Source: an uncultured Gemmata sp.
GTDB taxonomy: Bacteria > Planctomycetota > Planctomycetia > Gemmatales > Gemmataceae
Direction of reading: 5' to 3'
DNA length: 64,000 nt
NCBI GenBank assembly: GCA_937924775.1
Contig: CALDUT010000011.1
Location: 124,001-188,000 of the forward strand
Numbering within the stretch: the stretch's first letter is position 1; the number at the start of each line of letters is the position of its first letter. The notes beneath the pieces are model-generated. The model did not search any database. It was not told the DNA's origin and saw nothing but the letters and a program-made list of their open reading frames with translations. Both the position numbers and the translations under genes were made by a program. Positions 1-64,000 of the stretch are shown piece by piece.

Positions 1-288
1 CTCTGTCGCATCGGGCTTGTCGCCGTCCAGTTTCTGACGGGGTTCTTCCAGGTCCATGGTGTACACGCGACCGTTGGCCGCGGTGATGCCGGCGTAGCCG
101 CCACCGATGGGTTGCCGCCACACCACTTTGAGGCCGCCGGCCGGCCATTTGTCGGGCAGCGGCGGGGCGTTCCAGGTTCCATCACCGCGGACTCCGCGCC
201 ACCGCGGCCAATCTTCCCCCTGTGCCGCCGGCAGCAGGGTCACTGTGAAGATACTTGTGAGGGTAAAACGCCATGCTAAACGTATCAT
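1..288 (-). CDS. PQQ-binding-like beta-propeller protein, N-terminal part (gene continues off the left edge)
   Basis: Only the first 96 codons lie in the window. The protein begins MIRLAWRFTLTS, a hydrophobic signal peptide, followed by EDWPRWRGVRGDG, the typical entry of planctomycetal exported PQQ-like (BamB-type) beta-propellers; GGGYAGITAANGRVYTMD then looks like the first blade. The ATG at 288-286 overlaps the TGA of the upstream oxidoreductase gene as ATGA, which fixes the start and suggests translational coupling. The protein is probably periplasmic or surface-located. Its substrate cannot be read from this fragment. Confidence 0.8.
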   Translation of the reverse strand, partial: MIRLAWRFTLTSIFTVTLLPAAQGEDWPRWRGVRGDGTWNAPPLPDKWPAGGLKVVWRQPIGGGYAGITAANGRVYTMDLEEPRQKLDGDKPDATE

Positions 289-1187
289 CGTTGCAGCGTC
301 TCCGCAGTTGCGTGATTGGCTCCACTTTTGTTGGCAGCTTCGATGAAGGCCACAATCTCGATGGTTTCACTGATGTCGAGGGGGGCTTGGCCGGTCTTGA
401 ACATTGCGACCACTTGCTTGAGCAGTTCGCGGTAGATGAATTTTGTGCCAACATTCACTGCGCGGATGTTTTTTTCGGCAAATCCGGTAAAGCCGTAGGC
501 CGTTGGCCCACTGCGGTTGCCCCGCAGGGTGGCCACGCGGCCATCCTTCCAGGCTCCAGTCACCACATCCACATCTTTCTGATGCGTACAGGTGACGCGT
601 TCACAACCTGGGCCCATCAGCGTGTAGAGAATCTCGACCGCGTGAATGCCATAGTGGAACAACCCTGGATTACGCTCTGGTATGGACGACAGCGACGCCG
701 GGCCATACACTGTGCAGCCCTTCAATGGTCCACGCTGGGCGTCGGTGGCGTATTCCACCACTTCTGGAGCATACCGCAACGACGACGACGAGAAGATCGG
801 CACCTTCTTTTGGGCGGCCAGCTCCGCAATCTTCTTCGCATCGGTCACCGAACAGGCGTAGGGTTTATCAATGAAGCAGGGAATGCCCGCTTCCAAAAAC
901 GGCTTGGCTCGTTCGTAATGAACGGTGCCATCGAGCGACATGATCAGCATCCCATCGACTTTGCCGATCATGTCTTCGGGTTTTTCGACCAGGGGCACGC
1001 CGAACTTTTTCATCTGTTCGGTGAAGCCGGGGATGCGCTCGGGCGACAACTTCGATTCTCCGGGGCAGGCGATCACAACTTTCGCACCCTCGACAAACTG
1101 CTCATTGTCGGTGCCAATGTGGTTGAGGCGGGTTGTGAACGCCACACAGTGCGACGTGTCGAAATCCAGCATTCCCAGTTTGATCAT
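285..1187 (-). CDS. Gfo/Idh/MocA family oxidoreductase
   Basis: 300 aa. The N-terminal half is a Rossmann-like NAD(P)-binding domain beginning MIKLGMLDFDTSHC, and CFIDKPYACSVTDAKK (about residues 120-137) carries the lysine-containing DKP version of the family's EKP motif. The C-terminal half fits the family's alpha/beta substrate domain. Members oxidise or reduce sugars, inositols or related polyols with NAD(P). The glycine-rich nucleotide loop is atypical (LDFDTSH instead of GxGxxG), so cofactor binding may be altered. No signal peptide is seen, so it is probably cytoplasmic. It is followed with an ATGA overlap by the PQQ-like gene. The substrate is unknown. Confidence 0.85.
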   Translation of the reverse strand: MIKLGMLDFDTSHCVAFTTRLNHIGTDNEQFVEGAKVVIACPGESKLSPERIPGFTEQMKKFGVPLVEKPEDMIGKVDGMLIMSLDGTVHYERAKPFLEAGIPCFIDKPYACSVTDAKKIAELAAQKKVPIFSSSSLRYAPEVVEYATDAQRGPLKGCTVYGPASLSSIPERNPGLFHYGIHAVEILYTLMGPGCERVTCTHQKDVDVVTGAWKDGRVATLRGNRSGPTAYGFTGFAEKNIRAVNVGTKFIYRELLKQVVAMFKTGQAPLDISETIEIVAFIEAANKSGANHATAETLQR

Positions 1188-1242
1188 GGTTGGTTTCCAG
1201 GCAAGCCGGGCCGTATCGCCAAGGGGCGGGAGGCAATCGGGC

Positions 1243-4200
1243 CTATTCGCGCCGGAGGGCGGGAATCACCGGAACGCGCAGGATACCCGCCGTGGCTACC
1301 ACCATCACCGCGAAGCCGACCATCAGCACCAGGCCCAGCATCACGGCGAGGTTGGCCCACGGTACCGTGGCCCCCCCCGCCACATGCGGGGCCACCGACA
1401 CCAACGCGGCCGCCACACCGGCGAGCAACCCCAATACTAACAGGAAGACATTCTCCACGAGAACAAGAAATTGAATCGTTCGCGGACGATAACCCACGGC
1501 CCGTAAGAGGGCCAGTTCGCCCAGGCGTTCCCACACCCCGCGGAGAATCACCACGGCCAAACCCAATACGCCCAGCAGCAAGCCCAACCCCCCCAGGAGT
1601 TGAAATGTGGACAGATACGCCCCGATCACCGCCTGATAGGTGGCCACACGCTCGCGGGTGGAGCTGGCCGTCAGTCCGTTGACACGCAAGCCGATTTGCA
1701 AAAGGCGGGCCACCGCGTCTTCTGTTCCAGCCGCGGTGCGTATCAGGAAGGCCCGGTAGCCCGTGTGTTGGGGGAACGCGCGGGCAAAGTGCGAATCGCT
1801 CGTGATCAGTTCACTTTGGAACGGACTATCCACGAGGGTGGCGACGATGCGGAAGGTGAGGTCGCGGCCGTCGTCGCCGGGCATGATGAAAGTATCGCCC
1901 ACGGCTTTTTTGAGCATCCATTGCGCGGTGTTCTGTTCACACACCACCGGAATTTCGTTCGGTTGGTCGTAGGTCAGCAAAAGCCGCCACGGGTTGGCTT
2001 TCTCCTCATCGGTAGTGGCGACGGACGCATAAAACTTGAAGCGTTTTTCCCCACCGAGGAACGCATCGGGAATGCCAAGGACCCGGGGTCGGGTGGCTTG
2101 GAACAGATTGGCGCAGCTCGCGTCGTCGCCGGCGCGGACCCGCAAGGGCAGCACCTCCTCGATTGCCGCCAGTTGCTGTTGCGCAGCACGAAACTCCGGT
2201 GTTTCCGGCGGGGCGTCCGGGTCGGCCTCGGGTGGAGCGAACGCGCGTTGCAGTTGTCGTTCCAGATCGGCTCGGCCCGGGCCTGCATCGAACGATTGAA
2301 ACACCGGCACGTCGCATTCGGCGACGAGGTTGAAGCCACCACTGCCCCCGGTTTTGCTGAGGAACTCGCGGTCCGGTTGCCGCCGGAAACTTTCCACGGC
2401 CACCAGCAAAAACGCCGCAGCGGCCAGCATCAGTGCCGTCAGGAGACTACGCCCCGGGTTGCGGGCCGCGTTCCGGTAACCCAGAGTGGCCACAGCGGAA
2501 AGCCCCCGGCCGTTGACCACGCGGTGCCGGGTGCGATTCATCCACAGCCACAACGCTGCCAGCGCCGCGATCAACAAGAGCCCACCACCACTGAAGAACG
2601 TCAGTGCTTGAATGTCCGGGTTGTCGATCCTTCCTCCGCTGGCAATCAGGCCGACGCCGGTCACCACGCCGATCACGGCCAACGCCTTCACGCCGCGGCG
2701 TGGTCCACGCAAACCATCCGTAACGACGTTGGTTTCACCCCGCAATAGGGCCGGTGGCGGAACCTTCACCAGGCCGCGAATGCTGAAACTCAGGGCGATC
2801 GCCGCCATGACGATCGTCGCCACAAACCCCAGCGCAAAACTCCATACCGTGAAGTGCGGTTGCAAGTACGAGCGCACTTCCGCATCCGGCCAAAGTTCGA
2901 TCAGCACCGCTAGCAACAGCTGGTTGTACGCGATCGCCACAGCCAGACCCAAGGCCGCGCCGGCAACCGCCACCAGCAATCCTTCGGCCAGTAGCAGGCG
3001 ACGCACTCGACTCACCGTATAACCGGTCGCCAGCAGCAGGCCCACTTCTTTCGCGCGGCGATCCAGCGACAGCCGGAACAAAAGCCCTACCAACATGAGA
3101 GCGGCGATGATCAGAAAACAACTAAAACCGAGAAACAGCAGGCCAAAGTCGTTGCCGCCGCGGCTGGCCGTCAGGAGCCGGTCACGAATGGGGTCGAACG
3201 CGAAGCCGTTGGCAGCTGGGTCGAGGTGTTGTACGAGGATATCGCGGAATTCGTCGGTGGTTTGCTCGAGGGTTTTGCCTTCCGGCGGGGCGATACGCAC
3301 GGAGGTATCGGAGCCGTAGCGACTGCTGAAGAGCCGCCGTGCCGCGGCCAGAGAAAGATACGCCATCGGCGTGGCTTTGTGGACGTTGAAGAATTGGCTT
3401 CGCGGGTGTTTGTCGGGCACACGCTGGCGGATCGTTTCTTTGGGCAATACGGGGGGGCGATCCCAGTTGTAAAGATCGGCGCGGGCATCGGTAACGCCGG
3501 CGATTTCGGGGACCAGGTGCCGGTCCTGCGCCGGTCCCGGGAAGCGGAGGTAGCCGCGGAGGGTGAACTCCGCTTCTCGCACCACACCGGCCCCTTCCAC
3601 TTCTGGGTCGAAGTAACGCAGGCGGATCTTCGTTCCCGCGGGCAGGCCGTTGAGTTCCGAACCTTCCCACTCCAGCAGGACAATGTCGTCATCGCCTAAG
3701 GAATCGACGTCCGGAGGCAGAAACGGCCCCAAAGGTGGGTCGGCGGTCGGGTTCAAACCCGCGATCACCGGGTAGGGGATTTCGCGGGCACCATGGCTGA
3801 GGGTGTCGGCCACATAAATCACAGTGGGTTCGGCGCGCCACTGCTGGCGACGGGCGGCGGATTCGATCGCGGACACCACCCGCGGCGGCAGAATCAACTC
3901 CGTGGCTTCGACGCTCACATAACCGCCGCTTTGGGAACGCCGGTTGAAGTCGATTTCACGCATTTTGAGGCCATAATCCTCGATTTGCAGCCGCGCCCGC
4001 AGGGCCTGGTCGAGTTCAGCCGCAGAAGCGCCCCGGGCCAGCAGCAGGGTGGCCGTGGGAGCGGCTTGGCCGGTGGTCAACCGGGCGAGGGCCCGCAGAG
4101 GGACGAAGACGTTCAGCGGGGCAGCGGGGTTGGGCGTCAGGTTCAGGTCGTTCTCGGGGGCTGCGTGGGGCAGAATGGCGACAACTTCGAATTCTTCTGT

Positions 4201-4755
4201 TGAAGTCACGTCGTCGATACTGCGTTTGGCCAACGACGATGACCGCGGCACGTCGGAGAATCGCTCCACACCGAGGCGAACAGTCGCCCCCGGACTGACC
4301 CCGAGTTTCTCGGCCACCCGTTGCGACAGCACGATGTGCCGAGGGGTGCCGTTCCAATCGATCGTGGCCGCAGTGGCCAGGCTCGTGGGGGAAAAGCGGT
4401 CGTCCACACCCCAGACGGTGATTCGCCCCAGATACGGCGCGGTCGCTGGATCGCCCGCGGCTTGCAACGAACCGGGGAGCATCAGCACCGGGGCGACGAA
4501 ACCTGGCAGCCCATCGGTGAGTTGGCGTTTATCGTCGGTCCGTTCCAGCCGAATCGGGCGCGGCAGAAAGGCGACGGCGTCGATATCGTGCAGTTGCCCT
4601 TCGACCCGCTGGCGTAAACTGCCACGCAGGGAATCGCCGACCAACAGGGCCCCGGTCAGCACCGCCGCGCCCACCGTGACGCCTAGCAACACCGCGGCAT
4701 TGCTGCGCCAATGATAGGCGAGATTGCGAACAACCAATGTGGTGGCCGTGAGCAT
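1243..4755 (-). CDS. ABC transporter permease with two FtsX domains (MacB/LolE-like)
   Basis: About 1170 aa. It has an N-terminal membrane anchor (YHWRSNAAVLLGVTVGAAVL), a long periplasmic MacB-type domain, an FtsX block with several helices near residues 540-700 (FGLLFLGFSCFLIIAALMLV), a second helix near 790-810, another periplasmic segment, and a terminal FtsX block (LLGGLGLLLGVLGLAVVILR). This is the double-FtsX layout of exporters or lipoprotein-release permeases. The frame is open up to a TTG at 4782, but ATG 4755 opens the usual MLTATTLVVRNLAYHW start and follows GAGAG; I prefer it. The ATPase partner lies immediately upstream, 27 bp away. The cargo is unknown. Confidence 0.85.
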   Translation of the reverse strand: MLTATTLVVRNLAYHWRSNAAVLLGVTVGAAVLTGALLVGDSLRGSLRQRVEGQLHDIDAVAFLPRPIRLERTDDKRQLTDGLPGFVAPVLMLPGSLQAAGDPATAPYLGRITVWGVDDRFSPTSLATAATIDWNGTPRHIVLSQRVAEKLGVSPGATVRLGVERFSDVPRSSSLAKRSIDDVTSTEEFEVVAILPHAAPENDLNLTPNPAAPLNVFVPLRALARLTTGQAAPTATLLLARGASAAELDQALRARLQIEDYGLKMREIDFNRRSQSGGYVSVEATELILPPRVVSAIESAARRQQWRAEPTVIYVADTLSHGAREIPYPVIAGLNPTADPPLGPFLPPDVDSLGDDDIVLLEWEGSELNGLPAGTKIRLRYFDPEVEGAGVVREAEFTLRGYLRFPGPAQDRHLVPEIAGVTDARADLYNWDRPPVLPKETIRQRVPDKHPRSQFFNVHKATPMAYLSLAAARRLFSSRYGSDTSVRIAPPEGKTLEQTTDEFRDILVQHLDPAANGFAFDPIRDRLLTASRGGNDFGLLFLGFSCFLIIAALMLVGLLFRLSLDRRAKEVGLLLATGYTVSRVRRLLLAEGLLVAVAGAALGLAVAIAYNQLLLAVLIELWPDAEVRSYLQPHFTVWSFALGFVATIVMAAIALSFSIRGLVKVPPPALLRGETNVVTDGLRGPRRGVKALAVIGVVTGVGLIASGGRIDNPDIQALTFFSGGGLLLIAALAALWLWMNRTRHRVVNGRGLSAVATLGYRNAARNPGRSLLTALMLAAAAFLLVAVESFRRQPDREFLSKTGGSGGFNLVAECDVPVFQSFDAGPGRADLERQLQRAFAPPEADPDAPPETPEFRAAQQQLAAIEEVLPLRVRAGDDASCANLFQATRPRVLGIPDAFLGGEKRFKFYASVATTDEEKANPWRLLLTYDQPNEIPVVCEQNTAQWMLKKAVGDTFIMPGDDGRDLTFRIVATLVDSPFQSELITSDSHFARAFPQHTGYRAFLIRTAAGTEDAVARLLQIGLRVNGLTASSTRERVATYQAVIGAYLSTFQLLGGLGLLLGVLGLAVVILRGVWERLGELALLRAVGYRPRTIQFLVLVENVFLLVLGLLAGVAAALVSVAPHVAGGATVPWANLAVMLGLVLMVGFAVMVVATAGILRVPVIPALRRE

Positions 4756-4782
4756 GAAGTTCTCTCGACGCAAGCGGGGCAA

Positions 4783-5463
4783 CTAAGTCAGCGGTTCCAG
4801 GATCCCGTCGTTCATTTCGTAGCGGCGGGGGAAGAGCCTGGCGATGTCAGCACTGTGCGTCACCACGATCAGCACGTTGCGTTCCTGTTCGTGCAGTTGC
4901 AGGAGCAATTCACCGACAGCTTGGGCATTGGTGCGGTCGAGGTTACCGGTGGGTTCGTCGGCCAGAAGCAGTGTCGGTTTGAGGACTAACGCCCGGGCGA
5001 CGGCGACGCGCTGGCGTTCGCCGCCGGAGAGTTCCGCCGGCCGGTGTTCGAGGCGTGAACCCAGGCCGACGCGTTCTAGCAAGTTGCGGGCGTAGGCTTC
5101 GGTTTCTCTGGCTTGGGTCGAACGATTCACCAGGGTGGGGATGAGGACGTTTTCCAGGATGGAACACTGCGGCAAGAGGTGATGATCTTGAAAGATAAAG
5201 CCAATGCGGGCGTTGCGGAAGGCCGCCAGTTCGCCTTCTTTCAAGGTGAAGGGGTCGGTGCCATCGAGCGTCACACGGCCGCTTGTGGGCCGGTCGAGTG
5301 TACCCAGTATGTGCAGGAGTGTGCTTTTGCCAGAGCCGCTAGGCCCCATGATGGCCGCCGCTTCGCCGCGCTGAAGCTGGAGGTTGACGCCGCGGAGAAC
5401 CACCAGAGGTTCGGGGCCGCGCGTGGGGTATTCTTTCGTTACCTGATTCACGAGTAGCGACAT
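4783..5463 (-). CDS. ABC transporter ATP-binding protein, LolD/MacB type
   Basis: 226 aa, the normal size for LolD-like ATPases. Walker A is GPSGSGKST (near residue 41), the Q-loop lies in FIFQDHHLLPQ, the signature is LSGGERQRVAVARAL, Walker B is LLLADEPTGNLD, and the H-loop is VVTHS. Such ATPases drive FtsX-type permeases for lipoprotein release or macrolide/peptide export. The permease gene follows directly on the same strand, so the two form one transporter. The ATG at 5463 lies 8 bp after the stop of the prenyltransferase-like gene. Confidence 0.93.
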   Translation of the reverse strand: MSLLVNQVTKEYPTRGPEPLVVLRGVNLQLQRGEAAAIMGPSGSGKSTLLHILGTLDRPTSGRVTLDGTDPFTLKEGELAAFRNARIGFIFQDHHLLPQCSILENVLIPTLVNRSTQARETEAYARNLLERVGLGSRLEHRPAELSGGERQRVAVARALVLKPTLLLADEPTGNLDRTNAQAVGELLLQLHEQERNVLIVVTHSADIARLFPRRYEMNDGILEPLT

Positions 5464-5470
5464 AGCGGGG

Positions 5471-6412
5471 TCATTCTAGCATCAGGGCCGCAAGGGCTAA
5501 TACACCCAAACCGTAGAAGGTGTATTCGACATCGGCTTGTTCGTCCCACCATCCGCCGCGGAAGCCGCCGATCGATCGTTCGCATGCGGAGGCGTAGTTC
5601 TGGACCTGCTCCCAATCGAGTTGGTGGGCGAAGCCGAGTTGGTCGAGAGTCCAACTGCCGGTGAAGGTGGAGAGCAGATCGGCCGCCGGGATGCGATCGT
5701 TGGCACGCAGGCCGCCTTCGAGGGGCGAGGACCGCGCGGCCAGAAACGCGGCAGTGGCTGACTTGTCAGCATCATTCAATTGACCGAGGATTTGCAGAAG
5801 CCCGACGCCGGCGGCGGTGGGGTTGGTGCCGCTGCGTTTCATCGCGTGGATTTCGACATAGCCGCCATCGGGCCGCCGTCGCGCATGCACGAAGGCCGCG
5901 AGCTTCTCAGGTTGCGGGGGTTCGCGACCGAGCAACTGCAGGCAGATAGTCACGAGGAAGCTCGTGTAGGTGCTGCCGTGCGGAGCGCCTGGGGTTTTGC
6001 CGTAACCGTCGTCGGGAGTGCGAAAGCTTTCGAGCGTGGTGGCGATGCGGTCTTGCCAGCCGGCGGGGGCCTCGGCCAGCAGATCTGGCCCGCCGCCCAA
6101 GGGCACCAGATAGCAACTGACTACCAGGGAGAAGAAATCGACGACTCCTGTCGAACCGCTCATTTGCGACTGCAGAAACTGCGCGGCCCGCTGGCAGACC
6201 TCTGGGTTTAGCGCCTGCAACACAGCCAACGACCGCAGCGCAAAGCCGGTGTAGTACAGGTCCGATGCGCCCTCCCGGCCCGAAAAGCCGCCATCCGGGT
6301 TCTGGGCGGCAAGCAAATACCGTGTGTGGCGCGCCCGGACCTCCTCGGGGAGCCGTTCGAGGCCCTCGAGCAGCCGGTTGGTCAGTTGCGTTAAGTAGGG
6401 TTCGCGTTCCAT
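5471..6412 (-). CDS. Prenyltransferase/squalene-cyclase-type toroid protein, RabGGTase-beta-like
   Basis: 313 aa. Five internal repeats carry the (P/D)GG(F/Y) plus D-x-x-x-T pattern of protein prenyltransferase beta subunits; the first, PDGGFSGREGASDLYYTGFA, is strikingly like eukaryotic Rab geranylgeranyltransferase beta. Known enzymes bind catalytic zinc through Asp and Cys in repeat 4 and His in repeat 5. Here repeat 4 reads AADLLST (Asp kept, Cys replaced by Leu) and repeat 5 reads ADVEYTFYG (His replaced by Tyr). That alignment is by eye. Zinc catalysis therefore seems unlikely and a binding role is possible. ATG 6412 is chosen because the longer frame upstream only shadows the thioesterase gene. 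It precedes the ABC exporter genes. Confidence 0.75.
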   Translation of the reverse strand: MEREPYLTQLTNRLLEGLERLPEEVRARHTRYLLAAQNPDGGFSGREGASDLYYTGFALRSLAVLQALNPEVCQRAAQFLQSQMSGSTGVVDFFSLVVSCYLVPLGGGPDLLAEAPAGWQDRIATTLESFRTPDDGYGKTPGAPHGSTYTSFLVTICLQLLGREPPQPEKLAAFVHARRRPDGGYVEIHAMKRSGTNPTAAGVGLLQILGQLNDADKSATAAFLAARSSPLEGGLRANDRIPAADLLSTFTGSWTLDQLGFAHQLDWEQVQNYASACERSIGGFRGGWWDEQADVEYTFYGLGVLALAALMLE

Positions 6413-6459
6413 CGTAACCACCAGAGGGTTCGGCCACCGCTGCGAGGGCCAGCGATCAT

Positions 6460-6873
6460 TCAACCTTCGAGTTTGGCACGGATCTCCGCGGGGATTTCCA
6501 GCGATTCCAAGCGATCTGGGCCGGTGGAGCGAACCAATACCGCGGTGATGCGCCCGATGGCGATGGTTTCCCCCTGCTGGTTGGTGAACTCGTGCCGGTA
6601 GGTGATGGATTTGTTCCCGAGTTTCTCGATAGTGACGGTGATCGTCAGCACATCCTGAAAGCGGGCCGGTTTGAGGAAATCGCAACTGGCGGCCACACGG
6701 GGGAAACCGAGTTTCATCCCATCGGCATACCAACTGACGTTCAAACCGCGACTGCGGAGGAAATCCGTCTCCGCGACTTCCATAAAGCGGAAGAAGTTCG
6801 CGAAATGCATGATGCCGGCCATATCGGTATCGCCAAATTCGACGCGGCGTGTGGTTTGGAAGGGGGTCGTCAT
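6460..6873 (-). CDS. Acyl-CoA thioesterase, 4HBT/YbgC family
   Basis: 137 aa, normal for a hotdog-fold thioesterase. The sequence VEFGDTDMAGIMHFANFFRF contains the catalytic Asp and the helix motif of the 4-hydroxybenzoyl-CoA thioesterase/YbgC group. These enzymes hydrolyse acyl-CoA or acyl-ACP thioesters in the cytoplasm. ATG 6873 forms an ATGA overlap with the upstream glycosyltransferase stop. The acyl substrate is not predictable from sequence. Confidence 0.88.
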   Translation of the reverse strand: MTTPFQTTRRVEFGDTDMAGIMHFANFFRFMEVAETDFLRSRGLNVSWYADGMKLGFPRVAASCDFLKPARFQDVLTITVTIEKLGNKSITYRHEFTNQQGETIAIGRITAVLVRSTGPDRLESLEIPAEIRAKLEG

Positions 6874-8177
6874 GCGGGTGGTGCGGCCAAGGTCGGACAA
6901 TAGCGGGCAACAACAGCCAGTGTATTGCGAGCCATGATCTCCGCGGTATAGCGCTGGCGCACGGCGGCGGCCCCGGCTTGGGTGGCGCGGCGGCGCAAGT
7001 CGGTATCCGTCAGGATGCGGTGCAGCCCGTGGGTGAGGTCTTCCAGCGAATCGGGGGCGACGAGTAAACCGCCGCCGGTCGATTCCACCAACTCGGGGAA
7101 CGCCCCGTGCGCGGGCAATACCACGGGGATACCGTTGGCCCACGCTTCCAGAACATACAGCCCTTTGGGTTCGCGGTAAGTGGTGGGCACACACAAGACG
7201 TCGAGCGAGCGGAGGAAGCGGACTTTCGCCTCGTGCGTGGGCGATTCTACATACTCGAAGTCGCTGCGCAGCCCAGCGGCGTCGAGCCGTTTGAGTTGTT
7301 CGTCGAAATACCGGCGCTGGTTGGCTCCCAGCCAACCGCTGGCTTTCAGGAGCGTTCGCGGGGCCCCGGGCTGTTGCCGCAGTCGGATGAAAGCGTCCAC
7401 CAGACGGTGAAAGCCCTTCTCCGGACAGACGCGGGCAAAATAACCGATCACGAAGGGTTCCTGCGTGCGGATGCCCTGGGGTTCGCCGTGCCCGGCCAGT
7501 TGAATACCCGGAGGCACCACCGTGATGCGCTCCCGCGCGATTCCCAAATAACTCGCCATGTGATCGGCGTAGTAGGTGCTGGTGCTGATGTAGGCATCGA
7601 CGGAGCGATCGTTGGCCCGGATCAGTTCAAGGCAGTGGGCGCGATCGTTTTCGGGCAGGGCATCGAGGAAGATATCGTCGCCCTGCAAAGTGACCAGAAC
7701 TGGCCTGGGCAGAGCGGCCTTCACCGCGGGAATGGCCCCCGAGAGCAACGCATTGGTGAACAGCACCACATCGGGTTGTTCATCGACCAGGAACGCCACG
7801 AGCTTCTCGACTTCTTTGGCTTGATTGCCTTGGCGGCCTTCGAGCATGGAAATCGTCAGTTCCCCCAACTGGCTGTAGTCGGTTTGGACCGCGAAGCGGG
7901 ACACCCACTTCAGCAGCCAGCGGAAATTGAATAAGCGGTCGATGATCCACGGGGTATGGCGAAAAAGCCAGAATTTTTGCTCCAGGTAAACATTCACCCC
8001 ACCGAAGAAGATGCGGCGTTGCGAAGCATCCTCTTCGTCGGTGGTGATGGGCGTGTACGTGGGGATCAGTAACGCATCGTGGCCCAGTTGCCGTAGGGCA
8101 TTGACCAGCGTATTATCGCGCAGGCAACTGCCGCAGTACATACCCGCGGCGCCAGCGGTGATGAACACGATTTTCAT
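6870..8177 (-). CDS. Glycosyltransferase family 4 (GT-B fold)
   Basis: 435 aa. The N-terminal domain begins MKIVFITAGAAGMYCGSC with the glycine-rich acceptor loop of GT4 enzymes. The C-terminal nucleotide-sugar domain contains FVIGYFARVCPEKGFHRLVD and an E-x7-E-like region around EAWANGIPVVLPAHGAFPE (about residues 340-360). It retains the donor sugar and transfers it to a glycan or lipid acceptor, which cannot be named. It begins a minus-strand run (GT4, thioesterase, toroid protein, ABC exporter) with overlaps or short gaps, so the genes are probably co-transcribed. Confidence 0.88.
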   Translation of the reverse strand: MKIVFITAGAAGMYCGSCLRDNTLVNALRQLGHDALLIPTYTPITTDEEDASQRRIFFGGVNVYLEQKFWLFRHTPWIIDRLFNFRWLLKWVSRFAVQTDYSQLGELTISMLEGRQGNQAKEVEKLVAFLVDEQPDVVLFTNALLSGAIPAVKAALPRPVLVTLQGDDIFLDALPENDRAHCLELIRANDRSVDAYISTSTYYADHMASYLGIARERITVVPPGIQLAGHGEPQGIRTQEPFVIGYFARVCPEKGFHRLVDAFIRLRQQPGAPRTLLKASGWLGANQRRYFDEQLKRLDAAGLRSDFEYVESPTHEAKVRFLRSLDVLCVPTTYREPKGLYVLEAWANGIPVVLPAHGAFPELVESTGGGLLVAPDSLEDLTHGLHRILTDTDLRRRATQAGAAAVRQRYTAEIMARNTLAVVARYCPTLAAPPA

Positions 8178-8390
8178 AGCGTGGCCGGGTGAATATCCAT
8201 GGAGTTGTCTTAGGGCCTATACCGAAATCCGGCGAACCACTTTCACTGAGAGAAGCCAGCCCCGCGGCGACAATTCCCGGCACACCGGCCTGAAAATGAG
8301 GGCGTGATGAAAAGCCCCGGCGGCCGGTGGAGCCTCAGAGGATCAAGACGATGGTTTCTCCCGGCCGCGGGGTTGGGGTCAGCGGGCCGT

Positions 8391-9707
8391 TCACAAACCC
8401 TCCGCTTCGAAGCCCTTGCGGTATTCCTTGCGGACAAAAGCGTTGGCGGGGTCGTGGTTCGTGAACTTGAGGGCTTTGGCGTCCCAGTGCAAGTCGGTTT
8501 TGGGGAAACGCGTGGCCAAGCAACCGAGCAGCACCAGTTCCGTCAGCGGGCCCGCATAGCCGAACGCAGCGGACGGCTGGCCGTGGCCGCGGATCGCTTC
8601 CAGCCATTGCAGGTAGTGGTTGTCGCTGTGGACATCAGGCATTCGGAAATCGCGGAATTGTTCGCCGATGAGGATTGGATCGCCACCGGAGTTGTAGGGC
8701 GAATACAGAACCCCCTCGGTGCCGACGACGATGGAACCTTGGCTATCGAGTTCGCGGGAACCGATGAGCTGAACGATCTCGCGCGGCGGCCGCACCGAGC
8801 CGTTGTACCAGGTGAGCGTGACCGGATCGGTGGTGAACTTCGTACCGGGGAAGACGTACTTCACCTGCACGTCGAGCGACCAGTTGTAGTCGTTGGGCCC
8901 GGGTAATTCGGAGCGAATCAGACGCGGATGGCCCACGCCCAAGGCCCCGAAGACCGGGTCGAGAATGTGACAGCCCATGTCGCCGAAGGTGCCAGTGCCG
9001 AAGTCGAGCCGTTTGCGCCATTCGCCGGGGTGGTAGTAGCCTCGGATGAAGGGGCGTTCACGAGCCACGCCCAGCCACAGGTCCCAATGGAAACCGGCGG
9101 GTACCGGGTCGCTGCGGTTGGGTTTGGGAGCCTTATCGCCCCACGATTTACCGCTCCACGAATGGACTTCCTTCACCCGGCCGATCACGCCGTCCTGAAT
9201 GAGGCGCACGATGAGCTTGTGCTTGCGGGCCGAATGTACCTGAATGCCCATCTGGGTGATGAGTTTTTTCGCCGCGGCCACCTCGGTCAGCCGCCGGGCT
9301 TCGTGAACCGTTTGCGTCAGGGGTTTTTGCACATAAACGTGCAAGCCGCGGTTCATCGCCCGCATGGCGATGGGGGCGTGCATATGGTCGGGGGTTGATA
9401 CGTTCACCGCATCGAGGTGCTTTTCTTTCTCCAAAAGCTCTCGGTAGTCGGCATACACCTTGCAGTGGGGAAATCGTTCTTTCACCTTGTTGAGCCGCGA
9501 TTCATCGACCTCGGCCACCGCGACCAACTGGAAATGCTTGCTGGCCGACAGCGCCGTGATGTCGCTCCAGGCCATGCCGTTGGCGCCAAAGCTGGCGTGG
9601 CGGATAGTTTCACTGGGGGCGGCCTGGGCATGCCACCGCCAAACCATGGGCACGGCGAAAGCGGCGGTCGTCGTTTTCAGTAGTGTGCGGCGGGTCAGAC
9701 GCGACAT
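8391..9707 (-). CDS. Gfo/Idh/MocA family oxidoreductase with Tat signal
   Basis: 438 aa. The start MSRLTRRTLLKTTTAAFAVP is a twin-arginine signal (RRTLLK), so the protein should fold with its cofactor in the cytoplasm and be exported to the periplasm. The Rossmann domain follows (IRHASFGANGMAWSDI), then the lysine motif VYVQKPLTQTVHEARRL (EKP replaced by QKP) and the C-terminal domain. Tat-exported Gfo/Idh paralogues are abundant in Planctomycetes and probably process complex sugars. The gene stands alone, 213 bp from the GT4 gene and divergent from lipB. Confidence 0.88.
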   Translation of the reverse strand: MSRLTRRTLLKTTTAAFAVPMVWRWHAQAAPSETIRHASFGANGMAWSDITALSASKHFQLVAVAEVDESRLNKVKERFPHCKVYADYRELLEKEKHLDAVNVSTPDHMHAPIAMRAMNRGLHVYVQKPLTQTVHEARRLTEVAAAKKLITQMGIQVHSARKHKLIVRLIQDGVIGRVKEVHSWSGKSWGDKAPKPNRSDPVPAGFHWDLWLGVARERPFIRGYYHPGEWRKRLDFGTGTFGDMGCHILDPVFGALGVGHPRLIRSELPGPNDYNWSLDVQVKYVFPGTKFTTDPVTLTWYNGSVRPPREIVQLIGSRELDSQGSIVVGTEGVLYSPYNSGGDPILIGEQFRDFRMPDVHSDNHYLQWLEAIRGHGQPSAAFGYAGPLTELVLLGCLATRFPKTDLHWDAKALKFTNHDPANAFVRKEYRKGFEAEGL

Positions 9708-9905
9708 GGCACAAACTCCGGGGAGGACAACCTGACAAGGAAATCCACCTTACGCCAACTCCGCGGGGAAATCAATCGGCCGATCGCGGACCACTTCGGC
9801 TGGGTGAAACCGGGGCCGCGTGCTAAACTATCGTCATCAGCCATTGCGGCAGCCCCGGGAGGGCATTTTCTGCCGCGGCGGCCGACGGATGAGGTCACGA
9901 TTGGC

Positions 9906-10688
9906 GTGGACCGGGACGAAAGCAATTGTGCGGAGAACACGCTGCCGGGGGATTCTGCTCCCCTTGCGGCTTACGCTCCGCTGCGACCTTTGACGGCCTA
10001 TCTGCTGGGCCCGGTGGATTTCGACACCCTCGCGGCCTTCCAACGCCGCCTGGTGTACGAAGTGTCGGGGGATCGCGATCGCGGCGCGGTGATTGTCTGC
10101 GACCATCCAGTGAGCATCACGATTGGCCGCGATGGCAGTGTGGCCCATATTCGCCCCAGTGCTGAACAGTTGGCCCTGCGCGGCTGGCCGGTGCGCTGGG
10201 TGGCCCGAGGCGGGGGAACGATGCTCCATGTCCCTGGGCAGGTGACCTGTTATCCGATCCTGGCGCTGGATGCCTTCCAGCTGACCGCGGGGCGGTTTGT
10301 GAAGGAATTGCTGGCCGTGGCGGTCGATCTGGTGAGCGAGTTCGGGCTGACCGGCATCGCCGACGACCAGTGCCCCGGGGTGATGGTCGCCGGGCGGCGG
10401 CTGGTTCACATCGGCACCGCCATTCGCCGGGGGGTCACCTGCTATGGCCTGATTGTGAATGTCAACCCGGACTTAGCACCGTTTTGGGATGTTCGCTGCG
10501 ATGGTGCGAGCCTTCCCATGACATCGTTGGCCCGCGAAAGCCCCCGGCGTGTCCGCATCACCACGGTGCGGCAGCGGCTGGTCGAATTGCTGGTCGCCCG
10601 CTTTGGTTTCGATCGAATGTCCGTTTTCCATACACTGCCAACATCAGGACCCCAAGCCCGACACCATGCGTTCTCTCACGGTTCTTGA
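9906..10688 (+). CDS. lipB: Octanoyltransferase LipB (divergent active site)
   Basis: About 260 aa from the GTG at 9906; the frame is open back to a GTG at 9804, and a TTG at 9990 is also possible, so the start is unsettled. The core shows ITIGRDGSVAHI, RGGGTMLHVPGQ (canonical RGGxxTxHGPGQ), and IRRGVTCYGLIVNVN followed by FWDVRCDG, which should hold the acyl-accepting Cys. LipB transfers octanoate from ACP to lipoyl domains. Oddly, the usual catalytic Lys position reads Arg (AGRRLVHIG) and the HG before the ALNVN motif reads YG. It overlaps lipA by 23 bp. Confidence 0.8.
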   Translation: MDRDESNCAENTLPGDSAPLAAYAPLRPLTAYLLGPVDFDTLAAFQRRLVYEVSGDRDRGAVIVCDHPVSITIGRDGSVAHIRPSAEQLALRGWPVRWVARGGGTMLHVPGQVTCYPILALDAFQLTAGRFVKELLAVAVDLVSEFGLTGIADDQCPGVMVAGRRLVHIGTAIRRGVTCYGLIVNVNPDLAPFWDVRCDGASLPMTSLARESPRRVRITTVRQRLVELLVARFGFDRMSVFHTLPTSGPQARHHAFSHGS

Positions 10689-11571
10689 CACCCCCGCCGG
10701 GGCGTCGCGGCCCCCCACGGGGGGAGGCCGCCTGCCGGCCTGGCTGAAACGGCCACTGCCCGCGGGTAACGGCAATAACTTCACGGCCCGGCTCATCGAG
10801 GATTTACGCCTCGAAACCGTCTGCGAAAGTGCCCGCTGCCCCAATCGCCCGGAGTGCTGGTCGCGCCGCACGGCGACCTTCATGATCATGGGCAACCGGT
10901 GTACCCGCACATGCAGTTTCTGTTCCGTGCCCAAGGGCACCCCCGAACCCCTGGAAGACGACGAGCCGCAGCGTCTGGCCGAAGCCGCGGCCCGGCTGGG
11001 GCTTCAGCATGTGGTCATCACCTCGGTCACCCGCGACGACCTGCCCGACGGCGGCGCGGGGCACTTCGTCCGCTGTATCGCCGCGGTCCGCCAACGGCTG
11101 CCCAGAGCGGTCGTTGAGGTCCTGACACCCGATTTTCTCGGCGATCCGGCGGCCATCGACGCGGTCATCGAGGCCCAGCCCGAGGTCTTCAACCACAATC
11201 TCGAAACGGTGCCCCGCTTGCACCGGATCGTTCGCGGCCGGGCCCAATACGCCCGCAGCCTGGGCCTGTTGGAACGAGTGAAACGCCGAGCCCCGCACAT
11301 CGTCACCAAAGCCGGCCTGATGCTCGGCATCGGCGAAACCATCGACGAACTTTTCGAGGTTCTGGCCGACCTGCGCGCCATCCACTGCGACGTTCTGACG
11401 CTGGGGCAATATCTGGCCCCCACGGCCCGGCACATCCCAGTGCAGCGCTTCGTGCCACCCAAGGAGTTCGACACCCTGGCCGCCACCGCGCGGTTGTTGG
11501 GCTTCCGCCAGGTGGTGGCCGGGCCTTTCGTTCGCTCCAGTTATCATGCCGACGAAATGGTGAAACCGTGA
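10666..11571 (+). CDS. lipA: Lipoyl synthase LipA
   Basis: 301 aa radical SAM enzyme that inserts two sulfurs into octanoyl groups to form lipoyl cofactors. Both clusters are visible: CESARCPNRPEC (auxiliary 4Fe-4S, CxxxxCxxxxxC) and CTRTCSFC (radical SAM CxxxCxxC). EVFNHNLETVPRL and TKAGLMLGIGET are family motifs, and the C-terminal FVRSSYHADE contains the RSSY serine ligand of the auxiliary cluster. ATG 10666 (MRSLTVLDTP) lies inside the lipB end. Its stop overlaps the next gene as GTGA. Confidence 0.96.
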   Translation: MRSLTVLDTPAGASRPPTGGGRLPAWLKRPLPAGNGNNFTARLIEDLRLETVCESARCPNRPECWSRRTATFMIMGNRCTRTCSFCSVPKGTPEPLEDDEPQRLAEAAARLGLQHVVITSVTRDDLPDGGAGHFVRCIAAVRQRLPRAVVEVLTPDFLGDPAAIDAVIEAQPEVFNHNLETVPRLHRIVRGRAQYARSLGLLERVKRRAPHIVTKAGLMLGIGETIDELFEVLADLRAIHCDVLTLGQYLAPTARHIPVQRFVPPKEFDTLAATARLLGFRQVVAGPFVRSSYHADEMVKP

Positions 11572-11816
11572 ACGACTCCCGCTATGTGCCGATTGCGGTC
11601 CCCGAATTGGGTTCATCGTCGATCCGCTTCAGCCTCTGGCATGTCGCGGTGGGCGATGCCGTGGTTGAAGGCGACCGGGTCGCGGAGTTGGTGATTCCCG
11701 GGGCGGTTTTCGATGTCAGCGCACCGGTCAGCGGAACCCTCGTCGCGCGCGCCGCGCAGCCCGGGGATACGGTCGTGGTCCGTCAGGTGATCGGCACCCT
11801 ACGCGAAGACCGCTGA
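11568..11816 (+). CDS. Stand-alone biotin/lipoyl-like domain protein lacking the acceptor lysine
   Basis: 82 aa, essentially one lipoyl/biotinyl domain (VPELGSSSIRFSLWHVAVGD, then VSAPVSGTLVARAAQPGDTV). It starts at GTG 11568, sharing GTGA with the lipA stop, so it is translationally coupled to lipA. In E2 and GcvH-type domains the hairpin carries DKA with the modified Lys; here the same place reads LVIPGAVFDV, and the protein contains no lysine at all. It therefore cannot be lipoylated on lysine. It may be a carrier-like partner of LipA/LipB or have another role. Confidence 0.8.
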   Translation: MNDSRYVPIAVPELGSSSIRFSLWHVAVGDAVVEGDRVAELVIPGAVFDVSAPVSGTLVARAAQPGDTVVVRQVIGTLREDR

Positions 11817-11857
11817 CGCCTCTGGACCCAACCACCTCCCCCTTCGGAAGCACCATC

Positions 11858-12502
11858 ATGGCTCGGCCCGTCTTTCTGTCGCTCGATGGCCTCGACGGCA
11901 CCGGCAAAACCACCCAATGCCGGTTGCTGGTGGAATGGCTGCACGCGCAGAAAATCCCGGTTACGGCCTGCGCCGATCCCGGCGGAACCTCCTTGGGCCA
12001 GGAATTGCGGCGGCTGCTCCTCTTTGGCCGCGAACACCCCATCGCCACCATCACCGAGGCGTTACTCTTCATGGCCTCGCGGGCGCAGTTGGTGGAGGAA
12101 GTGATCCGACCGGCTTTGGACCGAGGAGAAGTCGTCGTTTCCGATCGCTTCCTTTTGGCCAATGTGGTGTATCAAGGCCACGCCGGGGGGTTGACCCCGG
12201 CCGACCTGTGGCTGGTCGGGCGGTTCGCCACCGGGGGATTGGAGCCCGACCTGACCCTCGTCTTCGATCTGCCTCCGGAATTGGCTGTCCAGCGGCGGCA
12301 GCGCGACGCCGACCGCTTCGAAGATCGCGGGCCAGAATACTACGCCCGCGTCCGCACCGGCTTCACCTATGAAGCGGGGATCCGGCCCGAAAAACACCGG
12401 CTCATTGACGCCACCCCCCCGATCGACACAGTTCAACTCGAGGTCCGGCGTCATGTGAGCCGCCTCCTGACCGAACACGGCTGGAATCTGTCGTCGGGCT
12501 GA
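11858..12502 (+). CDS. tmk: Thymidylate kinase
   Basis: 214 aa, usual length. It phosphorylates dTMP to dTDP in the cytoplasm. The P-loop is LDGLDGTGKTTQ; the DR(Y/F) motif is VVSDRFLLANVVYQG; the acidic-basic EDR segment is DRFEDRGPEYYARV. The aspartate of the TMK DPGGT motif is present (CADPGGTSLG). The gene lies 41 bp after the lipoyl-like gene and 20 bp before holB; the tmk-holB pairing is common in bacteria and supports both calls. Confidence 0.95.
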   Translation: MARPVFLSLDGLDGTGKTTQCRLLVEWLHAQKIPVTACADPGGTSLGQELRRLLLFGREHPIATITEALLFMASRAQLVEEVIRPALDRGEVVVSDRFLLANVVYQGHAGGLTPADLWLVGRFATGGLEPDLTLVFDLPPELAVQRRQRDADRFEDRGPEYYARVRTGFTYEAGIRPEKHRLIDATPPIDTVQLEVRRHVSRLLTEHGWNLSSG

Positions 12503-12522
12503 TCCGCGGAAAGGATATCGTC

Positions 12523-13560
12523 ATGGCGTGGCACAACATCCGCGGGCACGACGCCGTGTGGCACCTGTTTCTCACCGCCCTCGAGCAGAACCGTTTGGGG
12601 CAGGCCTATTTATTGGTCGGCCCGGAAGGTATCGGCAAAACCCTTTTCGCACGGGCCTTGGCCCAAGCGTTACTGTGTGAGCGGCCCCCGGCCCGGCTCA
12701 GTGCCTGCACGCGTTGCCCCGCCTGCGCCCAGGTCGTTGCGGGCACCCACCCGGACGTGCTCGTTCTCCGCACACCCGACGGCAAACACGAGCTGCCCGT
12801 CGCGGCCATGCGCGAATTCTGTGCCCAGTTGGCCCGCACACCGGTGCGCGGGGCCCGCAAAATCGGCATTGTCGAAGATGCGGACGACTTCAACGACGAA
12901 TCCGCCAATTCTTTCCTCAAAACCCTCGAAGAACCGCCCCCGGGCACACTGCTGCTGCTGATCGCCACCAGCACCGACCGACAACTGCCGACGATTTTGT
13001 CCCGCTGTCAGGTGGTCCACTTCGCCCCCCTGAGCGAAGCCGACATCGTCGCCATCCTCGAACACCACGGCCTCGCCGACGCAGACCAACGCCTGCGGCT
13101 GGCCCGGCTGGCCGGCGGCAGTGCCGCGCGGGCCCTGGCTCTGGCCGACGCGTCCTTCGCCACCTTCCGGCGGCAACTGCTCGATGGCCTGCTGGCCCCG
13201 CAGCCCGATTTCCGCCGCCTCACCCAACTGTGGACACAATTCCACGACGACGCCAGCAAAGACTCCGCCGCCCAACGCCTGCGCGCTACCCTGGTCCTGC
13301 AGCTTCTCATCGATACTCTCCGCCACGCCCTGAAACGCTCGCTGGGCCTGCCGGTGGAGGGGATCGACGCCGCGGAACTGCTGCAACTGACTGCCTTCGC
13401 CGAACGCGTCGGCACCGAGGGTCTGCTCGAATTGCTGGAACACTGTTTCGCCGCCGAGCATTATGTGGAACGACGGGTGCAATTGCTGCTGATCGTCGAA
13501 ACGATCGTCGGGAAATTTTGCGCTGTGCATGCCGGCAACAGTCGTTCCGGGATAAGCTGA
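12523..13560 (+). CDS. holB: DNA polymerase III delta' subunit
   Basis: 345 aa clamp-loader AAA+ ATPase-like subunit. It shows the P-loop GPEGIGKTLFARALAQALLC, a zinc-binding cysteine cluster CTRCPACAQV near residues 65-74 preceded by another Cys, and the SRC motif ILSRCQVVHFAPL. ADDFNDESANSFLKTLEEPP is the Walker B/sensor neighbourhood of the delta'/tau family, and it keeps the P-loop Lys. It sits directly downstream of tmk. HolB loads the beta clamp as part of the gamma/tau complex. Confidence 0.92.
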   Translation: MAWHNIRGHDAVWHLFLTALEQNRLGQAYLLVGPEGIGKTLFARALAQALLCERPPARLSACTRCPACAQVVAGTHPDVLVLRTPDGKHELPVAAMREFCAQLARTPVRGARKIGIVEDADDFNDESANSFLKTLEEPPPGTLLLLIATSTDRQLPTILSRCQVVHFAPLSEADIVAILEHHGLADADQRLRLARLAGGSAARALALADASFATFRRQLLDGLLAPQPDFRRLTQLWTQFHDDASKDSAAQRLRATLVLQLLIDTLRHALKRSLGLPVEGIDAAELLQLTAFAERVGTEGLLELLEHCFAAEHYVERRVQLLLIVETIVGKFCAVHAGNSRSGIS

Positions 13561-13622
13561 ACTCCGCGCAATAACCCGCAAAGCCACGCCGGCGGGTGAA
13601 TCCCTCCGCCCACCCGACAACC

Positions 13623-13640
13623 CCGCCTGCTGTCAGGCGG
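13623..13640. terminator. GC hairpin after holB (terminator-like)
   Basis: A perfect 7-bp stem (CCGCCTG / CAGGCGG) with a 4-nt loop lies 63 bp after the holB stop and before the small lipoprotein gene. There is no T-run immediately after it, so intrinsic termination is only possible, not shown. Confidence 0.35.
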
Positions 13641-13693
13641 CCCTAACGCGAACTTTCCCTTGTTTCTTCGTGGTCCGCCGGTATATCCGCGGC

Positions 13694-13936
13694 ATGGCGT
13701 GGTGGATGCGATGGGCCCTGTTGGCTGTGGGATTGCTCGTGACGGGTTGCACAAATGCCCCGATCGCGGGCTTTTTGGATACCTGCTTTCCCAGCCGGGC
13801 CAAGTCGCCGCCATCCCCGGCCGTTCCGCGGCCCGATCCCATCCTCGACGTTCCTGCCAACGTCCCAGTTCCGCCGCGACCAGGGAGTGCCCCTCAACAG
13901 CCGCCGATTCCCCCACCGGCACCACTTGTGCCATAA
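13694..13936 (+). CDS. Small proline-rich lipoprotein
   Basis: 80 aa from ATG 13694; the frame is open back to a GTG at 13670, which would add eight residues. The N-terminus MAWWMRWALLAVGLLVTGC is a lipoprotein signal with lipobox VTGC, so the mature protein would begin with a lipidated Cys and be anchored in a membrane. The remainder is proline-rich and probably disordered, ending QQPPIPPPAPLVP. No family is recognised. It converges with the CHAD gene. Confidence 0.55.
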   Translation: MAWWMRWALLAVGLLVTGCTNAPIAGFLDTCFPSRAKSPPSPAVPRPDPILDVPANVPVPPRPGSAPQQPPIPPPAPLVP

Positions 13937-14081
13937 GTGATTGCTATTTCAGTTTTTAAGATCAATAGTACCTGTCGGCGGCTTCGGTCGACGAGGGTTG
14001 GTGTTTCTGGTGTACCGATCGATTTACCCCGGCTGGAGGAGGAGGGTAGGCCGGAGTGCAATTTCCGTAAGTTAAATCTAG

Positions 14082-15038
14082 CTAAGAGATTGCGACAGAA
14101 GCAGCGATCGCCAGCTTCAGCTCGTGCATCGCGTCGAGCCACTGCTTGCGCCAGGCGCGGAAGGCTTTCCTCCCCGCGGGGATGCGGGCCTTGAGGACCG
14201 CGGTCAGGCCCTCGAAGCCCTTGCGTACGCGGCTCCACTCTTGGGGCAGAAGCGCCTGCAGCATCGCTCGGATGTGGCCCAACCGGTCGAGGCCCACGGC
14301 CGCATCTTGAATGTCGCCCAACAGTTCCTGCACCCTTTCCACCGCGGGATAAATCCTGTCGCGGACCAAGGGCGGGAAACAATCGGCGAAAATTTCGATG
14401 GCATAGCGAAGCCGCTTGGCCGCGATTCGCAGCGCGTGCAGTTCAGACGGGTTTTGGGGATTGGCTTCAACATCTGCGGTGAAGGTGCGGAAAAGGGCGC
14501 CGAGCTGTTGGGTCGCCAATTCGCCCAGATGAGCGGTCGTCGCAAGGGCGGGCTCGGATGGGGGACGGATGCGTGTGAGCAATTCGCGGGCCAATTCCGC
14601 CCATAGCGGCCCGGCGTCAGCGGCGACGGCAACCAACTGCTCTTGGGCCGCGGCCCGTTGACCACATGCATAGCCGACCAGACAATCCAACGCCGGTTTA
14701 GCGGCCGCCGCACGCAGAGCCGGGATCGTCGGCAAGGCCAGTAAGAAAACGTCCCAGTCGCGGGCGGCCCCGGCGGCCCGGCGGAGGGTGCGCAGCGTGC
14801 GTTTGGCGTTTTTGAACAGCTTGCGCGGGAGTACCTCCGCGAAGACGCGCAGCGCCGCGTTGGCCCGCCGGGTGCCGACCCGCAACTGGTGGACGTGTTC
14901 CACATCCTCGTAGGGTTTTTCACAAGCCAGCGGCAGGTAATGCTCCACGACGGCGAAGCGGGCGGTCAGCACCCGCTGGGCCGCTTCTGCGACCGGCAGG
15001 TTCGGTGTCAGCCCCGCGATCCATTTAGCATCGGCCAT
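14082..15038 (-). CDS. CHAD domain-containing protein
   Basis: 318 aa. VHQLRVGTRRANAALRVF (about residues 49-66) and LHALRIAAKRLRYAIEIF (about 200-217) are the two histidine/arginine-rich helices that define CHAD domains, which bind polyphosphate through conserved basic residues. No CYTH domain is present. It is probably cytoplasmic and may associate with polyphosphate granules. It lies 27 bp downstream of the second membrane GTPase on the same strand, so it may share a transcript. Confidence 0.9.
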   Translation of the reverse strand: MADAKWIAGLTPNLPVAEAAQRVLTARFAVVEHYLPLACEKPYEDVEHVHQLRVGTRRANAALRVFAEVLPRKLFKNAKRTLRTLRRAAGAARDWDVFLLALPTIPALRAAAAKPALDCLVGYACGQRAAAQEQLVAVAADAGPLWAELARELLTRIRPPSEPALATTAHLGELATQQLGALFRTFTADVEANPQNPSELHALRIAAKRLRYAIEIFADCFPPLVRDRIYPAVERVQELLGDIQDAAVGLDRLGHIRAMLQALLPQEWSRVRKGFEGLTAVLKARIPAGRKAFRAWRKQWLDAMHELKLAIAASVAIS

Positions 15039-15065
15039 TGGTTGTATCCGCGTCGAAACAAGTGT

Positions 15066-16967
15066 TCATTTTCCGTACAGCTCGGCGATCCGGGCCGTCT
15101 GCTGGCGGCGGGTCAACCACTCTTGGACCTGTTTCACCTCGGCCAGGAAACGATCGACCTGCTGACGTTCCTGGCCGATCGCCTCCGCCACCTGGTCGGG
15201 AATGGCCAGATATATCCGCTCCAGGGCTGCGGCCAGCCGTTGGCCCAGTTCCGCATGAAACTGATGGCGAATGGCCGGCCAGCGTACCGGCAAGAGCATG
15301 GCCACAAGCAAATGCATCACAATGATGACCACCAACGGAATCAAGACGATCAAAGCCATGCGGAAGAAATCCGGGATGTCGCCATAGATGAAGAAATTCC
15401 ACAAAATCCAAGCCGCGGTGGCCACCAGCGCCATCTCGGGCAGTATATTGGCCAGAAGCGTCAGGCTCCGACGGAGGAGCCCTCGCCAGCCGGTGGGGTG
15501 CGTGGCTTGCCGTTCCACTTCGGCGAGCGCGTCGATCACGGCCTGGGTCAGATCTTCGTGGTCGTCGCGGCGGGCCGCGGCGTGGGTCGGTTCGGTCAAT
15601 AGGCCCAAGGGGAAGCCTTTCATGTCCGCATCGACCAACAGGCGGTGGACCAGCGCGGTACTCCGCTGATCGAGAACCCGTTCCCGGGCCGTGCGGGCAC
15701 ACGCGTGGACAAATTCGCCCAAATTCCACTGCGCAGAGGTTTCGATGCGCCCCCCCCGGAGTCGCCCCTTGAGTCCGGTGAGCGGGAGGCGGTCGCGGAG
15801 GGTGCTGCTCGCGTAACGCAGGCGGGTGGTCAGCTTCAGATAGGCCCCCATCAGGCCGCGGAACTGGGTTTGGCCTTCCACACTGAAATGATGCTCCACT
15901 TCGGTTTGATACGGCTCCAAGGTCCCGACGAGGACATCGGCTTGGACGTCGGCCTCGTCGATGAGGCTGGCGTGCCAGGCCGCCTTGACGCGCTGGGCTT
16001 CGCTGGTCAGATCGGGGGGGCGGATGGTTTCGACCGCCTGTTGCAAGTGGGTGAGCAGTTGTCCGACACCCCGAGCTTTCACCGCTTCGATCTCCAGTCG
16101 GCTCAGACCCAATTCCAGCCATTGCCGCAACTGGGGGAATTGTTCACCCTCCGGCAAATCCGGGGGCGGCGGCGGTGGGCCGTCGCCGGAGTGGTTCTGT
16201 GCGGCTTCCAGCCATCGTTGGGCGCTGGTGCGAAATAGCAGCGGGTTTTGGAAGCCTTCGGCTTTCAGATCGCGGAGCCAATCGTCGTCGGGCCGCAGAC
16301 CGCTTTCGCCGGTCAGGCAGCGGTCCCATTTGTTCAAGACGAAGGCAAAAGCGCGCCGCTGCCGCTGCTGTTTGAACAATTCCCAACCGAGGCGATCGTG
16401 GTATTTTTCCTGGGAACCGACGTAGAGAACAATGTCGGCGATGGGGAGTAGGGTGAGGAATTTTTCACGATTGGTCAGGTCGTTGGAGTCGAGATCGGGG
16501 GTATCGACAAGGACTTTTTGTTCGAGGGCGGCGCGGTCGTGTTGGACCAGGCGGCACAGGCGCAGGGCCGGGTCGAGCCGGTCGGTTTTCACACTCTGAT
16601 GGAAGTAGACCACCGGATCGCGGGTCGTGGGCCGGGTGAAGGAGGCCGTGGCGATCGGAGCTCCGGCCAGGGCGTTCAGGAGTGTCGATTTGCCCACACC
16701 GGTGCCGCCCATGAGCATGACGACCAGGAGAGGTTTATCCACATCGAGCGACTCGGCCTGGCGGCGCAGATCGTCGGCCAAGCCTTCCAGTTCGGCCCGC
16801 TGTAGCAGGGTGAGCGGATAGTGGCGCCGGTTGTCGAGGAGGTGGCGGAGCTGGCGTTCGAGCCCGCGTAACAGGGGGGCGAGCGTGCGCAGCAGCGGCG
16901 GCTCCTCGGGGGGCCCCGGGGGTGGGGGCGAGGCTGGCGTGGGGCTGGAACTGGTGGTGTCATTCAT
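15066..16967 (-). CDS. Membrane-associated dynamin-like/Era-like GTPase (second of a pair)
   Basis: 633 aa. After a proline-rich N-terminus, G1 is GGTGVGKSTLLNAL (near residue 88), the G2 region contains TRPTTRDPVVY, G3 is VLVDTPDLDS, and G4 is a good NKWD. The middle is long and helical. Two transmembrane segments follow near residues 520-570 (MALVATAAWILWNFFIYG and ALIVLIPLVVIIVMHLLVAM). The C-terminus (LAEVKQVQEWLTRRQQ) is probably coiled coil. This layout resembles bacterial dynamin-like or YfjP-type GTPases. ATG 16967 overlaps the stop of the first GTPase as ATGA, so the two are made together. Confidence 0.82.
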   Translation of the reverse strand: MNDTTSSSPTPASPPPPGPPEEPPLLRTLAPLLRGLERQLRHLLDNRRHYPLTLLQRAELEGLADDLRRQAESLDVDKPLLVVMLMGGTGVGKSTLLNALAGAPIATASFTRPTTRDPVVYFHQSVKTDRLDPALRLCRLVQHDRAALEQKVLVDTPDLDSNDLTNREKFLTLLPIADIVLYVGSQEKYHDRLGWELFKQQRQRRAFAFVLNKWDRCLTGESGLRPDDDWLRDLKAEGFQNPLLFRTSAQRWLEAAQNHSGDGPPPPPPDLPEGEQFPQLRQWLELGLSRLEIEAVKARGVGQLLTHLQQAVETIRPPDLTSEAQRVKAAWHASLIDEADVQADVLVGTLEPYQTEVEHHFSVEGQTQFRGLMGAYLKLTTRLRYASSTLRDRLPLTGLKGRLRGGRIETSAQWNLGEFVHACARTARERVLDQRSTALVHRLLVDADMKGFPLGLLTEPTHAAARRDDHEDLTQAVIDALAEVERQATHPTGWRGLLRRSLTLLANILPEMALVATAAWILWNFFIYGDIPDFFRMALIVLIPLVVIIVMHLLVAMLLPVRWPAIRHQFHAELGQRLAAALERIYLAIPDQVAEAIGQERQQVDRFLAEVKQVQEWLTRRQQTARIAELYGK

Positions 16968-18838
16968 GCGGTTTGCGGCAGAGAAGAGGGGGGAAGGGGT
17001 GAAGCGGCCAGGCGGGTCGGCTCCGCCGCCGCGGTCAGGCGTTCGGTAATACTTTGTTCTAATTGGCGGAGGGTTTCCGGCACACGCCGCAGCACCTGTT
17101 GCAGTTTCTCCAAGGACGTTCCGCCTGTCGCAGGCCATTGGGTGAGCCACTCCGCCAGGGGTGTGCCCAGGGTGGCGGTGAGGAGGGCTTCCCGTTGGTT
17201 CCGCAGCCGCTGCCGCGCTTGTTCGACCAATCCGCGGACCACCAGTTCGGCCAGTTGGTGCGTCAGCGCAACACCCACGGGAATCAGCAGCAACAGCCAG
17301 CCTGGCGGCCAGGTGAAGTAGATGACCCCGGCGATGATCGCGGCATCGAGGGCGAATTTCCCGCCGCGGAGGCTGGACAGGACCACGGGGTTCTTTTCCC
17401 AGCGGGTGATCAGGGTTTGCCCGGCGGCTTCAAGCTCGTCCATTTCCTTCAGCTCGAAGGTGCGCCACGCGGCCGCGAAGCGATCACGGGCCTGTGGGGC
17501 CAATTCTCCCTCGAAGCGGGTGGCGATTTGTTTCCAGAGCGGGTGAACGCTGGAGTTCCGTAGAGCTTCCGCCTGGAGACGGTCAAGCCAGCTTTGGAAC
17601 GACTCCTCCACGACCGTTTTCTCGCGCAAACTCAGCACCTCCGGACGCACCAACAGACCATACAGAGAATCGCGTAGCCACCGGTACGGCCAACGTAAGA
17701 CGCCCAGCATGTGGCTGAGAATCCGGCCAGCTCCGGGCAGCTCGAGCAGGTCCATCAGTCGCTCGGCGTAAGTGTCCAGGCGGCGGAATCGTTCGCCCGT
17801 GAGAAATTCGCGGCGGTAGCGCTCGTGGAAATCGCGTTGTGCGGCACTGACCACGGCCTTCCATGCGTCGAGTTGGGCCAGGTCGCTGCGAGCGACGTTC
17901 AGCAAACCCTCTCCCGCACTATTGAGGTAGCGCAGAGCGTTGCGGACCGTGCGCTGCCGGGTTTCTTCGTCCACCTCGCACACTGCCCGAACGTGTTGCA
18001 GCAGCGGTTCGCGGTACTTGGCTCCGGCTCCCCCCGGGTCGTGGCGTTGCTCGGCGGTCAGTTGTGGCAGGGGCACCACCGCGATGGGGGGAATCATTCC
18101 GGCGGGCCGGGGGGGCAATGGCCGGAGAACTTCCTGGCGGAAATGCTCTATCAACGCCGGCGCATCGGCTGGCCGCATCTTTGTGAGAACCGCGACAATC
18201 GCCTTGCCAGCGTTTACCAATAGATGCAGGAATTGCGTGGGTACGGCATCGTTGTAGCGTTCGTCGCTGGCGACATAGACGATGACATCGGCCAGGGCGG
18301 CGACTTCGAGCAGGCGGTTTTCATAATTCTCCGCGGCCCAGGTCGTCATATCGGGGCAATCCCAAATGACGCAATCCGCCAATGGGTGCGGGGCTTCCCC
18401 CGCCGTCGGCTGCGGGGGAAGGCGTTTCACCTGGTAGATGTCTTGGTCGGTGTTGGCCGGTGGATTGTCGCTGACGCGATGCAGCGGCCCGAGAAAGCCG
18501 ATGGAACTGGGCCAGGGCAGGCTCGGGCCAGGGGGGACAAACGCAGTCGGGTGGCGGGTGTAGCCCGCTTGGGGGTTGGTTTCTGCGACGACTGCGCCGG
18601 CCAGAAAGTTCACCACGGTGCTTTTGCCGGTGCCCGCCCCGCCGACCACCGCGAGATGCAGCGGCCGGGCCGGTTGTCCTTCCAGAAATGGCCCCAGAAC
18701 GTTGCGTGTCAGGGCGCTGGCCAGGCGAAGACCCACGGCTTGGGCGTCCATGCCGGGCTGCCGGCGGCAGTGGTCTTCGAGCCAGTGGAAATCGTTAGCC
18801 AGTTGGCTGATGGCCAAGCGATGGTGCGTGGGTTCCAT
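16964..18838 (-). CDS. Membrane-associated GTPase (first of a pair), G4 altered
   Basis: 624 aa from ATG 18838. G1 is VVGGAGTGKSTVVNFLAG (near residue 64), G3 is VIWDCPDMTTW. The G4 position reads VLTKMRPAD instead of NKxD, so base specificity may be relaxed. A hydrophobic hairpin sits near residues 500-545 (IIAGVIYFTWPPG, LLLLIPVGVAL). Long helical stretches flank it. It is the partner of the gene that overlaps it by ATGA. Heterodimeric action at a membrane is inferred from gene coupling, not proven. Confidence 0.8.
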   Translation of the reverse strand: MEPTHHRLAISQLANDFHWLEDHCRRQPGMDAQAVGLRLASALTRNVLGPFLEGQPARPLHLAVVGGAGTGKSTVVNFLAGAVVAETNPQAGYTRHPTAFVPPGPSLPWPSSIGFLGPLHRVSDNPPANTDQDIYQVKRLPPQPTAGEAPHPLADCVIWDCPDMTTWAAENYENRLLEVAALADVIVYVASDERYNDAVPTQFLHLLVNAGKAIVAVLTKMRPADAPALIEHFRQEVLRPLPPRPAGMIPPIAVVPLPQLTAEQRHDPGGAGAKYREPLLQHVRAVCEVDEETRQRTVRNALRYLNSAGEGLLNVARSDLAQLDAWKAVVSAAQRDFHERYRREFLTGERFRRLDTYAERLMDLLELPGAGRILSHMLGVLRWPYRWLRDSLYGLLVRPEVLSLREKTVVEESFQSWLDRLQAEALRNSSVHPLWKQIATRFEGELAPQARDRFAAAWRTFELKEMDELEAAGQTLITRWEKNPVVLSSLRGGKFALDAAIIAGVIYFTWPPGWLLLLIPVGVALTHQLAELVVRGLVEQARQRLRNQREALLTATLGTPLAEWLTQWPATGGTSLEKLQQVLRRVPETLRQLEQSITERLTAAAEPTRLAASPLPPSSLPQTA

Positions 18839-18906
18839 GGGTGTATTATTCCAAAAACCTTGACGGTTGACAGAGCCTGCCCGCACGGCGGACGGCGTAC
18901 CAGTCG

Positions 18907-19998
18907 TCACGACCGGAAGGCGCTTTGCCGCGCTTCTGGCGGCGGGCGCATCAGGGCGAAGGCGTCCCCAGCCACCCGGGGGGGGCGTTGCAGCAGCAGA
19001 TCAGTCACCAGTTGGGCCGTGCCAATCGACAGTTGCACCCCCGCGCGGAAATGCCCGGTAGCGACCACGATCGACTCTCGCCCTGGGATGGGGCCAATAT
19101 ACGGCCAACCATCACCACTGCCCGGCCGCAGACCGGCCCACGCCTGCTCCACGGTGGCCTGCTTCAGGCTTGGGACCAGACGCTGAGCAAAGGCCACCAA
19201 TTCCGCGATGGCTGAGTGGGTCGTTTCTTTCACAAAGCCCGCCTCCGGTTCTTCGGTGGAACCGACCAGCGTCAGGCCATCGCCGCGGGGCACCAAATAC
19301 CGCTTACCAACCATCAGAATGCGGGAACAGCTCGACCCGCGCAACAAGGCGATTTGCCCCCGCACCGGGCCAACCGCGGGCAAGGGCCACAACCGGCCCA
19401 GCACTTCGTTCGTCCAAGCCCCCGCGGCGACCACATAACGCCCGGCCACAAAGTCCCGCCGTTCGAACCAATCCGCGGGTATGGTCGTATGCGGATGCAA
19501 CGTCACCCCGCGGCGCTGACAGGCCGCGATCAGTGCCCGCAGATGCCACGGGTTACGCACCTGGGCACACCCCGGCAATAGATACGGCTCCCCGGGCAGT
19601 TCCCCAAGCGGTTCAAGCTGTCGGGCGGCCGCCAGGGAGAGACGTTCGAAGGCAATGCCTTCAGCCGCCCACAGGGCCGGGACGTCGGCATCGCCAGGGG
19701 CGAGAAACTCGATGCCGCCGCAGCGGCGGTAGCCGTTGTCCAGGCCTGTCAGCTCTTGCAGCTCGGCACTCAGACGCGGGAATTGTTGGGCCCCTAGGCC
19801 GCGGAGGCAGTCGAGGGGAGACGCCGCTTGCGCCGGGTTGCCCGGCGGCAGAATCCCCGCGCCGGCCCACGACGCTTCCCGGCCCAACTCTCCCCGATCG
19901 TACACAGCTACCGCCAACCCCTCGTGCGCTAAATAATAAGCACACGTCAGACCAATAATTCCACCACCCACAATCGCCACATCGGGATACTGTGCCAT
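18907..19998 (-). CDS. thiO: FAD-dependent amine oxidase, glycine oxidase ThiO type
   Basis: 363 aa from ATG 19998. It has an N-terminal FAD dinucleotide site VAIVGGGIIGLTCAYYLA with the downstream acid in YDRGELG, then EASWAGAGILPPGNP, typical of ThiO/DadA-family enzymes. Near the end WAGLRPGSGDGWPYIGP and VVATGHFRAGVQLSIGTAQ match the ThiO signature that closes the FAD site. ThiO oxidises glycine to iminoglycine for the thiazole ring of thiamine. No other thi gene is in the window and no TPP riboswitch motif was found upstream, so a related D-amino-acid or sarcosine oxidase remains possible. Confidence 0.8.
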   Translation of the reverse strand: MAQYPDVAIVGGGIIGLTCAYYLAHEGLAVAVYDRGELGREASWAGAGILPPGNPAQAASPLDCLRGLGAQQFPRLSAELQELTGLDNGYRRCGGIEFLAPGDADVPALWAAEGIAFERLSLAAARQLEPLGELPGEPYLLPGCAQVRNPWHLRALIAACQRRGVTLHPHTTIPADWFERRDFVAGRYVVAAGAWTNEVLGRLWPLPAVGPVRGQIALLRGSSCSRILMVGKRYLVPRGDGLTLVGSTEEPEAGFVKETTHSAIAELVAFAQRLVPSLKQATVEQAWAGLRPGSGDGWPYIGPIPGRESIVVATGHFRAGVQLSIGTAQLVTDLLLQRPPRVAGDAFALMRPPPEARQSAFRS

Positions 19999-20056
19999 GA
20001 AGTGATTGTAGACAAAAGTTGCGGCCGGACGCTCTCTCCTGTGAGCCCTTCCCAAC

Positions 20057-20097
20057 GCCGGCCCGACCAACCGAGGGGGGCGGGCCGGCTCTCGGTT
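20057..20097 (-). other. Interlocked inverted repeats 60 nt upstream of thiO (possible pseudoknot or switch)
   Basis: Two stems interlock within 41 nt. GCCGGCCCG (20057-20065) pairs perfectly with CGGGCCGGC (20081-20089). AACCGAG (20069-20075), inside that loop, pairs perfectly with CTCGGTT (20091-20097), outside it. The order is that of an H-type pseudoknot, or of two mutually exclusive hairpins. It lies in the 5' leader expected for thiO. The GC content makes chance pairing possible. Confidence 0.4.
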
Positions 20098-20190
20098 GAT
20101 GACGCAGCCTCACATGAATCGGCCCTCGTCGCGTACCGATGCCCACACGGATGAGACAACCCTCGGCGGCGGCCTGGGTGGCGTTGGCAG

Positions 20191-20206
20191 CTTCGGCTTA
20201 CCGAAG
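20191..20206 (-). terminator. Hairpin after the GT4 gene
   Basis: CTTCGG and CCGAAG form a perfect 6-bp stem with a 4-nt loop, about 30 nt past the stop of the last gene of the LPS cassette. No U-tract follows on the minus strand, so it may protect the 3' end rather than terminate. Confidence 0.35.
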
Positions 20207-20236
20207 GTCATTCACGCTGTGGACGAGATGGCCTTG

Positions 20237-21406
20237 TCAGGCCGCTTGTTTGGTTCGTCGCACGTCATGGAAAATACTCAGCAGAGCGTGATAATGATGT
20301 TCAAAAGTCCATTTTGCGGCGGCTTGCCGCGCGGCACTCGCCGCTTCCGCCCGGTACGCTGGATCGGTCAAGCGAACCAGGGCGGCGGCCAATTCCGGGG
20401 TCTGGTGCGGATCCGTGATGACCAACCCCTCCCGGGGCGGGCTGAGCAGCTCGCTGGCCCCGTTGTAGCGGGTGGTGATCACCGGTAGCCCGCAGGCCAA
20501 CGCCTCCAACACGACCAAGGAACACGGATCATAAAACGTCGGATGAACGAGAAAATCCGCGGCAAAATAGCAATCGCGGGGATCCGCGCGGTGACCCAGA
20601 AAACGCACCTGCGCCGCGATGCCCAACCGCCGGGCCCGTCGCTCATACCGGGCAAACTTCGGGTGCCCCACCACCACGAGTTGGAGCCGTTTTTCCCGCG
20701 GCACCAACGCCAGGGCATCAAGCAGCGGCGCCAGCCCTTTGAGCCGGTAGTTCATCGCCACAAACAGCCCCACCGGTTCGTCCGGCGTCACCTGCCAGCG
20801 TTGCCGTTCTTCGTGTCGGCGTTTCAACCGATCCTCGGCCACAAACCGCAACGGGTCGATGGCACTGCGCACCACGCGGATCGACTCGGGCGCAATCCCA
20901 TAAAACTGCTCGAAGTGCCGCTGCACCATGAAACTATTGACGACGATCAGCGGGCGATGATCGCCCAGGTACTGCCGACGCTCCAGCCAAGCGAACGACC
21001 ACGCCGCCGGATCGAGCCATTTGCCGATCGCGGCCAGTGTCCGCGAGAAGCGATCAGGGTATTTGTACAGATTGTGAACAGCACTGGCCGCGTGCAATCC
21101 CCCTTGCGGATACAGCACGTCCTGGCCCCAGGTTTTGTCGAACCCGATGCTGACATCGTGGCGGTGGTGCTGGAGGGCCTGCGCACAGGCGGCGGCGAAG
21201 CGCCACGGTCGCAAACAGCGTGGCCCCCGGGGGACGTCCACCCGGTGGTAGTGTGTCGCCGCGGGCAGGGCCCGAGCGTCCCAGCGGGCCGCGTACAGAT
21301 GCACGGCGTGGCCATCACGGGCCAGGCGACGGGCCAGGTCGGCGATGTACGTTTCTGCCCCGCCCCGCGCCGGTAATACGCTTTCGTAACACAGTGCAAT
21401 ATCCAT
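20237..21406 (-). CDS. Glycosyltransferase family 4, LPS-core type (WaaG-like)
   Basis: 389 aa. The start MDIALCYESVLPARGGAETY has the GGAE acceptor loop of WaaG-type GT4 enzymes. YGIAPESIRVVRSAIDPLRF is the inter-domain linker. EPVGLFVAMNYRLKGLAPLL and FVHPTFYDPCSLVVLEALAC contain the nucleotide-sugar site with the E-x7-E region. It transfers a sugar, probably glucose-like, onto the heptose core; this role is inferred from the neighbours waaF, hldE and a WaaP-like kinase. ATG 21406 overlaps the upstream TGA by one base (TGATG); a GTG codon earlier is also available. Confidence 0.88.
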   Translation of the reverse strand: MDIALCYESVLPARGGAETYIADLARRLARDGHAVHLYAARWDARALPAATHYHRVDVPRGPRCLRPWRFAAACAQALQHHRHDVSIGFDKTWGQDVLYPQGGLHAASAVHNLYKYPDRFSRTLAAIGKWLDPAAWSFAWLERRQYLGDHRPLIVVNSFMVQRHFEQFYGIAPESIRVVRSAIDPLRFVAEDRLKRRHEERQRWQVTPDEPVGLFVAMNYRLKGLAPLLDALALVPREKRLQLVVVGHPKFARYERRARRLGIAAQVRFLGHRADPRDCYFAADFLVHPTFYDPCSLVVLEALACGLPVITTRYNGASELLSPPREGLVITDPHQTPELAAALVRLTDPAYRAEAASAARQAAAKWTFEHHYHALLSIFHDVRRTKQAA

Positions 21407-22389
21407 CACGCGGCTCTCCGATGGTCACGCAGCCTCCCCCCGGTGTCTGGCTGGCGGCGACGATGCCGCTGATACAGCCCGGTTTTCCACCGCACCCACG
21501 GCACGATCCACTGCCGCGGTGCGCGGCCGGCCGGCCAGTGGGCCTGGTAGAACTTCCAGAAACGCAGCCGGTCGCGGGCAGTCACACCGCTGACATCCGA
21601 CGAAAACCACAACTGCGCCAAATCTTTCACCTGCCAGATCACCGCGGTCCGGGCATGCCGGGTCAGGCGGTGGAAGTCGATGAGCATCACCCGTTGCGTC
21701 CAATCCCCCGGGACTGCCCGCGTCAGGGCTTCGGGGATGTAGAAGTGGCACAGGTAGAAATCTTTGTGAAATACTGTACGAACATGCAATTCACGAGCCA
21801 AGCGGGCCAATTCCGCCACCAGGCCGCGCTTCCAGCGGAGAAACGACCGTGTCTCCAACCGCTCCGCCGCCAACGGGATGGCCTCATGGAGTGGGACCAT
21901 GCCGTGTAGTTCTTCCACCGCCAAAAAACTCTGTAACTTCCCCCAGGGGCCAACGAACTGCCCCGCGGCCACCGCTCGCGGCACGGGCAACCCCGCGGCC
22001 TGGGCCCAGCGCAACTTCAACCACTCCTGCAATCCCGGTGACCACGCGGCGTTGGGAAAGAGCGTGGCCAACCAGCCGCTCCACCACGGCAACCGGTAGT
22101 GCCGCTTCAGATAGACGCTCAGCGTATCGCCACCCTCCGTGAAGATTTTCCGCCCGATCGACCGCCCCTGTTTGCGGTGTTCGCGATCGGTCAGGGGTAG
22201 GTGCATGATGCGTTCGGGCCAGTTGTCTCCCGCGAAGCGATCCCAATCGGCCTGTTTGCGGAAAAGCCGCACGCCCCGGAGCAGTCGGGGCCAGAAGGCC
22301 GACACCGGATCGCCCGGTTCGGGAGTCAACCGCGTCAAGTGGGGCTGGCCCACGAAATTCGCGTTCATGCCCAATCCCAACAAACCCAT
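21406..22389 (-). CDS. Lipopolysaccharide core heptose kinase, WaaP-like
   Basis: 327 aa from ATG 22389 (ATG 22368 is an alternative). It belongs to the LPS kinase/InaA group with a protein-kinase-like fold. SVYLKRHYRLPWW holds the ATP-anchoring Lys; VFHKDFYLCHFYIPE is the catalytic loop with its Asp, matching the HRDxYxCHF loop of WaaP; VMLIDFHRLTR carries the metal-binding Asp. All three key residues are present, so it should be active. WaaP phosphorylates heptose in the LPS inner core. It sits between the tandem degenerate homologue and the GT4 gene. Confidence 0.85.
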   Translation of the reverse strand: MGLLGLGMNANFVGQPHLTRLTPEPGDPVSAFWPRLLRGVRLFRKQADWDRFAGDNWPERIMHLPLTDREHRKQGRSIGRKIFTEGGDTLSVYLKRHYRLPWWSGWLATLFPNAAWSPGLQEWLKLRWAQAAGLPVPRAVAAGQFVGPWGKLQSFLAVEELHGMVPLHEAIPLAAERLETRSFLRWKRGLVAELARLARELHVRTVFHKDFYLCHFYIPEALTRAVPGDWTQRVMLIDFHRLTRHARTAVIWQVKDLAQLWFSSDVSGVTARDRLRFWKFYQAHWPAGRAPRQWIVPWVRWKTGLYQRHRRRQPDTGGRLRDHRRAA

Positions 22390-22450
22390 CCGGGGGTAAA
22401 AACCTGTTCCAGCCGCTCTCAGCCGGCGCAACCTCCTGGAAAAGCCCGGT

Positions 22451-23935
22451 TCAGGCGGCTCCCAGGATGCGCAGCAGACGCCGCAGATCCCGCCGGCGAC
22501 GGCGCTGGTGAACCGCATGCACCAGGCGGACGGCCAACGGTGTCGTCAACGCCACGCCACTGTCATCCACAGCAAACGCGGTCGCGGGATCGACCACCAC
22601 CACGCCCGCATCGTGCAAACGCGTCAGATACTCCACCAGCAATCCGCGCAGGCGCTGCCGTTGCTTCGCTGTCGCCCAGGTCCACTGTTCCCGCACAGGG
22701 GAACCACGGACGGGCTCATAAAGTACGAACCATTCGGCCCAGCTACAGCCGACCCAGCGTTGCCCGAATGCCAGCAACCGCGGCGCGGCTAGTCCGTAGC
22801 GTTCCAGGTGAAACAAGACCCGTGCCGCGGTCGCTGCCGGCGACCGCCACGGCACCGCCCGCCACCATGCCCGCAGCCGGCCCCATGGGGCGAAAGCACG
22901 ACCCCGTACCAGAATTGCGGGGCGATGGCCCCACCAGAGCCGGGTTTCTCCCGACCGGTTGCGGCCGTTCTCCGGCGGACCATAAAACGGAGGGGCGATC
23001 ACCGGACGCGGCCACTGCGCGGCCACTTCGGGAATGGCACACACGGCTTCCCCCGCCAACCACACCAACCGCTGGGCCGTAGTGGCCGTCGCGGTCGGTA
23101 CCGGCGCCAGCCGTTGGTCGCGAATCGACCGGCGCTGGAGCAGCCGCTGCGCGCGCTGCTGAATTCGCGCCACATCAGAAATTTCACCATAGGCGTGAAG
23201 CACCCGCAGCCGTTGCCGCGGCGACGCGAGTTCCGCGGCCACCGACGCATGCAAGGCGGCGAGGGGTTCGATCCGTTGGGCTTGGGGCACTGTCTTCCGC
23301 TGCGTGGCGGGCCAATCGAGGAATGTGACCGTCAGACTGGCCCGATTCACCCAAACATGCTTGGCGCTCAGCGCAGGGGTGGTGAAACCCGCGGCATGAA
23401 CCGCGGCGAGGGCCTGGCCTAGCTGCGTGGCCAACCGGTAGCGCTCGGCGGAAGACAATTGGTGGTTGGCCAGCAGTTGGCGAAGTTCTACGGCCTGCGG
23501 AACTTCTTCAACCAAAAGAAACGCTCGCCCGCCGGCAGCTCCGAAGGCGGCCCAGCGCGGCGCGGGCAGTTGCTGGGCATGGAGTTGCTGGAGGATTTGC
23601 CCTTCGCGTTCGCAGCGGGACACGGCCCCAAATCCGGCCCACCAGTTGCGGAGCTTCTCCCGCCAGCTGACGACATGCTGCCGCTTCAGGTAGAAGGCGT
23701 GATGGGCGCCGGGTAGCTCGATCCGCACCACATGTCGATCGGGATGCCCGCTGACAATTTCGCCGGCCAGATCGAGAAAGGCGGCGGCCGTGGTCAACCC
23801 CAAGCGGCGGAACAACCCGCTGAACGCCGGATGGACGGTCAGGGTGCCGCCGGGTTCTCGCAGGGCCCAAAGCGGCTGAAACCGCACTTTGGGGGCTGCA
23901 GGCCGCTGGCAGAGCCGGTCGAGGTCAAGCCGCAT
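22451..23935 (-). CDS. Tandem degenerate LPS-kinase-like protein
   Basis: 494 aa from ATG 23935, which overlaps the waaF end by 11 bp. Two WaaP/InaA-like halves can be seen. The first (residues about 40-270) keeps the Lys strand (HAFYLKRQH) and a DFG-like Asp (VTFLDWPATQ), but its catalytic loop reads FTTPALSAKHVWVN with no HRD Asp. The second (about 320-490) has LHDAGVVVVDPATAFAVDD in the catalytic loop, but the following VALTTPLAVRL has no metal-binding Asp. Both halves look inactive or split their residues. The assignment is by eye. It lies beside an intact WaaP-like gene, suggesting a role as regulator or scaffold. Confidence 0.65.
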   Translation of the reverse strand: MRLDLDRLCQRPAAPKVRFQPLWALREPGGTLTVHPAFSGLFRRLGLTTAAAFLDLAGEIVSGHPDRHVVRIELPGAHHAFYLKRQHVVSWREKLRNWWAGFGAVSRCEREGQILQQLHAQQLPAPRWAAFGAAGGRAFLLVEEVPQAVELRQLLANHQLSSAERYRLATQLGQALAAVHAAGFTTPALSAKHVWVNRASLTVTFLDWPATQRKTVPQAQRIEPLAALHASVAAELASPRQRLRVLHAYGEISDVARIQQRAQRLLQRRSIRDQRLAPVPTATATTAQRLVWLAGEAVCAIPEVAAQWPRPVIAPPFYGPPENGRNRSGETRLWWGHRPAILVRGRAFAPWGRLRAWWRAVPWRSPAATAARVLFHLERYGLAAPRLLAFGQRWVGCSWAEWFVLYEPVRGSPVREQWTWATAKQRQRLRGLLVEYLTRLHDAGVVVVDPATAFAVDDSGVALTTPLAVRLVHAVHQRRRRRDLRRLLRILGAA

Positions 23936-24986
23936 GGGGCACCTCGCATCGCCCGGCCAACAGCCGCTGGGCGGCGGCATACACTTCCCCCGGCGTCAGT
24001 TCGCGCATGCAGCGGTGGTGGCCTTCGGGGCAGCGTCGCTGTTGGCATGGCCCGCACGGCAGGCGTTTTTGCAGTTGTATTTCCTGGGCGAAGTAGGTGT
24101 GCGTCCAGGCGATATGGGTGGGGCCAAAGAGCGACACCACCGGACGGTTGAACGCCGCGGCCAAGTGACGCGGGCCGCTATCGGTGGTGACAAGCAGATC
24201 GCAGCGTCGAACGATGGCTTTGGTCAAACCCAACGACAGCGGCTCCTCACTGAGGGGAAAGACATGCAGGCTGCGGCTGGCGTCGGCAATGTCGCGAGCC
24301 AGGGCTCGTTCCGCCGGCCCGCAAAGAACGACGATGCCACACTCCAGGCGCGTGGTGAGCAGGCGGGCCAATTGGGCGAAGTGATCGATGCTCCAATGTT
24401 TCGCTGCCCCGAAGGCCGCTCCGGGGTTGAAGGCGACCACCCGCGGGTAGCGCGCCAACAGGAATCGCTGCCAGACCCTATCGGCTGCGGCTTCGTCGGC
24501 GGGGGTGGTGAACAGTTCCAGGCGGTGGCCGGGGTCGGCGGTGCCCAAGGTGGTCGCCAGTCGGTTGTAGTCGTCGATGATCGGAGTAGGGACGAAGCGG
24601 CCGCGCGCGTCGGTTGCGGGCTGGAGGCGGTCGGTCAGGAGCCAGCCGCGGCCATAACGGGCAAATCCAATGCGGCGGCGGGCCCCTCCGAGGTAGGCGA
24701 TGAGGGCGGTGCGGAAAGAATTGGGGAAAAGCAGGGCAGCATCGACCGGTTTGGCACGCAAAGTGCTCACAACAGCCCGCCACCGTTGCTCCCGGGGGCC
24801 GCGTTTGTCAGCGAGAATTGTTTCCGCCAACCACGGGCTGCCGGTCAGCACGTCCGCGACATAGGGCTTGCACACCGCGACCAATTCAGCTTGCGGGAAC
24901 GTGTTGTACACCGCCCGCAACGCCGGCGTGGCCATCACCACGTCGCCCACCCAGTTGGGCAAAAACAGGGCTATGCGTCTCATCAT
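23925..24986 (-). CDS. waaF: ADP-heptose:LPS heptosyltransferase II
   Basis: 353 aa GT9 enzyme. It begins MMRRIALFLPNWVGDVVMAT, the N-W-x-G-D-x-x-M-A-T acceptor motif of WaaF. It continues with RRIGFARYGRGWLLTDRL and FNPGAAFGAAKHWSIDHFAQ, the ADP-heptose site. Near the end, LVTTDSGPRHLAAAFNRPVVSLFGPTHIAWTHTY (GPT motif) matches the family in full. It adds the second heptose of the LPS inner core at the cytoplasmic face. Its start overlaps the stop of hldE (ATGATG), so the pair is co-translated. Confidence 0.95.
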   Translation of the reverse strand: MMRRIALFLPNWVGDVVMATPALRAVYNTFPQAELVAVCKPYVADVLTGSPWLAETILADKRGPREQRWRAVVSTLRAKPVDAALLFPNSFRTALIAYLGGARRRIGFARYGRGWLLTDRLQPATDARGRFVPTPIIDDYNRLATTLGTADPGHRLELFTTPADEAAADRVWQRFLLARYPRVVAFNPGAAFGAAKHWSIDHFAQLARLLTTRLECGIVVLCGPAERALARDIADASRSLHVFPLSEEPLSLGLTKAIVRRCDLLVTTDSGPRHLAAAFNRPVVSLFGPTHIAWTHTYFAQEIQLQKRLPCGPCQQRRCPEGHHRCMRELTPGEVYAAAQRLLAGRCEVPHAA

Positions 24987-26473
24987 GCCGCTTTCATCCG
25001 TTCGATCAGTTGGGAGGTGGAGAAGCCAGAGCGGAACTCGGCCAGATGCACGCGGCCGCCGTAACTTTCGACGAAGGCCGCCCCGACGACGTCCTCCTTG
25101 TGGTAATCGGCTCCTTTCACCAGCACATCGGGGCGGATCGCTTCGATCAGCGCCGCCGGGGTCGCTTCCGCGAAGATGGTGACGTAATCGACGTCCTGCA
25201 ATCCGGCCAGAACCATGGCCCGGGCTTCGACCGGGTTGAGCGGTCGCGTCGGCCCTTTGAGCCGCCGCACGCTCTCATCGCTGTTGACCGCCACCACCAG
25301 GCAATTCGCCTGGCGACGGGCTTCGGCCAGATACTGAACATGGCCGGCGTGGAGAACGTCGAAACAGCCATTGGTGAAAGCGATGGTCTGGCCGTTGCGG
25401 CGGCGGGCCTCAAGTTCGCTCAGCAATTGCGCCCGACCGACCACTTTGGCCGCACTCGGAAGCCGTTCGGTACTGCGGAAGGGGGCCTGGAGCAAATCGG
25501 TGAGAATTTCTTCCCGTGTCACGGTGGCGACACCGATTTTCTCCACTTCCAGCCCGCCGGCGATGTTGGCCAGACGTATCGCGGCGTCGTAATCGGCTCC
25601 GGCAGCCAACGCCAGCCCGAGGGTGGCCATCACCATATCGCCGGCCCCGGTGATGTCGTAGACCTGGCGCGGTCGGGTGGGGAAGAGTTGCCGGCGACCG
25701 TCGCGGTGGGCCAGGGCCATGCCGTCTTTATCGAGGGTGACGATGCCGGCTTCGAGCTGAAGCCGGTCGCGGAGTTCGGCGGCGGCGTCCAGGGCTTCGT
25801 CCGGGGTGCGGATCGTGCGCTGCGTGGCCAGTCCGGCTTCGAGCCGGTTGGGGGTCATGCTGGAGCAGCCGCGGTATTTGCTGTAGTCGCCGCCGCGGGT
25901 GGGGTCGGCGAGGATGCGGCGGCCGTGGGCGTGAGCGGTGGCGATGGCCGCCTGGAGCAGACCCGGGGTGCAAACGCCCTTATCGTAATCGCTGATGAGA
26001 ACGATGTCGGCCCGGGGGATTTGCGCCGCCAGAATCGCGATCAGCCGATGTTCGAGATCGGCAGGCAGGGGGGCGCGGTTCTCGTAATCGACGCGAATCA
26101 TCTGTTGCGGATGGCGGGCTTGCGCTCGGCCCATGTAGCGTTCTTTCACCGTGGTCGGTCGGTCCGTCGCGGTGAGAACCCCGTCGGCGTCGATGCCCAG
26201 CGTGTCGAGCATGTGCCGGGCTTGCTCGCCGTTGCGATCGGGGCCGACCACACCGACGAGCTGTGTTCGCGCCCCGAGAGCCTGTAACATCGTGGCCACA
26301 CTGCTGGCCCCGCCGAGGCGTTCTTCGCGGCGGTCGGCCCGCAGCAGGATCACCGGGGCTTCCTGGCTGATCCGCTCCGCATCGCCCCAGATATAGCGAT
26401 CGAGCATAACATCACCAATAACCAGCACTTGTGGCGAACCGAGGCGATGTATGAGTTCGATAAGGTCTGTCAT
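24983..26473 (-). CDS. hldE: Bifunctional heptose-7-phosphate kinase / heptose-1-phosphate adenylyltransferase
   Basis: 496 aa, the length of fused HldE. The N-terminal PfkB kinase domain shows VIGDVMLDRYIWGDAERISQ and the anion-hole/catalytic motif DITGAGDMVMATLGLA (about residue 275). The C-terminal nucleotidyltransferase domain starts at FTNGCFDVLHAGHVQYLAEA (HxGH motif) and holds VLVKGADYHKEDVVGA. It makes ADP-D,D-heptose precursor from heptose-7-phosphate. ATG 26473 matches the usual start of the kinase domain. GmhA, GmhB and HldD are not in the window. Confidence 0.95.
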   Translation of the reverse strand: MTDLIELIHRLGSPQVLVIGDVMLDRYIWGDAERISQEAPVILLRADRREERLGGASSVATMLQALGARTQLVGVVGPDRNGEQARHMLDTLGIDADGVLTATDRPTTVKERYMGRAQARHPQQMIRVDYENRAPLPADLEHRLIAILAAQIPRADIVLISDYDKGVCTPGLLQAAIATAHAHGRRILADPTRGGDYSKYRGCSSMTPNRLEAGLATQRTIRTPDEALDAAAELRDRLQLEAGIVTLDKDGMALAHRDGRRQLFPTRPRQVYDITGAGDMVMATLGLALAAGADYDAAIRLANIAGGLEVEKIGVATVTREEILTDLLQAPFRSTERLPSAAKVVGRAQLLSELEARRRNGQTIAFTNGCFDVLHAGHVQYLAEARRQANCLVVAVNSDESVRRLKGPTRPLNPVEARAMVLAGLQDVDYVTIFAEATPAALIEAIRPDVLVKGADYHKEDVVGAAFVESYGGRVHLAEFRSGFSTSQLIERMKAA

Positions 26474-26576
26474 GGCGACAATCCTGCGGAAGGCGGAGCC
26501 CAAACTGGTGCTAGCAGCATTCCGGGGCTGGGGGCGTGTGGCATCTGCCGGGGTGGTGGCCCGGCGTCGCTGCGGT

Positions 26577-27683
26577 TCAGCTGACAGTATCCTCCGGGTG
26601 TTCGTGCGGGTGTTCGTGCGGATGTTCGTGCCCGCACTCCTGTAGCGGCCTCTCCAACACGGCCGTCAGCGCGTCCTCGCCAGTGCGGACATGCAAACCG
26701 ATCCGCAGAGCCCACAGGGGGCGATCCGCCAACGCGTCCAGCCGCAACTTCACCCAATCTTTTTGCGTCGTGAGAATGGCGGTGTTGGGCGGAAGTGACG
26801 CCGCCCACTGGGTCAAATCGTCGACATCCGCACGACTGTAGCGGTGATGATCGGGGAAACGCCGCCAGGCCACGACCGTGGCTCCCAGTCCCTCTAACGT
26901 AGCTTGGAATGCTGCCGGATGGCCGATGCCACAGAAGGCGGCCACAGTTTTCCCAGCCAGCCACGCGGGCGGTTGTTCGGCCCCACCACGGCTGATCAGC
27001 GCCAGCGGCCGGTGTTCGGTGGTGGCGATGGGGGTTTGTGGCCAGCGCGATTGCAGCCAGGCCCGGAGCATCTCCACGGTGGCAGCGGATGCCTGATCGC
27101 AGCGGGTCAGGATGAACGCCGAAGCCCGTTTCAGGCTGCTGACCGGTTCTCGCAAAGTTCCTCGGGGAAACAAAAAATCCCGCGGGGGGGGTCGGGTGGC
27201 ATCGATGAGCACCAAGTCGATGTCGCGATGCAAACGGCGGTGTTGGAAACCATCGTCGAGGATAAGCAATTCGCTTTCGAGTTCCTCTACGGCGGCTTCG
27301 GCGGCCGCGACGCGGTCGGGGTTTTGTAAATGCGGCACGTCGGGCAGGTTGTCTTCGAGGACCATGGCTTCGTCGTTGCGTCCGTTGTCGGCTCGGTAAC
27401 CGCGGCTGAGGATGGCCACTTGCCGTTCGCGCCGGCGGTAGAAACGGGCCACCCATTCCACACACGGCGTTTTGCCGGTACCGCCCAGACTCAAATTGCC
27501 GACACTCACCACCGGGACTAAGGCGGTATGAATCCGCTTCCACCGGCGATCGTAGAGGACATTGCGCAACCACACACCGAGGGCATAAGGTCCACAGCCC
27601 AGCCACAAGGCGGCTCGGATCAGAGTGGCTCCTAGTCCGCGGCGCTGGCCGGTGACGATCGCATACCACGTTGCAGCGTTAAT
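26577..27683 (-). CDS. lpxK: Tetraacyldisaccharide 4'-kinase (lipid A), probable ATT start, His-rich tail
   Basis: 368 aa if started at ATT 27683-27681. LpxK phosphorylates the 4' position of the lipid A disaccharide at the inner membrane. The P-loop is VGNLSLGGTGKTPCVEW, and ELLILDDGFQHRRLHRDIDL is the second LpxK signature. The first ATG/GTG/TTG-type codon in frame is a TTG at 27608, but the 25 codons before it encode TWYAIVTGQRRGLGATLIRA, the conserved LpxK N-terminus. A perfect AGGAGG (27694-27689) sits 5 nt ahead of ATT, so ATT is the likely start. The C-terminus ends with three HEHP-type repeats, a possible metal-binding tail. Confidence 0.85.
   Translation of the reverse strand: MNAATWYAIVTGQRRGLGATLIRAALWLGCGPYALGVWLRNVLYDRRWKRIHTALVPVVSVGNLSLGGTGKTPCVEWVARFYRRRERQVAILSRGYRADNGRNDEAMVLEDNLPDVPHLQNPDRVAAAEAAVEELESELLILDDGFQHRRLHRDIDLVLIDATRPPPRDFLFPRGTLREPVSSLKRASAFILTRCDQASAATVEMLRAWLQSRWPQTPIATTEHRPLALISRGGAEQPPAWLAGKTVAAFCGIGHPAAFQATLEGLGATVVAWRRFPDHHRYSRADVDDLTQWAASLPPNTAILTTQKDWVKLRLDALADRPLWALRIGLHVRTGEDALTAVLERPLQECGHEHPHEHPHEHPEDTVS
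26597..26632 (-). repeat. Three 12-bp tandem repeats encoding HEHP at the LpxK C-terminus
   Basis: On the plus strand the unit is GGTGTTCGTGCG, present three times with one substitution in the third copy (GATGTTCGTGCC). Read on the minus strand it gives the His-Glu-His-Pro tail of LpxK. Its length may vary between strains by slippage. Confidence 0.85.
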
Positions 27684-27688
27684 AGCGT

Positions 27689-27694
27689 CCTCCT
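27689..27694 (-). promoter_or_regulatory. Perfect Shine-Dalgarno AGGAGG deciding the lpxK start
   Basis: On the minus strand AGGAGG is followed by ACGCT and then ATT. The 5-nt spacing is normal for initiation, and no ATG, GTG or TTG lies at a suitable distance in the lpxK frame. This is the main evidence for initiation at ATT. Confidence 0.7.
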
Positions 27695-27805
27695 GGCAGT
27701 GTGGGCGGCGAACTGTAACAAGCCGATGACGCCTCTGTCAACCGGAAGCCGCGGCAGTTGCGCGGAGGCCGGGCGTGTGGGTGCGGGGGCGGATCACCGG
27801 CCCTC

Positions 27806-27863
27806 TTTTTTTTTCTTTTTTTTGTCGGTTGGCATTTGACATCGCAAAATAATTGAACATAAT
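27806..27863 (+). promoter_or_regulatory. Sigma-70-type promoter preceded by a T9-C-T8 tract
   Basis: TTGACA at 27836-27841 and CATAAT at 27858-27863 are separated by 16 nt, matching the consensus in 11 of 12 positions. A run of nine T, one C and eight T (27806-27823) lies just upstream and could bend DNA or act like an UP element. The site would drive the hypothetical gene at 27941. It is the clearest consensus promoter found in the window. Confidence 0.6.
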
Positions 27864-27940
27864 TACAGTGAGAGAGGGTTCCCGTTGTCGCCTCGGCGGC
27901 GCAACCGGAGGGGGGATGGGTCGAAGGGAGGGCTGGCGTT

Positions 27941-28663
27941 ATGGTGGCGACCACTTCTCGCAACGGCGTGCTGGAAGTTCTTACCGACGATCTTTTAGCG
28001 GAAATCGCCGAAGCCCGGGTGCGTGGGCAACCCTGGGAGTCGATCGCGGCTCAACATCAGTGGGATGCGGCCGAGCTGCGGGCCGCTCTGCGGCGAAGCC
28101 CGCATTTTTCCGACCATCTGGCCACCGCCCACCGCGAGTTGTTGCTGGAAGTGGAAACCGAACTGCTGCAGACCTTGCGGCAGCATCTGCACAGCGACGA
28201 TGCCGCGCAGGCTTTGAAGGCGGCGGACACTATGGCGAAGTATTTGACGGCCCGGCGGCGGGACGAAACCCGCTTGGAGCTGGCCGAGCAGAAAGCCACG
28301 GCGTCGCCGGGTGCGGCCGCTGCGGCCTCCAAGGGGCCGCCGACCTCCGGCTGGACGCCGGACGAGCAGGCGCATTACGAGGCCGTCTTTCGTCGCAACG
28401 AACGGCTCCGGGCCGAACAAGTCGCCCGCGAGAAGGCCACAGTCTATTTGTGGGGGGGCTGTCACAAGTTGAAGGATGTACCCCCCGACGAAACCGATAC
28501 GCCCCTGCTTTTGCTGAAGGAAACCCTGCCAGATCGCGGGGATATTTATTGGGCGGTCACCAATCCTTTGCCGGTGGATGACTTCACCAATGGTCCGTTT
28601 TTGGAACCACCGGGGTTTCGCCCTTGCACCAGCCCCCCGATCAGCCACGGCAGTGCGCCCTAA
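27941..28663 (+). CDS. Hypothetical protein with helical N-terminal region
   Basis: 240 aa, no family recognised. The first ~115 residues are predicted helical (DDLLAEIAEARVRGQPWESI followed by AAQHQWDAAELRAAL, resembling a helix-turn-helix), then QALKAADTMAKYLTARRRDE. An Ala/Pro-rich linker precedes a second helical piece and a C-terminal part with tryptophans and YLWGGCHKLKDVPPDE. A DNA-binding role is possible from the N-terminus alone but unproven. It is transcribed from the promoter at 27836-27863 and diverges from lpxK. Confidence 0.65.
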   Translation: MVATTSRNGVLEVLTDDLLAEIAEARVRGQPWESIAAQHQWDAAELRAALRRSPHFSDHLATAHRELLLEVETELLQTLRQHLHSDDAAQALKAADTMAKYLTARRRDETRLELAEQKATASPGAAAAASKGPPTSGWTPDEQAHYEAVFRRNERLRAEQVAREKATVYLWGGCHKLKDVPPDETDTPLLLLKETLPDRGDIYWAVTNPLPVDDFTNGPFLEPPGFRPCTSPPISHGSAP

Positions 28664-28952
28664 ATTGGTAGCACTGTGAGCGAGTTCCCAAAGGGAGAAG
28701 AGCCAACTCAAGATTTCTGCGCCCGCTGTGATGGTATACAGCCCACTTCTGAAGCTTCACTGTGGGGGGCTGAATACTCGGCCAAGGCGATTCCCACTAG
28801 ATGCAGACAAATGAGGGAGTGATGATAAAATCCGCGGGGAAAAGATATTTTATGCGGTGGCTAGGGTAGTCATAGTTTAGCATGGCATTTGTGGTGATCT
28901 GGGTGCTTCCACACAATCTCTTTATGTCTTTTTCTTTCGAGGGTTTGTTGCT
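28664..28952. other. Intergenic leader before the DUF1559 gene
   Basis: 289 bp, more AT-rich than the flanks. It contains a perfect 7-bp inverted repeat ATAAAAT (28825-28831) / ATTTTAT (28847-28853), which could be an operator or a leader hairpin, and GAGGG about 11 nt before the next ATG. No gene is supported here. Confidence 0.4.
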
Positions 28953-29933
28953 ATGCCAAAAACGTGTCTCTCCCGACGAGATGGCTTCACACTCATCGAA
29001 TTATTGGTGGTGATTGCCATCATAGCCATTCTGATTGGTCTACTGCTGCCAGCCATTCAGAAAGTGCGGGAAGCTGCAGCACGCATGAGCTGTCAAAACA
29101 AGATGAAACAATTAGGCTTGGCGTTGCACAACTTCCATGACGCCAACGGTCGTCTGCCTCCGGGCGCCGAGCAGGATGTACTGCCGCGCGGAGCCATTGC
29201 CGGTCCGCCGTGGATTCGCGGAACCAGCTGGATTGTGTACATACTGCCACAAATTGAGCAGGAAGCGTTGTTCCGTTTGTATGATTTCACGCTGCCCTAT
29301 ACCGGCAATGCGGCCATTGGCTTGAACGTGGTACCGACGCTTTACTGCCCCTCGGGGCCACAGCCTACGCGTTACCTCGATCCCAACGCCAACGTGGCCA
29401 ACAACGTCACCACGCACTATTACGGCGTGATGGGGCCTGGCGACCTGACCGACAACGCTCCTAACGTTGTGGGCGGGCGAACGTTCATCTATCGGGTCGG
29501 TGAAGGTGCTAACAACTCGGCTTGGTCTGGCCACGGCATGCTCACTCAATACCGCGACAGCCCTGGCAGCATCAGCACACGGCGATTGGTGCGCTTCACC
29601 GATGTGACGGATGGTCTGACCAATACGCTGATGCTGGCGGAACGCTCGGTGTTTATGCCCAACGGTTACCAATTCAACCACGACTACCGCTCGTGGATTC
29701 GCGGCAACAACGGCGGCAGCGGAGCCACCAAGAACGTCACCTATCCCATCAACTCGACGTTCTACAATGGTTCCAACAACTTCAATCACATCAGCTTTGG
29801 TAGTAATCACAGTGGTGGGTGCAACTTTACGCTCGGTGATGGCAGCGTGCGGTTCATCAACCAAAGCATTGACCTGGCGATCTACAAAGCCGCGGCCAGC
29901 ATGGATTGCGGTGAAGTCGCCCCCTTGAACTGA
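28953..29933 (+). CDS. DUF1559 protein with type II/IV prepilin-like N-terminus
   Basis: 326 aa. RRDGFTLIELLVVIAIIAIL is a prepilin cleavage and methylation motif (G before F, Glu at +5) followed by one transmembrane helix. The DUF1559 body ends with the H-x9-DG motif, seen here as HSGGCNFTLGDGSVRFINQ. These proteins are expanded by the dozen in Planctomycetes and are thought to be pseudopilins or surface fibre components of unknown function. It is followed by a hairpin and a small lipoprotein, the usual partner arrangement. Codon use is plainly more AT-rich than the neighbouring genes. Confidence 0.95.
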   Translation: MPKTCLSRRDGFTLIELLVVIAIIAILIGLLLPAIQKVREAAARMSCQNKMKQLGLALHNFHDANGRLPPGAEQDVLPRGAIAGPPWIRGTSWIVYILPQIEQEALFRLYDFTLPYTGNAAIGLNVVPTLYCPSGPQPTRYLDPNANVANNVTTHYYGVMGPGDLTDNAPNVVGGRTFIYRVGEGANNSAWSGHGMLTQYRDSPGSISTRRLVRFTDVTDGLTNTLMLAERSVFMPNGYQFNHDYRSWIRGNNGGSGATKNVTYPINSTFYNGSNNFNHISFGSNHSGGCNFTLGDGSVRFINQSIDLAIYKAAASMDCGEVAPLN

Positions 29934-29952
29934 CGGTGGCTGTTTGCCTCGG

Positions 29953-29978
29953 ATGTCCGCGGCCCTGACCGCGGACAT
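29953..29978 (+). terminator. Strong hairpin between the DUF1559 and lipoprotein genes
   Basis: ATGTCCGCGG and CCGCGGACAT form a perfect 10-bp stem with a 6-nt loop, 20 nt after the DUF1559 stop. A T-rich stretch follows only about 20 nt later. It is likely a partial terminator or an mRNA-stabilising element that makes the upstream gene product more abundant than the lipoprotein. Confidence 0.6.
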
Positions 29979-30024
29979 TGTCGTTTGCATTCCTGAATTT
30001 TTTAATTTTTTGCGGAGAATCTTC

Positions 30025-30483
30025 ATGCGTCCTAACCAGTACTATCTGGCTGCTGGGCTTTTGGCGCTGCTGTTGGCTTTGGGTTGCGGTAGCGACAGCA
30101 CGACCCGTGTAACGGGGAAAGTGACCTTCAAGGGGGCTCCGGTGCCGGCGGGCAAAATTTACTTCAATCCTGATCCGTCCAAAGGCGGCAAAGGTGCCAG
30201 TGGCTATGCCGACATCAAAGATGGCTACTACGATACGTCTTCTGCCGGTGGTCGTGATGCTCCGGTGGGTCCGGTGATTATCGCAATCGAAGGCATCGAT
30301 CCCAGCGGTAAGGATAGCAAAGATAAGTCGGACGACGTCGCAGCCAAGCTGCTGTTTGCCCGGTACGAGGTGAGTTTTGAGGTGCCCAAAGGCGCTACGG
30401 TGACCAAAGACATCGACGTGCCCGCGTCGGCCGAGAAAGGACCAGTGGAACCCAAAGGCCCAGCCGGTGTGATCATCCCGTAG
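30025..30483 (+). CDS. Small lipoprotein, carboxypeptidase-regulatory-like beta domain
   Basis: 152 aa from ATG 30025, preceded by GGAGA at suitable distance. The signal YLAAGLLALLLALGCGSDS has lipobox LALGC, so the mature protein is lipid-anchored. TTRVTGKVTFKGAPVPAGKI is the opening of the planctomycetal transthyretin/carboxypeptidase-regulatory-like fold, and the rest is beta-rich and lysine-rich. This pairing with DUF1559 recurs in Planctomycetes; function is unknown, probably structural at the cell surface. Confidence 0.85.
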   Translation: MRPNQYYLAAGLLALLLALGCGSDSTTRVTGKVTFKGAPVPAGKIYFNPDPSKGGKGASGYADIKDGYYDTSSAGGRDAPVGPVIIAIEGIDPSGKDSKDKSDDVAAKLLFARYEVSFEVPKGATVTKDIDVPASAEKGPVEPKGPAGVIIP

Positions 30484-30684
30484 GGTTATCGTGTGATGTG
30501 ATCGACGGCGCCCACCCACAAGCCGGCGGTGCAGGCGGGCGTCGGCGGCGAAGGATGGCCGTTGGTCGATTGGTCGTCGCGGCCATGGCCCAAGACCCGA
30601 AGCAGTATCGTGTGGCCGCGGAGCGCAGATGGGTGGGCGGCCATGGGGTAAGATAGGTGCAAGGTTCGCCGCGGAGGGTGCGCG

Positions 30685-30996
30685 ATGAATGTCCGGCAGT
30701 TGCGATTGAGCCTGGCGATTTTCTTTCTGCTAGGTGGGGTCGGCCTAGTGATCGTCCGCTATGGTCTGCCGGAGGTGGCAGCCCGCTTCGACCCCTTGCG
30801 CCTGGCCTTGGGAACCGGCTTGGCCTTCATTCTCGCCGGCTGGAATTTCGCCAAATGGTACGCCAGCCTGCTGTGGTATCAGCAGCAAACCACACCGGTG
30901 CGGCCACCCTTGCAACCGCACCGGGCCGCCGATAACGACACGGGCTATCATCCCGAATTTGATTTCCACACCCAGACCCCCCAACGCTCGCAGTGA
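30685..30996 (+). CDS. Small membrane protein, two transmembrane helices
   Basis: 103 aa. Two hydrophobic helices can be seen (LRLSLAIFFLLGGVGLVIV and LALGTGLAFILAGWNFAKWY), followed by a polar tail of about 40 residues probably in the cytoplasm. GGAGG lies 7 nt before the ATG at 30685. No family is recognised. It is 49 bp upstream of larE on the same strand. Confidence 0.65.
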   Translation: MNVRQLRLSLAIFFLLGGVGLVIVRYGLPEVAARFDPLRLALGTGLAFILAGWNFAKWYASLLWYQQQTTPVRPPLQPHRAADNDTGYHPEFDFHTQTPQRSQ

Positions 30997-31045
30997 CACC
31001 CGCAGGCAGTGGAGGCCAACAGCGCGAGGGCGTATACTGAAGGCT

Positions 31046-31915
31046 ATGAGCGAACTTCCGGTCCTCCTGACGAAACGCGACCGCTTGCTGGCTATTCTCC
31101 GCGAGTTGCCCGGGGTAGCAGTGGCCTTCAGCGGCGGTATCGATAGCACGGTGGTGGCGAAAGCCGCGGTGATGGCCCTGGGGGAACGTGCTGTCGCCGT
31201 GACCGCCGATAGCCCCAGTGTGCCACGGCGGGAATTGGACGATGCCCGGCAGTTGGCACAGTTGATCGGCATTCGCCATGTGGTGGTTTCCACGCACGAA
31301 TTTGAGAATCCCGATTATTTGAAAAATGACGGTCGCCGGTGCTACCACTGCAAAACGGAACTGTATTCGACCGTAGAGCAGTTGCTGCCTGCGCTGGGCG
31401 TTTCGGCAGTGGTCAGCGGGGCGAATCTGGACGACCTGGGCGATTACCGACCCGGTTTGGTGGCCGCCGCCGAACACGCGGTCCGTCATCCGCTGCAAGA
31501 AGCCGGCTTCACCAAAGCCGACGTGCGTGCCTTGGCGCAATTGTGGGAACTGCCGACCTGGGACAAGCCCGCCTCGCCGTGTTTATCGAGCCGGTTGGCT
31601 CCCGGCGTCGCGGTCACGCCGGAGCGTACACGGCGTGTGGAGGAAGCCGAGGCGTATTTGCGTTCCCTCGGCTTGCGGGAATGCCGCGTTCGCTATCACC
31701 AGGGCGAACTGGCCCGCCTCGAAGTCCCGGCGAGTGAAATTCCCCGGTTAGCGGCCGAACCGGTGCGGAGCGAATTGAGCCGACGCTTGCACGCGTTGGG
31801 CTTCCAATTTGTCACGATCGATCTCGACGGCTTCCGCAGTGGCAGTTTGAATGAACTGGTGCCGCTAGAAGTCCGCCGACATTTTGAAGCGCCGGTCCTG
31901 CGGACTTCCGGATAA
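31046..31915 (+). CDS. larE: ATP-dependent sacrificial sulfur transferase LarE
   Basis: 289 aa from ATG 31046. The PP-loop is VAFSGGIDSTVVAKAA, GANLDDLGDYRPG is the nucleotide-binding motif, and WDKPASPCLSSRLAPG carries the cysteine that in LarE donates its sulfur. RRCYHCKTELY gives a second Cys pair, so a cluster-bearing variant is possible. LarE adds sulfur to the pyridinium dithiocarboxylate precursor of the nickel-pincer nucleotide cofactor. LarB, LarC and LarA are absent from this window, so the partner genes must lie elsewhere, or the protein serves another sulfur transfer. Confidence 0.9.
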   Translation: MSELPVLLTKRDRLLAILRELPGVAVAFSGGIDSTVVAKAAVMALGERAVAVTADSPSVPRRELDDARQLAQLIGIRHVVVSTHEFENPDYLKNDGRRCYHCKTELYSTVEQLLPALGVSAVVSGANLDDLGDYRPGLVAAAEHAVRHPLQEAGFTKADVRALAQLWELPTWDKPASPCLSSRLAPGVAVTPERTRRVEEAEAYLRSLGLRECRVRYHQGELARLEVPASEIPRLAAEPVRSELSRRLHALGFQFVTIDLDGFRSGSLNELVPLEVRRHFEAPVLRTSG

Positions 31916-31949
31916 TACCTGCGTGTTACTCCCTCACGGTACACTCACC

Positions 31950-32210
31950 ATGACGCCTCTACCTGCCATCCGTGTGTTGGATCATTATTTTCACGAAGCT
32001 CGGAGCAAACTGCTCGATGTCGCGGCGATCTTCGATCGCATCAGCCGGGGGGCCGGTGCGGCGGAAGCGCAGCAAGACCCCCGGGCGGCCAAGCTGCGGC
32101 TGGCGCTGGAGTATCTTCTGAGCGAAGCGCCCAACAAAGCCGAATTGATCCAGCAGGTCTTCTCGCTACCCTATGACCCCGAATGGCCGCGGCCGCAGCC
32201 CCGGTTGTAG
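31950..32210 (+). CDS. Small hypothetical protein
   Basis: 86 aa from ATG 31950. It is predicted helical with a hydrophilic surface (HYFHEARSKLLDVAAIFDRI, LALEYLLSEAPNKAELI). No signal peptide or membrane segment is seen. No family is recognised. It sits 34 bp after larE on the same strand and may share its transcript. Confidence 0.6.
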   Translation: MTPLPAIRVLDHYFHEARSKLLDVAAIFDRISRGAGAAEAQQDPRAAKLRLALEYLLSEAPNKAELIQQVFSLPYDPEWPRPQPRL

Positions 32211-32550
32211 CCTCGCGTGTTCACTCCCTGTGGCCGTTGGTCGTGGGGTTGTGGTGGGATGGTGATAGGGAAAATGCCGCGGGTGCGGGATTTCACGGCA
32301 ATTTCTTCGACACGGGGTTTCGCGACGAAACCTTCGAGCCTACCATGTCGGCAGAGTTTTGCGCATCAATCGGTTGACGCCGCCGACGTGCGTGCCGATG
32401 TCTTTGAAGACTCGCCGCGCGTCCTGGGTTGGATGCTGCTGGCCGGCCGGTAATCGCGAGGGGCATTCTCCGGTAGGCCGTGGCCGCGACCCATGAAGCG
32501 GGCAAACTCGCGGGGAATTACCGTCATCGTAGCTATTCGCGGGGGGTGTC
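32211..32550. other. Gene-free interval with one small hairpin
   Basis: 340 bp without a supported gene. It holds GGTTTCG-CGA-CGAAACC (32316-32332), a perfect 7-bp stem with a 3-nt loop that could end the larE transcript, and GGGGGG as the likely ribosome-binding region of the next gene. Nothing else was recognised. Confidence 0.4.
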
Positions 32551-33756
32551 ATGCCAATCACGTTGAATTGTCCATCGTGTTCCAAACGATTCCGCGCCCG
32601 CGACGAATCCGCGGGCAAGAAAGTCCGTTGCCCATATTGCCAAGCGGCTGTTCAAGTGCCCGCGCTAGACGAATCTTCAGTTGCTCCCAGCGGAACCGAA
32701 GCGCCTGGTGCGCGCCCTGATCAGCCCGGGGGGCTGCCGGGCCTCTCTTCGTCGCCCCGGATGCCTTCGGCCGGCGATTGGGGCACGGCTTCGGCACCCT
32801 CACCGACGCCGCCGTTGGCCACACCTACCCCACCCCTGGCACCGCCGCCGGCGCTAGTCTCCCGCGCCGGCCTCGAACCGCCCAAACCGGAATTGCCCCC
32901 GCCTCCGCCCGCGGCGATCCGCCCTGCCGACGCCGGACCCTCCGCGCCATCGCCCCAGGTGCTGGCGACGAAATGGCGGCGGGTGCGTCGCGGGCTGTTC
33001 TGTGTGCAATTCGGTATCTTCTGCCTGGCCCTCATGGGCTTGGTCGGCTTCGGCAAGATGGTTTACGAACGAACCCAAGGACCATTGCCGAAACTGACCG
33101 ATCGCGGCTGGATAGTCATTGAAGGCTATGTCAACACCGAAGACAAAGACGCGATCCAAACCACCAAAGGCGAAGAACTCGATCTGTTCACCTACGGCAT
33201 CCCAGTGTTTCTCGCGACCCTGTCCTTCGGCTTGGGCCGGCTGATTTGTAGCGGCGCTCCCCGCCTGACCGGAGCCAGTGGTCTGTTCGCTATCAGCGCG
33301 CTGTGTGTTCTGTTAGCCTTTCCGGCGCTGGCCACGGCCTTCATGCTCAACTTCATCGAGAATACCTACGACGTTCGCTTCACCTATACGTATTTCCACA
33401 AGCTGCCCGACAACGAACGCTACGCCTGGACGGTGTTCTTCATCACTGCGATTCTCGGAGAATTGCTGTTCCTGGTCGGCTTAGCGGCGTGTGGAATTGC
33501 CGTGAACCGGCCCCGCGCCGTTCGCTCGATCGGGGCCTTGCTCGTCCTGTGGGGTGTCTTTGCGTTCATCATGCTCGCCGGGTGGGACTTGTACAAAACT
33601 GAGTTCCGCCAGCCGAACCTCAACGACGATCTGCGATTGTACGAACAAGCGGCCCTGATGATCGGCTGGCTGATTATGGCCGGGGTCTACTGGCGGGCCG
33701 TTCGCGCAGTGCGTGCGGGCGCTCGCGAATACATCGACTCGGTTGCCACAACCTGA
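32551..33756 (+). CDS. Zinc-ribbon multi-pass membrane protein
   Basis: 401 aa. It begins MPITLNCPSCSKRFRARDES with a second CPYC pair near residue 27, a CxxC...CxxC zinc ribbon of the MJ0042 type. A long proline-rich linker (residues 40-130) leads to a membrane domain of about six helices, for example FGIFCLALMGLVGFGKMVY, LFAISALCVLLAFPALATA and LGELLFLVGLAACGIAV. Such proteins are frequent in Planctomycetes and their role is unknown. It converges with the DUF1080 gene. Confidence 0.8.
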   Translation: MPITLNCPSCSKRFRARDESAGKKVRCPYCQAAVQVPALDESSVAPSGTEAPGARPDQPGGLPGLSSSPRMPSAGDWGTASAPSPTPPLATPTPPLAPPPALVSRAGLEPPKPELPPPPPAAIRPADAGPSAPSPQVLATKWRRVRRGLFCVQFGIFCLALMGLVGFGKMVYERTQGPLPKLTDRGWIVIEGYVNTEDKDAIQTTKGEELDLFTYGIPVFLATLSFGLGRLICSGAPRLTGASGLFAISALCVLLAFPALATAFMLNFIENTYDVRFTYTYFHKLPDNERYAWTVFFITAILGELLFLVGLAACGIAVNRPRAVRSIGALLVLWGVFAFIMLAGWDLYKTEFRQPNLNDDLRLYEQAALMIGWLIMAGVYWRAVRAVRAGAREYIDSVATT

Positions 33757-33773
33757 CACTCCCAAGTCACCCC

Positions 33774-33799
33774 GGGCGGCTGGGGCCGCGTAGCCGCCC
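33774..33799. terminator. Hairpin between convergent genes
   Basis: GGGCGGCT and AGCCGCCC form a perfect 8-bp stem around a 10-nt loop, 18 nt after the zinc-ribbon gene. No T-run follows. Its place between convergent genes suits a terminator or 3'-end stabiliser. Confidence 0.4.
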
Positions 33800-33947
33800 A
33801 GGTTGAACATCCGCGGAAGGTGGTACCATATTGGCCCCAGTGGGCCTTCACGAACCGCGGCGACACGACGGCCGACAAAAGAGCAGATCAACAGCACCGG
33901 CCGGTCGGTGGCCGTCGGTGGTGCCATCAGGTGGTTCCGACCACCGA

Positions 33948-34610
33948 TCACTTCAAGCTCTTGATTTCGATGTCTTTGAAGTGAATTTCGGCTCCTTCTG
34001 ACTGTAACGCGATACGGCCCTTCTTGAGGCTGCCGTTTTTACCCTCGTTCACCAGGATACCGTTGACCACCAGGGTGATGTCGCCGCCTTTGCAGGTGAT
34101 TTCGTACTGGTTCCACTCGCCGAAGGGCTTTTCGACCGGTTGTTTGGTGTCCATGCGGAAGAAGTGCCGGGGTTGTTTGGGGTCTTGCCGTTTCGGATCG
34201 ACTTCGAGTCTGACCTCCGGAGGGTAAATAAGCCAGAAGTCGCCGGCGTGACCTGCCAAGAGTTGGGCCTCCACGGAGGTTGGCCAGAATTTTTCGTCTT
34301 GCACATGCAGCAATACCCCGCTGTTGCCACCTTTGCTATCGGCCGGGAACCGCCACTTGAGTTTCAACACATAGTCGCCGAATTCTTTCTGCGTGACCAT
34401 ATAGCCATTGGGTTTGCCGGTGCAGTAGATGATGCCGTCTTTGATGCTCCAGGTTTCTTTGCCGTTGGTGCGTTTGCTCTCTTTGCCGTCGTTGACATAA
34501 AAATCCCAGCCGGCGAAGGATTTCCCGTCGACCAGCGGGGTAAAGCCATCGTCGGCCGCCCACAGGGTGGGAACAGCGGCCACAGCCACAAGCACGAGGA
34601 CCGTTCGCAT
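33948..34610 (-). CDS. Secreted DUF1080 (3-keto-disaccharide hydrolase-type) protein
   Basis: 220 aa. The signal peptide MRTVLVLVAVAAVPTLWAAD is cleaved probably after AWA-type small residues. The body GFTPLVDGKSFAGWDFYV and the jelly-roll pattern KGGNSGVLLHV, EAQLLAGHAGDFW and EWNQYEITCKGG are typical of DUF1080, a lectin-like fold that includes 3-ketoglucoside hydrolases. It probably acts on sugars in the periplasm. The exact substrate is unknown. It diverges from tyrA. Confidence 0.92.
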   Translation of the reverse strand: MRTVLVLVAVAAVPTLWAADDGFTPLVDGKSFAGWDFYVNDGKESKRTNGKETWSIKDGIIYCTGKPNGYMVTQKEFGDYVLKLKWRFPADSKGGNSGVLLHVQDEKFWPTSVEAQLLAGHAGDFWLIYPPEVRLEVDPKRQDPKQPRHFFRMDTKQPVEKPFGEWNQYEITCKGGDITLVVNGILVNEGKNGSLKKGRIALQSEGAEIHFKDIEIKSLK

Positions 34611-34762
34611 AACTCACTCAGGGTTAAGTGATCCCGGAATCGCCACGCAGTGTCTTCAGCTGGGGGGGACTTAGCGGATAGCCCGCAGCCCACCAGCGGA
34701 AAACCGACTGCGACCGCTCAGCACCGTGGGTTCGCTGGCGGTCTTCTTCTTATAATCCCCCC

Positions 34763-35602
34763 ATGCGGTTCGAGCAAATCTCGATCATCGGAATTGGGCT
34801 GATCGGCGGCTCGTTGGGGCTAGCGGCCCAAGCGCGGGGGCTGGCGCGGCAGATCGTCGGCATTGACTGCGACGCAGCGACTCTGCACGCGGCGCTGGCC
34901 CGCGGCGCCATCAGCCGCGGCACCACCGACTTGGCCGACGGTGTGCGGCACGCTCAGTTGGTGATTGTCTGCACACCGGTGGATCGGATTGTGGAGACGC
35001 TCCGGGCCGCGTTCGCGCAGGCCGGACCGGTGCTTTACACCGATGTGGGCAGTGTCAAGCGCGGGTTGGCCGACGCGGTGGAAGCCCACCGTCCTGTTGG
35101 GGCGACGTATCTGCCCGCGCACCCTTTGGCCGGGGCCGAGAAAAGCGGGGTGGTCCATGCCCGCGCGGATTTGTTCGCTCAGCGTGTCACTGTGGTGACA
35201 CCGCGTGGCCCCGAACGAACCCCGGAAGAGCAAACCATCATCCGCTTCTGGGAAGCACTGGATACGCAGGTGGTGGCCATGGATGCCGAAACGCACGACC
35301 GGGTCATGGCCTTCACCAGCCACCTGCCGCACGCGGTCGCTAGTGCGGTGGCGGCCATCACACCGCGGGCATGGTTGCCCCTGTCGGCCGGCGGCTTCCG
35401 CGACAGCACCCGCATTGCTGCGGCCGATCCCCGCCTGTGGGCCGCGATTCTGAACGCCAATCGGCAGCCGGTGCAGGCAGCGCTTGATACGTTCATCCAC
35501 CGACTGACGGAATTCCGCCAACTGCTCGAAACCGGCGATGCTGCCGGCTTGGAACAGTGGCTTTTGGAGGGGAAGCAGGTACGCGATGCTCTGGGAACTT
35601 GA
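34763..35602 (+). CDS. tyrA: Prephenate/arogenate dehydrogenase
   Basis: 279 aa. The Rossmann motif is ISIIGIGLIGGSLGLAAQ, followed by the acid in GIDCDAAT, which favours NAD. LYTDVGSVKRGLADAV and PAHPLAGAEKSGV carry the substrate-binding His, and FTSHLPHAVASAVA is the dimer-domain signature. TyrA oxidises prephenate or arogenate in tyrosine synthesis. It has no ACT or chorismate mutase domain. Its end overlaps purL by 17 bp, an unusual pairing. Confidence 0.94.
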   Translation: MRFEQISIIGIGLIGGSLGLAAQARGLARQIVGIDCDAATLHAALARGAISRGTTDLADGVRHAQLVIVCTPVDRIVETLRAAFAQAGPVLYTDVGSVKRGLADAVEAHRPVGATYLPAHPLAGAEKSGVVHARADLFAQRVTVVTPRGPERTPEEQTIIRFWEALDTQVVAMDAETHDRVMAFTSHLPHAVASAVAAITPRAWLPLSAGGFRDSTRIAAADPRLWAAILNANRQPVQAALDTFIHRLTEFRQLLETGDAAGLEQWLLEGKQVRDALGT

Positions 35603-38468
35603 AATCCGTCCCCGTGGCCGCGACAACGAACGCGAACGGGTGTGCGACGAATTTGATCTGCTCACACACTCCCAACGCGGCGGCGATCTGATCACCGCAT
35701 CGGCACGCGGGTTCCTGATCGAAGGCGACCTCAGCGAAGACCACCGGCACCGATTGGTCAGTGACGTACTGGTCGATCCGTTGGTCGAAACCGGGGACTT
35801 TTACCCGCTGGGGCAGTCGCGGGATCATGCCTACACGGTACTGTTGAAACCGGGCGTCATGGACCCGGTGGCGCAAACCGTTCTCGACACCGTCCAGATG
35901 CTCGGGATTCCTGCCGTTGCGGTCCGGACCTTCCGCCGTTACTACGGCCCGCCGGGGATGTCCGCTGCCGATCGCGACATCCTCTTCCGCAAAGTGTTGG
36001 CCAACGATGCCATCGAGCAAATCATCGTCGGTCCGTTGCAAACCGATCACTTGACCATCGGTTCACCTTATCGCTTCCAACGTGTCACCGTGCCCCTACG
36101 CGAATGCGATGAGGCCGCCCTCATCCAACTGAGCAACGACCAAACGCTGGCCCTCTCGCTGGAAGAAATGCAAGCGGTTCAGACACACTTCCGCAGCCTC
36201 AAGCGCGATCCGACGGATGTCGAACTCGAAACCATCGCCCAAACATGGTCGGAACACTGTTCGCACAAAACCTTGCGCGGCACCATCACGCTCACCGATC
36301 CCACTACGGGGGAAACCCGGAGCTATCAGAATCTGCTGAAAGACACGATCTTTGCCGCGACACAAAGCATCCGGCAGCGCTTGGGCGACAACGATTGGTG
36401 CGTCAGTGTGTTCGCCGACAACGCGGGCGTGGTGCAGTTCGACGATCAGCACCACATTTGCATCAAGGTGGAAACCCACAATCACCCCTCGGCCATCGAA
36501 CCCTACGGCGGGGCCAACACCGGCTTGGGCGGGGTGATTCGCGATATCTTGGGGACAGGACAAGCGGCCCAACCGGTGTGCAATACCGATGTTTTCTGTT
36601 TCGCCCCGCCCGACTTTCCACCGGAACAATTGCCCCCGGGGGTTCTCCATCCCCGCCGGGTGATGCACGGAGTCGTGGCCGGGGTGCGCGATTACGGCAA
36701 CCGGATGGGTATTCCCACCGTCAATGGGGCGATCCTTTTCGACGAACGCTATCTGGCCAACCCGCTCGTCTTTTGCGGCACGGTCGGGCTTATCCCTCGC
36801 GACAAAGCTTTCAAGAAAGTCAACCCTGGCGATCGCATCGTCGTGATCGGTGGCCGCACGGGCCGCGATGGTATCCACGGGGCCACGTTCAGCAGCTTGG
36901 AATTGACGCACGAATCGGAAACTCTCAGTGGCGGCGCGGTGCAAATCGGCAATGCCATCACGCAAAAGAAGATGCTCGATGTGATTCTGCAAGCCCGCGA
37001 CCGTAACCTCTTCACCGCGATCACCGATTGTGGCGCCGGTGGTTTCAGCTCGGCCATCGGTGAAATGGCCGCCGAACTCGGAGCGCGGGTACAGTTGGAC
37101 AAAGCCCCGTTGAAGTACGAAGGGCTGAGTTACACCGAAATTTGGATCAGCGAATCGCAAGAGCGGATGGTGTTGGCCGTACCGCCGGACCAGTGGCCCG
37201 AATTGCGGGCCCTGTGCGAACGTGAAGATGTGGAAGCTGCGGATTTGGGCGTCTTTGAAGCCACGGGGCGGTTGCAGCTGTTCTATCAGGAGCATCTGGT
37301 GGCCGATCTCGATTTGCACTTCTTGCATGAGGGCCGGCCGAAGGTGGTCAAAGCGGCCCAGTGGCGACCGCCGCCGCCGCCGGCGCCATCCGCGGTGACC
37401 GCCACGGCGGTGTCGTTACAAGATGCACTGCTGGCGATTCTCGGGCAGTATTCCGTGTGTTCCAAAGAGTGGGTGATTCGGCAATACGATCACGAGGTGC
37501 AAAGCGGCAGTGTTATCAAACCGCTGGTGGGGATAGCCCAAGATGGCCCCTCTGATGCCGCGGTGTTGGCCCCAGTGTTGCGTTCGACCATCGGGATGGC
37601 GATCGGCTGCGGCATCAACCCCCGCTACGCCGATCTCGACCCCTATTGGGCCGCCGCGTGTGCGATCGACGAGGCTGTGCGCAATGTGGTGGCCGTGGGG
37701 GCGGATCCGCAGCGGATCGCGATTCTCGATAACTTCTGCTGGGGGAACATTCACGATCCACAGGTGCTGGGAGCCTTGGTCCGTACTGCGGAAGCTTGCC
37801 GCGATGTCGCCATCGCGTATGGTACGCCCTTCATCAGTGGCAAAGACAGCCTCAATAACACCTATATTGGCAAAGACGGTAAGCGGCGGGATATTCCGCA
37901 CACACTCCTGGTGACCGCGTTGGGCCGCGTACCCGATGTCCGCCGCTGCGTCAGCATGGACCTGAAGGATGTTGGCAACGCCATTTACCTGGTGGGTGCC
38001 ACGAAAGACGAACTGGGGGGTTCGCACTTTCATCTGGTGACACAGCGTAGCGGCGGGGCGGTGCCGCAGGTCGATCTGGCCGCCGCACCTGCGATTTTCG
38101 CGGCCCTTCACGCGGCCATCAGCCAAGGCCTTGTTCGGGCCTGTCACGACTTAAGCGAAGGCGGTCTGGCAGTAGCAATAGCCGAGATGGCTTTCGCCGG
38201 GGGCATCGGGGCGGATCTGACCGCCTTGCCTGGTTCTCTCAGCGACGAAGCCAAGCTCTTCAGCGAATCACCCACGCGGTTTTTGGTCGAAGTGAAGCCG
38301 GAACACACTACGGCGTTCGAAGCCTGCTGTGCGGGGCGGCCCTGCGTCCGCCTCGGGACCACGGTGGCAGAACCCCGCCTCCGGATCGCCGGTTCCAGTG
38401 GCGAATGGCTCATTTGGGTGAAGCTGGCCACACTCAAAGAGGCGTGGCAGAAACCGCTCCGCTGGTAG
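35586..38468 (+). CDS. purL: Phosphoribosylformylglycinamidine synthase PurL with N-terminal PurS-like region
   Basis: 960 aa from ATG 35586. Residues about 1-185 look like one or two PurS-like modules (MLWELEIRPRGRDNERERV, then YTVLLKPGVMDPVAQTVL). The linker TIAQTWSEHCSHKTLRGTI and the ATP site ETHNHPSAIEPYGGANTG are classic PurL, and a second half repeats the AIRS fold (GKDSLNNTYIGKDG, ACHDLSEGGLAVAIAEMAF). There is no glutaminase domain, so a separate PurQ is expected elsewhere. It makes FGAM in purine synthesis. Confidence 0.93.
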   Translation: MLWELEIRPRGRDNERERVCDEFDLLTHSQRGGDLITASARGFLIEGDLSEDHRHRLVSDVLVDPLVETGDFYPLGQSRDHAYTVLLKPGVMDPVAQTVLDTVQMLGIPAVAVRTFRRYYGPPGMSAADRDILFRKVLANDAIEQIIVGPLQTDHLTIGSPYRFQRVTVPLRECDEAALIQLSNDQTLALSLEEMQAVQTHFRSLKRDPTDVELETIAQTWSEHCSHKTLRGTITLTDPTTGETRSYQNLLKDTIFAATQSIRQRLGDNDWCVSVFADNAGVVQFDDQHHICIKVETHNHPSAIEPYGGANTGLGGVIRDILGTGQAAQPVCNTDVFCFAPPDFPPEQLPPGVLHPRRVMHGVVAGVRDYGNRMGIPTVNGAILFDERYLANPLVFCGTVGLIPRDKAFKKVNPGDRIVVIGGRTGRDGIHGATFSSLELTHESETLSGGAVQIGNAITQKKMLDVILQARDRNLFTAITDCGAGGFSSAIGEMAAELGARVQLDKAPLKYEGLSYTEIWISESQERMVLAVPPDQWPELRALCEREDVEAADLGVFEATGRLQLFYQEHLVADLDLHFLHEGRPKVVKAAQWRPPPPPAPSAVTATAVSLQDALLAILGQYSVCSKEWVIRQYDHEVQSGSVIKPLVGIAQDGPSDAAVLAPVLRSTIGMAIGCGINPRYADLDPYWAAACAIDEAVRNVVAVGADPQRIAILDNFCWGNIHDPQVLGALVRTAEACRDVAIAYGTPFISGKDSLNNTYIGKDGKRRDIPHTLLVTALGRVPDVRRCVSMDLKDVGNAIYLVGATKDELGGSHFHLVTQRSGGAVPQVDLAAAPAIFAALHAAISQGLVRACHDLSEGGLAVAIAEMAFAGGIGADLTALPGSLSDEAKLFSESPTRFLVEVKPEHTTAFEACCAGRPCVRLGTTVAEPRLRIAGSSGEWLIWVKLATLKEAWQKPLRW

Positions 38469-38511
38469 CCGCGGTATAATGGGGTAGCGCTTCTTCCCAG
38501 GGGCAGAGGGA

Positions 38512-41058
38512 ATGGTTATGACACGTTGGCTTGCGGGGGTGATCGTGGTCGTCAGCATCGCGGGAGTGCTTCTGGGGCCTCCGGCCGCCCCCGCGCAACC
38601 AGCAGGCAAAGCCGCGACCAATGACGACCGATTGGTGGAAGAAGTCCGCACGGCCATCGAACGCGGCATCGCTTACCTCAAAAAAGAGCAGCGCAATGGG
38701 AATTGGGAAGACTTGGTCTTTGGTGAAATCGCGGGACTCAAAGGCGGGGTGACCTCGCTGGCGACCTTGGCCCTGCTCACCTCGGGTGTCAAACCCGGCG
38801 ATCCGGTGGTCGATCGGGCCTTGCAATTCCTCAAAGACCTCGACGCGGACAAAACCTACGTCGTGGCCTTGCAAACGATGGTGTTGGCCGAAACCCGCGA
38901 TCCCAAGTACCTGCCAAAGATTCAAAAGAACGTGGAATGGCTCCAGAAAACCGCTGTATACCGCGACGGCAAACTCACCGGCTGGAGTTACCCGGCCAAG
39001 CAACTGGCCGATAATTCCAACACGCAATACGCTCTGCTGGGGCTGTACGCCGCGAAAACCGCGGGCGTGCGGATCGACGACAAACTGTGGAAGGAAATCC
39101 AGGACTTCTACACCCGCACGCAAATGCCTGATGGCAACCGCGGCGGCTACTGGACCTACTACTACCCTGGCGACCCGGCCAAAAGCTTCACCATGACCGT
39201 CGCCGGGGCCTGCGGTCTCTACATCGCCAACATGGGGCTGGACCATAGTGAACAGCAATTGAACGAAACCACGGGCGTGGCCGAACGCTGCGGCATCTAC
39301 TCGGAGAACACGCCGCTGGCCAAGGGTATGCGCTGGATCGCCTGGAACTTCAACTTCATGGAAGGCAAATCGTACTTCTACAACTTCTACGGCATCGAGC
39401 GGTTGGGCCGGCTGTCGGGCCAGCGTTTCATCGGCCGCATCGACTGGTACCGCGAAGGCTGCCAGAAACTGGTGCGGATGCAACAGCCCGATGGTTCGTT
39501 CTCCCTGGGAGCGGAGAAGCGTGGCACTATCGACGCGGGGCAGTCGATCATCACCACGTCGTTTGCCTTATTGTTTTTGTCGAAAGGCCGCACGCCGGTG
39601 CTGATCAGCAAATTCGCGTGGGGCCGCTTCGAGAAGGCCGAGGCCGGCGCGGGATTGGGCCAAGGCGTCTTGACGGAACTCGATGCGAACAACCGGCCGA
39701 CGTCGCTGCAGAACTGGAACCGCAAGCACAACGATTGCCGCAATCTGGTCGAGTTTGCCTCCCGGGAGATTTTCGAGAATGCCCCGCTCTCGTGGCAGGT
39801 TTACGATCCGCGGTTGCTCGACCTGAGCACCGACGACAAACGTCATGCCGAAGTGGGGCTTCTGGTGCAATCGCCGATCGTTTACCTCACCGGCCACGGG
39901 GCGATGCCGTTTGTCTCCCGCGTCGGCGAGAACCTGACGAACGAAGAACTGATCCTGCAGAAGTACGTCGAAGAAGGGGGGTTCTTGTTGGCCGAAGCCT
40001 GCTGTGGCGACCGCGAATTCGCCCAATCGTTCGAGGAATTGGTCGATCGGATTTTCCCCGGCAGCACGCTGCGCCCCATGCCTGCGGAACACGCCATCTG
40101 GACCATGTTCCCCGGCATCCGCAAGCCGGATTTCCCCGACCTCATGTACATCGACCGCGGTTGCCGCACCATCGCGGTCTTCAGCCCCAGCCCGCTGGCC
40201 GGTTATTGGGAAGAAAGCCGCTTCATCCCGACGCCCAACAACGCCCGCGACCCGAAAAACCGTGGCGAGAAAGCCTTCTGCCTGGCCCGCAACATCATCG
40301 CCTACGCCACCGGTATGGAATTGCCCAAACCCAAGCTGACCCGGGCCATCATCACGCCCACCAAAGATAGCGGCATCGCCCGCAGCCAATTCCGCGCCCT
40401 GCAACTGAAATACAGCAGTCAGAAGGACTCGATCCCGGCACCCGATTCCCTGCGGAATCTCATGGCGTATTTGGAAGTACAAGCCAAACTCAATGTCGCC
40501 AAAACCAGCGCAGTCCTAGCACCGAACGATCCGAACCTGCACCGCTACAAGTTCATGTATCTGCATGGTCGGGCTACGATCGACTTCACCCCGGACGACA
40601 TAGACAACCTCAAGGCCAACCTGCAAACCGGCGGTACACTCCTGGTCGATGCCGCCTGTGCCGACTTCACGAAATGGAAGCAGTTCGATCAATCGTTCCG
40701 AGCCGCGATGGAGAAAATGTGGGCCGACGAGAAACTCCAGCTCGAAGTCATTCCCTCACGCACGCCCGACGGTCGCGACGAACCGCTCTACCGCATCGCC
40801 GCCGAGGCCGGGATCGACCTCAAGACCGTCCGCTGTCGCCGCGAGAATGCCGAAGGTACGGGGCCGGAGAAGGAACTGCGCACCTATCCGGTGTATCTGG
40901 AAGGAATCAAAATCGGTGAGCGGTGGGCCGTCATATACAGCAAGTACGACATCGGTTGTGCTATCGAAGGCCACAAGTCCGCAGATTGCCTGGGGCACGA
41001 TAAAGAAAGTGCCCTTCGCGTCGCCAGTGCGGTGGTTCTCTACTCCCTCAAACGCTGA
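38512..41058 (+). CDS. Secreted toroid protein with two DUF4159 domains
   Basis: 848 aa. A signal peptide (RWLAGVIVVVSIAGVLLG, then PAAPAQPA) is followed by an alpha/alpha-toroid prenyltransferase/squalene-cyclase-like region (residues ~45-370, repeats such as GIAYLKKEQRNGNWED, PDGNRGGYWTYY, QPDGSFSLGAEKRGTID). Two DUF4159 copies follow: one near 440-580 (VYLTGHGAMPF, GGFLLAEACCGDREF) and one near 665-848 (MYLHGRATIDFTPDDIDNL, GGTLLVDAACAD). DUF4159 has a glutamine-amidotransferase-like fold. It is exported; function is unknown. GAGGG precedes the ATG. Confidence 0.85.
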   Translation: MVMTRWLAGVIVVVSIAGVLLGPPAAPAQPAGKAATNDDRLVEEVRTAIERGIAYLKKEQRNGNWEDLVFGEIAGLKGGVTSLATLALLTSGVKPGDPVVDRALQFLKDLDADKTYVVALQTMVLAETRDPKYLPKIQKNVEWLQKTAVYRDGKLTGWSYPAKQLADNSNTQYALLGLYAAKTAGVRIDDKLWKEIQDFYTRTQMPDGNRGGYWTYYYPGDPAKSFTMTVAGACGLYIANMGLDHSEQQLNETTGVAERCGIYSENTPLAKGMRWIAWNFNFMEGKSYFYNFYGIERLGRLSGQRFIGRIDWYREGCQKLVRMQQPDGSFSLGAEKRGTIDAGQSIITTSFALLFLSKGRTPVLISKFAWGRFEKAEAGAGLGQGVLTELDANNRPTSLQNWNRKHNDCRNLVEFASREIFENAPLSWQVYDPRLLDLSTDDKRHAEVGLLVQSPIVYLTGHGAMPFVSRVGENLTNEELILQKYVEEGGFLLAEACCGDREFAQSFEELVDRIFPGSTLRPMPAEHAIWTMFPGIRKPDFPDLMYIDRGCRTIAVFSPSPLAGYWEESRFIPTPNNARDPKNRGEKAFCLARNIIAYATGMELPKPKLTRAIITPTKDSGIARSQFRALQLKYSSQKDSIPAPDSLRNLMAYLEVQAKLNVAKTSAVLAPNDPNLHRYKFMYLHGRATIDFTPDDIDNLKANLQTGGTLLVDAACADFTKWKQFDQSFRAAMEKMWADEKLQLEVIPSRTPDGRDEPLYRIAAEAGIDLKTVRCRRENAEGTGPEKELRTYPVYLEGIKIGERWAVIYSKYDIGCAIEGHKSADCLGHDKESALRVASAVVLYSLKR

Positions 41059-41064
41059 GTGATC

Positions 41065-41108
41065 GGGCCAGCGGGGATCAGGCGATCCTGAGGAAACACA
41101 GTTGGCCC
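41065..41108. terminator. Possible bidirectional terminator between convergent genes
   Basis: GGGCCA (41065-41070) pairs with TGGCCC (41103-41108), enclosing a 5-bp TCAGG/CCTGA hairpin. No T-tract is seen. It separates the DUF4159 gene from the convergent metal-permease gene. Confidence 0.25.
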
Positions 41109-41136
41109 TGGCTCAGCCGGCAACGAACTTCTCGCC

Positions 41137-42252
41137 TCAAGGGAACGTCGTATCGCGGTGCAGTACGCTCTGTGCCCAGGTCCGCCCGGCGGCCGTTAAT
41201 TGCAACTGCTCCCCGCTGCGCACGATCAGCCCGCGTCGCTCCGCGCGGCGGACCACGGCGTCCACCTGAGCCGGTGGCCACGCGAGGTGCGCAGCTAAGT
41301 TGCTGTAACGGGATTCCTCGGCTTCTTCGGGCATGCCTTCATGCTGGAGCAGATGCACCGTCAGCATCAGTTCCTCGAAGTTCTGCCTCTGGCGATGGCG
41401 CAGCCGCCATTGGGCGATGAGGCCGCGTTCGGGAGCCACCAGAAAAGTGAGGGCGAATAGCAGCCCCAACGTCGTCGCCACAGCCCCGGCGGTGGTCGTG
41501 TTCAGCGTATCGGCAAGAACCGTTCCACCAATAGCACCGACCACGCCTCCGCCCATCGCCAGAAGCACCATCATAGCCAGCCGGTTCGTCAACAAATATG
41601 CCGCCGCTGCCGGGACTACGAAGAAACCCACCACCAATACTGGGCCGACGGCATCAAACGCCGCCACGGCCGTGATCGCGACGACAGCCATCAGTCCGTA
41701 ATGCAACCCCACAGGGCGGAATCCCAAAACCGCCGCCAATTCGGGGTCGAAGGTGCTGAGCTTCAGTTCCTTAAAGAACAACGTGGTCAACAGACCGTTG
41801 AGCAGCAAAACCCCCGCCATGACAACCACCGGGGCCAGCTGCATACCCCCGAGGTGCCACCGGGGTTCGGTAGCCATCTCGGGTTGACCCAGCAATACCG
41901 CATCAACATCGAGGTGAACGTTCTTCACGCTGACACTGACCAATAATACTCCCGCCGCAAACAGTGAGGAAAAGACCACCCCCAACGCGGCATCCGACCG
42001 CAGCCGGCGGCTTTGTGTCAGTGCCTCCACTAGCCCGACGGCCAAGAGTCCCGCGGCGGTCGCCCCCACCAGCAACCACGGTGAGTCCAGATCGCGGGTG
42101 ACGAAATAGGCCAGCACGATACCAAAGAGCAAAACATGACCGATGGCGTCGCTGGTCATTGCGGCCCGCCGTAGCACCAGAAAGACTCCCGGTAGGGCAC
42201 AGGCCGCGGCGACAAGAGAAAGAACCAACGCCAGTTCGAGCAGGGAATTCAT
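41137..42252 (-). CDS. Metal ABC transporter permease fused to a winged-helix domain
   Basis: 371 aa from ATG 42252. The first ~275 residues are a ZnuB/MntB-type permease with about eight helices (GVFLVLRRAAMTSDAIGHVL, SDAALGVVFSSLFAAGVLL, AFDAVGPVLVVGFFVVPAAA). A cytoplasmic tail of about 90 residues follows (RQRQNFEELMLTVHLLQHEG, LAAHLAWPPAQVDAVVRRAE, RGLIVRSGEQLQLTAAGRTW), a winged-helix fold like DtxR-family repressors. It might sense metal or pair with a regulator. ATGA overlap with the next permease. No ATPase or binding-protein gene is in the window. Confidence 0.85.
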   Translation of the reverse strand: MNSLLELALVLSLVAAACALPGVFLVLRRAAMTSDAIGHVLLFGIVLAYFVTRDLDSPWLLVGATAAGLLAVGLVEALTQSRRLRSDAALGVVFSSLFAAGVLLVSVSVKNVHLDVDAVLLGQPEMATEPRWHLGGMQLAPVVVMAGVLLLNGLLTTLFFKELKLSTFDPELAAVLGFRPVGLHYGLMAVVAITAVAAFDAVGPVLVVGFFVVPAAAAYLLTNRLAMMVLLAMGGGVVGAIGGTVLADTLNTTTAGAVATTLGLLFALTFLVAPERGLIAQWRLRHRQRQNFEELMLTVHLLQHEGMPEEAEESRYSNLAAHLAWPPAQVDAVVRRAERRGLIVRSGEQLQLTAAGRTWAQSVLHRDTTFP

Positions 42253-43184
42253 GGTGGGTTCGCGGTGTGGGGTTGGGAGCGGGCGGACTTCATTTGCCGT
42301 TTCGACCACAACCAGCCCCGGGCCGGGCCAAGCAGAAGCGATACCGCTACCCATCCGGTTGCGGCGAGAACGATCGTTGGCCCGGTGGGGATCGAACGCC
42401 CCCGAGTCAGCTCGAAACTGGCCAGGTGAGCGGCCCAAGTGCCGCCCAGACCCGCGGTAGCTCCGAACACCCCCGCCCAGAACACAACCCAGCCCAAACG
42501 GTTGCTCCATTGCCGGGCCGCGACTCCCGGAGCGATCAGAAGCGTTGTCATGAGGACCACACCCACGGCCTTCAGCCCCATCACCACCGCGGCGACCAGC
42601 AAGGTGGTTAACGCGCCTTCCATCCGCCGCACCGGCAAGCCGATACTGGCCGCGAACGCCGGATCGAAGCTGACCGCGGCGAACTCCTTCCAGAAGAGTA
42701 CCACCGTGCTCAGCGCGATCGTGGTGAACGCGGCGATGAGGGCAAGGTCGTCGCTGCGGAGGAACGCCGCTTGGCCGTAGAGATACCGTTCCAGCGGGGT
42801 GAGCGCGGCCCCCGGGACATTGCGCTGGATGTAGGTGAATAGTACAAGCCCAGCCCCAAAAAACACGGCCAGGACACCCGCCAAGGCGGTATCGAACGCC
42901 AGCCGCGATTGGCTGGTGATGAGCGTGACCACGCGCATGGCCAGCCAGCCGGCCACCGCTCCCCCTACGATCAAACCCAGGGGAGTCCGTGCTCCGACCA
43001 GGAACGCGACCGCTACGCCAGGTAAGGCGGCATGCGCCACTGCGTCGCCCAAGAGGCTCTGCCGACGCAATACGGCCAGCGCCCCGATGCTACCAGCGGT
43101 CAAACCCAAAAGCGCGGTTGCCAGTGCCGGTTCGCGCACTGCTGAACTATTGAGACGCTCGAGAATCACTTCGGCCCAGTTCAT
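42249..43184 (-). CDS. Metal ABC transporter permease (ZnuB/MntB type)
   Basis: 311 aa with about eight transmembrane helices. LRRQSLLGDAVAHAALPGVA is the family signature, followed by FDTALAGVLAVFFGAGLVLF and VGVVLMTTLLIAPGVAARQW. It should import Zn, Mn or Fe with a partner ATPase and a periplasmic binding protein. The fused permease follows with an ATGA overlap, so the two probably form a heterodimeric channel. The ATPase and solute-binding genes, usually adjacent, are missing here. Confidence 0.9.
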   Translation of the reverse strand: MNWAEVILERLNSSAVREPALATALLGLTAGSIGALAVLRRQSLLGDAVAHAALPGVAVAFLVGARTPLGLIVGGAVAGWLAMRVVTLITSQSRLAFDTALAGVLAVFFGAGLVLFTYIQRNVPGAALTPLERYLYGQAAFLRSDDLALIAAFTTIALSTVVLFWKEFAAVSFDPAFAASIGLPVRRMEGALTTLLVAAVVMGLKAVGVVLMTTLLIAPGVAARQWSNRLGWVVFWAGVFGATAGLGGTWAAHLASFELTRGRSIPTGPTIVLAATGWVAVSLLLGPARGWLWSKRQMKSARSQPHTANPP

Positions 43185-43214
43185 GATGACGATGAGGATT
43201 CAGACAATGAGGAT

Positions 43215-44156
43215 TCAGGAGAACGATGACGACGATGGCCCCGGGTCTTCGCCAAGCCGGCGCAGATACTCCGGTTCCCACGATTCCTGCTCATCCACCG
43301 GCTCGACATGAATGGTTACGGCTACCTCAGGTAATGTCTGTGTCACCGCTTCGGTTAAACGTTCGGCCAAATGATGACCTTCGCGGACGGATAAATCCCC
43401 ATCGACCAATAGATGAAACTCCACGAAGCGGCGGGCCCCCGACAAGCGCGTGCGGAGCAGATGGAAGGTGGCTCCGCTGGGCAGGTTGGCCTGAATCACT
43501 TCGCGCAGGCGTTCGTATTCGTCTGCGGGGATCGCGTGATCCATGAGGCCGTCGAATGAACGGCGAATGAGGCCACCGCCAATCCAGGTGATGTGCGCCC
43601 CCATGCCAATCGCCAAGACTGAGTCGAACAGCGTATAACCAGTGAGGTAGACCAGTGCTAACCCGGCCAGTACGCCCAGCGACGTCCACACATCGGCCAT
43701 CAGGTGCTGTCCATCGGCTTCCATCACGATGGATTTGTGAATACGGCCGTAGTGGAGTAAGATGCGGGCGACGATGAGATTGATGAGGGATGCGGCGAAG
43801 GCCAAGGCGGAACCCACTTCCAACTGGGCTAAGGGTTCTGGGACGATGAGCCGCCGCAAGCCATAGCCAGCGGCGGCAAGCCCGGCGAGGACAATCAGGA
43901 CGCCCTCCAAGCCGCTCGAGAAGAACTCAATTTTCTCGTGGCCGTAGGTGTGGGTGGAGTCCGCGGGATGCGAGGCGTACCAGAGCGCGAAATAGGCCGT
44001 CAATGCGGCTAGTAAGTTGACCAACGATTCCAAGGCATCGGTCAGAAGCCCGACGGAACCGGTCAGAGCGTAGGCGGTGCCTTTCAGACCAATCGTCAGA
44101 AGCGCCGCGACGACGGATAACGCGACCGGCCAACGCAGCCGGGCCAGAGGTTCCAT
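43215..44156 (-). CDS. Cation diffusion facilitator (CDF) transporter
   Basis: 313 aa from ATG 44156. Six helices are visible. GSVGLLTDALESLVNLLAAL is the CDF family signature in helix 2, and MEADGQHLMADVWTSLGVL gives the His and Asp in helix 5. The cytoplasmic domain is RFVEFHLLVDGDLSVREGH, VAVTIHVEPVDEQ. CDF proteins export Zn, Fe, Mn or similar ions. The frame is open up to ATG 44327, which overlaps the upstream TGA as TGATG; a longer start with a basic 57-residue extension is therefore possible. Confidence 0.88.
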   Translation of the reverse strand: MEPLARLRWPVALSVVAALLTIGLKGTAYALTGSVGLLTDALESLVNLLAALTAYFALWYASHPADSTHTYGHEKIEFFSSGLEGVLIVLAGLAAAGYGLRRLIVPEPLAQLEVGSALAFAASLINLIVARILLHYGRIHKSIVMEADGQHLMADVWTSLGVLAGLALVYLTGYTLFDSVLAIGMGAHITWIGGGLIRRSFDGLMDHAIPADEYERLREVIQANLPSGATFHLLRTRLSGARRFVEFHLLVDGDLSVREGHHLAERLTEAVTQTLPEVAVTIHVEPVDEQESWEPEYLRRLGEDPGPSSSSFS

Positions 44157-44326
44157 ACCGAAGTTCACATCCCCATCAGTGACAAGCGGTGGATTGCACG
44201 TGCCCACCATCCGGCCGCGGCGTCGGCTTTCGACCAGCGCACACTGCCTTCGCCGCGATACCGGCGGGACGCTGCCAGGTCCCTCCGGCCCCCTGTTCTG
44301 TTGGGGATGGGGACCGACGGTGGCCA

Positions 44327-45094
44327 TCACTTGCGGCTGTTGAGTTCCGCGAGACGTTTTTCGGCCTGCCGGATGCGGTTGGGGTCGGTGTCGTGATCGA
44401 TCACGCTACGGTAAAGTTCCATGGCCTTAGAGCGTTCGTTGAGCTGGCGATCGTAGAGGATGGCCGCCCGCAGCCGGGCATCGGTGCGGCTTCCCTTGGC
44501 CCATTCAAACGACCGCTCAAAGTATTTTGCGGCCCGGTCGTATTGTTTATAGGCTCGGCTTTCGTAAATGTCGCCCAGTTGGTAAGCCACATCCCCGATT
44601 TTGTCGGAACTGGGGTATTTCTCGAGAATTTCTCGCAACAGCAGTTCAGCCCGACGCATATTCAGGATGTAATCATCTCCCAAGCCTTTGCCCTTGTATT
44701 CCATTGCCATACGGTACAAATCGTTGGCTTCTTTGACGTTGACGCGTGCTTCCAGGGTCGGTGGTGGAACATCCTTGACATCCAGATTGTAAGACGGTTT
44801 CCAGGCCAGGTGATAGGCCATCAGTTCGCGTTCGGCCCACGCGGCGCGTTGCTTGTCGCCGACGCGGACATAGTGTTCGTAAAGGGCTTTGAGGCTGTTT
44901 TCGTATTCCTTGCGGGCATTGATGCAGCGTTCGACCAGGGCGATATCGGACGAACCGGAGGCGGCCGGGGGCAGCTTGTCGTCGGCCGCCGTTGCCGCCG
45001 CCGATTCGCTCAGCGGTTTGTTAGGTTGCGCCATCACCCAGCCCAGGCTGAGAGCCACGGTGCAAATAAGACTCACTAGAAGCCAGCGCGTCAT
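44327..45094 (-). CDS. Secreted tetratricopeptide-like protein
   Basis: 255 aa. The signal peptide is MTRWLLVSLICTVALSLGWV followed by MAQ. TPR-like helical pairs lie in the second half (MRRAELLLREILEKYPSSDK, DRAAKYFERSFEWAKG, KAMELYRSVIDHDTDPNRI). It probably acts as a scaffold in the periplasm. It is separated from the upstream PIN-TRAM gene by a strong terminator, and its stop abuts the possible long start of the CDF gene. Confidence 0.8.
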   Translation of the reverse strand: MTRWLLVSLICTVALSLGWVMAQPNKPLSESAAATAADDKLPPAASGSSDIALVERCINARKEYENSLKALYEHYVRVGDKQRAAWAERELMAYHLAWKPSYNLDVKDVPPPTLEARVNVKEANDLYRMAMEYKGKGLGDDYILNMRRAELLLREILEKYPSSDKIGDVAYQLGDIYESRAYKQYDRAAKYFERSFEWAKGSRTDARLRAAILYDRQLNERSKAMELYRSVIDHDTDPNRIRQAEKRLAELNSRK

Positions 45095-45126
45095 TGGTGT
45101 CTTCTCCCGCGAAAAATCCTTGGCAG

Positions 45127-45161
45127 AAAAATGACGAACCCACGGGCCGGCCGTGGGTTCG
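45127..45161 (-). terminator. Intrinsic terminator after the PIN-TRAM gene
   Basis: On the minus strand a perfect 11-bp stem (CGAACCCACGG / CCGTGGGTTCG, 5-nt loop) is followed after three bases by TTTTT. Stem and U-tract make this the best intrinsic terminator in the window. It ends transcription of the PIN-TRAM gene before the TPR gene. Confidence 0.85.
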
Positions 45162-45190
45162 CGGCGAGGACCGGGAGTCAGCGAGCCGTC

Positions 45191-46363
45191 TTACGCGTCC
45201 CCGGTTTTGGGATCGCGGGGGAGGGCGGCACCGCCCATGCGTGAATCACCCGGGCCGCTGACCGGCGGCAGGCCCATTTTCGAATCCCCGGTACTTGCAC
45301 CGCTTGTGGGATAAGGCGTGTGCGAACCGCTGGTCCGCTGGTCGGGGCGGCCAAAGATCATCCGCCCCGCGGGTGTTTGCAACACGCTGGTGACCACGAT
45401 GGAGATTTCTTGCCCAATGTGCGGTCGTCCTTGCTCGACCACCACCATGGTGCCATCGTCGAGATAGCCCACACCTTGCCCCACCTGGTCGCCGGCTTTC
45501 ACTACCCGAACTTGCAAGTACTCCCCGGGCAGGGCCACCGTTTTGAGGGCGTTGGCCAATTCATTGAGGTTGATGACGTCAACCCCTTGCAACTGGGCGA
45601 TTTTGTTGAGGTTGAAGTCGTTGGTCACCACGCGGGCATTGAGCGATTTGGCCAACAGCACCAACCGCTCGTCCACGCGGATCCGCTCTCCGGTGCGCAG
45701 TTCCGGAACGTTGCCATCGTGCATCTGCAGTTGCAGTTTGGGATTGTTCTGCAAACGCTTCAGCACGTCGAGTCCGCGGCGGCCCCGGTTGCGTTTCAGT
45801 TTGTCGGAGCTATCGGCGATGGCTTGGAGTTCCTGCAACACAAACCGCGGCACAATCAGCGGGTTGTCAATCAACTTAGTATCGCACACATCGGCGATGC
45901 GTCCATCGATGATGACGCTGGTATCCAGCACCAGGGGACGCCCACCCCGGGTTTGTTTGGAAAATTCGACATAAGGGATAATGAAACGAAATTCGTCTTT
46001 GGTCTGCAGAAGTGTTGAAATCGTCACATAGCAGCAAATCACGGTAATCAATAACCGCGCCAGTAGATTCAACGGGGATTTCTCGCCGTAGGTCATCTCA
46101 ATGATCGGCGTCAGCGCCAACGAGAACAGATACCCCAACAGAAGCCCCAGCAACAGCCCGAAGTAGACCGCGGAAATCGTGGTGATTTGCTTTTGTTTTT
46201 CGCGTAAATCGGTGAATAGCACCAGGAAACCCAAAAGTAGCATCGCCACCGGAACCAGAACCATACTGGTGCTGTCGCGGACCTCCGCAAACATGGTGAT
46301 GGCAATGCTGACCATACCGATCAGCAGGAAGATATAGGTGATACGAATCAGCCACAGCAGCAT
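45191..46363 (-). CDS. PIN-TRAM membrane protein (YacL-like)
   Basis: 390 aa. It starts MLLWLIRITYIFLLIGMVSI and has four transmembrane helices up to residue ~125. The PIN domain (PLVLDTSVIIDGRIADVCDT, VPRFVLQELQAIADSSD, RVDERLVLLAKSLNARVVTN) retains the acidic residues expected of a metal-dependent nuclease. A TRAM domain follows (YLQVRVVKAGDQVGQGVGYL, IGQEISIVVTSVLQTPAGRM). Homologues such as YacL are thought to bind RNA or act as membrane RNases. A disordered 60-residue tail ends the protein. Confidence 0.92.
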   Translation of the reverse strand: MLLWLIRITYIFLLIGMVSIAITMFAEVRDSTSMVLVPVAMLLLGFLVLFTDLREKQKQITTISAVYFGLLLGLLLGYLFSLALTPIIEMTYGEKSPLNLLARLLITVICCYVTISTLLQTKDEFRFIIPYVEFSKQTRGGRPLVLDTSVIIDGRIADVCDTKLIDNPLIVPRFVLQELQAIADSSDKLKRNRGRRGLDVLKRLQNNPKLQLQMHDGNVPELRTGERIRVDERLVLLAKSLNARVVTNDFNLNKIAQLQGVDVINLNELANALKTVALPGEYLQVRVVKAGDQVGQGVGYLDDGTMVVVEQGRPHIGQEISIVVTSVLQTPAGRMIFGRPDQRTSGSHTPYPTSGASTGDSKMGLPPVSGPGDSRMGGAALPRDPKTGDA

Positions 46364-46419
46364 TGGAACCTCGGGAAAAATAGAGTGGGAGACAATCACC
46401 CACTGACGTTTTTTTCGTT

Positions 46420-47640
46420 CTATAGGTCGATGGATGGTAGAAACAGGCGTTGATACTCCAGTTGGGCGTAGCGGTCGGTCATTCCGGCGAGATAATCGCC
46501 GACGACCCGTTCCAGGCAGTCGATTCGCGGGCGGGCGGCGGTGACCCATCCTGGCGGCGGGGGGCCAATGCGGGCGTCGGCCCCGGTCCAGCGCCGTAAG
46601 TGCTTTTCGGGCAACAGTTCTGGCGAGCGAACATATTCGGCAAACAAGGATTGGAGAATCCGTTTGCCGTTGCTGGTCATCCGCAGAACCTGATGGTGTT
46701 TGTAGACCCGCTCATGCAAAAAACGTTCCAGTCCCCGACGCAGTTCGGTCAATGCAGCGGAAAAGCCGACCAGCGGCTGCTTGGCCGTGCGGACATCGGC
46801 AATGGTCCGAATGTTGGCCGCTTCGAGTCGGCGCTGCGTTTCCTCCAGCAAATCCGCGACCTGCCAGGCCAACAGTTCGCGGATCACCGCGATCCGCAGG
46901 GGGCCATCCCGCAATCCGGGTGTGTGCTGCCGGACCCGTTCCACGGCCAACGCCCAGAAATCGACACGCCCCAACTCCTCCAACGTAATAAACCCCAGCC
47001 CGAGGGCATCGTCGGTATCATGGGTGTCGTAGGCGAGGGAATCGACCGCGTCCACCAGTTGGGCTTCCAAGAGCGGACTGCCGGCATCGCGGAATTCCCG
47101 ATACTCGGGGGAATCCCACCGACCACTGTGTTGGACGAACGCCTCGCGGACCTCAAACGACAGATTCAACCCAGGAAACTGGGGATAACGTTCTTCCAAC
47201 TCATCGACGCGACGCAGGCCAAACAGGTTGTGGTTGAAGCCGCCGAAGGGCCGCAAACACTCGTTGAGGGCATCTTCGCCGGCGTGGCCGAAGGGTGGAT
47301 GGCCGATGTCGTGGGCGAGGGCGATGGCTTCGGCAAGGTCTTCGTTGAGCCGCAAACGGCGGGCCACCGTGCGAGCCACTTGCGTCACTTCGAGGGTATG
47401 GGTCAGGCGCGTGCGATGATGATCGTTGATCGAGGCGACGAAAACTTGGGTTTTGCCGGTCATGCGCCGGAACGCGGTGCAGTGTACAATCCGTTCGCGA
47501 TCGCGTTGGTAGAGCGTGCGGAACGGATGAGCCGCTTCCGGGTGGCGGCGTCCGCGACTGGCCCGCGACGGCATAGCATACGGGGCCAGCCACTGATCTT
47601 CCAATTCGAGCCAATCGACGGTCGTTATCGCAGACGGCAT
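46420..47640 (-). CDS. dgt: Deoxyguanosinetriphosphate triphosphohydrolase-like (dGTPase) HD protein
   Basis: 406 aa from ATG 47640. The HD core is seen as RTRLTHTLEVTQVARTVARR, ALAHDIGHPPFGHAGEDALN and DSLAYDTHDTDDAL, with the metal-binding His, HD and Asp. FRRMTGKTQVF is another family signature. It removes triphosphate from dNTPs and keeps their levels low. Dgt-like proteins often have relaxed nucleotide specificity, so dGTP preference is not certain. Confidence 0.93.
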   Translation of the reverse strand: MPSAITTVDWLELEDQWLAPYAMPSRASRGRRHPEAAHPFRTLYQRDRERIVHCTAFRRMTGKTQVFVASINDHHRTRLTHTLEVTQVARTVARRLRLNEDLAEAIALAHDIGHPPFGHAGEDALNECLRPFGGFNHNLFGLRRVDELEERYPQFPGLNLSFEVREAFVQHSGRWDSPEYREFRDAGSPLLEAQLVDAVDSLAYDTHDTDDALGLGFITLEELGRVDFWALAVERVRQHTPGLRDGPLRIAVIRELLAWQVADLLEETQRRLEAANIRTIADVRTAKQPLVGFSAALTELRRGLERFLHERVYKHHQVLRMTSNGKRILQSLFAEYVRSPELLPEKHLRRWTGADARIGPPPPGWVTAARPRIDCLERVVGDYLAGMTDRYAQLEYQRLFLPSIDL

Positions 47641-47740
47641 AACGTTGGCATTCTCCCGGCCTAGGCCATTGCCCGCCATTGGCCCCGACAGGCCACACCG
47701 CGGTCAGGCCACGCGACCCCCGCACCAACGACGGACCCCG

Positions 47741-48265
47741 TTAGGAGGGAGTCGCCGGTGTCGCGAACACACTCCGGCACTCGTCCGCCAACATATCGTA
47801 CAACGCCTCCAGCGATTGGGAAATGACGCGGGTATCCGCCACTACCGGCATGAAGTTCGTATCTCCGTTCCACCGCGGCACAATGTGCCAGTGCAAATGC
47901 CCGGGCAGCCCAGCTCCCGCGGAACGGCCCAGATTCAAACCGATATTGAAACCATCGGGCGTCAGCCGGGCTTCGAGGATAGCCACCAGCTTGCGCAAAC
48001 TCACCTGCAAATCGAGCAATTCTTCCTCACTGAGGTCGGCCAAGGTGGCCTTGTGAGCCGCGGGGGCCACCAACAAATGGCCATTGTTGTACGGAAAGCG
48101 ATTGAGAACCACGACGGAACGTGCTGTGCGGCACAAAAGGAGGTTATCGCGATCCTGTGTGTCGCACACAGCATGGCATAGGAAGCAGTCGCTTCCCGAC
48201 GTGGGTAACGGTTGCTTGGCCGCAGTGATGTATGCCAGCCGCCACGGGGCCCACAGACGATCCAT
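47741..48265 (-). CDS. HIT family hydrolase, AP4A phosphorylase-like
   Basis: 174 aa from ATG 48265. The histidine triad is GHLHWHIVPRWNGDTNF. The preceding RFPYNNGHLLVAPAAHKATL and GFNIGLNLGRSAGAGLPGH form the nucleotide pocket, and CFLCHAVCDTQDRDNLLL is the usual N-terminal part with a CxxC-type pair. Such enzymes hydrolyse or transfer nucleotides from Ap4A-like substrates. It lies 100 bp upstream of the dNTPase gene on the same strand and diverges from rpmF. Confidence 0.92.
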   Translation of the reverse strand: MDRLWAPWRLAYITAAKQPLPTSGSDCFLCHAVCDTQDRDNLLLCRTARSVVVLNRFPYNNGHLLVAPAAHKATLADLSEEELLDLQVSLRKLVAILEARLTPDGFNIGLNLGRSAGAGLPGHLHWHIVPRWNGDTNFMPVVADTRVISQSLEALYDMLADECRSVFATPATPS

Positions 48266-48574
48266 GCGGCGAATCCTCCCCAGAAACGAGTGGTGAAAAC
48301 GACCCCGCACCCCACAACCTACCCATCTTTCACACAAAAGCTTCACGCACAATCAGTTAGAATTTTCGGAGCGAGAATCGCGGCGATCCTTGTCGGATCA
48401 AGGGCGATGGTTCGCACCGAGCATGGCCCGGGCCCGTGGGGCGGAGGCCGCGGACAACGACCACCGTGGTTATCGTAGCGGCTGCGCTGGGGCGTGGCGT
48501 TGCTTGACTGGGCCCAACAGGAGTCCTAGTATGACTGCCTTGATGGCTCCACGAACACTCCTGTGAGATTTGTT
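48266..48574. other. Divergent intergenic region between the HIT gene and rpmF
   Basis: 309 bp with promoters expected for both directions. TAGAAT at 48358-48363 could be a -10 element for rpmF, but no good -35 was found. The sequence GAACACTCCTGTGAG (48553-48567) just before rpmF recurs at the end of plsX. No gene is supported. Confidence 0.4.
48553..48567 (+). repeat. 15-bp direct repeat, copy 1 (second copy 49782-49796)
   Basis: GAACACTCCTGTGAG occurs 8 nt before the rpmF start and again across the plsX stop, in front of fabD. An exact 15-mer pair is expected about once or twice by chance in 64 kb, so it is only suggestive of shared control. Confidence 0.35.
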
Positions 48575-48769
48575 ATGGCGGTACCCAAGCGACGCACCTC
48601 CAACTCCCGGCAAGGGCATCGACGCAGCCATCATCGGCTGATTCCGGTGCAAATTCAATATTGCCCCCGTTGCAACGAACCGGTGATGCCGCACCGTGTC
48701 TGCTCGAACTGCGGCTATTATCAAGGCCGCGATGCCATCGTTTTGCCCGACGAAAAACAGGGGAAGTGA
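48575..48769 (+). CDS. rpmF: 50S ribosomal protein L32
   Basis: 64 aa, the usual size. MAVPKRRTSNSRQGHRRSHH is the L32 N-terminus, and YCPRCNEPVMPHRVCSNCGY gives four zinc-binding cysteines (CxxC...CxxC). It is a structural protein of the large ribosomal subunit. ATG 48575 is chosen over an upstream in-frame codon since it opens the conserved MAVPKRR. rpmF-plsX is a very common gene pair that couples ribosome and lipid synthesis; plsX starts 3 bp later. Confidence 0.97.
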   Translation: MAVPKRRTSNSRQGHRRSHHRLIPVQIQYCPRCNEPVMPHRVCSNCGYYQGRDAIVLPDEKQGK

Positions 48770-48772
48770 CCT

Positions 48773-49783
48773 ATGCGGATCGCCCTCGATGCGATGGGCG
48801 GTGATCACGGCCCAACACCCAACGTCCACGGGACGCGGTTGGCCCTGGAAGCAAACCCGGATCTGACGGTTGTACTTGTCGGCGACCCAGCGCGGCTCGA
48901 ACCATTACTGGCCGAAACCGCGGTGCCGGCCCACCGGATCGAGTTGGTACCGGCGACGCAGGTCGTCGAGATGAAGGAAAAACCGGCCGAAGCCATCCGC
49001 CGAAAGCCGGAAGCGTCGATCTTCCGCTGTTGGCAGCTTCTGGCCGAAGGTTCGGTCGACGGCTTGGTTTCGGCCGGCAACACCGGTGCGGTGGTCGCCG
49101 GGGGGCTGAAGACGCGCAAATTCCTCCAGTGTGTCCATCGCCCCGGGATTGCCACCGTCATGCCCACCGCCAAGGGTCGCTGCGTCCTTCTCGATGTCGG
49201 GGCCAATGTCTTTCCCAAACCGCGGCATTTGCTCGAATACGGCGTGATGGGAGGGGTTTTTGCCCGCCATATGCTCCAGATCGAACGCCCGACGTTGGGG
49301 TTGATGAATGTGGGGGAGGAAGAGGGCAAAGGACACGAGCTGGTGCAGAAAACCTATGAACTGTTCCGCACCAGCCCGCTGCACGACCGTTTCCTGGGCA
49401 ATATCGAAGGCCGGGATATTCACCGCGGTGCGGTCGATGTGGTGGTGACGGATGGTTTCACCGGCAATGTTGTGTTAAAGTTATGTGAAGGGGTGTTTGA
49501 GTTCATCATGGGGATGGTGAAAAGCGAGGTCATTCACCCGCTGCCCCATGATCGCGAACTGGCGGCCCAAGCGGCGCGGCAGTTGGTGGGGAAATACCAC
49601 TACAGCGCCTTTGGTGGTGCCCCGCTTCTGGGGGTGGATGGCGTCTGTATTATCTGCCACGGTTCCTCGAATGACCGCGCGATCGCCAATGCCTTGGGGG
49701 TTGCTGCGTTGGATTGTCGCCTAAAAATCAACGAAAAGATCGTGGCGGAGTTGGAGCAACTGCCCGCAGCGGTCGAGGATTGA
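48773..49783 (+). CDS. plsX: Phosphate acyltransferase PlsX
   Basis: 336 aa. MRIALDAMGGDHGPTPNVHG is the PlsX N-terminal signature. GLVSAGNTGAVVAGGLKT and FCGN-like FLGNIEGRDIHRGAVDVVVT are the catalytic-site motifs. It makes acyl-phosphate from acyl-ACP, the first step of phospholipid synthesis with PlsY. It is placed directly after rpmF and before fabD; the C-terminal stop lies within the 15-bp repeat noted upstream of rpmF. Confidence 0.97.
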   Translation: MRIALDAMGGDHGPTPNVHGTRLALEANPDLTVVLVGDPARLEPLLAETAVPAHRIELVPATQVVEMKEKPAEAIRRKPEASIFRCWQLLAEGSVDGLVSAGNTGAVVAGGLKTRKFLQCVHRPGIATVMPTAKGRCVLLDVGANVFPKPRHLLEYGVMGGVFARHMLQIERPTLGLMNVGEEEGKGHELVQKTYELFRTSPLHDRFLGNIEGRDIHRGAVDVVVTDGFTGNVVLKLCEGVFEFIMGMVKSEVIHPLPHDRELAAQAARQLVGKYHYSAFGGAPLLGVDGVCIICHGSSNDRAIANALGVAALDCRLKINEKIVAELEQLPAAVED

Positions 49784-49953
49784 ACACTCCTGTGAGGGGT
49801 CCGAGTGGCCCGCAGTTATGGGCGGCCGCGCGGTAGCGCATTTGGGAACTCGCTTCAGCGGGGTTCGCTCCGGCCCGCAATGCAGGAGGACCCCAGCGTG
49901 GAAGCTCCTGCCCAGCGCTGGGTCCTAGCCGCAATGGAAGATATGGATGGCTT

Positions 49954-50865
49954 ATGCCACGGACCGCGTTTCTTTTTCCCGGCCAGGGGGCTCAAACGGT
50001 CGGTATGGCTCAAACGCTGTGCACGTCGCTGCCGGCGGCGGCCCAGCTTTTCGACCGGGCGGCGGCCATTTTGGGTTATGATCTGCTGCAAGTTTGCCGA
50101 AACGGGCCACCGGAGAAGCTGAACGCTACCGACATCAGCCAACCGGCGATTTTTGTGGCCAGTCTCGCCGCCTTGGAGCAACTGCGAGCCAGCGAACCGG
50201 CGGTGGAAGCCGAGGTGGTGGCCACCGCCGGCCTGAGTCTGGGCGAATACACCGCACTGGCCTTCGCCGGGGCGTTGTCCTTCGACGACGGCGTGCGGCT
50301 GGTGCAAGCCCGCGGCCAGGCGATGCAGCAGGCGGCTGAAGCCACCCCGTCGGCGATGGTCAGTGTCTTGGGTCTCGAGCGGGCCGAGGTCGAAGCCTTG
50401 GTCGCCGAAGCCCGCGGCGCAGAGACGTTGGCCATTGCCAATCTGCTTGGCCCTGGTAACACGGTGGTGTCGGGGATGTTACCGGCCATCGAACGCTTCG
50501 AGCAATTGTGCGTGCAAAAGGGCTCTATTCGCACGGTGCGTCTGGCGGTCGCGGGAGCGTTTCATACAGTTCTCATGAAGCCGGCCGATGAAAAGTTGGC
50601 GGCGGTTCTGGCAAATATCCCCTTGCAGGCCCCCCGCGTGCCGGTGTGGTCGAATGTGGATGCCCAACCGCACACAGACCCGGACGAAATTCGCCAATTG
50701 CTCATCCGTCAGGTTCTGGCCCCGGTGCGCTGGGAAGATATTCTGCGGGGGCTTTTAGCCGCACAGATCGAGCGGTTTTACGAAATTGGACCAGGCCGGG
50801 TCTTAGCCGGACTTCTCAAACGGGTGGACCGGAAAGCCGATATTCGCAACATTGTCGCGCATTAG
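49954..50865 (+). CDS. fabD: Malonyl-CoA:ACP transacylase
   Basis: 303 aa. TAFLFPGQGAQTVGMAQ is the opening, and ATAGLSLGEYTALAFAGAL contains the GxSxG nucleophile Ser. RQAMQQA-like QARGQAMQQAAEATPSAM is the arginine-containing segment, and AGAFHTVLMKPADEKL carries the catalytic His. It loads malonate on ACP for FAS II. The start at ATG 49954 agrees with the family. It is 170 bp after plsX and about 260 bp before acpP. Confidence 0.96.
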   Translation: MPRTAFLFPGQGAQTVGMAQTLCTSLPAAAQLFDRAAAILGYDLLQVCRNGPPEKLNATDISQPAIFVASLAALEQLRASEPAVEAEVVATAGLSLGEYTALAFAGALSFDDGVRLVQARGQAMQQAAEATPSAMVSVLGLERAEVEALVAEARGAETLAIANLLGPGNTVVSGMLPAIERFEQLCVQKGSIRTVRLAVAGAFHTVLMKPADEKLAAVLANIPLQAPRVPVWSNVDAQPHTDPDEIRQLLIRQVLAPVRWEDILRGLLAAQIERFYEIGPGRVLAGLLKRVDRKADIRNIVAH

Positions 50866-50935
50866 TCCGCGCGGCCACTCTGACCAAAGTCGAGGATTGG
50901 CTGAATTTTCCGCTTTCCCCGGAGGCATTGGGGAA

Positions 50936-50951
50936 TTGGGGTTTTCCCCAA
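50936..50951. terminator. Hairpin between fabD and acpP
   Basis: TTGGGG-TTTT-CCCCAA is a perfect 6-bp stem and 4-nt loop, and outer bases CCGCTT (50911-50916) and AAGCGG (50950-50955) can also pair. It may attenuate read-through so that acpP, a highly expressed gene, depends on its own promoter within the 264-bp gap. Confidence 0.35.
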
Positions 50952-51129
50952 GCGGGGAGATTTGTAAATTTCTTTCGTATATCCACCCGCAGGTGACCAC
51001 CGGCACAGCCGCGCTGCCGCGGGTACTCGATGAGCATCTATTCATGCGTGGACCGCTCGCAGCGACCGGTTGGAGCCGGTCGGATCACGAGCGCTGCGGT
51101 GGTCTGGCCACCGCCCGGAGGATCAAACC

Positions 51130-51384
51130 GTGTCCGTTGAGTCCGTTGAGAAACGCGTGATCGACATTGTCAGCGAACATTTCGCTTACGACAAAGAAAA
51201 GATCACCCGCAACACCACCTTTATTGAAGACATTGGCGCCGACTCCCTCGACATTGTCGAGTTCGTCATGGAACTGGAAGAGGAATTCGACATCCAAATT
51301 CCTGACGATCATGCCGAGAAAATCAAAACGGTGGGCGAAGCCGTCGACTACATCGAAGGCGCAGTCAAAAGCAAAATCCAGTGA
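51130..51384 (+). CDS. acpP: Acyl carrier protein
   Basis: 84 aa from GTG 51130; the frame is open upstream but GGAGG sits 8 nt before the GTG, and MSVESVEKRVIDIV matches the family start. IEDIGADSLDIVEFVMELEE carries the Ser that receives phosphopantetheine. Strongly acidic, four-helix protein. It carries growing acyl chains. Its TGA overlaps the first possible ATG of fabF. Confidence 0.97.
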   Translation: MSVESVEKRVIDIVSEHFAYDKEKITRNTTFIEDIGADSLDIVEFVMELEEEFDIQIPDDHAEKIKTVGEAVDYIEGAVKSKIQ

Positions 51385-52664
51385 TGGTCATGATGCGTCG
51401 TCGGGTCGTCATTACCGGATTGGGAACGGTCAATCCCCTGGGCCTGAATGTGCCGGACTACTGGCGTGGTCTGCTCGCCGGCCGCAGTGGGATTGCGCCC
51501 ATCACACTATTTGATACCTCCGCGGCCCGCCTCATCAACGGCACGACGGCACCCTTCAAAGTCACCTTCGGAGGGGAAGTCAAAGGCTTCCATCCGGAAC
51601 CGATCATCGACACCCGCTCGGCTCGCAAACTCGATCGCTTCACTCAATTCGCCCTGGTTGCGGCCCACGAGGCCATCACCGACAGCGGCATCGACTTCGC
51701 CAAGGAAAACCCCTTTCGCTGTGGCTGCATCATCGGCAGTGGGATCGGCGGCCTGGCCGAGTTGGAAGATGCCCACACCACCCTGATGGAACGCGGACCG
51801 GGCCGCCTCTCCCCGTTCGTCATCGCCAAGATGATCGCCAACGCCGCCAGTGGCAATATCTCCATCCGCTTCGGCCTGCGCGGCCCCAACACCACGGTCA
51901 GTACGGCCTGCTCCTCGGCCGCGCATGCTATCGGCGATGCGCTCGCCGCTATTCGTAATGGCTATGCCGATGTGATGATCACCGGCGGCAGCGAAGCGGC
52001 CATCACCCCGTTAGGGCTCGGGGGCTTCATCGCCTGCCGGGCGCTGTCCGAGCGGAACGACGAACCCACCCGGGCCAGCCGTCCCTTCGACAAAGACCGC
52101 GATGGCTTTGTCCTCAGTGAGGGGGCGGGCATTCTCGTTCTCGAAGAGTATGAACGGGCCAAAGCCCGCGGGGCAACGATTTATGCCGAAGTCTGCGGTG
52201 CCGGCAACACGGCCGATGCCTATCACATCACCGCCCCGCACGAAGACGGTGTCGGGGCTGCGGAAGCCATGCGCCTGGCCCTCGCCGACGCCGGTTGGAA
52301 CCCCGAGCAGGTGCAATACCTCAACGCCCACGGCACCAGCACCCCCCTGGGTGATGTCGCAGAAACCAAAGCGGTCAAACAGGTCTTCGGCGAACATGCC
52401 AAAAAGTTGATGATCTCTAGCACCAAAAGCCTCATCGGCCACCTGCTGGGAGCCAGTGGTGGCGTCGAAGCGATCGCCTGCGCCCTCAGCCTCCGGCACG
52501 GGGTTCTTCACCCGACCATCAACTTGGACCATCAGGATTACGAAGGCGGATGCGATCTCGACTACATCCCGCATACTGCGCGGGAAGTTCGTGTCTGCCG
52601 GGTGTTGTCGAACAGCTTCGGCTTCGGCGGCCACAACTGCTCCCTGGCTTTGGGAGCCGTCTGA
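51384..52664 (+). CDS. fabF: 3-oxoacyl-ACP synthase II (KAS II)
   Basis: About 426 aa. The catalytic triad is visible: Cys in TVSTACSSAAHAIGDALAAI, His in LNAHGTSTPLGDVAETKAV, and His in KSLIGHLLGASGGVEAI. FGFGGHNCSLAL is the C-terminal glycine-rich motif. It elongates acyl-ACP by condensation with malonyl-ACP. Several starts are possible (GTG 51381, ATG 51384, 51390, 51393); 51384 overlaps the acpP stop as TGATG, while RRVVITGLGTVNPLG is the conserved beginning and follows all of them. fabG, fabH and fabZ are not in the window. Confidence 0.96.
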   Translation: MVMMRRRVVITGLGTVNPLGLNVPDYWRGLLAGRSGIAPITLFDTSAARLINGTTAPFKVTFGGEVKGFHPEPIIDTRSARKLDRFTQFALVAAHEAITDSGIDFAKENPFRCGCIIGSGIGGLAELEDAHTTLMERGPGRLSPFVIAKMIANAASGNISIRFGLRGPNTTVSTACSSAAHAIGDALAAIRNGYADVMITGGSEAAITPLGLGGFIACRALSERNDEPTRASRPFDKDRDGFVLSEGAGILVLEEYERAKARGATIYAEVCGAGNTADAYHITAPHEDGVGAAEAMRLALADAGWNPEQVQYLNAHGTSTPLGDVAETKAVKQVFGEHAKKLMISSTKSLIGHLLGASGGVEAIACALSLRHGVLHPTINLDHQDYEGGCDLDYIPHTAREVRVCRVLSNSFGFGGHNCSLALGAV

Positions 52665-52898
52665 CGATTCTGCAGACCTTCGAACGCCCCTACGAGCGTT
52701 GCATTCCGGTGGCTAACCCTTCTTTGCTGGCGTGGGGATTTCTCCCGAGCCATTTCCTCCCAAGAGCGGTGTGTGAATCGGCGCTGGGGTCGTGGGGCGG
52801 CGTCAGGGTTGGTGATCGCGGATGCGAAAATATCTTGGGCCGGGGGTGGCTGAGTTCTGGTCGTGAAACCCCCTCAGGGAGTTCGGTGAGGTTCAACC

Positions 52899-53894
52899 GT
52901 GAAGCGTGTGGTTTTTGATCGCTGTGGCCCGCCGCCGGAGGTGCTGCGGGTGGAAGACGACGTTCCCGCCCCGCAACCGCGCCGCGGCGAGGTGATGGTC
53001 CGGATGCTGGCTAGCCCGGTGAATCCCTCCGACCTGATGTACATCGCGGGGAAGTACGGACTCACCCCGTCGCTGCCGGCCACGCCGGGGTTCGAGGGGG
53101 TTGGGATTGTGGAAGCCAGCGGCGGCGGGCTGTTGGGCTGGCTGCGCCAGGGGCAACGGGTGGCTGTCCTCAACGACCGCTATGGGAATTGGGCCGAATA
53201 CACGGTCACCAAAGCTCGGCAGGTCTTCCCCGTGCCGGACGAGTTGAGCGATGAACAAGCCGCGACGTTCTTCGTCAACCCCGCCACCGCGCTGGCCATG
53301 ACGCAGGAGGTGCTGAAAATTCCTCGCGGAGCCTGGCTGCTCCAGAGTGCCGCGGGCGGCGAGCTGGGCAAGATGGTGATCCGCCTGGGGTCCAAATTCG
53401 CGTTTCGCACCATCAATGTGGTCCGCCGCCGCGACCAAGTTGAGGAATTGAAGAAACTCGGGGCCGATCACGTGATTGTCGAAGCCGACGGTCCGATCGC
53501 CGAGCAGGTGCAGCGGATTGTGCCCGAGGGCGTGCGCTATGCGCTCGATCCGGTGGGAGGAGCTGTGGGGTCGCAGGTGGTGGCGTCGTTGGGGCCGAGG
53601 GGGCGCTGTTTGGTGTATGGCTCACTGTCCGATCAACCGATAACCGTTCATCCGCGGCAGATGATCGGCCACGACCTGCGCGTAGAAGGGTTTTGGCTGG
53701 CCACCTGGGCTAAACAGCAGGGCGTTATGACGATGCTCCGCTTGCTTCGCCGCGTGGCCTCGCTTCTGCGGGAAGGGGTGTTGCAATCCCACTTCGCCGC
53801 GGTTTATCCACTGGAGTGCGTGCGGCAGGCCGTTGCGCATGCGGTGCAACCGGCTAAAGGCGGGAAGGTTCTGCTGAAAATCGGGGATCGTTGA
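52899..53894 (+). CDS. MECR/ETR-type 2-enoyl thioester reductase (MDR family)
   Basis: 331 aa from GTG 52899 with GAGG 7 nt ahead. The sequence matches the mitochondrial trans-2-enoyl-CoA/ACP reductase branch of the MDR family: NPSDLMYIAGKYGLTPSLPA (with the catalytic Tyr of the GNYG motif), FFVNPATALAMTQE, and FAFRTINVVRRRDQVEELKK. Generic zinc-dependent alcohol dehydrogenase motifs are absent. It would reduce the enoyl intermediate in FAS II with NADPH. It lies 234 bp after fabF, which supports this. A general quinone oxidoreductase is the alternative. Confidence 0.75.
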   Translation: MKRVVFDRCGPPPEVLRVEDDVPAPQPRRGEVMVRMLASPVNPSDLMYIAGKYGLTPSLPATPGFEGVGIVEASGGGLLGWLRQGQRVAVLNDRYGNWAEYTVTKARQVFPVPDELSDEQAATFFVNPATALAMTQEVLKIPRGAWLLQSAAGGELGKMVIRLGSKFAFRTINVVRRRDQVEELKKLGADHVIVEADGPIAEQVQRIVPEGVRYALDPVGGAVGSQVVASLGPRGRCLVYGSLSDQPITVHPRQMIGHDLRVEGFWLATWAKQQGVMTMLRLLRRVASLLREGVLQSHFAAVYPLECVRQAVAHAVQPAKGGKVLLKIGDR

Positions 53895-54075
53895 ACGGTT
53901 TGCACACTTCTGACAGCGTACCAGCGGCCTTGCGGTGAGCGGGGATCGATCCGCTGAGCAGAATCTGAACAGCCGGAGCCAACCTCTCGAGGGTGAGAGA
54001 TTGGGGGCTTACGCCGGTTGGGCCAATCACTATCATGGCAGTAAAAATTCTCCCCCGGCCCACCCGAGACTGCCA

Positions 54076-55224
54076 ATGACGACTGAAGCCGATTATAAAC
54101 CGGGTCTTGAAGATGTTCCGGCGGCGAAATCCGCCATCAGTTTTCTCGATGGCAAAAAAGCGGTACTGGAGTACCGCGGCATCGCGGTGGAGGTTCTCGC
54201 CAAAGAGAGTACGTTTGAAGAGGTCGCGTGGCTGCTGATCCGAGGCGAACTCCCCACCCAGAAACAACTCGCGGACTTCGATCACGACTTGCGGCAGCGT
54301 CGGAGCATTCACTTTCGCCTCAAGGACCTCATCCGTTGTATGCCGGCCGACGGCCACCCGATGGATGCTTTGCATGCCGCCGTCGCGGCGCTGGGTATGT
54401 TTTACCCCTGCCCTCATGTCCATGACCCGGCGAAGAACTGGGACGCCACTTTGCGCCTGTTGGCCAGCCTGCCGACACTAGTCGCGGCGTTCCATCGCAC
54501 GCGCCGCGGCGAAGACATTCTCGACCCCCGCAGTGATCTCGATCACGCCGGGAACTTCTATTTCATGCTCTTTGGCAAAGAACCCACCCCCGCGGTCCGC
54601 AAAGTTCTCGATGCCTGCCTGATTCTGCATGCCGAACACACGATGAATGCCAGCACATTCGCGGCGCGGGTGACCGGCTCCACCTTGGCCAGCCCGTATC
54701 AGACGATCGCATCCGCGATTGGGGCGCTGTCTGGGCCGTTGCATGGGGGAGCAAACGAAGAGGCCTTGCGGCAGTTTGAAGAGATCGGCGGGCCGGAAAA
54801 CGTCAAAGCGTGGTTGGAAGCCAAGCGGGCGGCCGACCCGAAGTTCAAGGTGATGGGCATTGGCCATCGCGTTTACAAGGTCAAGGATGCCCGGGCCACC
54901 GTGCTGCAAGAGATTGCCGAGCATATGTTTGCGGAAACCGCCCGGCCCAGGAACTACGAAACCGCCCTCGAACTCGAACGCCTCTGTGCCGGCATCTACG
55001 GGCCCAAGGGCATCTATCCCAATGTCGATTTCTATTCGGGGGTGGTTTATCAGGCGATTGGCATCCCGACCGATTTGTTCACCCCGATCTTTGCCATCGC
55101 TCGCGTGGCCGGGTGGTTGGCTCATTGGAACGAACAATTAGTGGGTAACCGCATTTTCCGGCCCGAACAGATTTATGTCGGCCAAACTGGTGTCCAGTAC
55201 GTCCCGTTGGAAGAACGCCCCTGA
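54076..55224 (+). CDS. gltA: Citrate synthase
   Basis: 382 aa from ATG 54076; upstream in-frame codons lead only to a low-quality extension. GALSGPLHGGANEEALRQF holds the first catalytic His, KVMGIGHRVYKVKDARATVL the second, and GIYPNVDFYSGVVYQAIGI the catalytic Asp. The short N-terminal region is of the two-domain, CoA-type citrate synthase and not the NADH-regulated hexamer. 2-Methylcitrate synthase cannot be excluded. It condenses acetyl-CoA and oxaloacetate. It is a lone gene, about 180 bp after the enoyl reductase. Confidence 0.94.
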   Translation: MTTEADYKPGLEDVPAAKSAISFLDGKKAVLEYRGIAVEVLAKESTFEEVAWLLIRGELPTQKQLADFDHDLRQRRSIHFRLKDLIRCMPADGHPMDALHAAVAALGMFYPCPHVHDPAKNWDATLRLLASLPTLVAAFHRTRRGEDILDPRSDLDHAGNFYFMLFGKEPTPAVRKVLDACLILHAEHTMNASTFAARVTGSTLASPYQTIASAIGALSGPLHGGANEEALRQFEEIGGPENVKAWLEAKRAADPKFKVMGIGHRVYKVKDARATVLQEIAEHMFAETARPRNYETALELERLCAGIYGPKGIYPNVDFYSGVVYQAIGIPTDLFTPIFAIARVAGWLAHWNEQLVGNRIFRPEQIYVGQTGVQYVPLEERP

Positions 55225-55297
55225 GTCGTACGGTCTGACGGAGGGCCGTCGAGAATCGGCCCGATCCACCCCACGCCATCTTGTGTGAAGAGCGATC

Positions 55298-55792
55298 ATG
55301 AGCCGGTTGCGCGAAGCTCTCGACCAACTCGATTTCGTCCGCCGTTACACGCGTGAACGCCTCGACTCGGTTCCTCTGACCAAGTGGTTCACCCTGCCGC
55401 CGGGGGGTGTTTCGCACATCGCTTGGCAGGTGGGGCACATTGCGATGGCGGAATATCTGCTCTGCCTCGCACGGCTGCGGCCCCGCACCACCGCGGACGA
55501 AACCCTCATTTCCGATGCGTTCCTCACACAGTTTGGCCGGCAGTCGGACCCCACGCAAATCGCCGGTATCTCGGCCGAAGAAATTCGCGACGTTTACCAC
55601 CGGGTTCATGCCCAAGTGCTGGCCGAGTTGCCCCAATATCCCGAAGCGGATCTCGATCTGCCCGTGTTGCGGCCGCACCCGCTGTTCACCACCCGCATCG
55701 CCAGCCTCCGCTACGCGCCGTTGCACGAAATGCTCCATTGCGGGCAGATCGCGCTGATCCGGCGAATGCTCGGCTATCCACCGATGTGGTGA
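55298..55792 (+). CDS. DinB-fold protein
   Basis: 164 aa, usual size for the DinB/YfiT four-helix fold. Histidines expected to bind metal lie in SHIAWQVGHIAMAEYLL and at the end in LHEMLHCGQIALIRRMLG. Such proteins are thought to be thiol-dependent S-transferases or hydrolases, but no activity can be named from this sequence. It lies 73 bp after citrate synthase and 80 bp before serS. Confidence 0.85.
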   Translation: MSRLREALDQLDFVRRYTRERLDSVPLTKWFTLPPGGVSHIAWQVGHIAMAEYLLCLARLRPRTTADETLISDAFLTQFGRQSDPTQIAGISAEEIRDVYHRVHAQVLAELPQYPEADLDLPVLRPHPLFTTRIASLRYAPLHEMLHCGQIALIRRMLGYPPMW

Positions 55793-55872
55793 ACCCGGCG
55801 GAGACATCAGCGATAGGCAGCGGCCGCCGCTTATCTGTACAAGCTTTCATCATCCAGCACGGAAACGTCACC

Positions 55873-57168
55873 ATGCTCGACGCCGATTTCATTCGCCAAC
55901 ATCCGGAGGTTGTGAAGCAGAATTGCCGGAACCGGGGTGTATCCGAGGCTCCGGTCGATCGTGTGGTCGCGTTAGAAACGCAACGCAAGGAATTGGTGCA
56001 GCGACGCAGTGAAACCGCGGCCCAAAAGAACGAAATCAGCAAAAAGTTCCCCACCGCCAAAACCCCCGAAGAAAAACAAGCCCTCAAAGACCAGGCCACC
56101 GCGATCGATCACGACGTGGCGGCCCTCGACGAGCAATTGAAGGCGGTGGAAAAGGAGCTTCTCGCCCATTTGCTCCTGATTCCCAACATGACGCACCCGG
56201 CAGTCCCGATCGGCGGGGAGGAGGCCAACCGCGTCGTGGGCCAATTCGGCGAACCGCGCCAATTCGACTTTCCGCCCCAAGATCACGTCTCTCTGTGCGC
56301 GACGCTCGATCTGGCCGATTTTGAAGCCGGGGCGAAAGTCGCCGGGCAAAAGTTCTACTTTTTGAAAAACGAAGCGGCCCTCTTGGAACTGGCTCTGGTG
56401 CACTACGCGCTGCACCACTGCCTGAAAGCCGGCTATACCCCGATTCTGACCCCCGATTTGGCACGCGTGGAAATCCTGGAAGGCATTGGCTTTATGCCAC
56501 GCGACCCCAACCCCGAGACGCGGCAAGTCTACACCATTGCCGACAGCGACCTGTGCCTGATCGCCACCGCGGAGATCACCCTCGGCGGTATGCACCGCGA
56601 CCAAATTCTCGACGAAAGCGAACTGCCGAAACGCTATGTGGGCCTGTCCCACTGCTTCCGCACCGAAGCGGGGGCTGCCGGACGCGACACCCGGGGCCTC
56701 TATCGGGTCCACCAATTCACCAAAGTTGAAATGTTCGCTTTTTGTACACCCGAAACCAGTGACGCGATCCACGAAGAGATTCGCACCCTGGAGGAGCAAA
56801 TCTTCCAAGGATTAGGGTTGTGTTATCGGGTCATCGACACGGCGACCGGGGACTTGGGCGGCCCGGCGTACCGCAAGTACGATCTGGAAGCCTGGATGCC
56901 CGGCCGCGGCCACGGCGGAGCCTACGGCGAAATCACCAGCACCAGCAACTGTACCGACTTCCAAGCCCGGCGTTTGGGGATTCGCTACAAAGGCAAGGGC
57001 TTCAAGGGGACCCGGTTCGTTCATACCCTCAACGGGACCGCGGTCGCTTGTACCCGGGCCATCATTGCCATTCTCGAAAACTATCAACAGGCCGACGGCT
57101 CGGTGATCATACCCGATGTCCTGCGCCCGTGGGTCGGCAAAGACCGGATTGAACCCCGGAAACGCTGA
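55873..57168 (+). CDS. serS: Seryl-tRNA synthetase
   Basis: 431 aa from ATG 55873 (MLDADFIRQHPEVVKQNCRN). The N-terminal coiled-coil arm spans about residues 25-105. Motif 2 is LSHCFRTEAGAAGRDTRGLY and motif 3 is LNGTAVACTRAIIAILENYQ. TSTSNCTDFQARRLGIRY is also conserved. It charges tRNA-Ser, cytoplasmic. The next gene starts nearly 1 kb later. Confidence 0.97.
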   Translation: MLDADFIRQHPEVVKQNCRNRGVSEAPVDRVVALETQRKELVQRRSETAAQKNEISKKFPTAKTPEEKQALKDQATAIDHDVAALDEQLKAVEKELLAHLLLIPNMTHPAVPIGGEEANRVVGQFGEPRQFDFPPQDHVSLCATLDLADFEAGAKVAGQKFYFLKNEAALLELALVHYALHHCLKAGYTPILTPDLARVEILEGIGFMPRDPNPETRQVYTIADSDLCLIATAEITLGGMHRDQILDESELPKRYVGLSHCFRTEAGAAGRDTRGLYRVHQFTKVEMFAFCTPETSDAIHEEIRTLEEQIFQGLGLCYRVIDTATGDLGGPAYRKYDLEAWMPGRGHGGAYGEITSTSNCTDFQARRLGIRYKGKGFKGTRFVHTLNGTAVACTRAIIAILENYQQADGSVIIPDVLRPWVGKDRIEPRKR

Positions 57169-58149
57169 CCAGACGCGGGATCGCTTGCAGCCCGCCGGTT
57201 GTAGTGGAAACGCGAACGAAGATGATGGGCTTCGCCGTTTGCGGCGGCCATGACCTGTCGCCCGGAGACTATTGCTGGGTTCCGTTGTGGCAGCCTGTTA
57301 CCGCGGCTGAGCCAGTGGGCGGTGTTGGGCCGATCCTGCGGCAGATGCCTTCTGCAGCGGCTTTCAGGCTTCCACCGGATGGTGTGGGAATCGCGATTAT
57401 TCTGCGAACAACACGAAAACGCTTTGGTTCGGCCCGTCGCGTCGTCCTGCGCCAGAATCGATTCAGGTTCATTGACGCCAGCCACCAGCCTGAAACGATG
57501 ACAATTCCACCTTCCAGTACTCCGCGAACGGACACCGGTTTGTTAAGGACGGAGCAGGGGTGGGTCTTCACACGTCACAGTTCAGGTGTGGCAGAAATCC
57601 GCAAAACGCAGTTGCTGCGTGGGCGGCGAGTTTTCATAATCTAACTCTCAGATTCGCCCGATGGATTCGAGCGTTACCTGATCGCCTCAGAGGGGATTTT
57701 CGCCCTTACAAGAATCCCGACCGATTCTGGAATCGGACATTAAGAAATCGAAACCTTCCGGTTTTCGCGGTGTTAGCTGAGTTGCCCCCAAGCGGCCACC
57801 ACCGCAAACGGGAGGGGAAAACTGGGGTTCGGCACGCGACGGATTTCTGGAATCATCGTACGCATCGATACGGTCGCCGCACCTCGACGTACTCCACCCA
57901 CGAACGACTCGTCCCGGTGGAGATCCCACTCGTTCTCTGCGGAGAACGCCTGAACAAAACGCTATGTGCATGCTGCTGGGGCCGGCTTGCACACCGGATA
58001 CACCTCGCGTTCCCATCAACCGCGGCGCAAATCGCGGTGATGCTGGAGCTGAGGAGCACTTTGGACTTCTGCGTCTTACGGAATTCCGAAACTCTTGGAT
58101 GTGTGGAGACGGCGAATTCTCCGCGACTCCCTCGAGAAAGGCCACTGCG
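57169..58149. other. Gene-poor interval of about 980 bp
   Basis: No convincing gene, RNA or repeat was recognised. Open frames here (for example 57204-57644 and 57560-58153 on the plus strand, 57687-58373 minus) have poor composition, no motifs and no good ribosome-binding sites. The region is slightly more AT-rich than its flanks and contains the promoter and leader of the giant gene at 58150. A small RNA or degraded gene cannot be excluded. Confidence 0.5.
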
Positions 58150-61100
58150 ATGAGTTGGTACAAGATTTTCGGTCGCACGGGTTCGGCCCAGAAGCGCGCC
58201 CTGGCCAAACGGCCCCGCCCGGTCCGCCGGCTGGAGCTGGAACAGCTCGAAGAGCGCGACGTACCCGCCGTGCCGACGGTGGTCAACGTGACGCCGGGGA
58301 TCGGCGGAACCCTCGGCACCAACATCATCATCCAGTACTCCGAAGACGTCTTCGGTGCCGACAATCCCGACACCTACCGGCTATTCGCCGCCGACGGTAC
58401 TCAAGTTAATATCGCCAATGTCACTTACAACAGTGCCACCTTCGTGGCTGTCATTGCCCGGAACGACCTCTCCATCAATGGTGGCGATTTAACGGCCGGC
58501 ACTTATTCGCTGTTTTTACGCGGCGACCAGATCATCAGCAAAAGCACGCAGGACCCCTTGGCTCGGCCTGGGGAAATCGTGGTCGCTAACGTCAACACCG
58601 GCTTTGGCAGCCTCTCCACCGCCGCCCTGACCGGCAAAGGGCTGGGAGCGGTTTCGACGATCACCCTCCCGGCCTCCGGTACCACCAATTTCGCCCCCAC
58701 CGCAGTGCTGTCGGCCGATGTCAACTATGATGGCATCCCGGATCTCTTGGTCGCCAGCAACAAACAGTCCACAGTGAATGTTTACCTGGGGCAAGCCTCG
58801 GGCGGTTTCTCGACCACCCCGAACCTTTCCCTCGATCTGCCCGCAGGGGCCGGTGCGGTAGCGATGGTGCTGGCCGACTTCAATAACGATAACAAACTCG
58901 ATCTGGCCGTGGCCAATAATGGCACCGGGAACGTCAGTGTCTTCCTCAATCAGAACACGACGCCCGGCGAACTCGCTTTCAGCGGGGCTACCAACCTCAC
59001 CGTCGGCAGTGGCATCAACGGGATTGTTGCCGGCAAGTTCAATAAAGATGCCAACATCGACCTCGCACTCTCCGCAGCTACCCTCAATGGCTCGAACTTC
59101 GTCACCTATATCCTCACCGGCAATGGTGATGGTTCGTTTTCCTCAACGGTGACACAAATTGTCGTTGGTACGAACGCCCCGGCCAACTTGCAAACGCCTT
59201 CCAGTATCGCCGTTGGCCGATTCAACAATGATGAACTCGATGATTTGGTCGTGGGAGGAGCCAACGGTGTTTCGATCTTGCTGAACACCAGCACGGGTGC
59301 CACCCCGGCATTCAATGCCACCTTCGTTTCCGGCAGTGCGGCTACATCGGTTGCCACGGGCATCGTTCGGACCAACGTGGGAACGAGCGAGGAACGCGAC
59401 ATTGTGGTGACGACGACAGCCAGCGGCGGGCAAATCTACGCCCTTCTGAATCAGGGAAATGGCACATTCCGAAGCACCGGCGGGATCGGTGCCGGTGTCA
59501 CCAACCCTTTCGCTCTCCAGCTGCGCGATCTCCGCCAGAACGGCCATTTAGAACTGGTTTACGTTAACAATGCAGCTGCTGGAGGCTTGATTTCACGCTC
59601 CGCGCTGCAAACCGGGTTGATCTCCGCGGCGTCGGGCAACGGTACCGATCCGATCACCATCACCAGCACCGCCCATGGGTTGCTGACCGGCCAGCGGGTG
59701 GTCATCGCCAACGTCGGCGGCTTCACCGCGGCCAACGGCACGTTCTATATCACCGTCGTCGATGCCAATACCTTCACCCTCAATGGGACGAACACCGCCG
59801 GTACCGGCACGGCCAACACCGGCACTTGGATCGCCCTGCCGGGAATCATCACCGACGTCACCAAAGACACGTCGGCCTCGGCCACCGACACCCGGATTTT
59901 GGTGACAAGTCCTAACCATGGCTTGCGGAGCGGCCAGCAAATCACCATCTCGGATGTCGGCGGGGCCGTGGGGGCTAACGGCACGTATTTCATCACTGTG
60001 GTGAATGCTAATTCCTTCTACCTGAACGGCACCGAGAACACGGCGCTGGGTGGAACCTATACCGCCAATACCGGGACGTTTGCCCTCCCCGTGACACCCA
60101 CCGGCGCCACACCCTTCGGGGTCGCCATCACCCCCACGAAAACCGGCGCAATCACCAACGTGACCGACAATGGCCAACCGGTGGTCATCACCAGTCCCAA
60201 TCATGGGCTTTTCACCGGACAACTGGTGACGGTCAGTGGGGTGGGTGGGAACACTGCGGCCAATGGGACGTTCCGGATCACGGTTCTCGATGCCAACCGC
60301 TTCCAACTGGTCGGTGTCGTTGGCAATGGCGATTACACCAGCGGCGGTACCTGGTCGGCCACCCTCGACTTCAACAACGACGGCATTGCCGACCTGGTCA
60401 CCACCAACAACACCGACAACACCAGCGGTACGCTATCCTACTACACTGGCAGCGGTACGCTGGGCAAAGGCGACGGCACGTTCCTGGCCGCGACACACCT
60501 GCCGTTGAGCGGCACCACGCCGCAGCCGCAGCCCTTTGCGGTGGCGGTGGGGGATTTGAACAACGATGGCATCCCCGATTTGGTCGCGGTGGATAAGGCC
60601 AATAACCGGGTCAACATTTTCCTGGGTTTGAAAGGCGGCGGCTACAGCGCCCCGACGGCGCTGTCGACCGTGGTGGGGGGATCCGGGGGTAACAGCCGTC
60701 AGCCGGTTTCCGTGGCCTTGGGGGATTTGAACGGGGACGGCCGGCTGGACATTGTCACAGCCAGCGCGCAAGACAGTAACGTGTCGGTGTTCCTCAACAC
60801 CTCGACGGGGGGAACGCTGTCGTTTGCGACCCCGACCCGTTTCACCGTGGGCAATACCCCCACGCAAGTCGTCCTCGCGGATTTCAACAACGATGGCAAC
60901 CTCGACCTGCTCGTGTCTCACAACGGCACGGGGGGCAAAAGCGGCGGCAGCTCCAACCGCGGAGTCACCTTCCGCCTCGGCAATGGCGACGGAACCTTCC
61001 AAAGCAAAGGGTTTGGCGGCAGTGGCAACGCCGTCAGTTTCGGCAGTGGCGGCAACACCCCCCGCGCCACCGCTATCGCCGTCGGTGACTTCAACCGCGA

Positions 61101-64000
61101 CGGCAACCTCGACTTTGTGGTAACCGATGATGACCCCAACGGTGGGCGTGTCCGTGTGGCCTTCGGCACTGGCCTGGGCACCTTCCCGTCGGCAAATATG
61201 CTCACCCTGGCCGTCGGCCCCAATCCGCGGGCGGTCACCGTGGCCGACTTCAATAACGACGGCTTCCTGGACATCGCCACCGTCAGCAGCAACGAATCGA
61301 CGAGCAGCAACGTCAGTGTCCTCCTCAACAATTTCGGGACCGGGTTCCAATCGGCTATCAACACCACCGTGGAAGCGGGGCGTCCGCTCAACAGCATCCA
61401 AGCCGTCAATGTGAATGGCGATGCATTTGTGGACCTGATTGTCACGTCGACAACCTTCTCACCGCCATCGCCGCCACCGCCGCCGGGTACGCCGCCGCGA
61501 GGACCGGTGAACAACACGCATATTCTCTATGGTGTGGGCGATGGTAGCTTTGCGCCCAACATCGACAGCTACCGCGTGGCCGGCGGAACGAGTACCAACA
61601 CGCCGCCACCCTCTAGTGTCGCGGTGGTCAGCGACCCTATCCGCTTGCTCTCCACCTTCAACGTGGGCGGCAACCTCATCAGCGTTAACCTCCTGCGCAA
61701 TGGCAACTTCGAGGCGCGCGACCTCACCGGGGAGCAGGGCAACCTCACCGGTTGGAATACCTTCCGGTTGCTCAACCCGGCTCCGGGAAGTGCGGGGCAA
61801 TGGAACATTCAAACCGGCAGTGTCAGCCCTCTAAGTGGTGTGACGGTTCCGCCGCCAGCCAATGGCCGCTACCGGGCCATGCTCGACCAACACGATTTGC
61901 AACCGTTCCGCGGTAACAACAACCCGAATAGCGATGCCAGCTACGCCGGCTCCCACGCGATCTACCAGGACATCACCATTCCCGCGAACGCCAATTCGGT
62001 TCGTTTGTCGATGTCGCTATTTCTCCAATCGTTTGGAGAGTGGAGCAATCCTGTCAACAATCCCATCTTGGACTATAACACGCCCGAGGCCAACCAACAG
62101 GTCCGCGTCGACATCATGAGCCCGACCAACAACATCCTCAGCGTCGCCAGCGCGGATGTGCGGCTCAATGTCTTCCAAACACAACCCACCGATCCGACGA
62201 CGCCGCGGACGATCACAATCAGCAATGTCGATCTGAGCGCTTTCCGAGGTCAGACTATCCGTCTGCGGATTGCGAGTACCAACAACCGTGGGAAGCTGTT
62301 GGTCGGAATCGATGATGTGCGGGTGCAAACGGTCTTCCAGGACACTACCGCCCCACAGATTCTAGCGTTGAATCTCCGCAATCCGACCTTCCTGACCTCA
62401 CCAAGTACCCTCGAGCAATCGACCGATCCAACGATTGTCGGGCTGGTCCGCGATAATGGTGGCGTCAACAATATCAGTCAGATCATCTTCGACATCGGCA
62501 ACAACGGCTTTGGCAACGCCGACGATGTCATCATCAATACAGTCGATGCCAATGGCTATTTCTCCTTCACCCCCACAGGGCTTCTGCCGGGGATCAACAC
62601 GATCCCGGTCCGAGTTGTGGACCAGGCGGGTAATTCGGTCACGCAGACCTTCCAATTCATCCTGCAAGGCCCCAGTTTGGTGAATTGGCAAGCGGTTGGC
62701 CCGGGTCCCATCGACATTTCGGCGGCCGGTCTCGACTACAACACCGTTACCGGCAAAGTCACCGGGATTGCGGTCGATCCGCGTGACCCCACCGGCAACA
62801 CGATTTACATCGGTTCGGCCAACGGCGGCGTGTGGCGCACCGTCAACGGCGGCCGCGACTGGCAAGCCCTCACCGACAACGTCCGCGATGGTACCGGGCA
62901 ATTGGTGAACGTCGCTGTTGGCAGTATGGCCATCGGTTCTGATGGAACTGTGTATGCGGCCACCGGTGTGGACGACAATGCCTTCACCTCACGCTCCGGC
63001 ATCGGCGTGTTGAAATCGACCGATGACGGCCGGACGTGGCAAGTCATCGGCGGGGCCACCGCGGCGGGGCCGGGCATTCTCACAGGGGCCCGCGTGTCGC
63101 GGATCGTCGTCGATCCGCAGAACTCAAGCATCGCCTACGTCGCCGTCACCTCCTACGACGACAGTTCCCGCGGCCCCAACGTCGTCAAGATCGCCGACGG
63201 CAGTATTGCTCAGGTTACCGGAACCACGGGCGGCCCGATCATCATTCGCACCAGCAACTTCCACCGTGTGCGCACAGGTGAGCAGGTGCGCATCAGCGGG
63301 GTGACGGGCTATCCCGGGGCCAATGGAACCTTCACCGCGACACGGATCGACGACTTCCGCTTCTCCTTGAATGGCACCCTGTGGAATGGCACCACGCTCA
63401 ACAATATTGGCAGTTTCTCGCAGCGGATCAACCTGCTCGATCCGACGCGGATGACGGAGAATGGCAGCTCTCTGGGAGCAGGGGCGGCCCTGGCTTCGGT
63501 CACCGATATCGTCGTCGACCCCTTCAATCCCAATCGCATCATCATCGGTTTGGGGAATATCGGCCAAACCACCGGGGCGGCTGCCAGCACGGCGGGCGTC
63601 TGGAAGAGCATCGATGGTGGGCGCAACTGGGAAAAACAACTCGGTGGAGACAATCCCAATATTCCCAACAACACCCTGCCCAGTGGTAGTGATGTCGGCC
63701 GCGTCACAATCGCTCAAGGCAACGGCCGGGTGGGGGATGAAGCGATTATCTATGTGTTGATGTCCAATCCGCCGTCCAGTGGGGCCAATCAATTCAATCA
63801 AGGCACCTATTTGGGCCTCTTCAAGTCCAAAGACAACATGCTCAACTTCACCCGGGTGATGTTGCGGCAACCCGGCCCGGGGCATGCGCGGTTCAGCGAA
63901 AACTACGTTGACATCGGATTGCTGGGGAACGAAGGGGCCAACGTGGGGGTGTTGGTCGTCGATCCAAGCAACGCCAACGTCGTTTATGTCGGCGGTTCTC
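58150..64000 (+). CDS. Giant surface protein: FG-GAP/VCBS propeller, E1-FCCH-like repeats, Ig and BNR repeats (partial)
   Basis: 1950 codons in one open frame to the window edge. The N-terminus holds RRLELEQLEERDVPA, a motif seen in Planctomycetes-specific exported giants (LEPR-like). FG-GAP/VCBS calcium motifs recur, for example DVNYDGIPDLLVA, DFNNDNKLDLAVA, DLNNDGIPDLVAV, DLNGDGRLDIVTA and DFNNDGNLDLLVS (residues ~180-1110). A proline-rich linker (~1105) leads to a jelly-roll-like domain (~1175-1400), an Ig-like domain, then BNR/sortilin-type repeats from ~1510 (NTIYIGSANGGVWRTVNGGR, GVLKSTDDGRTW). It is probably exported and surface-bound. Adhesion or glycan binding is inferred. Confidence 0.85.
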   Translation, partial: MSWYKIFGRTGSAQKRALAKRPRPVRRLELEQLEERDVPAVPTVVNVTPGIGGTLGTNIIIQYSEDVFGADNPDTYRLFAADGTQVNIANVTYNSATFVAVIARNDLSINGGDLTAGTYSLFLRGDQIISKSTQDPLARPGEIVVANVNTGFGSLSTAALTGKGLGAVSTITLPASGTTNFAPTAVLSADVNYDGIPDLLVASNKQSTVNVYLGQASGGFSTTPNLSLDLPAGAGAVAMVLADFNNDNKLDLAVANNGTGNVSVFLNQNTTPGELAFSGATNLTVGSGINGIVAGKFNKDANIDLALSAATLNGSNFVTYILTGNGDGSFSSTVTQIVVGTNAPANLQTPSSIAVGRFNNDELDDLVVGGANGVSILLNTSTGATPAFNATFVSGSAATSVATGIVRTNVGTSEERDIVVTTTASGGQIYALLNQGNGTFRSTGGIGAGVTNPFALQLRDLRQNGHLELVYVNNAAAGGLISRSALQTGLISAASGNGTDPITITSTAHGLLTGQRVVIANVGGFTAANGTFYITVVDANTFTLNGTNTAGTGTANTGTWIALPGIITDVTKDTSASATDTRILVTSPNHGLRSGQQITISDVGGAVGANGTYFITVVNANSFYLNGTENTALGGTYTANTGTFALPVTPTGATPFGVAITPTKTGAITNVTDNGQPVVITSPNHGLFTGQLVTVSGVGGNTAANGTFRITVLDANRFQLVGVVGNGDYTSGGTWSATLDFNNDGIADLVTTNNTDNTSGTLSYYTGSGTLGKGDGTFLAATHLPLSGTTPQPQPFAVAVGDLNNDGIPDLVAVDKANNRVNIFLGLKGGGYSAPTALSTVVGGSGGNSRQPVSVALGDLNGDGRLDIVTASAQDSNVSVFLNTSTGGTLSFATPTRFTVGNTPTQVVLADFNNDGNLDLLVSHNGTGGKSGGSSNRGVTFRLGNGDGTFQSKGFGGSGNAVSFGSGGNTPRATAIAVGDFNRDGNLDFVVTDDDPNGGRVRVAFGTGLGTFPSANMLTLAVGPNPRAVTVADFNNDGFLDIATVSSNESTSSNVSVLLNNFGTGFQSAINTTVEAGRPLNSIQAVNVNGDAFVDLIVTSTTFSPPSPPPPPGTPPRGPVNNTHILYGVGDGSFAPNIDSYRVAGGTSTNTPPPSSVAVVSDPIRLLSTFNVGGNLISVNLLRNGNFEARDLTGEQGNLTGWNTFRLLNPAPGSAGQWNIQTGSVSPLSGVTVPPPANGRYRAMLDQHDLQPFRGNNNPNSDASYAGSHAIYQDITIPANANSVRLSMSLFLQSFGEWSNPVNNPILDYNTPEANQQVRVDIMSPTNNILSVASADVRLNVFQTQPTDPTTPRTITISNVDLSAFRGQTIRLRIASTNNRGKLLVGIDDVRVQTVFQDTTAPQILALNLRNPTFLTSPSTLEQSTDPTIVGLVRDNGGVNNISQIIFDIGNNGFGNADDVIINTVDANGYFSFTPTGLLPGINTIPVRVVDQAGNSVTQTFQFILQGPSLVNWQAVGPGPIDISAAGLDYNTVTGKVTGIAVDPRDPTGNTIYIGSANGGVWRTVNGGRDWQALTDNVRDGTGQLVNVAVGSMAIGSDGTVYAATGVDDNAFTSRSGIGVLKSTDDGRTWQVIGGATAAGPGILTGARVSRIVVDPQNSSIAYVAVTSYDDSSRGPNVVKIADGSIAQVTGTTGGPIIIRTSNFHRVRTGEQVRISGVTGYPGANGTFTATRIDDFRFSLNGTLWNGTTLNNIGSFSQRINLLDPTRMTENGSSLGAGAALASVTDIVVDPFNPNRIIIGLGNIGQTTGAAASTAGVWKSIDGGRNWEKQLGGDNPNIPNNTLPSGSDVGRVTIAQGNGRVGDEAIIYVLMSNPPSSGANQFNQGTYLGLFKSKDNMLNFTRVMLRQPGPGHARFSENYVDIGLLGNEGANVGVLVVDPSNANVVYVGGS
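59636..60355 (+). repeat. Three tandem E1-FCCH-like repeats inside the giant protein
   Basis: Three repeats of about 75 residues share the pattern [ST]xxHGLxTGQxVxIxxVxGxxxANGTFxITVxDANxFxLxG, for example AHGLLTGQRVVIANVGGF and NHGLFTGQLVTVSGVGGN. A fourth copy lies at about 63200-63420 (TGEQVRISGVTGYPGANGTF). The pattern matches the FCCH domain found in ubiquitin-activating enzymes and in many phage tail proteins. The repeats interrupt the FG-GAP blades. Confidence 0.75.

Follow-up and report, generated by a model that had tools for sequence, protein, structure and literature searches.

Introduction

Binns and Masters are said to have found in 2002 that the chromosomal AUU start codon of Escherichia coli pcnB limits its translation. 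The initiator anticodon nearly matches AUU, and IF3 destabilises complexes of this kind; infC and Streptomyces sigR have both been reported to be under IF3 control of this sort (PMC5472188). In the excerpts of that source used here, infC starts at AUU in E. coli and at AUC in Streptomyces, sigR combines a GUC start with an extended Shine-Dalgarno (SD) sequence that is conserved within the genus, repression of sigR by IF3 is established by experiment, and very few bacterial non-canonical start codons are described as characterized (PMC5472188). In Staphylococcus aureus, cvfC1 (AUU) and ccpN (AUA) were mapped by ribosome profiling; cvfC1 is the first gene of its operon, has a strong extended SD and keeps its odd start among staphylococci (PMC13009471). 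Excerpts of the same paper put expression from AUU and AUA starts behind extended SDs at about a tenth of the AUG level in one medium, and that from the AUA of ccpN at up to 30% of it in another (PMC13009471). An AUU start is also reported for pncA (BBE22) of Borrelia burgdorferi, whose protein databases still list as 24 residues shorter (PMC13398362, excerpt).

The lpxK gene of a Gemmata genome that we describe here can be set beside these systems. Like infC, it would have a non-canonical start that is discriminated by IF3, but its product is a lipid A enzyme rather than the factor itself, and it hence has no feedback loop of its own. It shares AUU with pcnB, a gene of other function in another phylum, and with sigR it has in common an odd start and an extended SD, both conserved within a genus, although its codon is AUU instead of GUC and is known from sequence. 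It differs from cvfC1 and ccpN, with their ribosome profiling, also in its pathway, and from pncA, whose start is experimentally supported in one species.

In E. coli, overexpression of LpxK raises LpxC, and LpxK is reported to be rate-limiting once pathway regulation is counted (PMC4412817, excerpt), while too little LpxK in Acinetobacter leads to the accumulation of toxic intermediates (PMC5837183, excerpt). Because its level has these effects, LpxK is a sensible target of control. An excerpt of PMC8567305 states that one cell fraction of another planctomycete, Tuwongella immobilis, was found to contain LpxK protein. Among the matches listed in our literature search, there was no report of a non-canonical start for lpxK or for any planctomycete gene.

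Results

The lpxK frame and its putative start

The window, by which we mean the whole stretch of 64,000 nucleotides that was analysed, contains the only lpxK match of a genome of 4.79 Mb (27 contigs, 97% complete). The product was identified by TIGR00682 (184.8 bits; cut-off 91.95) and PF02606 (254.7 bits; cut-off 27). The features of the locus, in window coordinates, are:

27736..27741, minus strand: putative -35 box TTGACA of the lpxK promoter, conserved in 16/16 genus loci
27712..27717, minus strand: putative -10 box TACAGT with TG ahead of it (TTGACA-18-TACAGT, 10/12 consensus matches)
27689..27694, minus strand: Shine-Dalgarno AGGAGG, 5 nt ahead of the ATT (spacer ACGCT, 27688-27684)
27681..27683, minus strand: predicted AUU initiation codon of lpxK, marked by codon conservation across relatives
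26577..27683, minus strand: lpxK, tetraacyldisaccharide 4'-kinase, 368 codons counted from the ATT; sole match in the genome
24983..26473, minus strand: hldE-like bifunctional heptose kinase/adenylyltransferase, next downstream of lpxK; ATG 26473 is our choice of start
23925..24986, minus strand: waaF-like heptosyltransferase II with an ATG start, downstream of lpxK

Read along the minus strand, the order is TTGACA-18-TACAGT...CCAGGAGGACGCT ATT AAC GCT GCA ACG TGG TAT GCG..., after the ATT the product reads INAATWYAIVTGQRRGLGATLIRAALWLG..., and the stop ends at 26577. Upstream of the ATT the frame is open for 18 codons and then meets a stop; from that stop to the TTG at 27608, which is codon 26, the lpxK frame contains no ATG, GTG or TTG. 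This reading confirmed the preliminary description of the locus, in which AGGAGG precedes by 5 nt an ATT (27683-27681) that opens lpxK and TTG 27608 is the first usual start. The same description had called the residues before the TTG the conserved N-terminus of LpxK, which held within Gemmataceae, where most rows match from residues 1-9, but not for general models: the PF02606 match begins at LpxK residue 27 (profile position 6), and two solved LpxK sequences align only from query residues 36-37. The relatives that align from query residues 1-9 include many Gemmataceae and some other planctomycetes.

Codon 1 of lpxK among relatives

A family search found lpxK in 92 of 95 genomes. The same-genus set comprised 19 genomes, including our own, 16 of which had a readable lpxK N-terminus; left out were G014 and G020, where a contig ends and the match starts only within the gene, and G025, which had no match. 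Codon 1 was ATT in 11 and ATC in one (L003) of a group of 12 of these loci, an outcome in favour of the preliminary description, which had proposed aligning the N-termini of relatives. In the remaining four loci (L009, L010, L014 and L017), codon 2 is GTG and GAGG precedes it by five bases; where GTG occupies codon 2, codon 1 varies (ATT, ATC, CCC, ACC).

In a maximum-likelihood tree of 36 LpxK rows, taken from the 69 loci with an N-terminus, the twelve ATT/ATC loci formed one clade, with support (89/83) below the strict mark. Its sister clade (95/92) united the four GTG loci of the genus with six loci of another genus (L018-L023), in which GTG lies at codon 1, -2 or -3. In some other genera codon 1 itself is ATG or GTG; it is ATG in Limnoglobus roseus (L032), for instance, and likewise in locus L116 of G051, and relatives of this kind keep similar residues downstream of that codon. 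Within codons -8 to +6, 9/12 clade members lack a usual start, compared with 5/57 other family loci (L027, L129, L137, L144 and L148); outside the clade an ATG, GTG or TTG thus mostly lies near the position of the ATT, with 52/57 loci having one in this interval. Codon 1 is the sole place in codons -8 to +8 with a near-start codon (ATT/ATC) in 12/12 clade loci. One of the outside loci, L129 (G032, another genus), has ATC at lpxK codon 1 and no usual start within codons -8 to +6, and may represent a second, independent origin of a near-start codon.

A homologue with an ATG elsewhere had been named as the case against the ATT, and such codons were encountered in part, as three of the 12 clade members have a usual codon two or five codons upstream. 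In L007 an ATG lies two codons before the ATT, but it follows directly on GGAG, at too short a spacing. A GTG precedes the ATT by five codons in L012 and L016, and a CTG precedes it by two codons in L004. Translation could start elsewhere in these four loci. In the sister species (L002), TAG closes the frame upstream, leaving three codons between TAG and ATT, and the next usual codon is a GTG at 28. A start upstream of the ATT was excluded in L002 by this TAG and in L001 by the lack of a usual codon, and is less likely elsewhere from the position of the promoter.

We considered and rejected an assembly error at the ATT. The concern about a sequencing slip, also raised earlier, is unlikely to apply because independent genomes show the same codon: an identical ATT is found in the 1-3-contig assemblies G010, G011, G012 and G026, two of them single-contig.

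Promoter, leader and Shine-Dalgarno

A 501-base region contained two promoter-like sites, one per strand, against a mean of 0.2 in shuffles. TTGACA-18-TANANT is found in 16/16 genus loci, and the distance from the end of TANANT to codon 1 is 26-35 nt in the 12 clade loci and 22-34 nt in the other four. From the boxes we infer a transcription start near 27706-27702; with a start 6-8 nt beyond the boxes, the leader would therefore be about 18-29 nt in the twelve. The clade SD has 5-6 bases in 11/12 loci and 4 bases in the twelfth, at a spacing of 5-10, so that the AGGAGG of the preliminary description recurs in relatives as a strong SD, but as the full hexamer in our own genome only.

The combined pattern TTGACA-18-TANANT-(5-30)-GGAG-(4-12)-ATT occurred at 10 places in the 19 genus genomes, some of which are incomplete, and all 10 were lpxK; a reversed-pattern control occurred at one place in the 19 genomes. 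The clade loci missed were L003, with its ATC, and L016, which has only GAGG. The same promoter-SD pattern with ATG for ATT (spacing 4-10) was not found in our own genome. What the DNA shows directly is the AUU with its SD and promoter-like boxes, the conservation of these elements and, in our own genome, the absence of any other usual start near the N-terminus.

The second promoter-like site is divergent and near consensus (TTGACA-16-CATAAT, 11/12; window 27836-27863, plus strand) and lies upstream of a frame at 27941-28663, whose 240-residue product had no Pfam or NCBIfam match at E 0.001. Also on the plus strand, window 28953-29933 encodes a protein with a prepilin-like N-terminus, a kind common in planctomycetes.

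Shine-Dalgarno and ATT compared with chance

We scanned 424 kb of our own genome (the window and 360 kb), covering 247 genes chosen by codon usage, and, among in-frame codons lying 9 or more codons ahead of the first usual start, counted those with an SD of at least 5 bases at 4-10 nt. Such an SD preceded 1 of 30 ATT codons and 33 of 2122 codons of all kinds. By themselves, an SD and an ATT are not beyond chance; the ATT of lpxK goes beyond chance because it is conserved in relatives. Among ATT, ATC, ATA and CTG codons, the matches with an SD of at least 5 bases were lpxK (ATT), infC (ATC) and one CTG, and ACG and AAG gave one match each. Under a looser 4-base rule, the scan returned 5 ATT, 3 ATC and 5 CTG matches. 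The idea that ATT starts are frequent in this genome was rejected, with lpxK as the single ATT match at an SD of at least 5 bases in the 424 kb scanned. Of the 247 sampled genes, 34 had an SD of 5-6 bases ahead of a usual start that lay no more than 30 codons from the first.

We also observed a CTG at window 9732 (plus strand) after GGAGG, 24 codons ahead of the GTG of the frame 9804-10688, which we take from its sequence to be LipB-like. This CTG was taken as chance.

Selection on codon 1

In all 66 pairs of the 12 clade loci, positions 1 and 2 of codon 1 showed zero differences. The six codons before it differ at 0.52-0.64 per position in these pairs, and positions further upstream at 0.67-0.75. 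For codons 6-16 the values are 0.194, 0.058 and 0.409 at positions 1, 2 and 3, a constrained coding pattern which argues that residues upstream of the TTG are translated, and codons 17-25 are likewise coding-constrained, with the third position most variable.

The third base of codon 1 is itself unusual. In the bodies of the 12 clade lpxK genes, isoleucine is encoded by 82 ATC, 28 ATT and 2 ATA codons. In 35 columns the 12 loci share an invariant residue (D, N, H, Y, F, C or I); of these columns, codon 1 alone has a T-ending codon in 11/12, the next highest reaching 7/12. A third base of A or T in at least 11/12 loci is seen in just two of the 349 gap-free columns, codon 1 (ATT) and one GAA. 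As the 12 rows share kinship, these counts are not independent trials. The weakness of the lpxK start is likely to be under selection, and the keeping of ATT across a dozen species suggests that the cell deliberately holds back the amount of LpxK.

infC and other genes of the lineage

The infC loci of the genus are:

L151 (G000:C11, about 33344) and L152-L165: infC, the inferred start reading IPPFDRSNAPRGP...

In 15/15 genus loci with an N-terminus, infC, which encodes IF3, has ATC at the inferred start, with GGAG 7-8 nt before it. Nine of the 15, including that of G000, have no usual codon between the stop and the conserved domain, and the other six have one further upstream in frame. These starts point to IF3 autocontrol through a near-start codon, which probably operates in this lineage. 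The pcnB-like gene of our own genome starts with ATG, and lpxB and waaA have ATG at the place where we presume their starts to lie. The LpxC match in our own genome fell below its family cut-off.

Discussion

We conclude that translation of lpxK very probably starts at AUU, and we consider it probable that this start is kept weak and is held down by IF3, as in infC and Streptomyces sigR. The traits that lpxK shares with genes discriminated by IF3 are the lack of a usable usual start at the N-terminus (our own genome and 9/12 loci, codons -8 to +6), a conserved odd codon and a strong SD. Its AUU would thereby join a known kind of non-canonical start (infC, pcnB, sigR), and control of lpxK at initiation, which the preliminary description had raised, is plausible given these precedents in other genes.

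In the model that we propose, the gene's own promoter would yield an lpxK messenger whose leader spans some 18-29 nt and on which a strong SD would place the AUU, giving a 368-residue LpxK. The initiator tRNA would pair imperfectly with AUU, so that IF3 would reject most initiation complexes there; LpxK would stay low and would rise as IF3 activity falls. The transcription start, actual initiation at AUU, its low efficiency and its response to IF3 are all parts of this model that we infer. Whether the level of IF3 regulates lpxK we regard as evenly balanced. As infC appears to start at AUC in this genus, one factor would act on both lpxK and infC, and LpxK would move in step with IF3.

A start at TTG 27608, or at other downstream usual codons in the relatives, would make the preceding codons a leader. 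No usual start codon precedes this TTG in the frame, ATG is available at codon 20 in 5/12 clade loci (L005, L006, L008, L011 and L012) and GTG at codon 10 in 2/12 (L015 and L016), and Pfam and the solved structures begin only at residues 27 and 36-37. These downstream codons do not line up, however: TTG occupies codon 26 in 4/12 clade loci, and L003 has no usual start codon through codon 32. With coding constraint in codons 6-16 and 17-25 and similar residues retained by relatives that have ATG or GTG at codon 1, we rejected the TTG start, which is neither conserved nor free of coding constraint upstream, and consider any start of this type scarcely credible. The ATT could instead be a neutral relic, an ancestral change that was tolerated and has not yet been altered, and its single origin in the tree fits this account. 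Against it, the coding part differs at third positions in 41-53% of pairs and the flanks are almost saturated, yet the ATT stays, against the codon preference of these genes and although ATG is one base change away; we therefore think a relic very unlikely.

If AUU is the real start, it might still be a fixed volume setting, in which a strong promoter and SD offset the weak codon, with no meaningful response to IF3. The strong SD and near-consensus promoter boxes that accompany the codon agree with this, as does the AUU of S. aureus cvfC1, reported in excerpts of PMC13009471 to give about 10% of AUG expression in one medium, with no medium effect. On the other side, infC of this genus apparently uses a near-start codon as well, and discrimination by IF3 against such codons is reported in E. 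coli and Streptomyces (PMC5472188, excerpt). Some sensitivity to IF3 is therefore hard to avoid, and we hold a fixed setting to be rather unlikely. We thus favour an AUU start that is weak and probably restrained by IF3.

The N-terminus of LpxK may be misannotated across the ATT clade, and gene callers may lose the 25 residues before the TTG, as the preliminary description supposed. Planctomycetes have unusual membranes, and a start codon that restricts LpxK would give them a means of control. We suggest, tentatively and with somewhat more doubt than belief, that in the Gemmata lineage a small IF3 regulon comprises lpxK and infC, so that the 4'-phosphorylation step of lipid A is set by how much of an initiation factor is present. 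If so, outer-membrane synthesis would be coupled, at the start codon itself, to the condition of the translation machinery, without a regulator protein or a riboswitch.
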